64,000 bases of DNA, taken from NCBI GenBank assembly GCA_000611775.1, contig KK106982.1, positions 2,723,992 through 2,787,991 on the forward strand, given 5' to 3'. The stretch comes from Umbilicaria muhlenbergii (lineage: Eukaryota; Ascomycota; Lecanoromycetes; Umbilicariales; Umbilicariaceae). The notes below the pieces were generated by a model. That model saw only the letters and a program-made list of their open reading frames with translations, had not been told where the DNA came from and searched no databases. The position numbers and the translations under genes are program-made. This document shows positions 1 through 64,000 of this stretch, piece by piece. Position 1 is the first letter of the stretch. Each line of letters begins with the position of its first letter.

Positions 1-828
1 ACTCTTGACCTATGGCTACATTAGCTGTGAAACACCCTCCTTGTAGCCTTGCATGGGTCCACTCCAGAATGGTAGATCATTTATCATTGCTTATTGACTA
101 TGCCCATCCGTGCGCCCGGCGTTACACAAATCCTCTCTGTGGCCCCGATGTGTACACGCAATGGGGGCGTTTTGGGCTGAAAGCATGATACATGCATGCT
201 TACCAGTGCAACGGCCTATCTTCCATAGGGCTGCGGTGGCGTGCAGCTGTAAGAGGAATGGATTGGAGGAACCACACTTTTGCTCTCAATCCCCTGCTCA
301 AGGATGATTTCCGTATCTCGTTGCCATGCTAGTCATTTGCGTGCATTCAGCCTAGGCTTTCGACAATGCTCTCTTACGTTGTATGAAACAGACTGCGGAA
401 ATTCTCTACGCCGCAAACATCTGCCTGCAGCATTGAAGTTCTCTCAGCCGTAATCGATCTTATTTGCCGTTACATTACCATTGTGACAAATTGAAAGAAG
501 ATCCTGCAAACTATGTCACACAGGCTAAAGCTATCATGTATTGCAGCGGTGTCAATGACCGTGGTAACACAAATTGACAGGATTTAATGCACTCACCTGC
601 TATGAACCTAAGCCATGCCACTCCCTTGCTTCGGAGACCAGGCCATGTTACAGCTGGGGCAAAATGCAAGATAATCTAAGACAGAGTAAGCAGTATTCCT
701 AATAGCCTCAGTCTAGGCTAGGGTAGCCCGGGGAGAGCTCGGTCTCGCCCGCTCAAAGAAGCATGCAGACAATGATGTGCAACCTCAGATCTCATCATGT
801 GTGCCTCATATGACTCTTGTGATTCATG
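1..828. other. No recognisable gene
   Basis: The only open frames here are short and have no recognisable domain. I see no LTR, tRNA or clear promoter. The base composition looks like ordinary fungal intergenic DNA, with CpG present, unlike the mutated block further right. Confidence 0.5.
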
Positions 829-1042
829 ATCAGGTGCACCTGAGTCTTCTTGTGCCTCCGGCGTAATTTCCGCTTTTGATCCTCAGCTTTGGGAGTGCAT
901 GAGCTCCTGGCACATTTCATCCGAGATGGATTTATATCAGGTGCACCTAAGTCTCCATGTGCCTCCGGCGTAATTTCCACTTTTGATCCTCAGCTTTAGG
1001 AGTGCATAAGCTCCTAACGCATTTCATACGAGATGAATCCCA
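829..1042. repeat. Two-copy 107-bp tandem duplication
   Basis: Two direct copies lie head to tail at 829-935 and 936-1042. Each begins ATCAGGTGCACCT and contains TGCCTCCGGCGTAATTTC and TTTTGATCCTCAGCTTT. Copy 2 differs from copy 1 mostly by C/T and G/A transitions. No coding role is visible. It lies about 280 bp upstream of the UbiA-family start codon. Confidence 0.8.
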
Positions 1043-1322
1043 CAATTTGTGCCTCTACTTCTCAAAGAGAGTCATTGTCGTATTCCTTATGCAGGGCTAG
1101 GATTGATGTATCCACCATGTGATAATTACACACAAATGATAAATAATGGACCCTGCGGACATTTGTAGTAAAGTGAAATTAAGGAGATATGTAAATTTGA
1201 TGAGTAGCATCTCCGGTCCTTTCTATGCCTTTATGCAACGCTTTACGTCGCCTACCCAATCAACATTCCCGTCAATCGATTGAGTACTTGACATCTCGAA
1301 GAAGCTTATCAGAAAACTAACT

Positions 1323-2370
1323 ATGAGTACCCAATGTGTGAAAGGGGTAACCCTCAACGAATCCCACCAGGTGAGAGACCTGTATATACACTCTGTAGTC
1401 TTTACAAAGGTTTTAAGACGCGCGGTGCTGAGGAGTACTAACGCTTTTGGAGGCGACAAACCATCCTCAGAAACGGAAACCACTGTCCTATCACCTATAC
1501 ACAATATGGCTCTTTACCCGCAGCGATCTAAAGACGATCGTCATTCCAAGTACGGTTTTTGGCGTGGTCTCTTCTTTGTCGGGATCAGTCCTCACGACTA
1601 ATCCGTCGCCTTTGGTACTCAACATCGGAAAACGTCTCCCAATAACCGCATTCTGGGCGTGGATTAATCTATTACCTTTCGCGATAGACAACCAGCGGCA
1701 GCCGGACGGCATTAAGGAGGACATCGAAAACAAAGCCTGGAGACCGCTACCATCAAAGAGGCTAACACCAAAAGAGGCGACTTTGTCAATGCTGGCGCTA
1801 TACCTCGTAGCGTTTTTGTCGAGTCTGTATGTCGGAGGAATATGGCAGTGCATCACCCTGATGGGCCTTGGATATTGGTATAATGATCGGAAAGGAGCCG
1901 ACAGCAGCTGCATAACCCGGAACTTCATCAATGCCTGTGGCTACATTTGCTTTACGTCTGGATCCCTGGAAGTCACGTCTGATCCTTCATGCACATTCCT
2001 AAAGCCGGTGGCTTACCAATGGCTCCTCACAATTGGCCTGGTAGTACTTACCACCATACAATCGCAAGACATGTTAGACCAAGCTGGTGATAGCCTCCGC
2101 AAGCGCTGGACTGTCCCATTGGTAGTTGGAGACTCGGTAGCTAGGTGGACTATTGCAGTCCCTGTGGGAATCTGGTCTTGGTTTTGTCCGGCATTCTGGC
2201 AGATTGGCGTTAAAGGTTTTCCAACACCAACCCTCTTAGGGATGATCATCGTTTGGAGAATTATCTTCAAGAGAACAGCTGAAGCGGACAATATTACTTT
2301 TCGAATTTATAACATGTGGATAGTTAGTCTATACCTGTTACCATTGATAAAAAGGTCTAGTGAGCTTTAG
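1323..2370 (+). CDS. UbiA-family membrane prenyltransferase / terpene cyclase
   Basis: Predicted 321-aa integral membrane enzyme of the UbiA superfamily, closest in style to the fungal members that act as terpene cyclases or prenyltransferases (Fma-TC-like). The first Asp-rich motif is at residues 95-106 (DNQ...D...ED, followed by NKAWRPLPSKR). The second is at 222-229 (DMLDQAGD). Both bind Mg-diphosphate in this superfamily. Hydrophobic stretches fill the rest. The long frame at 1447 has no ATG; a stop lies at 1429-1431. I therefore propose exon 1 at 1323-1370 and an 82-nt intron at 1371-1452 (donor CAG/GTGAGA, branch TACTAAC, acceptor GGAG), joining in phase to 1453-2370. Substrate and product are unknown. 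No other biosynthetic gene lies nearby in the window. Confidence 0.78.
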
Positions 2371-3303
2371 CAGCATCATCAGAAATTGATAGCATGGATT
2401 TAGAGATAATTAAGCTCATCACTTACTTCCTGACTTCTTTTATGAACACATAATAAGTTAGACGGCTTTAAAATGATCATTATTTAAAAACTCAACGTGT
2501 ACTCTTTTTAATATTTCTTAACATCAATATTTCTCTTCTTTCTCTTTAAACACTAGATAGTATAATCTACTTTCATATGCTCCTTCACAAGCCCTTCAAT
2601 CCCTAGTTCTACCAATTCGGCCTCATGTTCAGATAGAATTCCCGCAGACACCAAAGCTGCCATGAGTGTCATGGCATGTGTAATTATCATTGCTGTAACC
2701 GGACTGTCCGCGTATATATGAATTCGACATCGGCGTCAGTTCACCGCGGGTTTAACAGTATTCTGTTTACTCCAACCCAGTTGAGCAGCATGGAATAGAG
2801 ATGTGTGGCTGTCAGCAGCAAGCAGAACTCACTGGTGTACCCACTGTGCAGCATGAACCTAGCGCAGGGGGGTGATACCTAAGTTTCACTCTGGATCATG
2901 GGCAGAGGAGAGTCCAATGTATAGTGTCATAGTTGTTGTTGCTTCCAATCATGTTTATGGTCCTGCGTCGCCTTGTCAAGGCAAGTCTCGGCCGCGAAGT
3001 GATGCTCCTTCAAAGTTGATATTAGGTCGATAGCTTGGCGCATGAGTCATCATTGACGGCAGAGCGGAGCGAAGATTCAGTGGCTGTTACAAGATCTGTG
3101 GGAGGGATTTGATGCCGCCGCCTAGGGTGGTCAAGTAGATTGGTGCTTGAAGGACTAAAGAATTCAAGAAGACAATTGCGAGGCATCAGAAGTAGATTGT
3201 TAATCTAATCTGCATCAAGCTAGAGATATCTCTCCCGATAATGTATAGATCGTGATCTATACCACACCCTCTGAACCAGATGACTGAAAGTGAATTGTGA
3301 CTT
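2371..3303. other. Intergenic, nothing recognised
   Basis: About 930 bp lie between the converging UbiA-family gene and the C-terminal fragment of the split peptidase. The first ~170 bp after the UbiA stop are AT-rich (likely 3' UTR and terminator). No ORF with a recognisable domain and no repeat was seen. Confidence 0.45.
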
Positions 3304-3551
3304 CTAAGACCTGCTGTCAACATCACCCGCGGCAGCTCCTACCGGTACTTTATATGGGTCTGCAATGGCTGCTCGTTCAACTCCAGGGCTGTAAACAGAC
3401 ACAAACGTTTCATTTCTGGCAGAAGGAAGAATCCCAGTGCGAAGGAACTCCTTGGTCAGAAAAGGTTGAGGACAGGTTCACAACTGAAAAGAACAGTATT
3501 AGCATTTCATGCCAGAAAAGGTTTCAAGCCAGAATCACGTGAGTATAAAAG
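3304..3551 (-). pseudogene. C-terminal fragment of split TAP-like hydrolase
   Basis: Read on the minus strand, this piece encodes the usual end of TAP-like peptidases: a Cys, then PFLTKEFLRTGILP (the C....YL..G.LP pattern) and a ~35-residue tail ending at the TAG at 3304-3306. It continues the gene whose main part is 39387-41811. The two are separated by the F insertion, and AAAAG (3547-3551 and 39387-39391) is the target duplication. Just after the junction there are in-frame stops (TGA, TAA) before the conserved part, so either an intron lay here or the gene was already decayed. Joining by TSD is strong; the exact splice is not resolved. Confidence 0.75.
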
Positions 3552-3762
3552 TGTCACGGGTTAGTGGCAATCTGGGACTCACGTAGGGCATGCGCCCTAC
3601 AAGCGGCTTGGCAGCGTTAGCGAGCCACATGAAAACTCTGCACTGCTTGATCTCACCTTCATTCCTTAGTTATTAGCTTTATATAGTTAGGATCATATAA
3701 CCCCTATACATCTATATCTCACGCTGTCACATACCTCAACTATACTTCCCTTTCTAGTAAGG
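3552..3762 (+). repeat. F 5' LTR, first part
   Basis: This matches 39159-39369 and is cut at TAAGG by insertion of A. The missing 17 bp reappear at 12387-12403, after the second copy of TAAGG. Confidence 0.93.
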
Positions 3763-4262
3763 TGTAAGGGGGGTGGGTGTACGACGGTCGTCGTTGTTAG
3801 ACTATAGCGTCCCTTACTAGAAAGGGAAGTATAGTCGAGGTATGTGGCAGCGTGAGGTATAGATGTATAGAGGTTATATGATCCTAACTATATAGAACTA
3901 ATAACTAAGGAGTGAAAGGGGGAGCGGCGGAGCAGCGCAGAGTTTTATTGTGTGCGCCGCCAAGTCGCTTAGGAAGCGCTAGCCCAGATGTGTTACTATA
4001 TCGTGACAGTCGTATAGGAGTTGAACGGGGTGTCGTAGGCAATATAGTCACGATGGGGCCAATGCAATGGTTATACGTCTTCTATTCAGTGGCAAAACTG
4101 ATCACTGAGGAAGCAGGTTTCTGAACCTCCTTGTGAAGAGTTTTCACTTGATGCCAAGGCGCTAGGCGCTGAGTCATCATGTTTATATAATGTCATACTA
4201 TAGTGTTGTACTATAGTGTTGTACTTGTCATACTGTCATATTATTATATGATGACCCTGACA
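3763..4262 (-). repeat. A left (3') LTR, interrupted by G
   Basis: Starts TGTAAGGGGGGTGGG and ends CCCTGACA. It is interrupted by the solo LTR G plus its 5-bp TSD. Without them it is 281 bp, equal to the right LTR. This copy keeps its CpG and GG/CC dinucleotides while the right copy has lost them. Confidence 0.92.
3795..4008 (-). mobile_element. Solo LTR G (214 bp), relative of the F LTR
   Basis: Reverse-oriented solo LTR with ends TGTTAGAC...CGTGACA and TSD GTCGT (3790-3794 / 4009-4013). Its complement shares long stretches with the 3' part of the F LTR (CTAGTAAGGGACGCTATAGT), but its other half is diverged, so it is a related subfamily. It is barely mutated and is the youngest event on the left side. 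Confidence 0.9.
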
Positions 4263-6854
4263 CAGCATTCCTCTTCTCATGATGCCATCCCTGAGGTCAA
4301 CTGAATGCTCATAAACCTTGTTATGATGTCATAACAGTTGAGGTTGTAGGGTGGTCACATGAGACTGCACTAAAGTAAAGCTGATTATGTGCTCTTGCTT
4401 AATTGTGATGATATCACACCTGGCAGTAAGTTCTTCTTCATAACATAAACATCAAGATCATGTTTATTGTAGGTTCAAAACACTCTTCTCTTTGTGCTTA
4501 TCCTTCATCATTTGTTTAGTCATTTGTCTTATGACATGTTGTTGTACATCTCATGACTTTTTCACAGCTCATTGAGTGACCTGATGACTTCATGACATCA
4601 TCCTCATTGCAGAGGTGTTCACCTCATGAAGGGAGTGTCATGAAGCTTGCAGCTCACAGCTCAACATTCTTGCAGTGTCATACTTCCTGTCATACATGTA
4701 TGAATGCTAACATGGTATATAGTCAATCAATATTTGAATGATTAAACTCACAGTCACAGACAACAGTGAAGACCTGCCTTCATCAGGAAAGCCTGTCAAG
4801 CTTCAGGCTTAATGTGAGGAGGAGGGCTCTGAGTCAGAGTCAGTGAATGAAACTGTGATGATCAACACCTTCAGAAAGAGATGAGGAAACAGAATGATAA
4901 AACTGACTGTTCAACACCTGAAGAGGATTAAGCATTTATCTTTAAGTGATGTCTTCAGCAGCAGTTCTTGCTCTGTGTGATGTCATGATGATACCTCACT
5001 GCCGGCTTGCGTGCAGCAGGCTCATCATCATGAGTGTGTGATTTGAGAGAACCTCAGTCACATATTGTCAGGTACTGCTCACTGTGACTTTTGTATAAGA
5101 GTTGAAGTTGATCACTGCTTTGTGTCAGACAGAAGAGCCTGCACATGTTGCATATCTTTCTGCAATCTTCATGAGTAATGCACAGCAGAGCTTCTGATCA
5201 TCACTGCTTTGATCTCTGAGAGCTTTGATGTTGTTGTTCTGTGCACGCGTGTTTATGATGATCAGAGGAGTGACAGCACATCATAAGTCTGCCTTTTTTA
5301 ATTTTCTTTTGTTTTGTTTAGAATGAAAAAATGTCATACTAATTGTCATACTTTATGTTATACTTTTTGTCATACTTTTGCATTGTTAATTAGTCATAAT
5401 GTTTAATAACTGATCATCAGATCCTCATGCTGTCATCTTTTATTAATCATTATCAGCATTCTTCACGCCCCCTGCAGCTGCTCCTCAACATGAGTCTCAT
5501 GACATTCACAATGAGGTGATTAATGTTAATTCAATAATTCTGAGAAGCTCATTTAAACTCTTGCTGTCTTGCTGAAGAGCACTGCTCATGCTCTCTGCAT
5601 TTTTAATGCTCATCAATCTCATCATCATTAAGAGTATATCAAACTCTGTGAGCAGCATCATGTTGAGGAGATGAGGTCAGAAGCTTCATCAAATAATGAA
5701 GAAAAATTTAAGACAGCAGAAGACAAGTAGATAAATAAGAATAATTTAACACAACACTGATGAGAGGTCAAGTGTAAAGTGTTGATCTCAGATTCATTTT
5801 AATCTTCAGATCTGAAATGAAATGCTTCTGTGCTTGAGTGTTTTTTAATTCTCTGCAATGTGACACATCTGTTATAATGTAGTTCATGCAGTAATCTTAT
5901 TATAGATTCTGTTGTAGCATCATAACTTCTGTCATATTCTTGTTGTAGAGCACTGACTCTGTCATAAAAGATCAAGTTAACAAAGTTGACAAAGTTTTCA
6001 GTTCTTAAAGTTCATGACTTTTGTGACAGCTTTCTTAAGGTTCATGACTTTTGCAACAGTTTCTCAATTGATCTTGAAGAGTCATGTTGTACAGCTCACC
6101 TGAATTTCAGTTTATCAGAGTTGTCAGCATGAAATTTTCACATTTTTACCTTTGCATTGTGAATGAAGTGTGTTGATTCTCATGTGTCATCTCACACCTG
6201 ATCTGTCAGCTTTCATTTAATGAGGTATTGAAGCTTGCTGTCATGAATGTGATTATTCACAATTGCCTCAACTTCTCACTCATCATCTCAGTTGAGTAGT
6301 AGGTCTTTTCCTGTCAATGCAGAGGACACATAACATGTGCCTTGAAATGACTTCAATAGAGTGACATTGAATATGTTATAAATGTTTTGATCCTCTGAGA
6401 GATCAAGTTCATACAATGACTGACTTATCACATGTCATATCATGAATGAGCTGAGTTTTTTTCAATGCAGTTTCTTCATCTGTTTGTTCACTGACATATT
6501 TTTTTCATTGATCAGTACTAAATCACCTTCTTTGAACATTATCTTCATTCAGTGCTGATTATAATAATTTACATATGTCTTGTTAACCTGTCATAGCTGC
6601 TTTTAAGCTGTTGCAATTTGATCTTGAAGCTGTTGTGTGTCTGCATAAGGTCTTATTTGTTCATGTGAGTGCTGTATAAACAGCTTACTTAGACTTATCT
6701 GAGGGTCTCACTTTAAATTAAGCTGAAAGGGGCTCTTTCCTGTAGCAGCATGTATGAAGTTGTTGTATGAGAACTTCATGCAGAGTAAAAGCTTAACTCA
6801 GTCCTCTTGCTGCTCATCAATAAATATGTATAAATATGTCTTCAGGGACTGATT

Positions 6855-9800
6855 CTGCCTCTTTGTTTGATCATCAGTTTGCAGGTGAAAAGCTGTTGAC
6901 ATGTTATGACAGCATCACATGTGAAAGCAGAAGTTAATTCATTGCTTTAATGTAAAAAGCTTATCTCTGTCTGTGACTAAAACTTTTGACACATCATGAT
7001 GCTTAATAATGTTCTGAATAAACACTTCAATGAAGTCAGCAACTGACATTATCTTCTGTATAAAAATATAATGAGTCATTTTAATCAACTTATCAACTAT
7101 GATGAGAATTAAATCTCATGTCATACTTTCATATGTGCTGCTCAGTGACAGGTCTGTAATGAAGTTCATTGTCATTATATGTCATGACACTTTCAGGACT
7201 GATAATGAGTTTAATAATTTATATGATTTGTGATGAGCTGACTTCACCTTTTGACATTCAACACAGTCATGACAGTAACATTGTACATCTTTGACAGCAT
7301 CAGGTCAATCATAAGATCACTGCATTAATTTTGCAGTTCTTGACTTCCTGAAATGACTTGCAAAAACATCATCATGAAATCAACTGATCACTGCATTGTG
7401 AAGAGCAGAGTTCTGCAGAATGTAAATCTTACTGTTGTAGTGTATGACATCATCTATTTCTTGTCAACATTTTTGTATATTTGACAGTATAGATGTCATA
7501 TTTGGCTGCATCTCTGATGTCATGATCATCTCAGGGTTCATGTATATATTCATATTTATCATCTCAAACTCAGACAAGTTGTTTTTATCCTCAAGAGGGG
7601 TAGTTAATCCCTGTCATACTTATCATATCAAATCATCTTTCAACTGCTCAGTATGAATTGCATGTTCAAGTTGTTCAATAAACATTCTTATATAAGCTGT
7701 TATCTCCTCACCTATTGATGAGTGAGTAGACATGAGTTGAAGCGCTTTAACAGTGTCAGCAGAAGCATTATCCTCAATTTAAAGATTAATAAGAATGTGA
7801 CTTGCATCATTATTCATAACTGCAGTGTTTGTTGAGTTATTCTTGATTGAGTGCTGCTGAAGCTTTACATATTTAAGTTCTTTTATTCAGTCACAGCTTG
7901 TTTCTTAAGCATGTAAATCATGAACTGCTGATGTTTCAGTTGTATCATCAGCTTCAGTATTCATCATATTAATATATTTATCACAGCTTGCTTCTTGAGC
8001 ATGTAAATCATAAACTGCTGATGTTTCAATTGTATCACTGACTTCAGTATTCATCATATTAATATATTTATCACGGCTTGCTTCTTCTTGAGCAGATAGG
8101 TTTCACATCACTGATGTTTTAATGAGATCATCATCTTCAATAATCATCATACTGAGTAGGTGATGCACTGCTGATGTTTTAATGATATCACTGACTTCAT
8201 CTGACATGACACTCTCATCATTTTCATTACAGCTTGCTTTTTTTTAAGTAAATACATTTCACACTGTTGATGTTCTGATGAGATCATCATCTTCAGTGTT
8301 CATTGTACTGATAATATTCATTGTGATAGGTATGATGTTCTCTTGTTGTAATCTCTGTCATACTGAGTGTCTTGACTGCAGTGTCATTGCAGCAAGCATG
8401 TATAATTTCTCCTGCACTGACTTATAATCCTTGCTTCCTAAATGAAAGGACTGTCACATTATTTCAGCAGTAGTTGAGGTACTGACAGCTTTCAGCAGTT
8501 CATAATTAAATCATCTTGACAGATTGTCAGCAGAGTTCTTCTTGCTCTCTTGATATGTGACCTTAAAGTTGTACTCAGTGAGCTTTTCAGCTCACTTGAG
8601 CTGCCTTCATGTGAGGTTTAAGGTAGTCATAAATCAAACAAGGTTTGCATGATCAGTCAATATGATGATCAGGTGTCTAGCGCCTCAACAGTAATGCTGT
8701 TAATGATGCATGACTTTCATGATGACAAGGAGCTCTTGCTCATCTGTATCATATCAGGTCTCAGTATTTAGCAGCTTCTTATTATAGTAAGTAATTAATA
8801 ATCAATGCAATTGACTGTTGACCTCAAAGTGTTGTGTTAAGATTTTATCAATTGTGAACTCAGAGGCGTCTGTTTCAACCCTCATGAGTTTGTTTTCATT
8901 GAAGTAGTGTAGTAATGAAGCACTCATGAAGGTCTCCTTCAGAGCTTTAAACACTTTCAATGCAGCTTCTGAAAGTGAAAAAGAAGTAAGTATGATGTTT
9001 TCTTGTTGTAGCTCTCTCTTGACTTGTGAGCTGCATGCTGAATAACTTGTGTTAAACCTCTGTAATGAGATTAAGCTGCTCTGCTTTCCTTTAATGTCTT
9101 GATGAGGAGCAGTTCAGTGAGTTGAAAGAAAACTTGATACAATCTTAATCTTCTTTTTATTCCTTTCTGTTTTCAGAAGGTTTAACAGTGATGCTGCAAT
9201 TCATGAATAATCTCTTATAAACCTTCAGAAGAAGTTGATGAAGCTTAAAAAAATCTGCAATTCATGAACATTCTTCAGAGGCAGTTATTCTTCAACAGCT
9301 TGAATTTTCTTCAAGTTCATGTATATGCCTTCTGTGTTGATCTTAAATCCTAGAAAGTTCACTTTCATTGCATTGAATGAGCACTTACTGATCTTAAGAT
9401 GAAGATCATGACATCATAATGCATTTAGTACTTGTCATACATGCTCTTCATGCTTAGACTCATTTTTGCTAAAGATCAAGATATCATTCAAGTAGATCAC
9501 ACATGTGATGTTTAAAAACTCATCAAGCACTTTATCAATGAAGGCTTGAAACATAGCAGGAGCATTTGTGAGACTGAAAAGCATGACAAGATATTTAAAC
9601 AGCCTGAATCATGTTCAAAATGCTGTTTTCCACTCATCTTCACCTTTAATTCATATTCAATTATATGCATTCTTGCAGTTCAGCTTAGTGAACTTCTTAG
9701 CTTCTTGAAGATGATTCAACATGTCTGATATAAGTGATAATGAGTAACAATTCTTAATAGTAATATCATTCAAGCACTTATAATTAATGATTAATCATAA

Positions 9801-10295
9801 GCTGCTGTCTGATTTCAGTACAAACATAACAGGTGAAGCTGCAGGTGATATTAATTTGCAAATTATGTTTATCTTCATGACATCATCTAAATATACCTTC
9901 AGTACATTAAGCTCAGCTGAAGACATTGAGTATAACTTTCTAAATGAAGGTTGCTGTCCTGATTTCAAGTCAATGACATGATCATGTGAACCTCTCTCAA
10001 GTAAAGACTGCTTCTCAGCTGCCTGAAATATGTCTGTGAAGTCATGATATTCAAGAGGTAATGTGTTGTACACATTGTTATCTCTGTCATACTGTAATAA
10101 GTTCATCTGAAGGGTATATTCTTTTATATTGATCATTAAGTTCAACAGTCTTATGAAGTGTTCTGTAATGAAAAGGTTATTCATATGTAAAATGTTCTTC
10201 AGCACCTTCTTTTTATTAACAGTGAATACTTGATGTGCTGTGATATGCCTCACCTTTTTCCATAGGAATTTCCCCGTGTCATATTCATGATTCAA
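6855..10295 (-). pseudogene. A pol remnant (RT, RNase H, integrase)
   Basis: RT begins near 10.0 kb (HDHVIDLK, then SPAASPVMFVLK). The catalytic box near 9480-9500 reads YLNDIL, so the first catalytic Asp has become Asn through G-to-A. The RNase H/connection motif (KWAEKLTEYNF) is at 8.5-8.6 kb. The integrase zinc finger (CHDCVECQK) is at 7.25-7.30 kb, and core motifs VTDRDK near 6.97 kb and FHLQTDDQT near 6.87 kb follow. Frames are broken, mainly by TGA. Between RNase H and integrase lies an in-frame-sized 90-bp tandem repeat. Confidence 0.85.
7892..8161. repeat. Three 90-bp tandem units inside A
   Basis: Units begin at 7892, 7982 and 8072 with CACAGCTTG or CACGGCTTG. The first two are nearly identical and the third is degenerate. 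Further traces appear near 8220-8310. The 90-bp period is a multiple of three, so it could have been a protein repeat between RNase H and integrase. Confidence 0.8.
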
Positions 10296-12100
10296 GTTTG
10301 CATTGACTAGAAATGATAACCTGAGGATGAAAGAAGCTGATGTGTTGTCTCATGTGACAAGAAAGCAGCTGTTATAGCAGTAAGGTTGACTGTTGATGTT
10401 GTATGCTGTAATAATCAATATGATGAATTCTGACAAGTCAATCATATTGCCTCATGCATTGACTTGAGCTTCATAGGGTTCAGTTTGTAAAGACAGTTCA
10501 TTGACAACATATCATGTGATAATATTGCCTTGACTGTCATTGTTAATAATATATGAGTATTTTTTCTTTGAATCATCTCTTGTTGTATGAAAGTTCACCT
10601 CTAGCTGCCCTGATATCAGATGTGAAATATCATCAATGATAAATAAAAAGGTGAGCTGAAGGTTAATCATGAATCATTTATTCACATCAACTGCAGTAAT
10701 GACTGCTGTCAATCATTCTGTCATACATTCATTTGTTCAATAATTGATGACTTTACACTTGATACAGAGGCCTGCTGCTTTTCATGCATTCACTTTATTC
10801 TTGAGAATAAAGTCTTCTTGTCAGCATGAGGGTCCTGTGAATGTTTGTGTTGTTGTCATGATCACTTTCTTCACAATTGATATGTGGTTTAAATTCTGAC
10901 TTTGGTCACAGTTACTTCCTTGATAAAAGCCTCATGAATTGTTTTCTTTTTCATGATTAAATTGTTGAGAGTGAGAGGTTTATTGTTCAGTGAAAGATTC
11001 TTTTCTGTCATAGTATGACGTCTGTGTCATACTTTTGTTGTTGTTGTCAGTTTTGCTTTAATGATCCTTTTTGATGTCTGAGCAGCTTCAGAACAGTTCA
11101 TGATTGATGATGATGTCAAGATGTGTTGAAATTTCCTGCACTGACTGTCTTGCAACCTGCATCAGATCTCAATGTCATAGTTCAGTCAGAATGTGATGAG
11201 GAAGCTTTAATCATCAACAGTCTTAAATGAGCATTTCATTAATTTCCTTATGTGAAGCTGAAAGGAAGCAGTAGAGTTCTGATAATTTATTATATCAAAA
11301 GATGATTATATCATGACTGCAGAATTCAACTGCATTAAAAGTGATGATATTTTGTTCATCTGTGTCTTCACTGAGGGATAGGTTCTTCTCTAGAATTTTT
11401 AAAAAGTTGTTATAAATGACTTAAGTGTGATCATACTGCTCTTTTTGCTTTCATCAGTTGTTTATGACTGTTTTCTCAAGGTAGGTGCCTGCTCAGATGA
11501 TGAAATCTCATTCAGTAGAAAATTGCTCTGACATCAGCTCTCAGTTTTGATTGATTTCATTTAAATATTCTTGAAGTTTTCATCTCATGACTTTAACACC
11601 TCCTGCATAAAGGTGAGGCTCTCATGATTTTATAAGATGTTAAAAAGAGGAAGGTGTGATGTCTGTCATAACTTAACATCATAATTCATGTGATGAACCT
11701 GTGTTGTTTCCTGAGTTTGTTGTAATCATAATTGAAGGATCTTCTTGCAGGTGTTGATTAAACTCTTAAAGCTTTTTTTTATTATTCTTAAACTTAATTT
11801 CTTGTCATACATGTTGTAATTATAATCACTGACGCTTGATGACCTCCTGATTATGAGCAGTGACTGCCTTAAGATTTTTAATGATGTCATCAAGGTTACC
11901 TGCAGTGATATGTTCATCATCATCAATGATGTCAGAAGTAAAGATATTAATGACTGATAATGTAAATCTGCTAATTAAAGGGCCTGCCTCAGCTTGATTA
12001 TCAACTGTTTCACTGATCTGATGAGATCAAAGTGTTGATGTCATCATGTCTTATTTGCTTTCAACATGACTGTTCACCTGAAGGTACTGAGTGATCAGTA

Positions 12101-12381
12101 TGTAAAAGAAGTGAGTGTATGATGATTGTCATATAAGAGTTGAACAGGGTGTCATAAGCAATATAATCATGATGAGGTCAATGCAATGATTATACATCTT
12201 TTATTTGATGGCAAAACTGATCACTGAGAAAGCAGGTTTTCAAACCTCCTTGTGAAGAGTTTTCACTTGATGTCAAGGCGCTAAGTGCTGAGTCATCATG
12301 TTTATATAATGTCATATTATAGTGTTGTATTATAGTGTTGTACTTGTTGTACTGTCATACTATTATATGATGGCTCTGACA
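12101..12381 (-). repeat. A right (5') LTR
   Basis: A 281-bp partner of 3763-4262. Starts TGTAAAAGAAGTGAG and ends CTCTGACA, followed by the TSD TAAGG. Compared with the left copy it has many G-to-A and C-to-T changes. Confidence 0.92.
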
Positions 12382-12386
12382 TAAGG

Positions 12387-12403
12387 GATGTTATAATCTT
12401 ACA
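12387..12403 (+). repeat. F 5' LTR, last 17 bp
   Basis: GATGTTATAATCTTACA is the mutated equivalent of GACGCTATAGTCTTACA at the end of the F 3' LTR. It completes 3552-3762 to exactly 228 bp. Confidence 0.92.
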
Positions 12404-12479
12404 GTTTTAATAACTTTACCTTTCAAAGAGTGATGACCTGAGATAAGATGCAGACTTAAAATCAACTACATCAAACTTC

Positions 12480-14180
12480 TGAAGCAGAATGAGACATGAT
12501 GATGAAGAATCAACAAAATGATCATGAAACATCACTCATTTCCTCTGACATCAGTGAAGTGAACCTCATGAGTGAAGGATCCTCAGGTGAAACAGTGCAC
12601 AACATTAATGATGAGATCATGCAAGTGAGACAACAGTGAGATGAACTTCTTAAGCAACAAGAGTTGCAGCAGCTCTGAATGAAAGTTTTAACATTAAAAA
12701 TCAACCTACTCAAAGATCCTGCTACTCATGTTGATACCTCAGCTGAGAGATTCCTTGACTTTATGAACACTGAGTTTATAATGAGCAAGCGCTGCACTGA
12801 TGAAATACTGTCAATATGAAATGTATAATCAAGGATTCAGGCAAAGAAGTTGCTGTTATATCATGACAAGGACATGAAAGAGCACCTGAATTAAATGTGA
12901 GATGCAAGAAATACCTTTCATTTTAACTCAGCTGATTTCCCTCATAAGGAGGATAAGATGATTTACATCATGTAATACTTAAAGGGTGAATCAAAGGAGG
13001 TGTGATTGCAAGATGATGAAATTAAAAATTATTTCACTGTTACCTGAGATGATTTTATAAAATTCCTGCTCAACATTATCAAGGACTCTGTAAATCATCA
13101 GCTTCACATTACTCAACTGTATAATGATGCTGTTCAACTACCTCATCAATCAGTTCAAGCTTTCAATAGTTATTTAAGCACCTTGAAAGCTCAGTTATCT
13201 CTCTACAGTGAAGAGCACATGAGGACTCACTTTTTCACAAAATTGAAGCCTGAGGTTCATGCAGCCTTGATGAATTATCAGAACTTATTTACAACTTAAA
13301 AAAGAATCATCATCTTGATCACACGCCTGAAGAATAATCTACATTTGAGAGATGTTGTGAAATCAAAAGTAAATTCTAATATGATAATTACCTTCAGCTG
13401 CAAACCTGAGCTGTCATCAAAGCCTGCAGAGAATAAGGATCATAAGCTCAGTGAGAGCAAGATGAAGAGCAAGTGAGATAATAAATATGAAAGTGAATCA
13501 ATGAAAGCTCCTGAAACAAAGAACTTGTCACATGTGACTTGTTGAAATTATAATCAGAAGGGACATTATTCCTTTGATTATTCACAGTCTGTGAAAAACT
13601 CAGACTTAAATAAGATCTCAGTTGCAGCTGTTTCAGTATCAAAAAATGAAAACACTTCAGTGAAGACTCTGCATCACTGAAGTGCTGAACAAAAGTAGCC
13701 TCAGAGCTTAATTTAATTGTTGATGAACAAGTTCTTCACAATGATGATGTCATACTCATGCAAGCCTTATTGAACACGGGAGCTGAAGTCAATGTGATTT
13801 TGCAACATTTCATTATTGAGCATCAATTGACTTATATGAAGGGCTTGTTGCCTCAACTTTAATTCTTAAATGATCAGAAGACTTACTGCTTCAGTGCTTA
13901 TCATGTGTGTTATCAGCTTATTGACAGTTGAGGACAGTCTCATGAATGTGAACATGTATTTTACACATTAAATAAGTCAGGATCACCCCTTATCCTTGAA
14001 CTTTTCACATTGAAGATTGAACATGTGCAAATTGACTGCAGAATGAAGGCGTGGCGCTTTAACATTAAGAAGCAGCTTATTGAGTTACAGTCACTTGATG
14101 AATTCATAAAAAAGATTCAAGATCACTCTGCTGTCTACATCATGATATGAGTCAGTTCAAGTGATGATGTTGCATCAGAG
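12480..14180 (+). pseudogene. F gag and protease remnant
   Basis: Gag capsid-like sequence runs from ~12.7 to 13.4 kb. A zinc-knuckle remnant lies at 13540-13600, where the CX2CX4HX4C pattern has lost two Cys (now Tyr) and gained a TGA. The protease remnant near 13770-13830 reads NTGAEVNVI, so the catalytic DTGA has become NTGA. Stops are nearly all TGA. Confidence 0.8.
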
Positions 14181-17032
14181 GTGTGCATACAAAGTGCTGA
14201 AATAACACAAGCTTTACCTGAGGAGTATGCTGATTATGTGAATATGTTTTCAACAGAGAATGCTGACCTCCTTTCACCTCACAAGATCAGTGATCATGCA
14301 ATTGACTTGAATGACACAGATTCATTTTATGACCCTTTGTATAATCTCTTTAATACTGAATTAAGGGTGTTATGAGAATACTTGAATGACACTTTAATAA
14401 AAGGTTGAATCTGTTATTTCATGAGCTCTGCAGAGGCACTCATCCTTTTTGTTTTAAAAAAAGATGAAGGGCTGCAGTTATGTGTTAATTATTAAAGGTT
14501 GAACAAGATGATCATCAAGAACAGGCACTCATTACCTCTTATAAGTGAAATGTTGAATCAGCTTAATGAAGTCAAGCTATTTATGAAGCTAAATTTAAAG
14601 GATGATTATCACTGTATTCACATCAAGAAAAGTGATGAGTGGAAAACAGTGTTCTGCACTCATTACAGTCACTTTGAGTATATGATCATGTCTTTCAGAT
14701 TGGCAAATGTGTTGACTACATTTCAGATTTACATCAACTGAGTGTTGACAGAGCTTGTGAATGTCTTTTGTGTTGTCTATCTAGATGACATTCTTATATA
14801 TTTAAGATCATCAGTGAAACACTGAGAGCATGTTAAGCAGGTGTTAAACTGACTCTGTTGATTTCAACTTTATGTGAATCTTAAGAAGTGTGAATTCTTC
14901 ATTATCAAGATGAAATTCCTAGGGTTTATTATCACAACTGAAGGCGTAGTGATGAATCCGTGATGAGTGAACATTATATGAGACTGATCAGTATTAAGAA
15001 CTTTTCAGAAAGTACAAGTCTTCCTGAGCTTTATGAACTTTTATAGATGCTTTATTAAGTGTTATTCACAAGTTGCAGCCCCCTTGACAAACCTTATGAA
15101 AGGTAGCAAGGATGAAAAGAAGTTTAAGTCTTTTGAATTCTCAAACAACACAAAGAAGGTGTTTGACCGCCTTCATGAAGCCTTTATGATGACACTCATC
15201 CTGATTCACTTTGACTCAAAGTTATGAATATGAGTGAAAACTGATGTGTCAATCATTGAGCTCAGTGACATCCTGTCTCAGCTGTTGAATAACAGAGAGT
15301 GACATTTAATTGCATTTTAATCAAGAAAGCTGTCTCCTTCAGAGATTTAATATGAAACTCATGATCAGGAGCTCCTTGTCATCATTATGATGTTTAAACA
15401 CTGATGACACTACCTCAAAGGCAGTTGTCATATCATAGAGGTATTGACTGATCATAATAATTTATGAGGATTTATGAACGTGAAGGAATTGAATGACAGG
15501 CAAGCATGATAAGCAATGAAGTTCACTGCTTTTGATTTTAATATTCTGCATCAGTCTGAAAAGACCAACCCTGCTAATACATCATTAAGGTGATCAGATT
15601 ATGAGGATGTTGAAGAGATGAATAAAATTATGAAGAAATTACTCTCAATGCTTCAAAGAAAGTTAGTCACTCTTGTGAATATATTCTCACTCAGATATGC
15701 CCCTATTGTGAGGCAGTTGCTTGCAGAGGTGAAGAGAATAATCAGAATTAAAGACCTCAAACTTCAGAAAAAATGTTGAAGAAGTGATGACAAAACATCT
15801 GCTCATGACAATTGTGATGTAACTGTGAAACAGCTTAACCCTGTCACTGAAACTGTTGATTGCAAACAACTCATTTCACATGTGATGATAAGAGATCTTG
15901 TCATTCATGAAACAGCTGATGAAAGCTCAGGTTTATCATTAAGAGATTTGATTCAAACTCTACAAAATGATGATTCATTTGTAGAGGTAATGCGCAACAC
16001 TGATCATACATCAGTGAAGTGCAAGGCTAAAGCTGAAAATCCTTGAAGGATTGACTCTGAAGGCTTTTTATTTCATGAGGAATAAATATACATTCTGAAA
16101 AAAGAGTCTGTAAAGGCAGAGATCTTGAAATGTCATCATGATGATGCTTTAACAGAGCATTTCAGGGTAGAAAGAACTCTTGAATTGATTAACTGCAAAT
16201 ATTATTAAATTGATATGAGCTGAGATGTCAAAGATTATGTTACATCATGTGACATCTGTCAAAGGATGAAAGTGCTTAAACATTATTCTTATGATGAGCT
16301 ACAGGCACTGCCTCAGTCAGAAGAATCATGACAGCAAGTCACAATGAATTTTATCATTAACTTGTTATCAAGTAAGTGTCAGGGTTGCGTGTATGATGTG
16401 ATCTTAATAATTATGAATCAGTATATGAAAATGGCTCAGTATATTCAAATCATGAAAATGATTACAGCAACAGAGTTGACTGACTTGTTTTATGAGGAAA
16501 TAATATGCTGATTCAATGTATTGAAAGGGGCTGTCTTTGATCAAGAATCAGTTTTCACAAGTGCTTTCTGATCAGGAATGTGCTATTATTTAAGAATGAA
16601 GTATTAATTAAACACTGCCTTTCACCTGCAAATGAATGAACAGACAGAATGACAAAATTAAACCTTAAAACATTATCTTCATTGTTATTGCTCAGATGAA
16701 CAAGACAACTGAATGAACTTTTTACCTCTGACAGAATTCACTTACAACAATGAATCACAGGCATCAATAAAGTGCAGTTCTTTTTATGTTATGTATGCTT
16801 ATCATTCAGAAGTAAGATTTGAAGTTGAAGATGACTTCAGGAAAGAAAGAGTACTCACAGTTAAAAATTAAATGAAATGATTTCATGACATACAGGAAGC
16901 GCTGTTGCAGTGATGAGAAAATATAATTAATTTTTAAACAAAATATTATGATGTCAAACATAAACTCAAGACTTATAATGTGAGAGACTTGATAATGTTA
17001 TTCATGAAGAACTTATGACAGAAGTGCTTAAG
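14181..17032 (+). pseudogene. F pol remnant (RT, RNase H, integrase)
   Basis: RT runs from 14.2 to 15.0 kb, with the catalytic box YLDDILIY intact at 14778-14801, the only one of five elements here to keep both Asp. RNase H is at 15.1-15.6 kb. The integrase HHCC finger and core are at 16.08-16.9 kb (CDICQR near 16.25 kb). The frame is cut at 17037 by C. The C-terminal continuation (KLSHKFI..., then a chromodomain) is found beyond C at 37418-37806. Numerous TGA codons replace Arg or Trp. Confidence 0.88.
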
Positions 17033-17037
17033 CAGAA

Positions 17038-17492
17038 TGTGAGCATTCAATGTACAAAACTCATCAGGTGTTAGTTCAGAATAAGAAAAATTATGCTTAA
17101 CAACAGTGCAACCTTGCAAAGGTAACTTTCACTAATGAATCAACCTCATGAGAAAGCTCAGTCAATAGACATCACTTCTGACACTTCATGAAAGTGATTA
17201 AAGAAGTTAACATCATTGATGACACCTCATGAAGGTGTGATTCAGTAATGAACACCTCATGAAGACAGCTTCACTGAGGTGACTGCTTCATGAGATCTTT
17301 CTCAGGCAGGCTAACTTCAGAAGAGATATATTATGAGGTTAAAGCATGTTTCACTTTCTTTCTTAACAATAATTCTCTATCTACTAGCAATATCATACTA
17401 TTGTGAATCATCAACTATAAGCTTAAGTCACTATTGTCACATAGCTTCATAATTCCTTAGTTAAGATATTACCTCATGATAGTACGCTTACA
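17038..17492 (+). repeat. C 5' LTR
   Basis: 455 bp, with ends TGTGAGCATT...CGCTTACA. It matches the split 3' LTR over its full length. Confidence 0.93.
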
Positions 17493-17529
17493 GTTTTATT
17501 GCTTCAATTCATTGTAAGGATGCTGTTCA

Positions 17530-18700
17530 GCAAGAATGATTAAAAACTCATGAGCTCCTCAATCAGCCTTCACAACAGTTTCACAAACCACTTCAGAAAC
17601 TTCACAAGCAACAGTTAATGATGATTTTATCATTCTTAACTCTCAGTTGTGACACGTCACTTCTACATTCTCTGAGGAGTTCATCATGATGAATATCAAA
17701 ATTCAACTTGCAAAGATTCAACTCATGAGTGAGAAGGAACGTACTAGGCAGACTGAGCTTAAAACTCACAGACAGTTTACATCAGATTTATCTTCAGCTC
17801 TGAAATGCGCCTGCTATGAAAAGTGAGTCAAAGATGAAAACCTTTACTGTATGAAGGACTATCCTCACTTTCAGCAGTATGTACATCAAATTGAGCACCT
17901 TCACATGAAGCTTCACCTTGAAGAGTCAGATTAATATCTGAACTACAAAATTGCAGAGTGATGAGTCACACATCATGAAGAAAAGAGCTTGAAAGATACC
18001 TGAGAAAGTCAGAAGAACTTTTTAAAGTCTCTTTTAAAAAATCATGATAACTGAGTGTATAACACATGAATGAATTGAATGAATTGTCACAAGTTAAGCA
18101 GTGAATCTGATGATGAGTACCTTCACAAGTCAGATGAACTTCTGACTTAAATAAGAAATGAAGTGAAAGATTATCATCAAATTCAGTTAATGATCTTCTT
18201 CAAGAGCCTGAATCACATCATGAAGCAGAAGATTCATGAACACTCTGTGTTTTCAAACTCTCATGAAGATTTGATTACACTCATGAAGAAACTTCATCCT
18301 AGCATCAGGACTGAAACTCACTCACAGGCAACAACTGTGAATAATGACTTCAGCAGAAGCACTTCTGTGAATGCTGTGAAGTGAAAGAATCACAAACCTA
18401 CAACATTCATCATCACTACATCACACAATTTGAAACCTTCATGAAGAGTGTTCTTTGATGGAGACTGCAACTACTGTGACAAGCACAGACATAAAGAACT
18501 GAACTGTCTTAAGAAGAAGTCAGACAACACTGTGAGCAGGACTCTGTCAACTGATTTAATTAACAGCAGTAATCATGTCACAGCAGCCTCTGAGGCTACT
18601 GTGAAGATCATCATGAAGTCAAGATCAGAGAAGAGTGCATCTTTTAAGATGAAGACATGATTATGACTCACAGTACATCTTGCAGAGAAATCACTTTCAA
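17530..18700 (+). pseudogene. C gag remnant
   Basis: Gag-like sequence with a perfect CX2CX4HX4C zinc knuckle at about 18466-18507 (CNYCDKHRHKELNC). Several TGA codons interrupt the frame. Protease was not identified with confidence downstream. Confidence 0.75.
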
Positions 18701-19329
18701 CTGTTCTTAACAATGTTAATGACCTCAATCTCCTTCACAAGGATATTGCAGAGGGCTTATCTTCAGTCTTTAAGATGTTATCACTTCATCATGCTGAAGG
18801 AGATACCTTGAAAACTTATTTTATTTATCATGAAGTGATAAAGGTTCAGGACTCTTTCAGAGTCTGAAAATAAACTTGCAAACCTTTTACCTCTGCTGAC
18901 TTAAAGATGTCAGTAATCTTAGAATTATCATGATTATGATGAAATAATCTGAAGGTTGACTTCATCAATCTTACAGTAAAGTGAAGATAAAAAACAGAGG
19001 ACTAATTAAAAACTTCACTGCTAAAAAAGATCATCATAAAAGGCCTCATGAGAAAACTCAGAGACCTTAAGATGAACTACATGATGCAGAGATTGCAGGT
19101 GATAAATCTTAATGAATTGAAAAGCTTCATGAACCTGATTACTGAAGCTTAAAAGAGCCTCATAAAGGTCTTTTAAAAAACTCAGAAAAAAACTCTGCCT
19201 ACTCATAAAAAAGAAGATCACTCAATTAAACTGCTGAAGAAAACAACATCATCTTTTAAAAATATGTACAAACTTTTCATGAAGGAGTTGACTGTACTAA
19301 AAAAGTATTTAAACATAAACCTCATGAAT

Positions 19330-20480
19330 GAGTTTATTCAGCTGTCATGATCTTAAATGAGAGAATCAGTGCTATTTACAATTAAAAATGATGAAGGCTT
19401 GCGGCTCTGCGTGAATTATCAGGGGTTAAATGCTATTACTTAAAAGAACTGATAACATTTATCAATAATTAATGAGATCATGAAAAATGTCTGTGATGCT
19501 CAGATCTTTATGAAGATTGATGTCAAAAACACCTACTATCACATTCACATACATGAGGGTGATGAGTGAAAGACAGCCTTTCATACTAGGTACAAGCTGT
19601 ATGAATACTTGATTATGCCTTTTGAGCTTATCAATGCTCTCATGAGTTTTCAGTTTTATATTCATGAAGTTCTTCATGAACATTTAAACATCTTCATGAT
19701 TGTATTCTTGAATGATATACTGATTTACTCAATGAAAGAGAGTCAGCATGAACAGCATGTTCAGATTGTCTTGAAAGCTCTGTTCATGACAGAGTTGTTC
19801 ACAAAGCTTTTTAAATGCTTGTTTAATGTGAAGCGTGTGCCCTTCTTGAGATATGTTATCACAGATACAGGGGTTGAAATGAAGATGAATCACATATTCA
19901 TCATTGTCAACTGATCAGAGTCAGAAAGTGTGCATGAAGTGTAAACATTTCTGAGCTTCATGAACTTTTATCAGAGGTTCATACAGGGCTTCTCATGTAT
20001 CACTGCACCTCTCATGAAGATCATTAAAGGGTTTAATGCAAAATCAAACAAGGAGTTGATCTCACAAAGGGCAGGCTTTCTGTCTCTGAAGGCACAGACT
20101 GCCTTTAAGGTTCTTATGCAGGCTTTCACTACTGCTTCATTCCTGCAGCATTTCAACATCACATTATTAATACAGCTTGAAATGAATGCCTCAGGGTATG
20201 TGATCTCAGGCATTCTCTCACAAAAACACTCTGATGAGTGAAGAGTTACAGCCTATTTCTCATGAAAGATGATACTCATGAAATGAAAGTATGAAACTCA
20301 TGATGGAGAACTGCTCATGATAGTTGAGAGTTTTCATCATTGGCGGCACTATTTAGAAGGATTCACTCATTCAGTTGAGGTGCTATCAGATCATTTGAGC
20401 TTGTGAAGCTTCATGACTACTCATAAGCTTTCATGAAGACAGGTTCAATGAGTGTTGACTTTATCAACTTATGATTTTAT
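19330..20480 (+). pseudogene. C reverse transcriptase and RNase H remnant
   Basis: RT fragments include DGLRLC-like and KIDVKNTYYHIHI-like motifs. The catalytic box at 19705-19728 reads FLNDILIY (Asp to Asn). The RNase H domain follows at 19.95-20.45 kb. E is inserted at 20816, after RNase H and before integrase. Confidence 0.85.
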
Positions 20481-20816
20481 TATCATTTATTGAAAGGGAA
20501 ATCTGAATTCTGCTGACAGCCCTTCACAGAGACCTGATCATCAACATGAAGTGAAACAAGAGGATCAGACTGAGGAAGTTTTAATGTTGCAACAGGTGCT
20601 GTTCCTGACAGTAACTTTAATTTCAGTTGAGCTTAAAGATGACTTATTGACTCAGGAGGTACACCTTCATGAGGTATTAATTGCAGGCACAATGAGTCCC
20701 CGGCAGTGAAATCAACAGAAACAGGCCTCTGAGGCTGTTTTAAATGAAGAACCTTATGAAGAGGTTGATGTCTCTCTCATTGAAATGTTACCTGAATTCT
20801 TGTGAATTGATCTCCT

Positions 20817-21250
20817 TGTTACACCTCTCAGTAAATGGTACCTGAATGATATGCATAGCAGGCGTACATGTGGTACTGCTCATGATGCTCAGAGCATGAG
20901 CACCTCAAGCATCTGACTGCTCATGATGCTCAGGGCATGAGCACCTTGAGCACTCAACTGCTCATGATGCTCAGGGCATGAGCACCCTGAGCAGTAAGAT
21001 TACACACATAAAGCAGTACTGTCACACATGAGTCTTCTAAAGTACTATATAATCACAGGTAGATTCATAGTTAGGAGCTCATGCTCAACTCATATATTAA
21101 ATGCAATCTCATAGATTTATCACCTTCTAGCTTATTCAAGTCTACATGTGATCAGTAGTTCATTGAATCAAGCGCTGTGATTAGATGAACAATTGATATA
21201 GTTCATTAAATGATTATATTATCTCTGTCACTATGACATCACCTGTTACA
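20817..21250 (+). repeat. E 5' LTR with three 41-bp units
   Basis: 434 bp. Three tandem 41-bp units begin at 20877, 20918 and 20959, each starting TGCTCATGATGCTCAG and containing the inverted half CATGAGCA. Confidence 0.93.
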
Positions 21251-21379
21251 TTTTGAGCATCATCATTAAAATATCAGTCATGAAATGAACTGTGACTCAT
21301 GAGTCCCTCTAGAGGATGACAACTTTCAGTCATGACTCATCAGTCATTGAGAGTTCAGCATCATCAAGGATGAAGATCA

Positions 21380-22140
21380 AGATCTCATCATCAGACAAGT
21401 TCTTAAAAGAATGAAGAATGTTGAGTTCATTCTTCACTCAACTTGATATTTACATGCACCTCAATCACATCATGTTTAAGAAGGAAGTTGATAAGATGTT
21501 GTATACATCTTCTTATTTAAGGTTTGATGCTCTTAATTGATTTGAACTGACCCTCTGAGACTATATAAAAAATGAGAAGAAGGATCATGATGATGAGACA
21601 AATGAGATCTTCTTCAGTTTAAAGGAGTTCAAGAAGCAGATAAGAATCATGTTTAAAACTGTTAATCAAGAAAGAATCATGAAGTGAGAAATTTACAATA
21701 TTGTGCAAAAAGAAGCTGTCATGATGTATGCAGTCAACTTTCAGAGACATGCTGCATATATGAACTGAGATGACACTGCCTTAACTGCGCAGTATTACAA
21801 AAGCTTGAAGGACTTCATCAAAGATGAAATCTCTTGTTCAGAACAATCAAATACCTTAGTCAAGATGATTGAAAAGTCAGTTATCATTAACAACCGTGTG
21901 TATGAAAGATTCATGAAGAAAAGTCAGAAGAACTACATATCACTGAAGGTGAACAAGCCTCATGAGAGCACTCAGTATAACAATCAACCTTATTATGACT
22001 CTCAGCTGATGAAAATTGATGTGACCTTCCATAGAAATCAATTCCAGAGGGGGATCAAACAAGTATCAAAGAGTATCAGAGTTAAAGGAAATTGCTATAG
22101 CTGTGAAAAGTCAGGACATTTCACATGCAACTGTTGAATC
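21380..22140 (+). pseudogene. E gag remnant
   Basis: Retrotransposon gag-like segment. It ends in a perfect CX2CX4HX4C knuckle (CYSCEKSGHFTCNC) at about 22096-22137, just before a TGA. D has the same knuckle near 36083-36125 on the minus strand. Confidence 0.82.
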
Positions 22141-23029
22141 TCAATGAAAACCTTTTCACTCAAGAAGAAGACATATGCTGCTGCATTAAAAGAGTCAACA
22201 CTGAAGCAATCAGCTCAGCACAATGCTATGTCTTGAACAGCTTGTTATGATGACAGCTGCACAGTTCATCAGAGTGACAAAAACAGCTCTGAATGATTCT
22301 CACATCAATCAAAGAAAGCAAAAGAATATGCTGTAACCTCTTGCTGAGATCCTGTTGCAGACGTGGAAAAACATCAAGTCAGGTGAGAGGAATTCAGCTA
22401 AGAAGATGATTATGTTGACAGTGATGACATGATACCCTCATTCAGTGAGGAGGAAGACTTTATGAAGGTAACATCTTTTAAAGATTCAAGAGAACTCATG
22501 AAAGAAGACAACAACAAATGATTAACTACTCATGAAGAAAGGTGAATTCAAATGTACATTGAAATACTCAACACCCTCAGCAAAAAAGAAAAGTATGCAG
22601 AGTAAGTAACAGAGATAAAGAATCAAATCCTTTACATTATTTAAGACACATTTACGCAAAATCAAGATCATGAGGAGATCAATTATTAAGATATAATTAA
22701 GAAGACACCTTCAAAAGGTTCTCAGTTCATCATCAGAGAGGAATATGTTACCTTTGATGAAGCACACATCTCATGAGAACTTCATATGAAAGTATGAGAA
22801 CTTCAGAGTGAATACTTAAAAAGAGATTCAAATAAACATTCAGCTCAGAAAGTGAACCTGAAAGACTTTAAGTATGTAAGAAAGAACTTAAGTTTCTTCT
22901 CTTTTAGTTCAAAAAACTAGGAGGCTCTTCAGGTCAGAGGTCTTTGAAGATGCTTACTTTAAAGCCTTCAAGCAGTGAATGATGATGAGAGTTCACTGCT
23001 GCAGCACAGGAAGACATGAGCAACTTTCA

Positions 23030-26000
23030 TGTCTGAATTAAAGTCAATGATCAGCCAGCTCAACTGCTAATAGATAATGACTGTATAGGGAACTTTATGA
23101 ACTCAGGATTTACTGTGAAACATGTAATTCAAACACAGGTGAAGCAGAATCCCTTTAAACTTCAAGGGTTCAATGAGACCTTTATGAAACACAACAATGA
23201 ATGAGTAAACTGAGAGATGATTCCCACGCCTATGTGTTTAAGTCAACATTGGGAAAAAATCCAATTTGACATAATGAAGCAATCAGGAAGTGATATAGTC
23301 CTGAGAATATCTTAACTCTGAGCAGTCAATCCATTGATTGATTGAGCTGAAAATGAGATATACTTTGTTAAGAGTGATAATTTGAACAAGTTATATTCAG
23401 TCTTGAACTCACCTGAAGGTGTGAAGATCTTCACTATGTCAACAGAAGAAACACATGAGGAACTGAAGAATCCTGATGCAAAAATATTATGAAGCAGATG
23501 AGTTGAAGATGATCAAAACTCTGTTATCAAGTTATTTATCCCTAAAGAATACAAAGACTTCAAGGAATTGTTTATGACTGTAAAGGATCAGGACGCCTTG
23601 CCAAAACATTAAGAATAAAATCATGAAATCAAGATCATGAAAGGTTGCACATCAATGAAACAACTTATCTACTCATTGTCACCTCAGAAGTTAAACGCTT
23701 TATGAGAATATTTAAAGGAGAACTTATGAAAAGGATTTATATGAAAATCACAGTCTTCAGCTGAATATCTGATACTGTTCATACCAAAATCAGACAGTTC
23801 ACTCAGGTTGTGCATTGACTATTGAACATTAAACAACATCACTGTCAAGAACAGTTACCTGTTATCACTCATTTCAGAACTGCAGGATCAGTTTCAGGGA
23901 GCATAATGATTCATTAAGTTTAATATTCTGAGAGCCTTCAACCAGATTTGTATCAAGAAAGGAGATGAATGAAAAACTGTGTTCTGAACAAGATCAGAAC
24001 TTTATGAGTACTTGATAATGTCTTTCAGATTGACAAACACGTCAGCAACATTTCAGACTTTTATCAACAACATACTGCAGGAATATTTAAATCAGTTTGT
24101 GATTGTATACCTCAATGACATACTGATCTATTTCAAGACAAAGGAGCAGCATGTTCAGCATGTTCATAAAGTTCTACAAGCACTTCAGGATGCAGGTTTG
24201 CAGGTAAAGCCTGAGAAGAGCCTTTTTCATTTTAAGGAAGTACACTTTCTAAGCTTCATCATAACATCAGAAGGGTTACAGATGAACTCAGAAAAAATAT
24301 GATTCATGATTAAATGATCAGTATTAAAGAACATCAAGGAAGTACAGTTCTTCCTTGAGTTCACAAACTTCTATAAAAAGTTTATCAAAAAATATTCAAA
24401 AATCACATCACCTCTGATGAAGTTGATCAAGAAAGATCAGAAATTTGAGTGATCACTTGAAGCACAGAAAGCCTTCAATGAGTTGAAGAAGAAGTTCACT
24501 TCTCAATTAATTCTCATGAGTTTTAACCCTGAGAAACCTATTACGCTCAAGATGAACATGTCAGACAGAGTTATAAGAGCATGCATCAATCAATTAAATG
24601 ATCAGAAATGTCTGCGCCCAGTAGCTTTTTATTTAAGAAAGTTTATAAGTGTTGAAATGAGCTACAAGATACATGACAAAGAGCTGTTAATTATTGTCAA
24701 CACATTTAAGCAATGACATGTGTATCTGAAAGGACTTAAACATAAGGTTCAAGTATACTCAGATCATAAAAATCTGTTGTATTTCATGACAACAAAGGTC
24801 TTAAATCAAAGACAAGTATGTTGATTGAAAGAATTGTCACAGTACAATTTCAGAATTCATTATCAAAAAGGATCAGAGAATGTTAAAGTGAACACTCTCA
24901 GTCAATGAGCTGATTATTTACAAGATAAGCTGATCATCAGTCATGTTATTCTTCAGGAGGATGAGCAAGGGAACATGTCATTCAATAAACAGTTCAACCT
25001 CATCATGAGGATAAAGAATAACACTTTTGAGAATGAGATTCAAAAAGTGTTGAAGAATGATAAGTTAGCACAGCAGATTCTTCAGAATATTAAAAATCAT
25101 GAAAGCTTTAAAAAGGAGAAAAGCTTATTACTTTTTTAAGACTTAATTTATGTTCCTGTTAGCCTTCAATGGAAACTAACAGAGGAAAGTCATTTCAACA
25201 AGACACATGATCACCAGGGAATCAACAAAACAGTGAAATGACTCACAAGGACATATTACTTCTCACACATGAAAAAGAAAGTTGAAGAGATTATTCAGAA
25301 GTGTGACATCTGTCAAAGAAGTAAAGCAGATCAACATAAGTCATACAATCTACTTAAGTCATCAAAAACATCATCAAGATCATAAGCAAGTATCACATTA
25401 AACTTTGTAGTTAAATTACCAAAGTCAAAAGAACCTCTGATGAAAGCAGTTTATGATTTGATATTAATTATCACTGACAGACTTATGAAGTATGAATACT
25501 TCATACCTTATAATGAAGCATCATCAGCAGAAGAACTCACATATATGTTCTTAAGAATTATAGCAGTCAATCATGAACTGCCAGAAGAGATAATCTCTGA
25601 TAGAAATAAACTCTTCACCTTCAAGTTCTGAAAGTCATTAGTGAATCAGTTGAGGATTCATCATAAGTTATCAACATCATATCATCCTCAGATGAATGGA
25701 CAGACTGAATGATTTAATCAGATTATGAAACAGTACCTACAGTGTTACATTAATTATCAGCAAACTAATTGAGTAGAACTTCTACTGATAGCTCAGTTAA
25801 CATACAACTCAACAACAACAGAGACAACAGGAGTATCATCATTCTACATTAATTATGATTTCAACTCAGCTATGAATGAGGTCAGGGGACTAATAATGAT
25901 AACACAATGAGCAAGAGTACAAGTGAACCGCCTTAAGAACCTGCATGAAATGTTGCAAAAGAACATCAAATTCACCTCAGAAAGATCAATGATATATTAT

Positions 26001-26464
26001 AATAAAAAAGAGCTAAAGGACCTACTCTTAAAGAAGAGGATAAAGTATATCTTCTACATCACAATATCAAGACAAAATGACTTAACAATAAATTGAATCA
26101 CATGAAGTTGAGACTTTTTCAAATTGCAAAGACTAAGGGAAGCATCAACTATGAGCTTGAGCTTTCACTCACTATGTGAATACACTCAGTATTTCACATA
26201 TCACTACTTGAATCAGCAGACTTAAAAACATCAATACAAAAAAATTCACCAGAGATTGACCTGAAGAGTCAAGACACTGAGTTCAAGGTAGAGGAAATTT
26301 TAAATCAGCAAAACATAAATGATGAGTCACACTGTCTGATCAAATGAAAGGGATATGATAGTGAAGGAAACACATGAGAATCAGAAGAAAATCTTACTCA
26401 TTGTGTGACAAAACTGCATCAGTTTCATCAAAGAAACCTGCAAGAAGTCAGTTCACATCATTGA
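23030..26464 (+). pseudogene. E pol remnant ending in a chromodomain
   Basis: Protease near 23060 reads IDNDC, where D at the same place reads IDSGC. RT is at 23.7-24.3 kb with box YLNDILIY (24108-24131, first Asp lost). RNase H is at 24.4-24.9 kb. The integrase HHCC finger (CDICQR) is near 25.3 kb, with core SDRN near 25.6 kb and QMNGQTEXF near 25.7 kb (X marks a TGA). The clear C-terminal chromodomain (FKVEEIL...CLIKWKGYDSEGNTW) is at about 26280-26390. Pol stops at 26462-26464, 71 nt inside the tail of the antisense ORF. Confidence 0.9.
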
Positions 26465-26933
26465 AGCTGAAAGCCTCAGACGTGAGGAAGTTGAGAGAAG
26501 ACTTGTTAAAAGAATCAGCAGTCATAATAATCACATGTTCATTCACCTTCAGTTCCTTAATGTTTCAAAGTTCAGTACAGATTAAATTCAATTATTTCTT
26601 TTTCAGGAAAGTGATCTGTTTATGAAATCTCTCTTTCTTCACTCTTATCTTTCACTTTTGTGTCATGATGACATTCTTTTTCTTTTTCAGATGATGAATC
26701 TTCACACTCACCTTGTTGATCTCCTTCAGGGATATGAACAAGTCACAAGAGATGCTCAGCTGAATGCAGATGTCACACTTATTGTAATCATCTGACATCT
26801 TGCACTCCTTGTCATCAGTTAAACAGTAATTACACATTTGCATGACAATCCTCCTGTTCTCAGTGATCAAATCAGTCAGATGAGAATGATGAGAAGTAAA
26901 TGACTTCTTCTTTCTGATATCAGATGAAGGCAT
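26394..26933 (-). pseudogene. Antisense Zn2Cys6-like ORF of element E
   Basis: A 540-nt frame on the strand opposite to pol, between the chromodomain and the 3' LTR. Residues 34-63 carry six Cys spaced CX2CX6CX8CX2CX6C (codons 26834 down to 26745), which is the Zn(II)2Cys6 spacing of fungal GAL4-type regulators. A basic stretch (RKKK) lies before it, and a Lys/Glu/Leu-rich, probably coiled-coil segment follows at about 75-125. One TGA interrupts the frame about two thirds along, at the same codon as in D. The ATG is 47 nt from the 3' LTR, so the LTR would have to supply its promoter. Unlike typical members, few basic residues lie between the first Cys pairs, so DNA binding is an inference. 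Confidence 0.72.
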
Positions 26934-26980
26934 AGAGAAGGTTGAGTTTTCAAGGATGAAAATGTTGAGGAAGGAGTTAA

Positions 26981-27414
26981 TGTTACACCTCTCAGTAAAC
27001 AGTACCTGAATGATATGCATAGCAGGCGTACATGTGATACTGCTCATGATGTTTAAAGCATGAGTATCTTGAGCATCTGATTACTCATGATGCTCAGAGC
27101 ATGAGCACCTTGAGCACTCAACTGCTCATGATGCTCAGGGCATGAGCACCTTGAGCAGTAAAATTACACACATAAAGCAGTACTGTCACACATGAGTCTT
27201 TTAAAGTATTATATAATCACAGGTAAATTCATAGTTAAGAGCTCATGCTCAACTCATGTATTAAATGCAATCTCATAAGTTTATCACCTTCTAGCCTATT
27301 CAAGTCTACATGTGATCAGTAGTTCATTGAACCAAGCATCATGATTAGATGAATGATTGATATAGTTCATTGAACAATTATATTATCTCTGTCATTATGA
27401 CATCACCTGTTACA
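26981..27414 (+). repeat. E 3' LTR
   Basis: 434-bp partner of 20817-21250. The 41-bp units begin at 27041, 27082 and 27123. Confidence 0.93.
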
Positions 27415-27559
27415 CCCCTCATGAAGCATATGCTGAAACAGATCACTGCTCATGAAGTTAATTCAAGAATGTCAAGTTCTCACTTACTTTGATCATGAAG
27501 GGATGATCTTTTATACTTTAACTCAATGCTTTATATACCTCATGCAGAGTCATTATGAC

Positions 27560-28890
27560 TTGAGATTATTAAGAAGCATCATGATGAGTCACTTGCAGAT
27601 CACCTCATGACAGAGAAAATCTTTACTTTAATACATGCAAAGTAATACTGACTGAACATGTGAAAGCAAATTCAGAAATACTGCAATTCTTGTCTTGTCT
27701 GTCAGGGAGTCAGAGTCATTCATGAAAGATAATTTAAATTATTACAGCTCATACCTGTCCTGAAGGAACCCTGAGAGGTACTCACTTTAAACTTCATAAC
27801 TGACCTTTCAGAGAGTCATGCTTATGAGGGTGTGTATGATGTCATACTGATGATGATGTGTAAATTCTCAAAGATGACACATTATATTTCAGCCAGAAAG
27901 GATTGAACTGCTGATTAACTCATGAAGGCCTTTGTGAGAGAGATTGTTAAACTGCATGAAGTCACTCAAGCTTTAATTTCAGATCATGAATCTGTTTTTA
28001 CCTCATGACTCTGAGTCAACTTGATGTTCATGTTGAAGATTGATCATCAGTTGAGCACTGCCTTTCATTCACAAACTGATGAGTAGACTGAATAACAGAA
28101 TAACATGCTGAAACAGTACCTGTGAAGTTATGTTAATTATCAACAGGACAATTGAGCCTCACTTTTAGCATTAACTGAGTTCATGTACAACATGAGTCTA
28201 CACTCTTCTACTGAAAAGGCATCATTTGAGGTCATTTATGACTTCATACTTAAATCAGATATGCTCACTGTGAAGGAACTCATGAAGTACTCTGCAGTTA
28301 AGGGAATTATCACTGAAGCTGAGCAGCTTGTGAAGCATCTTCATAAAATTTAAATAAAAGTCTACAGAGCTCTTGTGAAGTCTCAAGAGTATCAAGCTAA
28401 GCACTACAATCAGTCTCACCTTGATGTGATTTATAAAGTCAGACAGTTGATCTGACTAAAGGTCAAGAACATAACCCTGAAGTGACTTTCACAGAAGCTG
28501 AATTGACAGTGTTATGAATCTTTTCAGATTATAAAGAAGATTGAGAATGTTGCTTATCAGCTGAAACTACTGAAGAAACTTCACATTCATGATGTGTTTC
28601 ATGTTAGCCTGCTTCATGATCATAAACTGCAGGCAGGTGAGGATACATCAGAGCTTGAATCACTTCACCTCATGAAGAACTCAGCTGAAAGAGAGTGAGA
28701 AGTTGAGATTATAACAACCTCATGAATTGTGATCAGCTCTGAGGATAAACCTGTTCTACAATAAAACATTATGTGAAAGGAATCCTCAGAGATTACTTAA
28801 AAGCTTGTGAATAACATCTGCAACTTCAAGAAATTAATTAAGAAGTTTCATGAGGACTTTCCTGAGGCTTCATGAGTCATAATCAATGTT
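27560..28890 (+). pseudogene. C integrase and chromodomain remnant
   Basis: Continuation of C pol after E. Integrase core motifs include YDVILM near 27.84 kb, LISDHESVF near 27.98 kb and TAFHSQTDEQTEQ near 28.07 kb. The C-terminal segment is followed by a chromodomain-like stretch at ~28.68-28.86 kb (WEVEII ... WKESSEITW ... LIKKFHEDFP). TGA codons replace several Trp and Arg. Confidence 0.83.
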
Positions 28891-29249
28891 AATACATGTT
28901 CATGAGGAAATTGAGCAAAGGGCTAAGTTCTCTTCTGCTCATCAGAGCATTAAGCTACTGAAGAACTGAAAGTGAAATCACTTCATGAAGCCTGAAAACT
29001 CATGAAGAGATGAGTCATGCTGACTTCAACCTGTTAAAGTTTATTAGTTCTTAACATCATGAAGAGGTCTGACTCAGAGTTAAAGTCCTGTGAGAGGTAA
29101 TCTTCACAGGAGCTGATATTTACCTCTGAAAGAGCTTAAACATTTTAATCATCATCAGTTTATCACAGTGATATTTCCCTTCAGTGAAGCCTGTGAGTCT
29201 TCACCTTCACAGAGGTGTTGAGTTTAAGCAGTGATCACAGCAGCTTTGT

Positions 29250-29670
29250 GAGTCTTGCTCACTCAACATTTCTTCTGCTTGCGCACTTTGCGCGCCTCCT
29301 TGTGACCCTCAGGGTCAGGGTTGGCCGGGGGTGAAGATGAGGATGAAGATGAACTCAGTTTTCATGAGGGAGATGACAAGGTCAGAGGTGATGAAGATGA
29401 AGCTGTGAACAGTTAACAAAAGCACTTCATGAAAACATATCATAAAGTCATACAGAGGAAGATGCAGGCCTTGCTGATGTGTTGATGACACTTCATGCAC
29501 TTGACAGCATGAGGGGAGAGGAAATAATCCTTAAAATGATTAAAGCTGCAACCTGCAGCAGCAGCAACACACAGCTCATAAGCTTGAGGGAGAATGTCTT
29601 CAGTCTTCACAATTATTATCATGAAGGTCAGTCGTGAAGCGTTCTCATGAAAAGTGATCATGAAAGTCAC
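29250..29670 (-). pseudogene. Cys-rich antisense remnant in C 3' region
   Basis: The 1.5 kb between the C chromodomain and its 3' LTR has minus-strand frames rather than plus-strand ones. The frame at 29440-29670 holds a CX6C pair, then CMKCHQHISKAC (CX2CX7C) about 16 residues later. A Ser/acidic tail and a basic end (KEARKVRKQKKC) follow in the next frame piece. The position and Cys pattern recall the antisense ORFs of D and E, with the first Cys possibly lost to Tyr. This is a weak, degraded case. Confidence 0.4.
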
Positions 29671-29921
29671 TTACAGATCACTTCATGATCTTGCTCATAA
29701 TCAGTGAGTCAGACAAGCTGCTGTGAAATGACATAATCATGAAGCTGAGCCTCTCTGTGAAGGGCTACCTCATGAAAGGTTTAATTGTGAGGGGCTGAGT
29801 CAGAGGCCTGCATGAACAGAGGAAATAAATGAGAATTGCAGATGATTTGCCTGAGAGTGTTGATGATGTGATTAATGTGAAGCATGATGAGCTGTATCAC
29901 TGTTAATGAAAAGGCACCATG

Positions 29922-29996
29922 AAGGCAAGCATCATGAAGGCAAGCATCATGAAGGCAAGCATCATGAAGGCAAGCATCATGAAGACAAGCATCATG
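29922..29996. repeat. Five 15-bp minisatellite units
   Basis: Four copies of AAGGCAAGCATCATG and a fifth with one G-to-A change (AAGACAAGCATCATG), inside the 3' non-pol region of C. Confidence 0.9.
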
Positions 29997-30450
29997 AGAG
30001 CAAAACATCACAAGAAGCATTATAAGAACCATGATCATGAACTTACCTGATGAGAGGTGAAAGATTGAAGTTGTGAAAGTTACTGACAGTGAAAACTCTG
30101 ACCTTATGATCTGCACGGGTCATTCACAAGACTTGACAAAGTGAATCTGAATGACCTCATGAACAGCTGAACAGGCTCACAAATGAGCAACAATCATCAT
30201 GAACACTGAGTCAGTGTATAAATCAATCATAACTTCATAAACATCTTGTGAAGGGAGACTCTTTTTCTCACTGAGTTTCAATGAGCTCCACAACATATTT
30301 TTTTTTATAATTTTAAATTTTTTTTTTCTGATCTACAGGGTCATTTTTTTAACTGTTACTGATGCATTGTGAAGCACTTCTCAGTGAAGGCTTGCAACTG
30401 TGAACATCATCATACTCATGAGGGCATGAGCCTTTGAAGGAGGGGAGCAA

Positions 30451-30839
30451 TGTGAGCATTCAATGTACAGAACTCATCAGGTGCTAGTTCAGAATAAGAA
30501 AAGTTATACTTAACAACAGTGCAGCCTTGTGAAAGTAACTTTCACTAGTGAATCAATCTCATGAGGGAGCTCAGTCAATAAACATCACTCTCAGCACTTC
30601 ATGAAAGTGATTAAAGAAGTTAACATCATTGATGACACCTCATAAAGGTGTGATTCAGTAATGAACACCTCATGAAGACAGCTTCACTGAGGTGACTGCT
30701 TCATGAGACCTTCCTCAGACAGACTAACTTCAGAAGAGATATATTATAAGGTCAGAGTGTGTCTCACTTTCTTTCTTAACAATAATTCTCTACCTACTAG
30801 CAATATCATACTATTGTGAACCACCAACTATAAGCTTAA
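30451..30839 (+). repeat. C 3' LTR, first part
   Basis: Matches 17038-17426 and is cut at CTTAA by D. The rest is at 37347-37412. Confidence 0.93.
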
Positions 30840-31232
30840 TGTAATGGGTGATGTCATAATGACAGGGATAATACAATCATTTAATGAACTATATCAATGT
30901 TCATCTGACCACAGCGCTTGATTCAATGAACTACTGATCACATGTAGACTTGAATAAGCTAGAAGGTAGTAGATCTATGAGATTGCATTTAATACATGAG
31001 TTGAGCATGAGCTCCTAATTATGAATCTACCTGTGATTATATAATACTTTAGAAGACTCATGTGTGCCTGTACTGCTTTATGTGTGTAATCTTACTGCTC
31101 ATGAGTGCTCATGCTCTGAGCATCATGAGTGATCAGGTGCTCAAGGTGCTCATGCTCTGAACATCATGAGCAGTATCACATGTACACCTGCTATGTGTAT
31201 CATTCAGGTATCATTTAGTGAGAGGTGTAACA
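30840..31232 (-). repeat. D left (3') LTR
   Basis: 393 bp. Two 41-bp palindromic units lie at about 31094-31172. Confidence 0.93.
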
Positions 31233-31279
31233 TTAGCTCCCCCCTCAATGTTTTCATCCTTAAAAACTCAACCTTCCTC

Positions 31280-31819
31280 ATGCCTTCATTTGATATCAGA
31301 AAGAAGAAGTCATTTACTTCTCATTGTTTTCACCTGGCTGATTTGATTGCTGAGAACAGGAGGATTGTCATGTGAACATGTAATCACTGCTTAACTGATG
31401 ACAAGAAGTGCAAGATGTTGAATGATTATGATAAATGTGACATCTGCATTTGACTGAGCATCTCCTGTGACTTGTTCATATCTCTGAAGGAGATTAACAG
31501 AGTGAGTGTGAAGATTCATCACTTGAAAAAGGAAAAGGATGTCATCATGACACAAAAGTGAAAGATGAGGGTGAAGAAAGAAAGACTTCACAAACAAATC
31601 ACTTTCCTGAGAAAGAAACAGTCAGATTTAATTCATACTGAACTTCAGAACATTGAGGAACTGAAGGCAGATGAGCATGTGATTATTACAGCTGCTGATT
31701 CTTTTAACAAGTCTCTCCTCAACTTCCTCACATCTGAGGCTTTCAGACTCAGTGATGTGAACTGGTTTTCAGCAGGTTTCTTTGACAGAATTGATGCAGT
31801 TTCATCACACAATGAGTAA
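31280..31819 (+). pseudogene. Antisense Zn2Cys6-like ORF of element D
   Basis: A 540-nt frame, exactly the same length as in E and colinear without indels, antisense to D pol. Six Cys at residues 34-63 (codons 31379-31468) keep CX2CX6CX8CX2CX6C. The second half (31565-31819) is open and ends in DAVSSHNE. Three TGA codons interrupt it. At two of them E has Gln (CAA/CAG), the pair expected if an ancestral Arg CGA/CGG was hit on opposite strands. The coiled-coil-like middle is Lys/Glu/Leu rich. The ATG is 47 nt from the D 3' LTR. No cellular homologue is named here; the assignment rests on cysteine spacing. Confidence 0.72.
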
Positions 31820-31849
31820 GATTTTCTTCTGATTCTCATGTGTTTCCTT

Positions 31850-34800
31850 CACTATCATATCTCTTTCATTTAATCAGATAGTGTGACTCATCATTTATGC
31901 TTTGCTGATTTAAGATTTCCTTTACCTCAAACTCAGCATCTTAACTCTTCAGGTCAATCTCTGATGAATTTTCTTATACTGATGTTTTCAGATCTGCTGA
32001 TTTGAGTAGTGATACATGAAATACTGAGTGTATTTGCATAGTGAGTGAAAGTTCAAGCTCATAGTTGACACTTCCCTTAGTCTTTGCAATTTGAAAAGGT
32101 CTCAACTTCATGTGGTTTAATTTATTGCTAAGTCATTTAGTCTTGATATTGTGACATAAAAGGTATACTTTATCCTCCTCTTTGAGAGTAGATCTCTTAT
32201 CTCTCTTTTTATTATAATATACTGCTGATCTTTCTGAGGCAAATTTGATGTCTCTTTGTAGCATTTCATGTAAGTTCTTAAGGTGATTCACTTGTATCCT
32301 TGCTCTCTGTGCTATCATTACTAGTCCCCTGGCCTCATTCATAGTCAGGTTGAAACTGTAGTTGATGTAAAATGATGATACTTCAGTTGTTTCTGTTACT
32401 GCTGAGTTGTAAATTAACTGAGCTAATGGTAAGAGTTCTACTCAATTAGTTTGTTGATAATTAACATAACATCATAAGTACTGTTTCATAGTTTGATTTA
32501 ATCATTCTGTCTGACCGTTCATCTGAGGATGATATGACATTGATAACTTGTGATGTATTCTCAACTGGTTCACTAATGATTTTCAGAACTTAAAGGTAAA
32601 GAGTTTATCTCTGTCAGAGATTATCTCTTCTGACAGTTCATGATTGACTGTTATAATTTTTAAAAACATATATGCAAGTTCTTCTGCTGATGATGCTTTG
32701 TTATAAGGTATGAAGTATCTGTACTTCATGAGTTTATCAGTGATAATTAATATTGAGTCATAAACTGCTTTCATCAGGGGTTCTTTCAACTTTGATAACT
32801 TAATCACAAAGTTTAATGTGATGCTTGCTCATGGTCTTGATGATGTCCTTGATGACTTAAGTAAACTGTATGACTTATGTCAATCTGCTTTGCTTCTTCA
32901 GCAGATGTCACATTTTTAAATGATCTCCTCAACCTTCTTCTTTATATGTGAGAAGTAGTATGTCCTTGTGAGTCATTCTATTGTTTTGTTAATTTCTTGA
33001 TGACTGTGTGTCTTATTGAAATGACTCTCTTCTATTAGTTTTCATTGAAGATTAACAGGAACATAAATCAAGCCTTGAAAAAATAATAAGCTTTTCTCCT
33101 TTTTGAAGCTTTCATGATCTTTAATATTCTGAAGAACTTGCTGTGCTAACTTATCATTCTTCAATGCTTTTTGAATCTCATTTTTAAAAACATCATTCTT
33201 TATCTGTATGATAAGGTTGAACTGTCTGTTGAAAGACATGTTCCCTTGCTTATTCTTTCAGAGGATAACATGACTGATGATCAGCTTATCTTGTAAGTAA
33301 TCAGCTTGTTGACTGAGAGTGTTCACTTTGACATTCTCTGATCCTTTTTGATAATGAATTTTAAAATTGTACTGCAACAATTCTTCTGACCAATGTACCT
33401 GTCTTCAATTTAAGACTTTTGTTGTCATGAAATATAATAGATTTTTATGATCTGAGTATATCTGAACCTCATGTTTAAGTCCTTTCAAATACACATGTCA
33501 TTGCTTGAATGCATTGACAATAGTTAACAGCTCTTTGTCATGTATTTCATAGTTCATTTCAGTGCTTGAGAACTTTCTTAAATAAAAAGCTACTGACTGT
33601 AAATGTCCCTGATCATCTAATTGATTGATGCATGCTTTTATAGCTTCATCTGATGTGTTCATCTTGAGCGTAATAGGTTTCTCAGGGTTAAAACTCATGA
33701 GAATCAGTTGAGAAGTGAATCTCTTCTTCAATTCATCAAAGGCTTTCTGTGCTTCAGGTGATCACTTGAATTTCTGATCTTTCTTAGTCAACTCTGTTAG
33801 AGGTGATGTGATCTTTGAATATTTTTTGATAAACTTTCTATAGAAGTTCACAAACTCAAGGAAGGACTGTACTTCCTTGACATTCTTTAATACTGATCAT
33901 TCAATCACAGATCATATCTTCTCAGGATTCATTCATAACTTTTTTAATGTTACAATGAAACCTAGAAAGTGTACTTCTTTGAAATGAAAAAGACTTTTCT
34001 CAGACTTTACCTGTAGTCCTGCATCTTGAAGTGCCTGTAAGATTTTACAGACATGCTGAACATGCTGCTTCTTCAATTTGAAGTAGATCAGTATGTTGTT
34101 GAGATAAACAACTACAAACTGATTCAAATATTCTCACAGCACATTATTAATAAAAGCTTGAAAAGTTACTGACGCGTTTGTCAATCTGAAAGGCATTACC
34201 AGGTACTCATAGAGTTCAGACCTTGTTCAGAACACAGTTTTTCATTCATCTTCTTCTTTGATACAGATCTGGTTGAAGGCTCCTGAAATATTAAATTTAG
34301 TGAATCATTGTGCTCCCTGAAATTGATCCTGCAATTCTGAAATGAGCAGCAAAGGGTAACTGTTCTTGATGATAATGTTGTTCAATGCTCAATAGTCAAT
34401 GCACAATCTGAGTGAACCATCTGATTTTGGTATGAATAGTATTGAATATTCAGCTGAAGATTGTGATTCTCATATGAATCCTTTTCATAAATTCTCCTTT
34501 AAGTACTCTCATAAAGTTTTTAACTTCTGAGGTGACAATGAGTAGATAGGTTACTTCATTGACATGCAACCTTTCATGATCTTAATTTCATGATTTTAAT
34601 CTTAATGTTTTAGCAAGACGTCCTGATCCTTTACAGCTGTAAACAATTCCTTGAAGTCTTTGTATTCTTTAGGGATAAATAACTTGATAATGAGGTCTTG
34701 ATCATCATCAACTCACCTGCTTTATAGTACCTTTGCATCAGGATTCTTCAGTTCCTCATGTGTTTCTTTCACTGACATAGTGAAGATCTTCACACCTTCA

Positions 34801-35300
34801 GGTGAGTTCAGGACTGAATATAACTTGTTAAGATTATCACCCTTAATGAAGTATATCTCATTTTCAGCTCAATTGATCATTGAATTGACTGCTCAGAGTC
34901 ATGATATCCTCAGGACTATATCACTTCCTGGTTGCTTCATTATGTTGAATTGAATCTTTTCCCAATGTTGACCTAAATGCATGAGCATAGGGACTGTCTC
35001 TCAGTTTACTCATTCATTGTTATGTTTCATAAAGGTCTCATTGAACCCTTGAAGTTTAAAGGGATTTTGCTTCACCTGCATCTGAATTATGTGTTTTGCA
35101 GTAAATTCTGAGTTCATGAAGTTCCCTGTGCAGCCACTGTCTATTAGCAGTCAGGCTGACTGATCATTGACTTTGACTCAGACATGAAAGTTACTCATGT
35201 CTTCTTGTGCTGCAGTGATGAACTCTCATCATTGCTCACTGTCTGAAGACTTTGAAGTAAGTGTCTCTGAGGACCTCTGACCTGAAGGGCCTTCTAGTTT
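31850..35300 (-). pseudogene. D pol remnant
   Basis: Right to left: protease with intact IDSGC near 35.13-35.15 kb; RT 34.6-33.9 kb with box YLNNILIY near 34.09-34.11 kb (both catalytic Asp changed to Asn); RNase H 33.75-33.3 kb; integrase finger and core 33.0-32.4 kb (SDRDKLF near 32.6 kb). The chromodomain portion near 31.85-31.95 kb is inferred from alignment with E. TGA stops are scattered through the frame. Confidence 0.87.
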
Positions 35301-36069
35301 TTTGAACTAGAAGGGGAGAAGCTTAAGTTCTTCTCTACATACTTAAAGTCTTTCAGATTCACTCTCTGAGCTGAATGTTTGTTCAGATCTCTTTTGAAGT
35401 ATTCACTTTGAAGTTCTCATACTTTCATATGAAGTTCTCATGAGATGTGTGCTTCATCAGAGGTAACATATTCCCCTCTGATGATGAACTGAGAACCTTT
35501 TGAAGATGTCTTCTTAATTATATCTTAATAATTGATGTCCTCATGATTCTGATTCTGTGCAAATGCATCTCAAATAATGTAAAGGATCTGATTCTTCACT
35601 TTTATTATTCATTCTGCATACTTCTCTTTCTTGCTGAGGGCATTGAGTATTTCAGTATATGTTCAAATTCATCTTTCTTCATGAGTAGTTAATCATTTGT
35701 TGTTGTCTTCTTTCATGAATTCTTCTGAACCTTCAGAAGATGCTACCTTCACAAAGTCTTCCTCTTCACTGAATGAGGGTATCATATCATCACTGTCAAC
35801 ATAATTATCTTTCTGACTGAATTCCTCTCTCCTGACTTGGTGTTTTTCTGCATCTATCACAGGATCTCAGTGAGAGGTTGCAGCATATTCTTTTGCTTTC
35901 TTTGATTGATGTAAGAATCATTCAGAGTCATCTTTGTCACTCTGATGAATTGTGCAGCTGTCATCATAACAAGCTGTTCAAGACATAGTGTTGTGCTGAA
36001 CTGATTGTTTCAGTGCTGACTTCTTTAACACAGCAGCATATGTCTTCTTCTTTAATGAAAAGGCTTTCA

Positions 36070-36700
36070 TTGAGATTCAACAATTACATGTGAAATGTCC
36101 TGACTTTTCACAGTTATAACAATTTTCTTTACCCTTGATGCTCTTTGATAACTGCTTGATTCCTCTCTGAAATTGATTCTTTCAGAAAGCTGTATCAATT
36201 TTCATTGACTGAGGGCTGTAATAGGGTTGATTGTTATACTGAGTGCTTTCATGAGGCTTGTTCACCTTTGGTGGTACATAATTCTTCTGGCTTTTTTCCA
36301 TAAATCTTTTGTATGCGCAGTTGTCAATGATGACTGACTTTTCAATCATCTTGACTAAGGTGCTTGATCACTCTGATCAGAAGATCTCATCTTTGATGAA
36401 GTTCTTTAAGCTCTTATAATACTGCGTGATTAAGGCAGTGTCATCTCAATTCATATACATGATGTGTCTCTGAAAGTTGACTGCATACATCATGACAGCT
36501 CCTTTCTGCACAATATTATAAATTTCACACTTCACGGTTCTTTCTTGATTAATAATTTCAAACACAATTCTTATCTGTTTCTTGAACTTCTTTAAATTGA
36601 AGAAGATTTTGTTCATTTCATCTTCATGATCCTTCTTCTCATTTTTCATGTAGTCTCAGAGGGTCAGCTTAAATCAATTGAGAACATCAGATGCATATAA
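36070..36700 (-). pseudogene. D gag remnant
   Basis: An open stretch at 36446-36649 matches the E gag region (NIVQK, MMYAVNFQRH). The zinc knuckle CX2CX4HX4C lies at about 36083-36125. Further N-terminal gag sequence continues right towards the 5' LTR. Confidence 0.8.
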
Positions 36701-36948
36701 CATCTTGTCAGCTTTCTTCTTGAACATAATGTGATTAAGGTGAATGTAAGTATCAAGCTGAGTGAGGAACAGACTCAACATCCTTTACTTTTTTAAGAAC
36801 TTGTTTAATGATGAGATCTTGATCTTCATTCCTGATGATGCTGAACTCTCAATGACTGATGAGTCACAGCTGAAGGTTGTCATTTTCTTAAGAAACTCAT
36901 GAGTCACAGTTTGTTTCACAACTGATATCCTGATGATGATGCTCAAAG

Positions 36949-37341
36949 TGTAATGAGTGGTGTCGTAGTGACGGAGATAATACAATCATTCAATGAATTA
37001 TATCAATGTTCATCTGATCACAGCGCTTGGTTCAATGAACTACTGATCACATGTAGACTTGAATAAGCTAGAAGGTAGTAGATTTATGAGATTGCATTTG
37101 ATACATGAGTTGAGCACAAGCTCCTAACTATGAATCTACCTGTGATTATATAGTACTTTAGGAGACTCATGTGTGCTTGTACTGCTCTACATGTGTAACC
37201 TTACTGCTCATGAGTGCTCATGCTCTGAGCATCATGAGTGATCAGGTGCTCAAGGTGCTCATGCTTTGAGCATCATGAGCAGTATCACATGTACGCCTGC
37301 TACATGTACCATTCAGGTATCATTTAGCGAGAGGTGTAACA
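36949..37341 (-). repeat. D right (5') LTR
   Basis: 393-bp partner of 30840-31232. Confidence 0.93.
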
Positions 37342-37346
37342 CTTAA

Positions 37347-37412
37347 GTCACTATTGTCACATAACTTCATAATTCCTTAGTTAAGATATTACCTCACGGT
37401 AGTACACTTACA
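37347..37412 (+). repeat. C 3' LTR, last 66 bp
   Basis: Completes 30451-30839 to exactly 455 bp, ends CACTTACA and is followed by the TSD CAGGA. Confidence 0.93.
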
Positions 37413-37417
37413 CAGGA

Positions 37418-37806
37418 AACTGTCTCACAAATTCATTAAATCATTTCAGATTGAAGACTTAATAAGAAAGCAGGCCTACAGGTTAACTTTATCACTCATT
37501 TATTAAATTCATAATGTCTTTCACATCTCTTACCTGAAGTCATATCAGTGCAGAGTCAATGATGACTTTAAATTATTACTGTCACCTTCAGAGCTCATTG
37601 ATGATGAAGAAGAATATGAAGTCAAAAAGATTTTAAACTGTCAGAAATTCAGGAACAAAATCCTGTACAAAGTGAAATGAAAGGGTTGATCAGAAGAATA
37701 TGATCAATGAGTGTTAAAAAAGAACTTAAAAAGTGTGCAGGAAATGTGCACAACCTTTAATAATGAATTAAAAGAGTGCAGGAAGAAGTGATTTAAAAAG
37801 ACTTAA
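37418..37806 (+). pseudogene. F pol C-terminus with chromodomain
   Basis: Continues the frame broken at 17032: KLSHKFI (the KKLDHKFLGPF-type integrase tail) and then a chromodomain (EYEVKKIL...LYKVKWKG...EEYDQW) at about 37600-37740. It ends at TAA near 37806. Confidence 0.85.
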
Positions 37807-38035
37807 TTAACATCATAAGAACACTCTTTCCTGATTTTCCTCAAGAGGTTTTATAAATTTTATTAAGATCTTATAGATGATCTACAGCAAGGGTTAAGAA
37901 TGACAAGTTCATTAGAAAAGATGAATCATCAGGAAAGCACATGAGAATTATAATATTATTATCATCATCACAGCAGATCAAAGCAGGCAAAAGGAATTAT
38001 TATATAAAATCAGCAAAATGTTGACAAAAAATAAT

Positions 38036-38476
38036 TTACTCATCATCATCATCCTCATCTTTCTTCTCATCTTCTTCACTCTCCTTTGATTTCTCTGACC
38101 CCTCTGACTCCTTGAATGAAGAGAAATCCTCATCATCATCATCATCATCATTGACAATGACAGGCAAATGCTTTTAAAATAAAATGCACATTAGCTGATC
38201 ATAACTGTTGCATCAGAGGTGAAGAGAAGGGGATCAAACTGAATATCACATAATATTCAGAATACCTTTAAGCATGTTGTTGCTGCACTTAAGTTACTCA
38301 AGCAGCAGGAGATTAACCTTGACAGCAGACTTCAATTTAAACAGCTTCTGATGATGACTGACAACATGAAGATGCACTGTAATCTTCTTATTATAACACT
38401 TTTGACGCGCCTTGAGAGCAGTCAGGAGAGCAGGTGAAGAAGTGTCAACATTAACTTTATTGATTAAATGTATCAA
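38036..38476 (-). pseudogene. Antisense remnant with acidic tail in F
   Basis: Between F pol and its 3' LTR the minus strand shows an open piece (38294-38476). Further on is an acidic tail of Asp/Glu/Ser/Lys ending in DEDDDDE and a TAA at 38036-38038. The intervening ~130 bp have stops and may be an intron or decay. No domain was recognised. It parallels the antisense ORFs of C, D and E in position only. Confidence 0.4.
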
Positions 38477-39158
38477 GGTGTTAACCTTGCAGGTGAAGTG
38501 CGCAGAGACTTTAAATCATTAATGATGTACAACAGGTGAGCAGGTTAAACTTATCAGAAGACAAGCTTTATGTAGATTTATGTAATATGCACACTTAACA
38601 TTCAACCTGATGTTGCATACCTGAGTCATGTCATCCATGAAGTGATGAGAACAACAGAGACAGAAAGATTTAATAAAATGTGCATGAGGTTCAACAGAGC
38701 ACTTGACAATGAGTGAGTGTTATATGATGACTCACATTAAAAGCGCATCTGCAGAGTCAGCTTCTCTGACTTACAGGCATAGTGACTAATGTTGCAGTGA
38801 TGAAGATGATGCATTTTGAGGATGCATTGATGATGTTGTGATGATGAGTCACTGCTCTGGCAAAAGTTGATGACAGAAGGCTGAGGAGTTGACAGTATTT
38901 ATACTTCAGAGTCCTTGTTGTGATATCATCACCTGAGGCCTTGATTACGCTATCATAGCGCTGTCACGCTTATGCTGTCACAACTTCACTGCCGCCTCTC
39001 AGCTCCTCAGGGTTTTTGCTGTCACGTGACAAGCTCACCTCACTTTCATCTCACTTAATCAGCGTCAGTGCCGCGTCACTGATTCAACTGTTAACTGAGC
39101 CTTCTATCAGCCACCCACCTTTCTGCGCCGGAGGGCCGCCGCATAGGGGGGAGGCAAT

Positions 39159-39386
39159 TGTCATGGGTTAGTGACAATCTGAGACTCACGTAGGGCATGC
39201 GCCCTACAAGCGGCTTGACAGCGTTAGTGAGCCACATGAAAACTCTGCACTGCTCAATCCCACCTTCATTCCTTAGTTATTAGTTCTATATAGTTAGGAC
39301 CATATAACCCCTATACATCTATATCTCACGCTGCCACATACCTCGACTATACTTCCCTTTCTAGTAAGGGACGCTATAGTCTTACA
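39159..39386 (+). repeat. F 3' LTR
   Basis: 228 bp, with ends TGTCATGG...GTCTTACA. A purine tract (ATAGGGGGGAGGCAAT) lies immediately before it and the TSD AAAAG follows. Confidence 0.94.
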
Positions 39387-41811
39387 AAAAGAAACGTGAT
39401 CATCTTCACGATGAACCATAAGGACAGAATTTGGCGCCTGATCTCTGGCTACCGTCACCCATTCTGTTGATGTGCTAAGGAGAAGCTTCGTCAGCGTTGT
39501 ATCATCTGTGTCAGGGCGACGGCGTAGGAGATGCTTACTTTACGCTTTACGTCAAAGTCCGCTGTGACTAATAGCATGGTAGCGTTCATATGCAAGGGCT
39601 TGGTGTCCGGGGTAGGGTAGAGCCACGCAGAGCATTAGGGCCAAGATCTGGGTTCAACACAAGACCTTGAAGGACTTTGAACTCTACTTACAAAGATTCT
39701 CCATGCCAAAGTTTGCCTGATCATGCTAGGGTCGTTCTAGTACGTAGAGTTTAGTCGACTTCAACAAGGTCGAGAGAGCACTGGAAATGTGAGCCTACTG
39801 ATAGCCCTTTCATCAGGGATTTTTGAAAACCCAGAAAGGTGTTATCTTCATTGTCTAAAAGATGGCAATCAGCTATGAAAACACATATCGGACGTTTCTG
39901 GCTTACGATAGTCATTGCAAAGGAGAGGCATTGACAGTACACTTGTAACATCCGGAATCAGGCCCCAGGCAAAGAAAGCTGCGTCATCTGAAAGCGCCTT
40001 TTCGAGTCCTTGGAATATCGATGGGAAGTCAGGAGAACCAAGTAGCGCATTTAGCATGGCTTGCTAAACATCCCATGATGTTACAGATGGACAACAGCTG
40101 GAGCTGTTGACGCATATGAAAGCGTTTAGCGGAGTATGCTGCGTCCTACGAATAACACGTTGAAAGGCCTGAGAAACCACGGTCAGCGAAGTGAAGCAGA
40201 TTTGCCCAGCTTAATTACCCTTGGGACGCTCCCTCTCCCCTGAACATGAAAAGAGCATGTGGGACTGTTCTGGCAGTAAGCATCCGCGTGGAGTATGGCT
40301 CGATTGACAGCAGCGATATCATCTTGAGCCTGGTCGAAAATGCGCTTTGCAGCCAAGTCAGTTCTGAGGGACGTAATACAATGGGATACACTGACACGAC
40401 AGTGAGGAGTTACGGCGTCGAGCACAAAGCGAACGACCCGCTCCGGATATGTGGAAGCATATTGCGCCGCTCTGTAAGAGCCACTGATAAAGTACAAAAT
40501 CAGCCAAAAACATCTCTGCTGAAATTAACGCGTTGAATTCCCACTATGATAACCCAAGGAAGTGTATTTGCTCATATTTGAGAGCTTTGTGAATAGTTTC
40601 ATAGCCCTGCACCACCTCTGCTGAGCCAACGTGCTGAATGATGCCCGGCGGTGAGCTGGAATCGATCCACGACTGAATAACAGTAGCGGATGATTTGTGA
40701 AAGGCATCATACTCTTGCTCATTGGTTGGGCTCAAAGGTAGGTACTTTCCAGTGGCGGCAGCTGGAGGAGGAGATTTGATGCAAAAGAAACTAAGGACCC
40801 AAGATGCCGCTAAAAGTGCTGAGCGAGACGTTGAGCTGGTTTGAGCTATACGTTCCTCGAACATCCATCACTAACGTAACCCACGGGGCAACGCCGCACT
40901 ATAGGCAACGCCGCACCCCCCAAGGGGAAAAAAATCAGAATTTCACCAATTGAGCTGTAAATTTCGATCTAAATAAGAAACTTTGAAGCTCTACATTGTA
41001 GTCTATAACAGAGCTGTAGGATCTATGCAGTTCAGCACCTCCAAGGCTGCTTTTGCTGTGGCAACTGCAGTCTTCGCAGTCTGCTTCTCCTCTTTATCCT
41101 GCAGCCGTTTTGACTTCCTAGCCTGTGTCTCTAGCTGCTTTCTGGATTTGTAAGAGCGTTATTATAGGCCTCAATGGCCTTCAGAATACGCACTTCTTTC
41201 TCCGTTGAATGCATGCAATTATGGTGGAGAAATGGGTAATTTCAATAGTGGGGGGGGTGCGGCGTTGCCTATAGTGCGGCGTTGCCCCGTGGACTACGTT
41301 ATGTACAGAATGTTACAGTAAGCGTTAGACCCCCTCTAAAGTACACAATACATACTCATGAGATCAAAGTCAGTGAGCCCTGCGAAATTGTCGGTCTGGT
41401 TCAAGGCAACCTCCCACGTCACTACAGCCGCTGAATCGCTTCCGCCTGGGTTGCTACGCGCAAACAGTCAGTCATGGGTTTGCTAATGGCAACCTCAGGT
41501 CTGATGTACTAAAACGTTACGCCCTTGGGGTCGTAGGGGTGGTACATGGCCAAACCGAGAGTGATCATATTGCTGGCGCTGAGCGGCTTAGCATAATTCA
41601 TCGGGACTTCGATTTGGCCACAGTGAAGTGTTGAGAAGAGATTGACAAGATCGACTCCGGTTGAGTCAAACGTGGAAGGAACGTTCTGGCTGCAGTTCAC
41701 CCATCTCATGACACTCTCACCAACTTGATGACCAGTAATATTTAATGTTTGAGACGAACAGAGAAACAAGATGATAGGCCAATGAGAAAACATTGCGATT
41801 TCTGGAGACAA
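39387..41811 (-). pseudogene. Main part of split TAP-like alpha/beta hydrolase
   Basis: Secreted S33-type (tripeptidyl-aminopeptidase-like) hydrolase. In minus-strand order: a hydrophobic leader (41793-41740) and CGQIEVPMNYAKP near 41.6 kb; an NPGGS oxyanion-type piece near 41.40 kb; FDLM then MDVRGTYSSN on either side of the MITE; nucleophile elbow GLSYGS created by splicing out ~75 nt (donor GTGGGA near 40548, acceptor ATCAG near 40475); lid region (ADAYCQN) near 40.3 kb; SPDFP near 40.03 kb; C-terminal TAP domain (LLVTADFD) near 39.57 kb; catalytic-His region DDHVSF at 39392-39409. F is inserted ten bases after the His codon. Several frame changes between pieces are not explained by clear introns, so I treat it as a pseudogene. 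The C-terminal end is at 3304-3551. Confidence 0.75.
40874..41299. mobile_element. 426-bp mariner-type MITE
   Basis: Terminal inverted repeats of ~45 bp begin ACGTA, include CCACGGGGCAACGCCGCACT and run into a C/G tract. The repeats are flanked by TA at 40872-40873 and 41300-41301. The inside has no transposase frame. It lies where the hydrolase FDLM and DVRGT motifs should adjoin. Confidence 0.85.
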
Positions 41812-43972
41812 GGAGTAAGATTGCTAGTATAGAGGGTTTCAAAATAAGAGAAGATACTTTGCGCAAACTGGAGAGCACATATAGACTGACATAATGAGAA
41901 GAGCAAAGGCTTGTATCCTCTCTAGACCCTTGCCCCTATTTATGTATGAAAGTCAACGCGCAAATAAGCACGCGTCGTCAAGGTTGAGCCAGGCTATACG
42001 AGGCTTGAATCCCACGTCTTCACACCACTGATTCCAGCATAGGCACCCAACCGAGGTGACCAGTCGCAGTGGTGTGGCGGTATCAGTCAGCCGCCTGCGC
42101 TCGTGAGCTAGATTTTCGTATTAGCTAGAACAATCACTCTGAGCATCAGATCACGCGGTCCAAGGGATAACTGGAAAACTCCTTTCAGTGGAGGATCTAA
42201 GGCGGCTGCTGCCTTGATCTAATGAATCCTTTTGGAAAGTGTTGAGAAAAGACTTAGGCGACCATCTGCCACAAAAGCAATGATAAAACGCACTGGATGT
42301 GTTTTTGCAATTGCCAAAGAGGCCGACAGTACAATGTTCTCTTTGCTCCAGCGCACCGACAGGCCACAAGCTCTAAAGCTTCCCCTCAAATCAGGAATGG
42401 GGAGGAAGGCGGGCGTCGGTCCATTTGACATGTACAACGTAGCTCGGGTTTTAACGTCATGCGGTCATGTCAGCAAACATGCTTACTTTACTTTGAAACC
42501 ACGAGCTTCTCCGTACACGTGATTATCACAAATGATTATCTTAATAGTAACATGCTCTATACGAGCGAAGTAAGAAGAGATCAGTTTGATCACACCGTCA
42601 ATCATTCTATTGCAATCCAGACAAGAAGTCACCTGGACTAGCAAACATCAGGTTGCGGAATACAGCTCGGGCTTGCTTCTACCGACCCACTCGACCGTCC
42701 TCTCAGGTAGGTAAGCTCTCAATGCAAGCTACGGTAGGCCCGCTAGGCTCCTTCAAGCATCATACCGAGGTGTGTTGAAACCACCGGAGCCACATTCCCC
42801 CGAGACTACCAGGATCAGCCCTCAAACCTTGTCTCAGTCAGCTCAGACCCTCCTTGGCTTAGCGTCGCTTCGCATACCACTAGACTTCAAAAGGCAATTT
42901 TTGAAGTCAAGCCCGGAGGGAATGACCCACGGCTAAAGCGTAAGCGCGGGCAGGGAATTGGCGCAGCCACTAATGACTGACGAGTCTGAGCCGACTGAGA
43001 CAACTCAAACCATTTTTTGTCGAAATAATCCGGTTAAAAGCCGGAAAAACTGGATCAGATAGAGGCTGAATGTACTATTTAGATACTTTGCTAGTCTGAA
43101 GCAAATGAGGGACGGATCGAAAGTGGGGGCTTAGAGTTCGGCTAGTCGGATTCGAGACACCCTGCGCGCAGGATCTATCTCCACACGGGGAAGTTCTCAG
43201 TACCTAAGGTAGGTAGATTGAATCGTTAGTGGTAAACAACAACTATTGATCCTGTTCTCTGGCACCTTCTACAACATGCAGAGTATGTCCCGACTCTTTC
43301 ATATCTGCTGTGTATGAAAAAATTGAAATCCATGCGACTTTTGCCGCAAGGATTTCACAAGTGAGAGCATGAACTTGGGATGTGGCTTCTTTTTCAGCCC
43401 CGCATGCCGTTGTCCTACGTTAGCGGCGGCGAGCCAAATCCGCCGCAGCGGGGGAAGAACAGATCGAAGGTGAACGTTGAGGTAAGATCAGGTGCTCAAG
43501 CTGGGTCCTCGGATCTTTGCGGTATGTAGCCGAGTGCTTTCTTCCGAACCAGTCTTTCTCCGTTCTTATGTTATTCCGTAAGGGATACACAATTCAGTAC
43601 CTCCAGCATCCATGGCTTTGCCGGTTACTAATCTGCAGGGAGCCTGTAGCCTTGGTCTGCCTTGTTAAAATCCTTGCGAGGGAACAAAGGTTTCTGACTC
43701 TTTTCACCTCATGTTCAGGTGACTAAACAGATGATGCATTGATGTAACCATTGCTGGTCCTGGACTAAGGTGGTGCTAATTGCCACTCGGCTACGCAGCC
43801 AAAGTCACTCGGCAAAAAGTCATCCTTAGGAACATACCTTACATATGTCCTGCCTACACCATCGGCGGCCCCGATAGTCGCTTGGCCGTTGTGCCGCAGG
43901 CTTGGTGGGTAGCAAGCTCTACGAAGCTCTAGAAGCACCACCAAGCTCCCCAGTGAGGGCGATGATTGGCTC
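41812..43972. other. 2.2-kb stretch without supported gene
   Basis: Several short frames occur on both strands around 42.15-42.64 kb, but none has a recognised motif, convincing splice pattern or homologous copy in the window. CpG is normal, so this DNA lies outside the hypermutated block. The first ~100 bp are the likely promoter of the hydrolase. Confidence 0.4.
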
Positions 43973-43977
43973 GCACT

Positions 43978-44244
43978 TGTTGCAATGGGGCGATATAGAG
44001 GCCAAATAGATGTATTATATCTAGCTAAATACCGCTCCAATTGATATAAATGAACGTGTAGAAGCAAGCAGTCTTCGTAGAAATCAGGGCACATTAAATA
44101 ACCCCCCATATCGGCTTTCTCGGTGCTCGCCTACATTGACCGAGCGCCTATAGTCGGGCCGAGCGCATGTAGGCATGATGCCTGCTACGGGCATATATTG
44201 GCTGCTGCAGGGCGGGGCGGACGAACGATTTTCCACATGCAACA
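43978..44244 (-). repeat. Copia LTR, left outer copy
   Basis: 267 bp with inverted ends TGTTGCA/TGCAACA. The TSD GCACT is on its left, and its right flank (TCTAGGAGTGC) is shared in inverted form with the middle LTR. Confidence 0.92.
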
Positions 44245-44973
44245 TCTAGGAGTGCTGTGAGCTAAATGAGCGAGTAGAAGTGGGAATATATGTGCTTACG
44301 AGGAATGTTGTCTCTGTGTATACTTGTGCGGTAAATGCCTAAAATGACCCCCCCCAACTTGTAAATTCCCGGAATAACCCCCAAAACTTCATAATTCCTC
44401 GTTTGACCCTCAGCCTTCTATAGAGGTGCTTTCAGGCTGACTTTCATGCATTTATTTGTATGACTCAGGTTGTTTAAAACGGGTCTGAACTCACTCTGAT
44501 CTACAGTCTACTCATCATTAACTCGCCTGCTTCTTTTCTTTGTGAAGCTCTTGATAGGTTCATGTAATCGTGCCTCGCCAACTAGAATTCAGCACTCTCC
44601 GGTTGAGTTTTCAATTATAATCTTAACTAAACTTTTAATCGTGCTTTGCTTACTAATAATCGTTCACACGATTACTTAACAATGAACATCATAAGTATGC
44701 GACAACACAAATGTTTTCTACACCCACCTTTGAATCAATTTATCCCCTAATATTAATTTGATTGAGGAAAGAACAGTGCAGACATTTTTATTCTTCAATA
44801 TTTTTAGGGGGTCAAACGAGGAATTATGAAGGTTTGGGGGTTATTCCGGGAATTTACAAGTTGGGGGGGGTCATTTTAGGCATTTACCGCACAAGTATAC
44901 ACAGAGACAACATTCCTCGTAAGCACATATATTCCCACTTCTACTCGCTCATTTAGCTCACAGCACTCCTAGA

Positions 44974-45240
44974 TGTTGCATGTGGAAAATCGTTCGTCCG
45001 CCCCGCCCTGCAGCAGCCAATATATGCCCGTAGCAGGCATCATGCCTACATGCGCTCGGCCCGACTATAGGCGCTCGGTCAATGTAGGCGAGCACCGAGA
45101 AAGCCGATATGGGGGGTTATTTAATGTGCCCTGATTTCTACGAAGACTGCTTGCTTCTACACGTTCATTTATATCAATTGGAGCGGTATTTAGCTAGATA
45201 TAATACATCTATTTGGCCTCTATATCGCCCCATTGCAACA
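44974..45240 (+). repeat. Copia LTR, middle copy
   Basis: 267 bp, plus orientation, directly followed by a primer-binding site. Left flank is CTAGA. Confidence 0.92.
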
Positions 45241-45256
45241 GGTTATGAGCCCGGTC
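45241..45256 (+). promoter_or_regulatory. Primer-binding site, half initiator-tRNA type
   Basis: GGTTATGAGCCCGGTC abuts the LTR. Its complement reads GGGCTCATAACC, the anticodon arm (CAT) of initiator tRNA-Met, as in Drosophila copia and Ty5, which use a half-tRNA primer. Confidence 0.8.
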
Positions 45257-45521
45257 AGTGCATAACTACCGCCTGTTGTCGTTGCTTTGCCCTACTACCC
45301 TACTCTGCCCTAACCCTCGCCGACGAACCCTCGACCCGATTAGGCAATCGAAAGCCTACCACGCAAGCGGACGATATAAACGTCCATTTCCAGACGATAA
45401 AACATCGGTTTATCGCTCGAACCAAAGAGGTCGAAAAACTTCGAAAATCCACCCCCCCCACCTTCGAACCGTTATCCACGCCGCCGCAGACGCAGGAGCA
45501 GTCATACGGACTTGAAAGAGC

Positions 45522-46390
45522 ATGGAATACAATGGACTGAAGGGCACGACGGCCCTAAAGCTCAACGAGAGCAATTATATGGCATGGGCCGAGTCCGTGC
45601 AGGCATATTTGGTGGCACGAGACCACTGGGACGTCGTTGAAGGGGCGTACGCCAAGCCAGAAAAGGTGTTAGTGGACGAGAAAGAGACGCAGGGATCACA
45701 AGAGGAGACCAAGAAGTGGGTAAGGGCGGACAGGAAAGCCTGGTATGATATAAAATCATTTTGCAACCAGGCCGACGCAACCTTCTATAAACCGGAGACT
45801 GCCAAGGAGCTTTGGGACCGCCTAAAGGAAATGAAGAAGCCTATAGGAACCACCTACTACCTGTCCCAAATCAGAGCTTTCTCCAATTATAAGCAAGGAC
45901 CGAAGGAGACGGCGGAGCAAGTTTTATACACCTTGCGGAAAATCCAAGCCGAAATTCAGGTTTTAAGTCCTGATACTCCTATATACGATAACATGCTTCG
46001 AGAAGTCTTCCTTGAAGCTTTATGAGAGGACCCATATGGTCCAATGATCTTTTGAATTTGAAATGAGGTGGTAGAGTCGTCTATTGCCAATGTCCTACGC
46101 CAACTAAAGGAGAAGGAAATGGAAGACGCCTCGAATAAGGCGGCCAAGAACGCCACCGCCAATGCCGCCAAGGCAGGAAGCCAGACAGGGAGCCAGCAGT
46201 CATCCAGCAAGGACGACAAGGACAGCAAACGGGGGAAAACCTGCTTTCGGTGCCAGAAAAAGGGACATTTCGCCGCGAACTGCTACGCTACCCATACGAA
46301 AGACGGGGAAGAATTACCCCCGAACGGTGTTAAACCACCCCCGAAATCGAAGGCCAATGCAAGGCAAGCCTCCGAAAGTTCAGGGGGGTC
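45522..46390 (+). pseudogene. Copia gag, truncated plus-strand copy
   Basis: Starts at ATG 45522 (MEYNGLKGTTALKLNESNYM) and matches the minus copy almost exactly to codon ~165. A cluster of eight substitutions at 46014-46064 then creates three TGA codons. The zinc knuckle CX2CX4HX4C (CFRCQKKGHFAANC) at about 46242-46283 is intact. The copy ends at the inverted junction at 46390/46391, about 110 nt after the knuckle. Confidence 0.88.
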
Positions 46391-48925
46391 GCGCCTCCGA
46401 GCAAGCTCCTGAGGCGTCAAGACCAGTGTGTCGTCGTCGTCAATGGTGTCGGGGTCGATAGGGTTTTCCCAGCCATCCTTATAAAGGCTTGGATTTGCCA
46501 ACAAACTTCCTCCTTTCTCTTTCTCAAGGAAGAGAACATGGGTATGGATTTCTACCAGGTTTTTCGAAGGATTCCAGACCCGAAATTGCTGGTTGCTCTT
46601 GCAATAACCAACGAAAACCCCCTTATAAGAGGTGTCTTCCAATTTCGCCCGTTTTTCCTTTGGTATGTGGCAATGGACGACGCACCCAAATGGTCATAGA
46701 TGTTCAACGGAGGGTTTAGACCCTGTATATAATTCGTATGGGGTCTTTGCCCCATGGTTACCCCCCAATGGGAGTTGATTTCGTAGGTAGGCGGCGGTTT
46801 TGGCGGCTTCACCCCAAAATTCTGGTGGCAATTGGGAGTCATAAAGCATGCTCCGAATGGCCTCTGTAATCGTACGGTTTAGGCGTTCAGCGTAACCGTT
46901 TTGTTCCGGTGTATATGGGGTGGTAAATTCGAATTCTACCCCCTTAGGCGTCCAAATTCTGGCCAATTTGCCATATTCTCCGCCATTATCACATTGAAAG
47001 ACCAGGAGCTTCTTTCCGGTTTCTTTCTCTGCCTTTAGCTTCCATATTTCAAACGTTGCATAAAGATCCGTCCTCGCCTGGAGTAGGTAAACATCACCAT
47101 AACGGGAATATTCGTCTGAAAATGTAGCGAAATATCGGTTTCCACCTAGACTATCAATCTGGTATGGTCCTCAAATGTCTGAAAAGACTCGTTCCAAAGG
47201 CTTTTGAGCTCTTGATATTGAAGCCTTGTTCTGTACCTGTATCATTTTACTGTGTAGACATGCCGAGCAGTCCTTTTCCGCTTCGGTAGGGCGTAAATCG
47301 CGGGTTATACCCTTCACACATGATTTTAGGCGTTGCAGGCGATATGCCCCTGCATGGCCGAACCTCCGATGCCACTTCCAGTACTCGGTTTGTGACTGGT
47401 TCGAAATTTTGGAAGTTTCCGGGGTAATTGGCCCCAAAACCTCCCCCGGGGCAGGGGCTCCATATGAGCCACCCGCCTGCTCTGGACCTGCTCCCACTGG
47501 CTCCGGAGTGAGCCCTAATATAGGCGGTGCTCCCCCTGCTGTCGCTGGAGCGGCCAGGCCGTTCGTCGATTTTTGGTAGGTCTGGACCTTAAAGGCCACT
47601 TTCCCGTTTGTCGATTTCAGTATATAAACTGAACCGTGCTGGCTTGCCGTGGCAATGACGTTTCCTTGGCGCTTAAAAAGCACTCGTTCGAGTCCAAATT
47701 CCACGGTTATCCCATTCTTACTGGCTGCTCCGATCGACAGCAAATTCCCGTCCAATTCTGGGACGTAAAGGACGTCCTTTAGGGTGAGTATTTTGCCCCC
47801 AAAAGAAACTTCCGCCTTGCCAATTCCCGTCGCCTTTATCGACTTTCCATTGGCCAAGCAAACGTCCGTAGAGTAATCCTGAATTTCGGTGAAAAAGCTC
47901 CTATCCGGGGTCATATGATGACTTGCTCCGGAGTCGACTATCCAGCAGCCGGGAGGTAATTTCAGGCTGGCTATGGCTTCCAAGGCCGTCGCTCTCCACG
48001 CCCTGCCGTCGTCGCTGGGTTCGTGGTCCTGGTTGTTCGATTTTTTCGAAGTTTCTGACCCCCCTGAACTTTCGGAGGCTTGCCTTGCATTGGCCTTCGA
48101 TTTCGGGGGTGGTTTAACACCGTTCGGGGGTAATTCTTCCCCGTCTTTCGTATGGGTAGCGTAGCAATTCACGGCGAAATGACCCTTTTTCTGGCACCAA
48201 AAGCAGGTTTTCCCGCGTTTGCTGTCCTTGTCGTCCTTGCTGGATGACTGCTGGCTCCCTGTCTGGCTTCCTGCCTTGGCGGCATTGGCGGTGGCGTTCT
48301 TGGCCGCCTTATTCGAGGCGTCTTCCATTTCCTTCTCCTTTAGTTGGCGTAGGACATTGGCAATAGACGACTCTACCACCTCATTTCGAATTCGAAAGAC
48401 CATTGGGCCGTATGGGTCCTCTCTTAAAGATCCAAGGAAGACTTCTCGAAGCATGTTATCGTATATAGGAGTATCAGGACTTAAAACCTGAATTTCGGCT
48501 TGGATTTTCCGCAAGGCGTATAAAACTTGCTCCGCCGTCTCCTTCGGTCCTTGCTTATAATTGGAGAAAGCTCTGATTTGGGACAGGTAGTAGGTGGTTC
48601 CTATAGGCTTCTTCATTTCCTTTAGGCGGTCCCAAAGCTCCTTGGCAGTCTCCGGTTTATAGAAGGTTGCGTCGGCCTGGTTGCAAAATGATTTTATATC
48701 ATACCAGGCTTTCCTGTCCGCCCTTACCCACTTCTTGGTCTCCTCTTGTGATCCCTGCGTCTCTTTCTCGTCCACTAACACCTTTTCTGGCTTGGCGTAC
48801 GCCCCTTCAACGACGTCCCAGTGGTCTCGTGCCACCAAATATGCCTGCACGGACTCGGCCCATGCCATATAATTGCTCTCGTTGAGCTTTAGGGCCGTCG
48901 TGCCCTTCAGTCCATTGTATTCCAT
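46391..48925 (-). pseudogene. Copia gag-protease-integrase, RT lost
   Basis: One frame from ATG 48925: gag; knuckle CFWCQKKGHFAVNC (~48164-48205); protease IVDSGASHHM (~47915-47945); GAG-pre-integrase with WHRRFGHA and CSAC (~47380-47260); then a TGA at 47171-47173. The same frame goes on without shift through integrase with DDE motifs (FSDEY near 47.11 kb, QCDNGGEYG near 46.99 kb, TPEQNGYAERLN near 46.90 kb). A second TGA lies at 46694-46696, followed by KGVFVGY near 46.6 kb. It stops at the junction at 46391, before RT. Only two nonsense codons, so recent. No RT means it cannot move by itself. Confidence 0.9.
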
Positions 48926-49190
48926 GCTCTTTCAAGTCCGTATGACTGCTCCTGCGTCTGCGGCGGCGTGGATAACGGTTCGAAGGTAGGGGGTGTGGAT
49001 TTTTGAAGTTTTTTGACCTCTTTGGTTCGAGCGATAAACCGATGTTTTATCGTCTGGAAATGGACGTTTATATCGTCCGCTTGCGTGGTAGGCTTTCGAT
49101 TGCCTAATCGGGTCGAGGGTTCGTCGGCGAGGGTTAGGGCAGAGTAGGGTAGTAGGGCAAAGCAACGACAACAGGCGGTAGTTATGCACT

Positions 49191-49206
49191 GACCGGGCTC
49201 ATAACC
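49191..49206 (-). promoter_or_regulatory. Primer-binding site next to right LTR
   Basis: Reverse complement of the site at 45241-45256, abutting the LTR at 49207, as expected for a minus-strand copia 5' end. Confidence 0.8.
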
Positions 49207-49473
49207 TGTTGCAATGGGGCGATATAGAGGCCAAATAGATGTATTATATCTAGCTAAATACCGCTCCAATTGATATAAATGAACGTGTAGAAGCAAGCAG
49301 TCTTCGTAGAAATCAGGGCACATTAAATAACCCCCCATATCGGCTTTCTCGGTGCTCGCCTACATTGACCGAGCGCCTATAGTCGGGCCGAGCGCATGTA
49401 GGCATGATGCCTGCTACGGGCATATATTGGCTGCTGCAGGGCGGGGCGGACGAACGATTTTCCACATGCAACA
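49207..49473 (-). repeat. Copia LTR, right outer (5') copy
   Basis: 267 bp, minus orientation, followed by the TSD GCACT at 49474-49478. Confidence 0.92.
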
Positions 49474-49961
49474 GCACTCAGACTCCGCCCAAGACCTTTT
49501 ACTTGAAGGAATTTGCCAAGATCGAGCAGAGCGGAGAACGATGGCTAGGCGAGCTAGGGCCTGAGTCAAAACGAGGGAGCTGATTGGCGGAAATGCAAGA
49601 AGGCTGGCCAGCTGGCAGTCTTGTTGATTCGTGTGTCACGTTTCCACACGCCGTGTCCCCGCAACGAAAGAACAGCCATTGACGACGGACGAATCAGGAC
49701 GAGCCGCTAGCGCAGCCACCAGACGAATTCCCCGCACCAAGCATCTAACGCCTCCAAAACGTCTGAACCATGGCCGACTAAGGTAAGGTAGCCTCAGACC
49801 AGCGGGACAGCAAGGGCCTCCCTTTGATGACAATCTGCTCGACGGATCACCCTCCGCCCTGATGCGTGACACCACGTCATTTCCACCCACCGAAGCCTGC
49901 ATCGAGCCGGCCTTATTTAAAGGTCTTGTGACCCCGCACGCCCATGTCTTCGTCCCACAGC

Positions 49962-50006
49962 CCCAGCTCCAGCTCCAGCTGCAGCTCTCGCTCTCGCTCT
50001 CGCTCC
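49962..50006. repeat. Pyrimidine-rich hexamer repeat
   Basis: Short runs of CCAGCT and CTCGCT about 130 bp upstream of the sugar-transporter ATG. Probably promoter or 5'-UTR CT-rich sequence common in fungi. Confidence 0.6.
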
Positions 50007-50132
50007 CCTTCTCGCTCATCTGCCTCTACCCCGCCTCCCGCTTTGGACTCTCCCTCTCCCCACAGGCTGGAAAATCCCCGATCGCATATCCAAGGCCTAT
50101 AGATTAAGCGGGCGCATTGCTGTATCAACAAC

Positions 50133-52316
50133 ATGGAAAATCTGTACGTAGAACAACGCGCCAATGCTCGTTGTCATCGTGACAAGGTAACACAAGCTGA
50201 CTGCGGCATAAAGTCCGCCTTCGGGCAAGCGAGGCTCCGTCTTCGCAGACGAGACCCGTCGCCGTCAAAGCATCGCCCAATTGACCGAGAACACGACAGG
50301 AGAGTGAGTAGCGACTCATTACCACTCGCGCGCCACGGCCCCGGCTAACCGAGGCAGGATCAAAAACCCCCTGGTCGGCATTCCGAAACAGCAACTCCTC
50401 CAAGACGTCGAGGCCTTCGCCGCCGAGGCCAACCTGACCGACGTCCTCCCTCTGCTCCAGAAGGGAGCCCTGGTCGCTCAACATCCCGAAAATATCGACC
50501 GCATCGTCGAGCTCAATGAAGAGGACCGCCAGGCGTTACGTGACGAGGTGACCTACCGATGGAGGCACCCCAAGACCCTTTACTTCACCATCGTCCTCAA
50601 CTCCATCGCGGCCGCCATCCAAGGATGGGATCAGACCGGCTCCAACGGAGCCAATCTTTCCTTCCCCGTTGAATTCGGCATACCAGACACTGGGCCCGTT
50701 TGCACCGCCGCCGGGACCTGTGAGAGCAACTCCTGGCTCATTGGATTTGTCAATTCTTGCCCGTACATCGCTATCGCCTTCTTGTAAGTCATACCGTGTA
50801 CCCTAGCCGTATCATCCATTCTGACCATTACCGTTGCAGCGCCGGATGGCTTTCGGACCCGATCAACAACTTGGTCGGTCGGCGGGGCACCATCTTCATC
50901 GGAGCTGTCTTCTCTTTACTCTCACCCATCGGCTCGGCTGTGACCCAGTCCTGGGGCCAGCTCGTCGCTTGTCGAATCCTACTGGGCATTGGCATGGGCC
51001 TCAAAGAAGTCACGGTGCCAGTCTTCTCCGCCGAAAACTCGCCGGCAGTGATTCGAGGAGGCCTGGTGATGTCGTGGCAGCTGTGGACCGCTTTCGGGAT
51101 CTTCTTGGGAACATGCGCCAATCTCGCCGTCGTCAACGTAGGGAGAATCACCTGGCGGCTGCAGCTGGGCTCCGCCTTCATCCCAGCCATACCGCTGGTC
51201 ATTGGAATCTATTTCTGTCCCGAATCTCCACGGTGGCTTATGAAGAAGCGTAAGCACAACAAAGCCTACAAGTCCTTGGTGCGGCTTCGGAACACTCCTC
51301 TTCAGGCGGCAAGGGACCTCTACTACATCCACGCTCAGCTGGTCGCCGAGGAAATGCTTATCGAAGAGAAGGGATTTGCAAAGACTGACAACTTCTTCAC
51401 TCGTTTCTTTGAACTGTTTACCATTGCACGAAACCGACGTGCAGTCCAAGCTTCGGGCATTGTCATGATCGCTCAGCAGATGTGTGGTAGTAAGTACTCA
51501 CTCAATGACCTTTTGGTTTATGGGTTCAACAAGATCTAACCTCTTGCTTTCGCTGCAGTCAACATCATTGCCTTCTACTCATCCACCATCTTTAGGCAAG
51601 CAGGCGCCAGCAACATCACCGCCCTTCTTGCAACTTGGGGCTTCGGCCTGGTCAACTTCGTCTTTGCCTGGCCCGCCGTCTGGACAATCGACACCTTCGG
51701 ACGCCGTAGTCTGCTCCTCTTCACCTTCCCCAACATGTTTTGGACGCTCCTGGCCGCCGGTTTCTGTTTTTGGATACCGCCCAGCAGCAGAGCGCATCTC
51801 GGTCTGATCGCACTCTTCATCTTCTTATTCGACGCCTTCTATTCCCCCGGGGAAGGACCCGTCCCTTTCACGTACTCGGCCGAAGTATTCCCGCTCTCTC
51901 ATCGTGAAGTGGGAATGTCCTGGGCCGTAGCCACAAACAACTTCTGGGCCTCCGTGCTCTCCCTGACATTCCCGCGCATGCTCCTCGCGTTGAAGCCGCA
52001 GGGCGCCTTTGGTTTCTACGCGGGCCTCAACATCATCGCGCTGATACTGATATTCCTGTTCCTACCGGAGACGAAGCAGCGGACGCTAGAGGAGTTGGAT
52101 TACGTCTTCGCCGTTAGCACTCGCCGACACGCGCACTTTCAGCTAACCAAGTCCCTGCCATATTGGGTCAAGCGATACGTACTTAAGCGGAAGAACACCC
52201 CGGTTCCGTATCTGTACCACTTCGAGACACACCACGCCGGTGATTCCGAGGCCGAGTATCTCAAGGGCGGCCAAGTGTTTAACGAGAACGAAAACGGGCA
52301 TGCGAAGGAGGTCTGA
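50133..52316 (+). CDS. MFS sugar/polyol transporter
   Basis: Predicted 614-aa proton-coupled transporter of the SP (sugar porter) family at a cell membrane. Exons: 50133-50143, 50358-50783, 50840-51489 and 51559-52316. Introns are 214, 56 and 69 nt, with donors GTACGT, GTAAGT and GTAAGT. All phases match. Family marks in order: VGRRGT after TM2, [10 protein letters not shown] before the central loop, QQMCGINIIAFYS (made by the third splice), [17 protein letters not shown] and [12 protein letters not shown] at the end of TM12. A long N-terminal hydrophilic segment (~85 residues) precedes TM1. Exon 1 is only 11 nt; the start was chosen because it splices in frame onto NPLVGIPK and has no better upstream ATG. 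The substrate cannot be fixed from sequence; inositol/polyol or hexose is likely. Confidence 0.9.
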
Positions 52317-53314
52317 GGAGCTTTGTGCCAAGCGAGGATATGATATGACGAGTGACATGGATGCAATGGCGGGATGGTGAATGTCCTCGACGGTGATGAT
52401 GTGATAGATAGTCTACCAGAAATAGCAGCTCAAGCCGAGACATGCCTCGTTGCACTTACCTTGAGTGAAGGTTGATAACCTTCCGAAACGCCTTGGTGAT
52501 GATGAATCTAAATGCAGTAGACTGACATTCCATCCGTACATACCTCTCCTCCTCGCACTTGGTCGCGCTGCACAGCAGCGTATTCGCATGGCGCAAACGT
52601 GATAAGAGCATGCAGGCCATGGTCCATGATGCCCATGGACCCGGAGCGACGGGACCCCAACAAACACACGGCGCCACCGCTCCTGCGAACCGGAAGTGAA
52701 TCCGCTGCGCTGGAAACCAGTGCATAGCGGCAGTTGACACCAATCGCTTCACCGAATCTTTGTCAATAACAGTTATTGTCAATAAACTAAGAACCTTGTC
52801 AATCGCACTAGCCTACCTATACATGAAACATCGTGTTGGACCAATTGGCACAGTATCACTTCACTACCTCATAAAGTCACACGTTGTGCCGGGGATCTCA
52901 TACCTATTTCGGGACTGCGACAAGCATCAAGAAGCGTTGGCAGTGCAGACCACGGCAGTTCGGGCGGTGTTAAGTACAGCGCATGAAGTATTGTCATTCA
53001 CCTAAGAGGATGAAGAACGGAGAAGTATCGCACATTGTGGCTTGCCGTCGGATACTGCACTCTGTGCAACAACTCATTGAAGCAGTGCGTCCACCACCGG
53101 AAGTTTCATGACCGACAGGTCGTGCGAGGTGGTACTGCTTAATGCAAGGAGGCGTTCTGGCTACCTAGTTGGGCCGAAGGTAATGCAACGCGGATCTGCA
53201 CGGATACATCACGAACAACCCCCCCGGTCCACAACATGAAGAAAGCCAAATACCGTGACTGCAGGAGACCGGCCGCTGCCGGCCACGACCCAGACCAACC
53301 GCCTTTCCCCCCCA
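52317..53314. other. Intergenic between converging transporters
   Basis: About 1 kb between the stops of the two MFS genes. Short frames at 52413-53005 on both strands show no domain or coherent splice sites. Nothing else was recognised. Confidence 0.45.
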
Positions 53315-55030
53315 TCACTCGGCATCCCCTGTCGCATACGTACTCCTGGCCCTAAGCCACGGCCCCCACCTCCACAGCAGCAACGGCGCGGGCAAACCCA
53401 GCCCAATCGCCACAAAAGCCAGCAAACTATTCCCCCACCCATAGCCCAACTGCCGATACAGATACGGCGCGAAGAGCGGAAAGGCGAACCCGGCGAGCGA
53501 ACGGAGAAAAGTGGCCGCGGCGCCGGCAGAGGCCACGTAGAGGGTATACGCATCGACGACGTAAGTCTGCGTACATTGAAACCCAATCTTGACGCCCGCA
53601 GCGAAGATAGCGGCGCCGATATTCGGCATGATCCAATGGAGATGGCGTTGGGCGGTCCAGCCGTACCAGAAGAGGCCGACGGGGACGAGGACACCGGCGG
53701 GGATGAGGAGGGGGAGGCGGTACTCGGGACGGCCCTTTGACGGGTCGGTGCTTGTCCGCTTCAGGCGGCGGTAGATGGTATCGTTGAGGTGGGCGCAGGA
53801 CTGAGTGCCGATGAGGAAGCCTAGGCCGAGGGAGATGTAGTTGAGGCCGCCCATGGCGATGCTTTGGTGGTAGGTTGTGGTCCAGAGGACGGGGAAAGTG
53901 GTCAGGACGAGGTACATGAGGCCGTAGAGATAGGCCATGTACAGACCGAGGACTTGGATGATGGGTTGAGTTCCTAAAAGAAGAACAGGACGCACGATGG
54001 CGGCGCAGAAGATCTTCAGGAAGGTGCGATCCGGGGATTCCCATTTGGTGTATAATGCGGGATTTCCAGTCGCCGTGCGTAGGCGTTGGGCCTTGTCGGC
54101 CAGGATCTTAGGCGCGTAGGTCTCGCGGAAGAAGATGTAGCCCAAGATCTGCACGAGGCCGCTGGCGAAGGATGTGGACCAGAAGACCCAGCGCCAGGTG
54201 GTGTGCTGGGTGATGAATCCTCCGATGATGGGGCCGATGGCGGGGCCAAGAAGGGGAGCAAGTGTATAGATGCTGATGGACATGCCGCGCTGTTCGGCGG
54301 TCCAGCAATCAGCCAACACGCCGCCACCAGTGGCAAAGGGCGCGCTGAGCGGGTGTCAGCTGCTTAGAATTCTGTTGAAAGGGGGCGGGGGTATTATTCA
54401 AACATGCCTTCCACCGAGCCCAGCGAGGAAGCGGAATGCGATTAGTTGGCCTTTGGTCTGCGCAAAGCCGCACCCGATATTAAAGGCCAAGAAAACCATG
54501 GTAGAGAGCTGCAGTACGTTCACTCGGCCGTAGATCTCAGAAAGCGGACCGACTATAAAAGGACCGAAAGCGTATGCAAGAACGAAGACGGAGAGTGTGA
54601 GAGAAAGCACGAAGGGGCTGTCGATTTTCAGGTCGGCACCAATGTTCCCCAGCGCGGGGGCCATAATCGAGGCGGTCACGGGCGAGATAAAGGTGTAGGC
54701 AGAGACCATGACGGTGATGGCCCATTTGTTCCGCAAACTCCAGTTTTTGGGATTGGCAGGATCGCCTGGTCCGTCCCATGTAACCTATCAGTCTGTGTTG
54801 GCTCTCTTCTACCTCAATACCGATTGAGGTGGACTTGAAAGGTCTTGTGCACTTACAAGCTTCGGGTCCTTGTCGCTATCGCGTGGACCTGGCATTTGTT
54901 GGGCTCTTTTCGCGGGCAGCGCCTCTGTCAAGCCCTCTTGCCCTTGATTCAGGTTGGCGGGGAAGTCAGCCAGCAAATTCTTGACTCTATCCGAGACATC
55001 TGCGAATTCGAGAGAGTAGTCTTGTGCCAT
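53315..55030 (-). CDS. MFS drug:proton antiporter, DHA1 type
   Basis: Predicted 526-aa efflux transporter of the DHA1 (12-TM) family. Exons on the minus strand: 55030-54857, 54784-54408 and 54344-53315. Intron 1 (54785-54856) has donor GTAAGT and acceptor ATAG. Intron 2 (54345-54407) appears to be a GC-AG intron (AG/GCATGT ... CTCAG) and is the only splice that gives the expected FLAGLGG-SAPFATGG. Motifs: pre-TM1 WDGPGDPANPKNWS, motif A GPLSEIYGR, GGVLADCW..EQRG, and motif C LAPLLGPAIGPIIGG, typical of antiporters. The C-terminal half is well conserved in length. Substrates could be drugs, polyamines or metabolites. Confidence 0.9.
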
Positions 55031-56299
55031 TCTTGCGTTTCCGACAGTGCTGTCCTCGATTGATCAAGTTGACAAGGTGAGCCTTTGTAGAGCTTGGGAA
55101 GCATGGAGGGAAGCAGGATCGTTCCTTGCGAGGGGGAGGGGGAGGGATCAATGCGCGTGACTGCTGATTGCCTGATGCAAGATGCCGAGGCAGAGGCAGA
55201 GGCCGATGCCCAACGGCGATGAATACGACCGTGACGGCTTCCGAGTGAGAGGATGCTCGATACGGATGGAAAATCGTACGAGTCAAGGACGGCGTACGAC
55301 AGGTCGTGAATAATGCCAATGAAAGAAAGCTCCAAATCCAAACATCACCAAAACGCTTCGGTTTCCCGCCTCACATCGCTGCTGCCCTTTTGCCAGCACC
55401 TTACTTGCAAGTGAAATCGGAGCCGCCACCACAGCAGCTTTGACGAACTGTGAATATAACTTCCAATTGCCTTACTTTCAATTATCTTCTTCCGCTGCCG
55501 GAGAGCGCAGGTCTAGATCAGTGTAGTGAAATGGCTCGAGAGCTTAAGGACTATCGCGCAACAACTGAAGGTCGAGGTTCATTCAGGAAGGGGCGTGTGC
55601 ATGCAGTGTAATACAGCGCGGCGGCGCGGGCCGGACTACCTTAGTTGCTGGGAGGTGGTTGGCAGGGCTGCACCTATTCCTGCCTGCGGACCTACACGCT
55701 CGCCGGAGCACTCACCGTAGCAAAGACGTTTTGTCGGGCTGGGGAAGCACTACCTTGGACTGAGTCTGCGCAATAGCCGCGACATATAGCGCCGCATTAG
55801 GATGCCAGATGCTGCAAAACCTATCTTATCGTACTGCTCTTTGTAGCTCAGCAAGACCCACACAGCAGTGAACATAGTCGGCGTAATTGAATCCTATAAT
55901 TAGCCTATGCAACCAGACTTGTTTCACAAGACTGAGTCTCAAAAGTTGTCGGCGGCTCTTCATCCCAAAATTAACCCTCTCCTGTTCTTCATTCCGACCT
56001 GGGCCTTCTCTGACTGTTCATTCTAATCCTGACATCATCCGAGTCTTCATTATGATCCTAACTTCCTCCGAATCTTCATTGTAATCCTATCCTAACTTCC
56101 TCGGAGTCTTCATCGTGATCCTATCTTTTCGTCCTCCAAATCTTCATCCTGCTCCTATCTTTTATTCCTCTAAATCTTCATGCCAAAATTAACCTGGGGC
56201 GACTGAACATGGCACAACTTATAAGGGCCATTTCCTAAACTCTTTCCGGTCAACAACCGCTTCTTTTACCAAATATTATTAATCCGATAATCTCTAATT
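55031..56299. other. Divergent intergenic region
   Basis: A 1.27-kb stretch between the divergent DHA1 and citrate-synthase-like genes, so it should hold both promoters. It contains the 34-bp tandem repeat described separately. Short frames (e.g. near 55.53-55.72 kb) have no recognisable domain. Confidence 0.5.
56041..56184. repeat. ~34-bp imperfect tandem repeat in promoter
   Basis: Units start with GAGTCTTCAT or AAATCTTCAT at 56041, 56070, 56104, 56138 and 56172, followed by variants of CCTAACTTCCTC. It ends ~115 bp before the citrate-synthase-like ATG, so it could affect its transcription. Confidence 0.8.
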
Positions 56300-58030
56300 A
56301 TGTCCGAAGGAACCCTCTTCGTTCGAGACTCGCGAACTTCGCGCGAGTATGAAGTACCCATTTACCGCAACAGCATCCTGGCCTCCGATTTCCAGCAGAT
56401 GGTAGGGCCTTCAGCTGGTTCTGATCCCGCCGACAAGGTCAGCAAGGGCCTTAGGCTCTTCGATCCGGGCTTCCACCATACCGCGAGCCACGAAACAAAG
56501 ATCACCTGGGTGTACGTTGCCGCATGATACTTTCCACTGGTCTCACGCCACTGCATCTATTGACCTCCCGCGTACAGAGACGGCGAAAAGGGTGTGCTTT
56601 TGTTCCGCGGACACTCAATAGAGCAGTTGTGGGGCAGCGACTTCGAGGACATGGTCCACTTGATGGTTTGGGAGGCACTGCCCACACCAGAGCAAAGGGA
56701 GGCCTTGCGTAAAGACATTGCGACGGCAGCATGCAATATCCCCGATTCTGTCGTCAAGACGATTCAATCCTTTCCGTATGTGCCTTCTAAATCTTCCCTG
56801 CATGGCGCCGTCAGAGACATATTATCGCTCACCAGACTTCCAGGTCTTCTGGCCCAGCCATGCCAATGATCATAGCCGGTCTTGCAGCCTATATGAGCGC
56901 CGAGCCAACCCATATCCCCGCGTTCATGGGCGGCCCCATCTACCACAAGAACTCGGAAAAGATGAACAAGGCCATCATTAGATCCTTGGCCGCATACTCC
57001 GTCGTCACAGGATTAGCCAGCAGTCACAAAGCGGGGACCAAGTTCATGCCTCCTTCACCGGATGCCACCTTTTACGAGAATCTCTTGACCATGGGGGGCC
57101 ACGTCGATGCCTCCACAGGCCGTCCCAACGCCCTTCACCTCCGCAGTCTTCGTAGCGCCGGTGTTCTCTGCGTCGACCACGAAGTCACCAATTCCACCTT
57201 CGCCATGCTGGTGACGTCCTCGTCGCTAACAGACCCGCTCTCGGCGCTTATAGGTGGCCTCAGCGCCGCCTACGGGCCCTTGCACATGGGCGCCTCCGAG
57301 TCCGCGTACAAGACCATGCAGAAGATCGGTACCCCGGAAAGAGTGCCCGCCCTCATCGAATCCGTAAAGCGAGGTGAGCGGCGTTTGTTTGGCTACGGGC
57401 ACCGCATGTACAGGACGGTTGACCCGCGCATCAATTTGGGGCGCACGATTCTGGATGAGTTGAAGGTGGAATCGAATCCGATGTTGGCGATTGCGATGGA
57501 AATCGATCGTATTGCAAGCACCGATGAGTACTTCACAAAGCGGAAGCTCTATGCAAACGCCGATCTCTATATCACCTTCTTCTACATTGCCTTGTAAGCC
57601 TGTGTCTTCCCGGTCTTGCTATCCCGCTTAGATCTTTCTTTCCCACTCCGTTCGCGATGCGCGCCAAATTGCTAACCAGCAGCTGCATTGTAGGGGCTTT
57701 CCCGCCGACTTCATCCCCGTCATGATATTCTGTCAGCGTCTACCGGGTTACATGGCCCATTGGCGTGAAGCAATGAGTAAGTCAATTAGTCGAACCAATC
57801 TATGTCATTAATAAAGGCTGATGGATTCCGAAATTGCAGCGCGAGACATCAAGCTGATCCGGCCTGCCGGGTTCTACACCGGGCCCACCGTAGCACGTCC
57901 TGACGTTCCTTCGAAAGTCCCAGTCCAGGTGGATGAGCCATTGATACTTTCGGCACAGGTTGGGGTTCGGTCGAAGAACGCCGTAGAGGTGAACGTGTCC
58001 TCGGAGGATACAGAAAGCATTCTTGTGTGA
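56300..58030 (+). CDS. Citrate/2-methylcitrate-synthase-like enzyme
   Basis: Predicted 477-aa enzyme that would condense an acyl-CoA with oxaloacetate. Exons: 56300-56511, 56578-56775, 56844-57593, 57694-57776 and 57840-58030; the four introns (66, 68, 100, 63 nt) keep phase. All three catalytic residues of the family are present: His in YGPLHMGA, His in GYGHRMYRTVDPR and Asp in NADLYI, followed by GYMAHWREAM. The protein starts at GTLFVRDSRTSREYEVP and shows no mitochondrial presequence, unlike housekeeping citrate synthase. This is the compact fungal subfamily that includes alkylcitrate synthases of secondary metabolism. The acyl-CoA used is unknown. There is no companion polyketide or fatty-acid synthase in the window, so a cytosolic or peroxisomal role is inference. 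Confidence 0.88.
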
Positions 58031-58640
58031 GCTACAATTGGCTGGGACGACCATGCAGCCTGGAGCGCTACCCGCGGGCGGGGCGAGATCAATGGCATTG
58101 GCTTGATGGCCCAATATGTATGTCGTAGTAGACGGTAGCCTTAGAAATAATTGAAAAAAAGGATAGAGATAGACTTTATGATTGTCCAAGCTTGTCGCGA
58201 GCCCAGCTGTGACGCCAGCAGAAGAAGACCTGGCACTGATGCATCAACCGTGTGGACTCCAGATCGGAATCAGAGCCATTGCAAGAAGGCTCGTTGCAGC
58301 ACGCTCAAATGAATGGCAGTCGCTTAGACCTAGGGTCTCATCATGGCTTCTCTGGTCCCTGATTTCCCGAAGTACATCACGCTGTCAATGCAGGCTTGAA
58401 GCTTCCAGTGACCAAGGCTATCGCGGCTACTAAGTAGGTAGTGGGTGGGGACTAGCCGACAAGGTGGGGGTGGCGCTTCGGCGTTTGCCGTTAGCTCAGC
58501 CTTAGCTTGGCGATGCTATCGTCAACGCCGCAGTAACCCATTTCTACTCGTACTCACGCACTCCAGCTACGATAAGATACTAAAGAACAGGACCGCAGCT
58601 CTACGTCTTCGTCACCTCACCAACACACCAACCCATCACC
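58031..58640. other. Intergenic, promoter of metacaspase
   Basis: 610 bp with no supported ORF. The start codon of the next gene sits in a good context (CATCACCATG). Confidence 0.5.
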
Positions 58641-59939
58641 ATGCCGCGCCGGAAAGCCCTACTTATCGGCATCAACTACTTTGGCACCAATCACGAGCTC
58701 AAGGGATGCATCAACGATGCCTTCAACATGAAGGACTACCTCGTCCGCGATAGGGGATTCTCACCCGCTCAACACGACATGGTCATGTTGACCGACGCCC
58801 CGGAGAATCGAGGGACGCCATTTGAGCCGACTGGGACCAACATGATGGCCGCGTTTCAGTGGTTGGTGACGGGGAACAACCCTGGAGACTCAGTCTTCCT
58901 ATCGTATTCGGGGCATGGAGGTATGCTCTGCTGTTGCCGTTCAACGATTTACGAAGAGACGCGTCTGATACCGTCGCCCAGGCCAAGTCAAAGACCCCGA
59001 CGGCGACAGGGACTCAGGGTCCAACCGCCCACCTCACCCCGGTTGGCTCCGCTGACACTACCACAGCTTCGACGACACCATCTGCCCCCTTGACTTTACC
59101 ACTCACGGGCAAATCACCAGTGACACCGTATGCCTACCTCCCCACTTTCCCACCCCTCCATCTCATGTATTCACACTAACGACATCGCAGCTCCACAAAG
59201 TCCTCGTCTCGCCCATGCTCCCGACCGCCCGCCTCACCATTCTCTTCGACTGCTGCCACTCCGGCTCCGCGGTCGAACTCCCCTACGTCTACCGCCCTGA
59301 TTCCAACGGTCAAGTAAATTTAATCGACAACGTCAAACAAGCCGTCTCACTCGCCAGCGCCGCCGCCGACTTGATTCAGGGCGGTTTCTCCATGCGCAAG
59401 GTCAATGATGCAAAGGTGTTATTGGGGGGTGCACAGAGTTTTTGGAAGAGTCTGCATCATCGAAGGGATCAAGAGGTGAACGAGGATGGTTTGGGAGAGG
59501 AGCATTTTGTGGAGGATTGGAAGGGGGAGGGAAAGGATGTTTGGATGTTTAGCGGGTGCGCGGACGAGCAGACGAGTGCGGACACGAGTATCGCCGGCGC
59601 GGCGACAGGTGAGCGATGCGTGCGCTTTCCGAAAGTAGACCAAGTTGTTAACGAGAGTCACAGGAGCTATGTCGTTTGCTTTCATCAGGACCATGAGAAG
59701 TAGTCCTCAACAGAGCTATCTCAATGTAGGTTGGCCTGTGGTGTTTCGTCCAGGTTACCGCATCTGCTGATCATCAGGCTAGGTCCTTCAGAATACGCGA
59801 GAGGTCCTGAGGCAGAAATATGAACAGATTCCACAGCTATCAGTAGGAGGGCTGTACGATCTGGATCAGGTTGTCTCGGTACGTTACTCCACCGGCAGCA
59901 GCTCAATGATCGTGTTTCTAACACAAAGCGCAGTTTTAA
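58641..59939 (+). CDS. Metacaspase without prodomain
   Basis: Predicted 319-aa Cys protease (clan CD, C14B), cleaving after Arg/Lys. Seven exons: 58641-58920, 58982-59018, 59067-59127, 59191-59608, 59664-59725, 59783-59878 and 59934-59939. Introns are 48-63 nt and in phase. Catalytic His lies in SYSGHGG and catalytic Cys in FDCCHSGS. The Ca-binding-type acidic loop DPDGDRDSG, the FSGCADEQTS motif and the end VGGLYDLDQ are all present. The protein begins at once with the p20 core (RKALLIGINYF). It lacks the Pro/Gln-rich N-terminal extension of most fungal type I metacaspases, and I see no upstream exon that could supply it. Likely a role in stress response or proteostasis. Confidence 0.9.
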
Positions 59940-60664
59940 GCGAGGGTGGAGATTCTTGGCCTATGCTATCCTTCCTTTCACTACCACGTGCACTCCTAGC
60001 ATCCTTAGAAGTCTGAATCCTAATCTTGTCCATCTTCATCTCCGTCTCCGGCGAATCGAGGTTCTCGATAGCTGATCTGATAGGTTCTAAACTGCAACAG
60101 ATGTACCAGCAAGTAGAAAAAGGGTACAGGCAATGTCATCGCGTAGCACTCACTATTGGGGAGTAGGATCTGAGTTGGTCATGTAAGATATGGTCCTGAA
60201 GGTACCTGCCTTAGTTCCCATCCGCTGTACTAAGACAACTTAACTGTACTGCATGCCGATACCGAAGCCGACCGTCACATAAGGAAAGGTTCGAAGGAGC
60301 CATACTTTTCTACTTCACTTTACAAAATCTCTCCTAAAACGGTATTGACTTTTGTTACCTCCTGTGGAAGTTTTGATGAATTTATCTCCGTCTCACGTAA
60401 TTTCCCTTTGTCCCCATCCATCAGGAGCCTCTCCTCCACCGCCATTGCTGTCCAACCGCAGCCCAAAGATATCTCCAAAAGCCCGAATTCTCCCCACAAT
60501 CAATCACCCCCACTCCGCTCTCCCAAAATGCTCACTTGTGACAAAACCCTCGCTTCTCCCTTCCCTCAAACCTTCATCCATCCCCCCCCTCCCCCCCCTC
60601 CCACCACTCCCACCTTGAAGGTCGCTACTTGAACCTCTTCGAAACCGACCGCAGACTCCTCGGC
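59940..60664. other. Intergenic, no supported gene
   Basis: 725 bp. A frame at 60345-60632 is proline/serine rich and overlaps pyrimidine tracts; I take it as non-coding or 5' leader of the following remnant. Confidence 0.4.
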
Positions 60665-61250
60665 ATGTCCCCATCCCTTTCAGTCTCATACCGCGAGAAA
60701 GACCACCCCCTCCGCAACCGACGACGACAATTTTCAACCACCCGGTCCGATAACACCATAGTCAACTACCTCCCCACACGCGCCGTCCCCCAGGGCGTCT
60801 TCCGCCGTAACAAGGGCGGCGCAATACTCACGCTGCACTCAGGGCGCGAAACGACACGTGATGGTTAACGCGGACGAAGTAGGACGGGGATGGGAGGCAG
60901 GGGTTGAGAACTTTGTGGGGGGTATGACATCCGGGCCGGAGAATGGGTGCAATGGATGCTTGCCGGGGGGTACAAGGAGGGGTTCCTGTTGTCGGGTCGC
61001 AAGGGGGGGGAAGGGAAGAGCCAGGATTGGGGGATTTTAATCAGTAAGGTAGGAGAGACTTGTAACGACTTTGACCGCAAGTCTGTTGCAATGATGAGCT
61101 CCGCTGATGGTGGATGGTAGACTCTTGTGCCAGGCTTTGAGTTGACGGACCATGACTTTATGGCTGCGGAGACGCTTTAGGACTTGGTGTCTGCTGAGGA
61201 GAAGGAGGAACTGTAGCGGATTGTTTTGTGAAAGAAGCTGGCCAATAGCA
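60665..61250 (+). pseudogene. Frameshifted remnant of an unknown fungal protein
   Basis: Three consecutive frames read as one protein: 60665-60850 (SYREKDHPLRNRR ... VNYLPTRAVPQGVFRRNKGG), then 60870-60925 (VGRGWEAGVENFVGG), then 60926-61250 (YDIRAGEWVQWMLAGG ... LLSGRKGG ... DWGILISKVGETC ... LVPGFELTDHDF). The second switch falls in a run of six G and looks like a one-base indel. The last part has four stops (TAG three times, TGA). No intron signals explain the switches. I do not recognise the family; the W/G-rich core looks globular. An alternative is a poorly modelled live gene. Confidence 0.5.
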
Positions 61251-61770
61251 GTCGTACTATAATTTGGACGCCGCTGATCAATCTAAACCATGCGTCATCG
61301 ACGCGCTTTTCTGGCATTCTGGTCCAACCATTTAGGAAGAGACTGGGCTACGGGCTGGTTTGGGTGGGAAAATAGCTAAAACTGATTTCTCAGGGCTACG
61401 AATCGACCCTAAGCAGAACAGTGAAAGTGAAGCCATTGCGTACTAAGAAACATCTTATATCTTTAGCTGCGGGAATAGGATAAACTCTAATTAAAACGTG
61501 AAATGGAGCTAGACGGGTAGTGCTGATTATCAGGGAGACCTGGCACATTGAATAATCCTGTCTCCTTTCAAGGCGATACTGATATTATGTAAAGAAAGTA
61601 TAGTATATACTGGATAGGCTGTTGAAGCTCCACTATCCTGAAACTGTAAACTCGTCGTACTCTCAGCCTTCTAGCCAGCTAGCCCTCTTCAATATGACGA
61701 CCTCCTGGCACCTACCACCAAATTCACTTCTTCAAACGATACCCAACCCAACCCAATGTCGTCCAAGAAC
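61251..61770. other. Intergenic, nothing recognised
   Basis: About 500 bp, AT-rich around 61.4-61.6 kb, without an ORF. Probably the 3' regions of the flanking genes. Confidence 0.5.
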
Positions 61771-62459
61771 TTAAGAAGCTCCGTTTTTCAGAGTGTACAC
61801 CAAGTTGTCCAAGCCGAATCCGTCCGCTACGGCCGGGGCTTGGTTTATAGTGACAGTCTGCACATCCGTGAAATCTGGTGGTAACACCGCCTCGATCATA
61901 GGGCTCGAGGTCAAGTCGGACACAGCGGGCGCGAATTCAAAGTTCGCTATCGCGGCCGGGCTGGTCGATCCAGCCCTATACGAAGTAACCTGAAGAGTGC
62001 AAGCAGCTGTGGAAGCGACGAGGCCCTGTGCCGTGGTGGCAAAGCAACCGAAGAAGAACGAGATCAGCGAGAATGACGAATATGGCGTGCCGCTGTACAA
62101 GACGGATACAGCTGGTATCGAAGTCAGTTGTTGCGTAGCCGAGCTACTAATCAAGTTCGGTCTCGAATGAGGTCCTAGGCCGGATACTTGAAGGGATGTG
62201 TTGGAGACACTGAAGTCGGTGTACTGGAGACCATCATAGATGTTGAGGGAATTTGCTTCATCTGCACCAGGGATAGCTTTGATGTCGTCATACTGCGCAG
62301 AGATCTTGATCAGTGGAAGATGTAGAAGGAGGTGAGAAGGTAACTGACGGAAGCGTTCATCAAAGTAGAGGAAGTGGATGACGACGGAAGACCAAGTCCA
62401 AACCTCACCCAAAGGGCAAGGCAGGAAAGGGTGATGATACTGAGGTGAGATCTCACCAT
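61771..62459 (-). CDS. Small secreted protein, unknown function
   Basis: Predicted 210 aa. Exon 1 is 62459-62349 (37 codons), intron 62293-62348 (56 nt; donor GTCAGT, branch ACTGAT, acceptor GCGCAG), exon 2 62292-61771. Residues ~5-24 are a clear signal peptide core (LSIITLSCLALWVRFGLGL). The mature part begins with YDDIKAIPGADEAN and NIYDGLQYTDFSV, a pattern seen in many fungal secreted proteins of unknown role (FDD...YDGL). A second conserved part at the end reads GFGLDNLVY. Only one Cys is present in the last half besides one in a hydrophobic stretch, so it is not a disulfide-rich effector. Possible cell-surface protein or effector; not established. Confidence 0.72.
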
Positions 62460-64000
62460 GATGATTGATAGTGCTGACTGCGTGTTACTCGAAGACTGTG
62501 CGGTACTGGAAGGTGTAAGAGTTTCTGGGAAATGTGATGATTGCGTCGGTGCAGCTTGGAGAATCACAAGAGAGTCCCGAGGATGGAACAGCGCTATATA
62601 CACATCATGAGGCACCTTAAGCCGCAGAGAAGGAGGCAATCTGCATGGCGAGTGAGGTATTTTCAAGTCAATCAATGAGGTCAACACGAAAATGAAAATG
62701 AAGTTATTCGGATTCCGCCTCTAGCATCACACCATTTCAGCGGGTCTCCATACGCCACACCCTCTCAGGGCAATCCGTCCTGCGTCACGAGTACTTGATG
62801 ATGTCGCTTCACTGTAGTAAAGCTGCATGATGGCTCCTTTTTTTCTGTACTTGACGCCAAGCAGCGTGCGCAGTACGGAGGGGAAACCGGGTACTCCTCC
62901 CGCACCTCCTTGCTCATGGCCAATGCCAAATCCCGGCCTTGCCCTATGATGAGTCAGTGCTCAAGAACTAAGGTACTCAATCGGGTGGGCATGAAGTGAA
63001 TCAACTCCGGCGACATTTCTTCGCAACCATGCATCAACCACCCATCGCCACCGCGGACTTGCTCGGCTAACCCAGCCTACTCACTTGGCGGCATAGGCAG
63101 TGGAACGAAAGTCGCGGAGAATACCTTAGGACCGTCCTCAGGTGTTGAGGAGGAAGATGTGGAGGTTGTGTAACGGTGGAGATGTAAGTTTGGACGTGCA
63201 GATTGAACTACAACCGTGGCCAATCGCAGCGGAGCAGGGTGCATACACAGCAGACAGTACCTGACCTCGATCCGCGTCGCCTCTATGGCCTCATCCTATT
63301 CCTGCGATAGGTTAAATCACCGATAGCCATCTCGTCGTGGTGTTGCTGCGTCTCGGGTACTTAGAAACAGCAGTCTCGTAGATACAGGGCTTTGCCGAAC
63401 TCCCATAAAACTCGGGCTTCTCGGGGCTCGCCTAACTGGACTGCTGCATGGCGGGGCTCCTCAGGCCCACGAACAATACTCGGCTCACCACCGAGAGACA
63501 AGTTTTAGCAATCTGTTTCCCTCATTACGTTCAATCGCGACTACTGCGGCCCAAAGCTTTCTACCACACTCTCGCTGAGTCTAAGCACGCAATAGCGCAT
63601 AGAATCTATGCTTAATCCACACTGAATATTAGTTGGCAGATGATTTCAACTCTTAGTCATATCAAGATATGATAGCTGATAACCCCGTAATCGTAGCAGT
63701 TAAATTTAGCAATATCAATACATTCCCGACATGCGCAGCATCACAATTTTATATGTGCAGTGGAATTACCGAACAAGCAATCAGGACTAACTAGATAGGT
63801 CTCTGAGATTCTGCAAGCCTAGTGGCGAGGGCTGTTATAAGATCAAAAACAAGAAAGACCGACTGGTCAGAATCAATAGAGTAATGGCCTTATTACAAGG
63901 CCTGCTTAAGCTACCCAGACCCTGAATCCCTGATCTACCAAGAAGGATCACTGTTTGTTTCGTTTAGCATCAACGACAGTTGCGTCTTAGAAACCGGTAG
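62460..64000. other. Right end, no gene recognised
   Basis: 1.5 kb without a credible ORF on either strand. The first ~300 bp should be the promoter of the secreted-protein gene. No tRNA, LTR or long repeat was seen. The segment from 63.6 kb on is AT-rich. Confidence 0.45.

Follow-up and report, generated by a model that had tools for sequence, protein, structure and literature searches.

The window, i.e., the whole 64,000-nucleotide stretch of Umbilicaria muhlenbergii DNA analysed here (contig KK106982.1), holds two inverted copies of one Ty3/gypsy element, E on the forward strand and D on the reverse strand. In each copy, a frame runs against gag-pol between the pol end and the 3' LTR. The features were placed as follows.

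20817 to 27414, forward strand: element E, a degraded Ty3/gypsy LTR retrotransposon, from self-alignment, its boundaries and a match to RVT_1
20817 to 21250 and 26981 to 27414: LTRs of E, 434 bp, 92% identical to each other in the self-alignment
26394 to 26933, reverse strand: antisense accessory frame of E, 179 codons plus stop, with four internal stops
26745 to 26834, reverse strand: six-cysteine motif CX2CX6CX8CX2CX6C of E, residues 34-63
26520 to 26729, reverse strand: predicted long helix of E, residues 69-138 in the numbering of the relative P0005, from the AlphaFold2 model of P0005
26394 to 26464: 71 nt over which the antisense frame and the pol end of E overlap tail to tail
26967 to 26976, forward strand: purine-rich stretch between the antisense ATG and the 3' LTR, read from the sequence and possibly acting as a polypurine tract
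26981 to 27414, forward strand: 3' LTR of E, presumed source of an antisense transcript
30840 to 37341, reverse strand: element D, a second degraded copy, with its 3' LTR at 30840-31232 and its 5' LTR at 36949-37341
31280 to 31819, forward strand: antisense accessory frame of D, 540 nt, with three internal stops
31379 to 31468, forward strand: six-cysteine motif of D, residues 34-63
31484 to 31693, forward strand: predicted long helix of D, residues 69-138, from alignment to P0005

The host element and its antisense frame

Element E is flanked by CTCCT/CCCCT, which resembles a target-site duplication, and element D has LTRs of 393 bp and a 5-bp target-site duplication (CTTAA on the forward strand). 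Pfam identified RVT_1 in E at 23988-24302 (61.5 bits). The pol tail of L062, a copy related to E, scored 60.2 bits against Chromo and 59.3 bits against a Tf2-1-like SH3 domain, and the chromodomain was assigned to E by alignment to this pol tail only. Judged from its reverse transcriptase and C-terminal chromodomain, the host element is a chromodomain-bearing Ty3/gypsy retrotransposon. At E 0.01, Pfam matched nothing in two other pieces of the window.

Several further repeats were observed in the window. Element D was inserted into a repeat (30449-37412), of which an uninterrupted copy at 17036-17492 represents the empty site. A short stretch between E and D (28032-28192) resembled integrase sequence from D and from related copies assigned below to family B, and is probably the remnant of another element. 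By eye, a 15-nt unit of the CATGAAGGCAAGCAT type forms a short tandem repeat beside the elements at 29917-29996. Elsewhere, an inverted 1.4-kb pair (44974-46390 and 48057-49473) was 98.7% identical and far less diverged than the gypsy copies.

The initial annotation described a 540-nt open reading frame antisense to pol in both E and D, without indels between the two. The position, the length and the absence of indels were confirmed; the frame is not open, with four internal stops in E and three in D. The exact spacing CX2CX6CX8CX2CX6C was present in both frames as described, and these were its only two matches in the six frames of the window. In 40 simulated windows, the exact spacing occurred 0.0 times per window and the general GAL4-type spacing 0.05 times. 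The reported tail-to-tail overlap with pol in E was reproduced at 71 nt, with the pol stop codon at 26462-26464. The antisense ATG had been placed 47 nt inside the 3' LTR; it lies instead 47 nt from the LTR, towards the interior of the element, with positions 26934-26980 in between.

Conservation of the frame in the genome and in outside relatives

We searched the genome with one relative as the query and obtained at least 151 matches (150 scored of 182 candidates). Families were assigned by identity together with a reading of example copies. E and D belong to family A; family B consists of L061, L062, L063, L064 and L068, family C of L065-L067, and family D of L090 and L091. L089 is a near-intact chimera whose front resembles family A and whose back resembles family B, and carries one stop before its C-terminal end; this copy (L089:74-1833) is canonical in orientation, and its helix is longer. 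The antisense frame was thus found in at least four diverged subfamilies of the genome, down to 28% identity. Relative to E, antisense protein identity was 70-74% for two family-A copies, 46% for L089, 33-46% for family B, 33-34% for family C and 28-29% for family D. Over the same loci, the last 150 residues of pol were 65-82% identical and the preceding 66 residues 36-69%, indicating that pol is not uniformly slower than the antisense protein. The six cysteine positions aligned across families A-D and the chimera, and the losses in the copies that we read were mostly to tyrosine, a transition. Scoring of 40 integrase-tail copies among 186 candidates placed the antisense frame downstream on the opposite strand in 39; opposite strands were also found at all 12 loci tested, which covered families A-D and the chimera. 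The element carries the antisense gene stably, and most copies have it.

Decay of family A was examined in 46 unique own-genome copies from L001-L060, with identical rows dropped. The differences within LTR pairs were transitions without exception (34/34 in E and 29/29 in D). Within the antisense frame, 75 of the 77 differences between E and D were transitions, and they were distributed 25/20/32 over the codon positions (p 0.08). None of the 46 copies had an indel relative to D, and each carried one to six stops. The six cysteines were kept in 46, 46, 44, 44, 45 and 46 copies. The G of the cysteine codons was mutated in 0, 2, 1, 0, 2 and 0 copies vs 0-18 copies for 16 other TGY Gs (one-sided p 0.052). 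Transversion columns among the 46 copies, at 5/4/5 over the codon positions, gave no signal of selection. The initial annotation had noted that the cysteines persisted despite hypermutation. Since the LTR pairs decayed through transitions only and cysteine codons were barely better kept than other TGY codons, their survival in E and D carries little weight, and a constraint argued from these two copies alone is unsupported. Repeat-induced point mutation has been described in a lichen fungus, according to the available part of one report (PMC12542154).

Selection was therefore assessed in less mutated copies. L061 and L062, compared over 142 stop-free codons, yielded an NG86 dN of 0.062, a dS of 0.340 and an omega of 0.184 (bootstrap 2.5-97.5%: 0.089-0.365). 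The omega of L089 was 0.31 against each of these two copies. Shifted frames on the same strand gave 0.89-1.73. The mirror frame on the opposite strand gave 0.21-0.36, a low value because wobble positions face each other, and every opposite-strand frame contained stops (3, 3 and 8 in L061; 1, 2 and 5 in L062). Third positions held 27 of the 47 differences between L061 and L062 (p 0.0006), and 48 of 102 and 59 of 131 differences in the two L089 pairs (p 0.003 and 0.004, respectively). Indels between E and L063 of family B were multiples of three in 3/3 cases in the antisense frame compared with 3/11 in the LTR (p 0.055). The comparison of E with family C (L065-L067) showed two neighbouring indels, 4 nt and 1 nt long, that disrupt the frame singly and preserve it only in combination. 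Between-family transversions by codon position numbered 30/20/32 for L001 of family A vs L061, which is the right direction and weak, and 47/48/57 for the comparison with L065 of family C.

The pair with an omega of 0.18 consists of rearranged copies with an inverted LTR, so selection may have acted at the level of the element or of the host. In three copies (L061:2905-4109, L064:1740-2631 and L062:2029-3640), the gene front directly abuts an LTR that points the same way as the gene, and the accessory gene is stop-free in all three. L061 was 99.8% identical to L064 over 4555 bp, and the junction of LTR and gene differed between L061 and L062. The LTR and gene front of the rearranged copies were CpG-rich and the pol tail CpG-poor. 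These copies may be nested insertions, products of autointegration or copies used by the host.

Three protein searches returned 4, 53 and 69 proteins, 70 of them distinct. A pattern scan that allowed tyrosine matched the six-position spacing in 23 of the 70, comprising 19 with all six cysteines and four with one tyrosine. The other 47 had no spacing match, and many of them are gene calls that start inside or downstream of the motif; P0070 showed, by eye, a shifted cysteine spacing. P0054, the hypothetical protein FRX48_07166 of Lasallia pustulata, matched L062 with 69% identity across 99% of the query and had six cysteines in the same spacing; it was compared at the protein level and carries the UniRef label Zn(2)-C6 fungal-type domain. 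Lasallia, like the present organism, belongs to the Lecanoromycetes and is lichen-forming. P0015 continues into a region alignable to the antisense of pol in L061-L063, and P0001, P0007, P0008 and P0011 start with a stretch that matches, by eye, the antisense LTR side of E; the arrangement is therefore probably present outside this genome. Viral contigs gave no match in one search. In another search, L092 was the sole match; the frame surrounding it resembled a ParB-type phage protein by eye, and the match was taken as chance.

The initial annotation had made its proposal depend on the conservation of the frame in less mutated copies, on purifying selection and on the alignment of the cysteines in other family members. 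All three were found: the frame persists, omega was 0.18-0.31 in three pairs, and the cysteines align in diverged subfamilies and in relatives. Because of the diverged copies, the outside relatives and omega values of 0.18 and 0.31, together with the fixed position, the antisense frame is almost certainly a protein-coding accessory gene under purifying selection. This selection acted before the window copies were destroyed by transition-type hypermutation.

The encoded protein and its six-cysteine motif

The encoded protein has approximately 140-190 residues. In five intact relatives, the net charge was +5 to +7 in the N-terminus, which contains a K/R run, -3 to +2 in the motif and -3 to -7 in the C-terminus, which also contains tryptophan and phenylalanine. 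AlphaFold2 modelling of P0005 with 36 relatives (mean pLDDT 69.9) predicted one confident helix at residues 69-138, with 10-residue means of 94-98 over residues 71-130 and 89 for residues 131-140. The coil-like stretch that had been noted after the motif is borne out by this helix. The motif itself was not resolved, with 10-residue means of 45-52 over residues 31-60. The length of the helix varies in frame, as relatives have a 7-residue insert and repeated EEINKVS units, and L062 has an 11-residue insert.

Zn(2)-Cys(6) proteins show the spacing CX2CX6CX5-12CX2CX6-8C. The window copies fit this pattern, as do the 19 fully cysteine-bearing relatives among the 23 spacing matches in the 70 proteins scanned; the GAL4-type spacing first seen in E and D thus recurs in relatives and diverged subfamilies. 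Membership in Pfam Zn_clus (PF00172) was not borne out. With a gathering score of 21 bits, the best values were below the cut-off (L061, 14.0 bits; P0054, 13.8 bits; L062, 12.9 bits), and no Zn_clus match was obtained for the window copies and the other scanned proteins (for P0011, among the best 25 of 37 families). Host Zn_clus domains show a basic CRxRKxKC between the second and third cysteines. This signature is absent from family A; the corresponding stretch is LTGGKE-like in relatives of that family and VTGGRE-like in L061, L062 and P0054.

We compared the antisense protein with host Zn_clus domains using hhalign. The first run aligned the second half of the motif only (probability 7.9%), and the second run placed the six cysteines in register (E 0.0048, probability 7.4%). 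A profile of 20 host Zn_clus domains found GAL4 and its kin in the PDB; searches of the PDB with the antisense protein returned nothing relevant, with best E values of 0.42 and 0.063. Matches to NCBIfam were weak and far under the cut-offs, and a weak match of P0054 to phrog_95 'integrase' in PHROGs had an E value of 0.002; both were taken as chance of the coil type.

The antisense protein of E and D thus shares the number and spacing of its cysteines with GAL4-type proteins, including their register in one profile comparison, whereas it falls below the Pfam cut-off, lacks the basic signature in family A, is very small and is borne by an element. A zinc-binding fold is judged fairly likely. 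A zinc cluster is favoured by the spacing and by the UniRef label; the absence of the basic signature argues against DNA contact of the ordinary GAL4 type.

Possible roles of the antisense protein

We propose that the element carries an accessory antisense gene whose product is a zinc-cluster-like, helix-bearing small regulator of the element itself, and we give this whole explanation a probability of about 0.5. An antisense promoter within the 3' LTR would produce a transcript, the six cysteines of the encoded protein would fold around zinc, and the long helix would mediate dimerisation. The protein would then enter the nucleus and regulate the element, most likely through LTR-driven transcription. 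It would most likely be a small dimeric nuclear regulator; the regulatory mechanism as such is put forward tentatively, at slightly less than an even chance. An antisense TATAAA-like stretch in L089 was considered as a promoter; by eye, it is not kept in E or D, and it is not claimed here.

The main rival to this regulator accepts that the protein is made and assigns it a zinc fold that does not bind DNA, with a part in assembly, in nuclear import of the pre-integration complex or in nucleic-acid chaperoning. The scores below the Zn_clus cut-off and the lack of a basic stretch between the second and third cysteines in family A agree with such a factor, and a role like that of retroviral accessory proteins has been proposed for plant antisense ORFs in the available part of the source (PMC7264820). 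However, outside family A the first half of the motif is of the CRRC type and more basic (L061, L062 and P0054), and separate antisense expression would suit regulation better than it would suit a component of the particle. We regard this factor as possible, at well below even odds. If instead the antisense RNA itself mattered, through double-stranded RNA or silencing of pol, the frame would be incidental. The 71-nt overlap with pol fits such a role, and antisense RNA has been discussed for other elements (PMC7264820, in part). The coding signal already disfavours it: low omega values of 0.18-0.31 were confined to the antisense frame and its mirror, indels kept the frame, stop-free relatives occur in other sources, and the frame is kept at 28-74% identity within the genome. 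An effect of the RNA only is therefore very improbable.

Alternatively, the gene may derive from a host Zn(2)Cys6 factor that the element captured, or the host may have adopted some of the copies. Consistent with this are the stop-free genes joined to an LTR of their own orientation in L061/L064 and L062, the CpG-rich LTR and 5' half of the gene beside a CpG-poor pol tail, and the Zn(2)-C6 label of the Lasallia relative. However, the differing junctions of L061 and L062 look like the outcome of separate rearrangements, short fragments may escape hypermutation, and the near-intact L089 has the canonical orientation. Capture or host use is accordingly unlikely, though less so than an effect of the RNA. 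Chance, or a mutational artefact in which TGY cysteine codons are seldom mutated and the frame is meaningless, would agree with the weak excess of cysteine retention in family A (p 0.052) and with the lack of a codon-position signal within that family. For the family as a whole, this reading is already refuted by the frame, spacing and protein sequence kept in diverged families and in other organisms.

To our knowledge, no function has been established for the antisense accessory genes of LTR retrotransposons. Zhao et al. reportedly described brtn in 2011 as an antisense gene of Boty-like retrotransposons. In the available excerpts, brtn is an additional antisense gene of these fungal elements (PMC8365987, PMC4227169, PMC5987419). 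Like E and D, Boty is a fungal LTR element whose pol carries a chromodomain (PMC4227169) and which has an extra antisense gene; the excerpts on brtn do not mention a zinc cluster, and the two genes were compared by description only. Plant elements carry antisense ORFs as well, namely Grande gene23, RIRE2, Retand ORF4 and PvRetro13 ORF2, which, like the gene of E and D, are antisense, lie between pol and the 3' LTR and occur in most copies (PMC7264820, in part). The Grande protein is nuclear and its gene has its own promoter, according to the same excerpt (PMC7264820). The excerpt names a domain for two antisense accessory genes only, SMC and transposase 28, and describes no six-cysteine motif, in a comparison likewise made by description only (PMC7264820). 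A claim that an antisense gene at the position between pol and the 3' LTR is new thus fails, as plant elements and Boty have one (PMC7264820, PMC8365987; both in part). For a zinc-cluster antisense gene, no report was found among the matches listed in the literature searched.

A further parallel comes from retroviruses. The HTLV-1 gene HBZ is transcribed in antisense from the 3' LTR side and encodes a bZIP protein. The gene of E and D would resemble it in antisense position and in the compact architecture of a dimer-forming regulator. It differs in having a zinc-cluster-like motif with a helix in place of a bZIP, the hosts are unrelated, and the comparison is one of architecture only. The HTLV 3' LTR contains an antisense promoter, according to the available part of one source (PMC7264820). 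In its most far-reaching form, our proposal would describe a fungal lineage of chromodomain retrotransposons with its own antisense LTR regulator, GAL4-type-like in its zinc cluster and coiled coil, i.e., a zinc-cluster counterpart of HBZ, whose age would have allowed it to diverge into at least four subfamilies within one genome; at a few loci, the gene would stand in sense orientation behind an LTR and stay intact while the element decays. We consider this extended form rather doubtful.

The architecture is recognisable, selection is measurable and intact relatives exist; therefore, the function of the gene is testable by ordinary biochemistry. If regulation of the element's own LTR is true, antisense regulators of the retroviral style arose in fungal elements too. 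Some short fungal proteins that are unnamed or labelled Zn(2)-C6 would then be element genes mistaken for host factors, and such mislabelled genes would affect the counts of transcription factors in fungal genomes.
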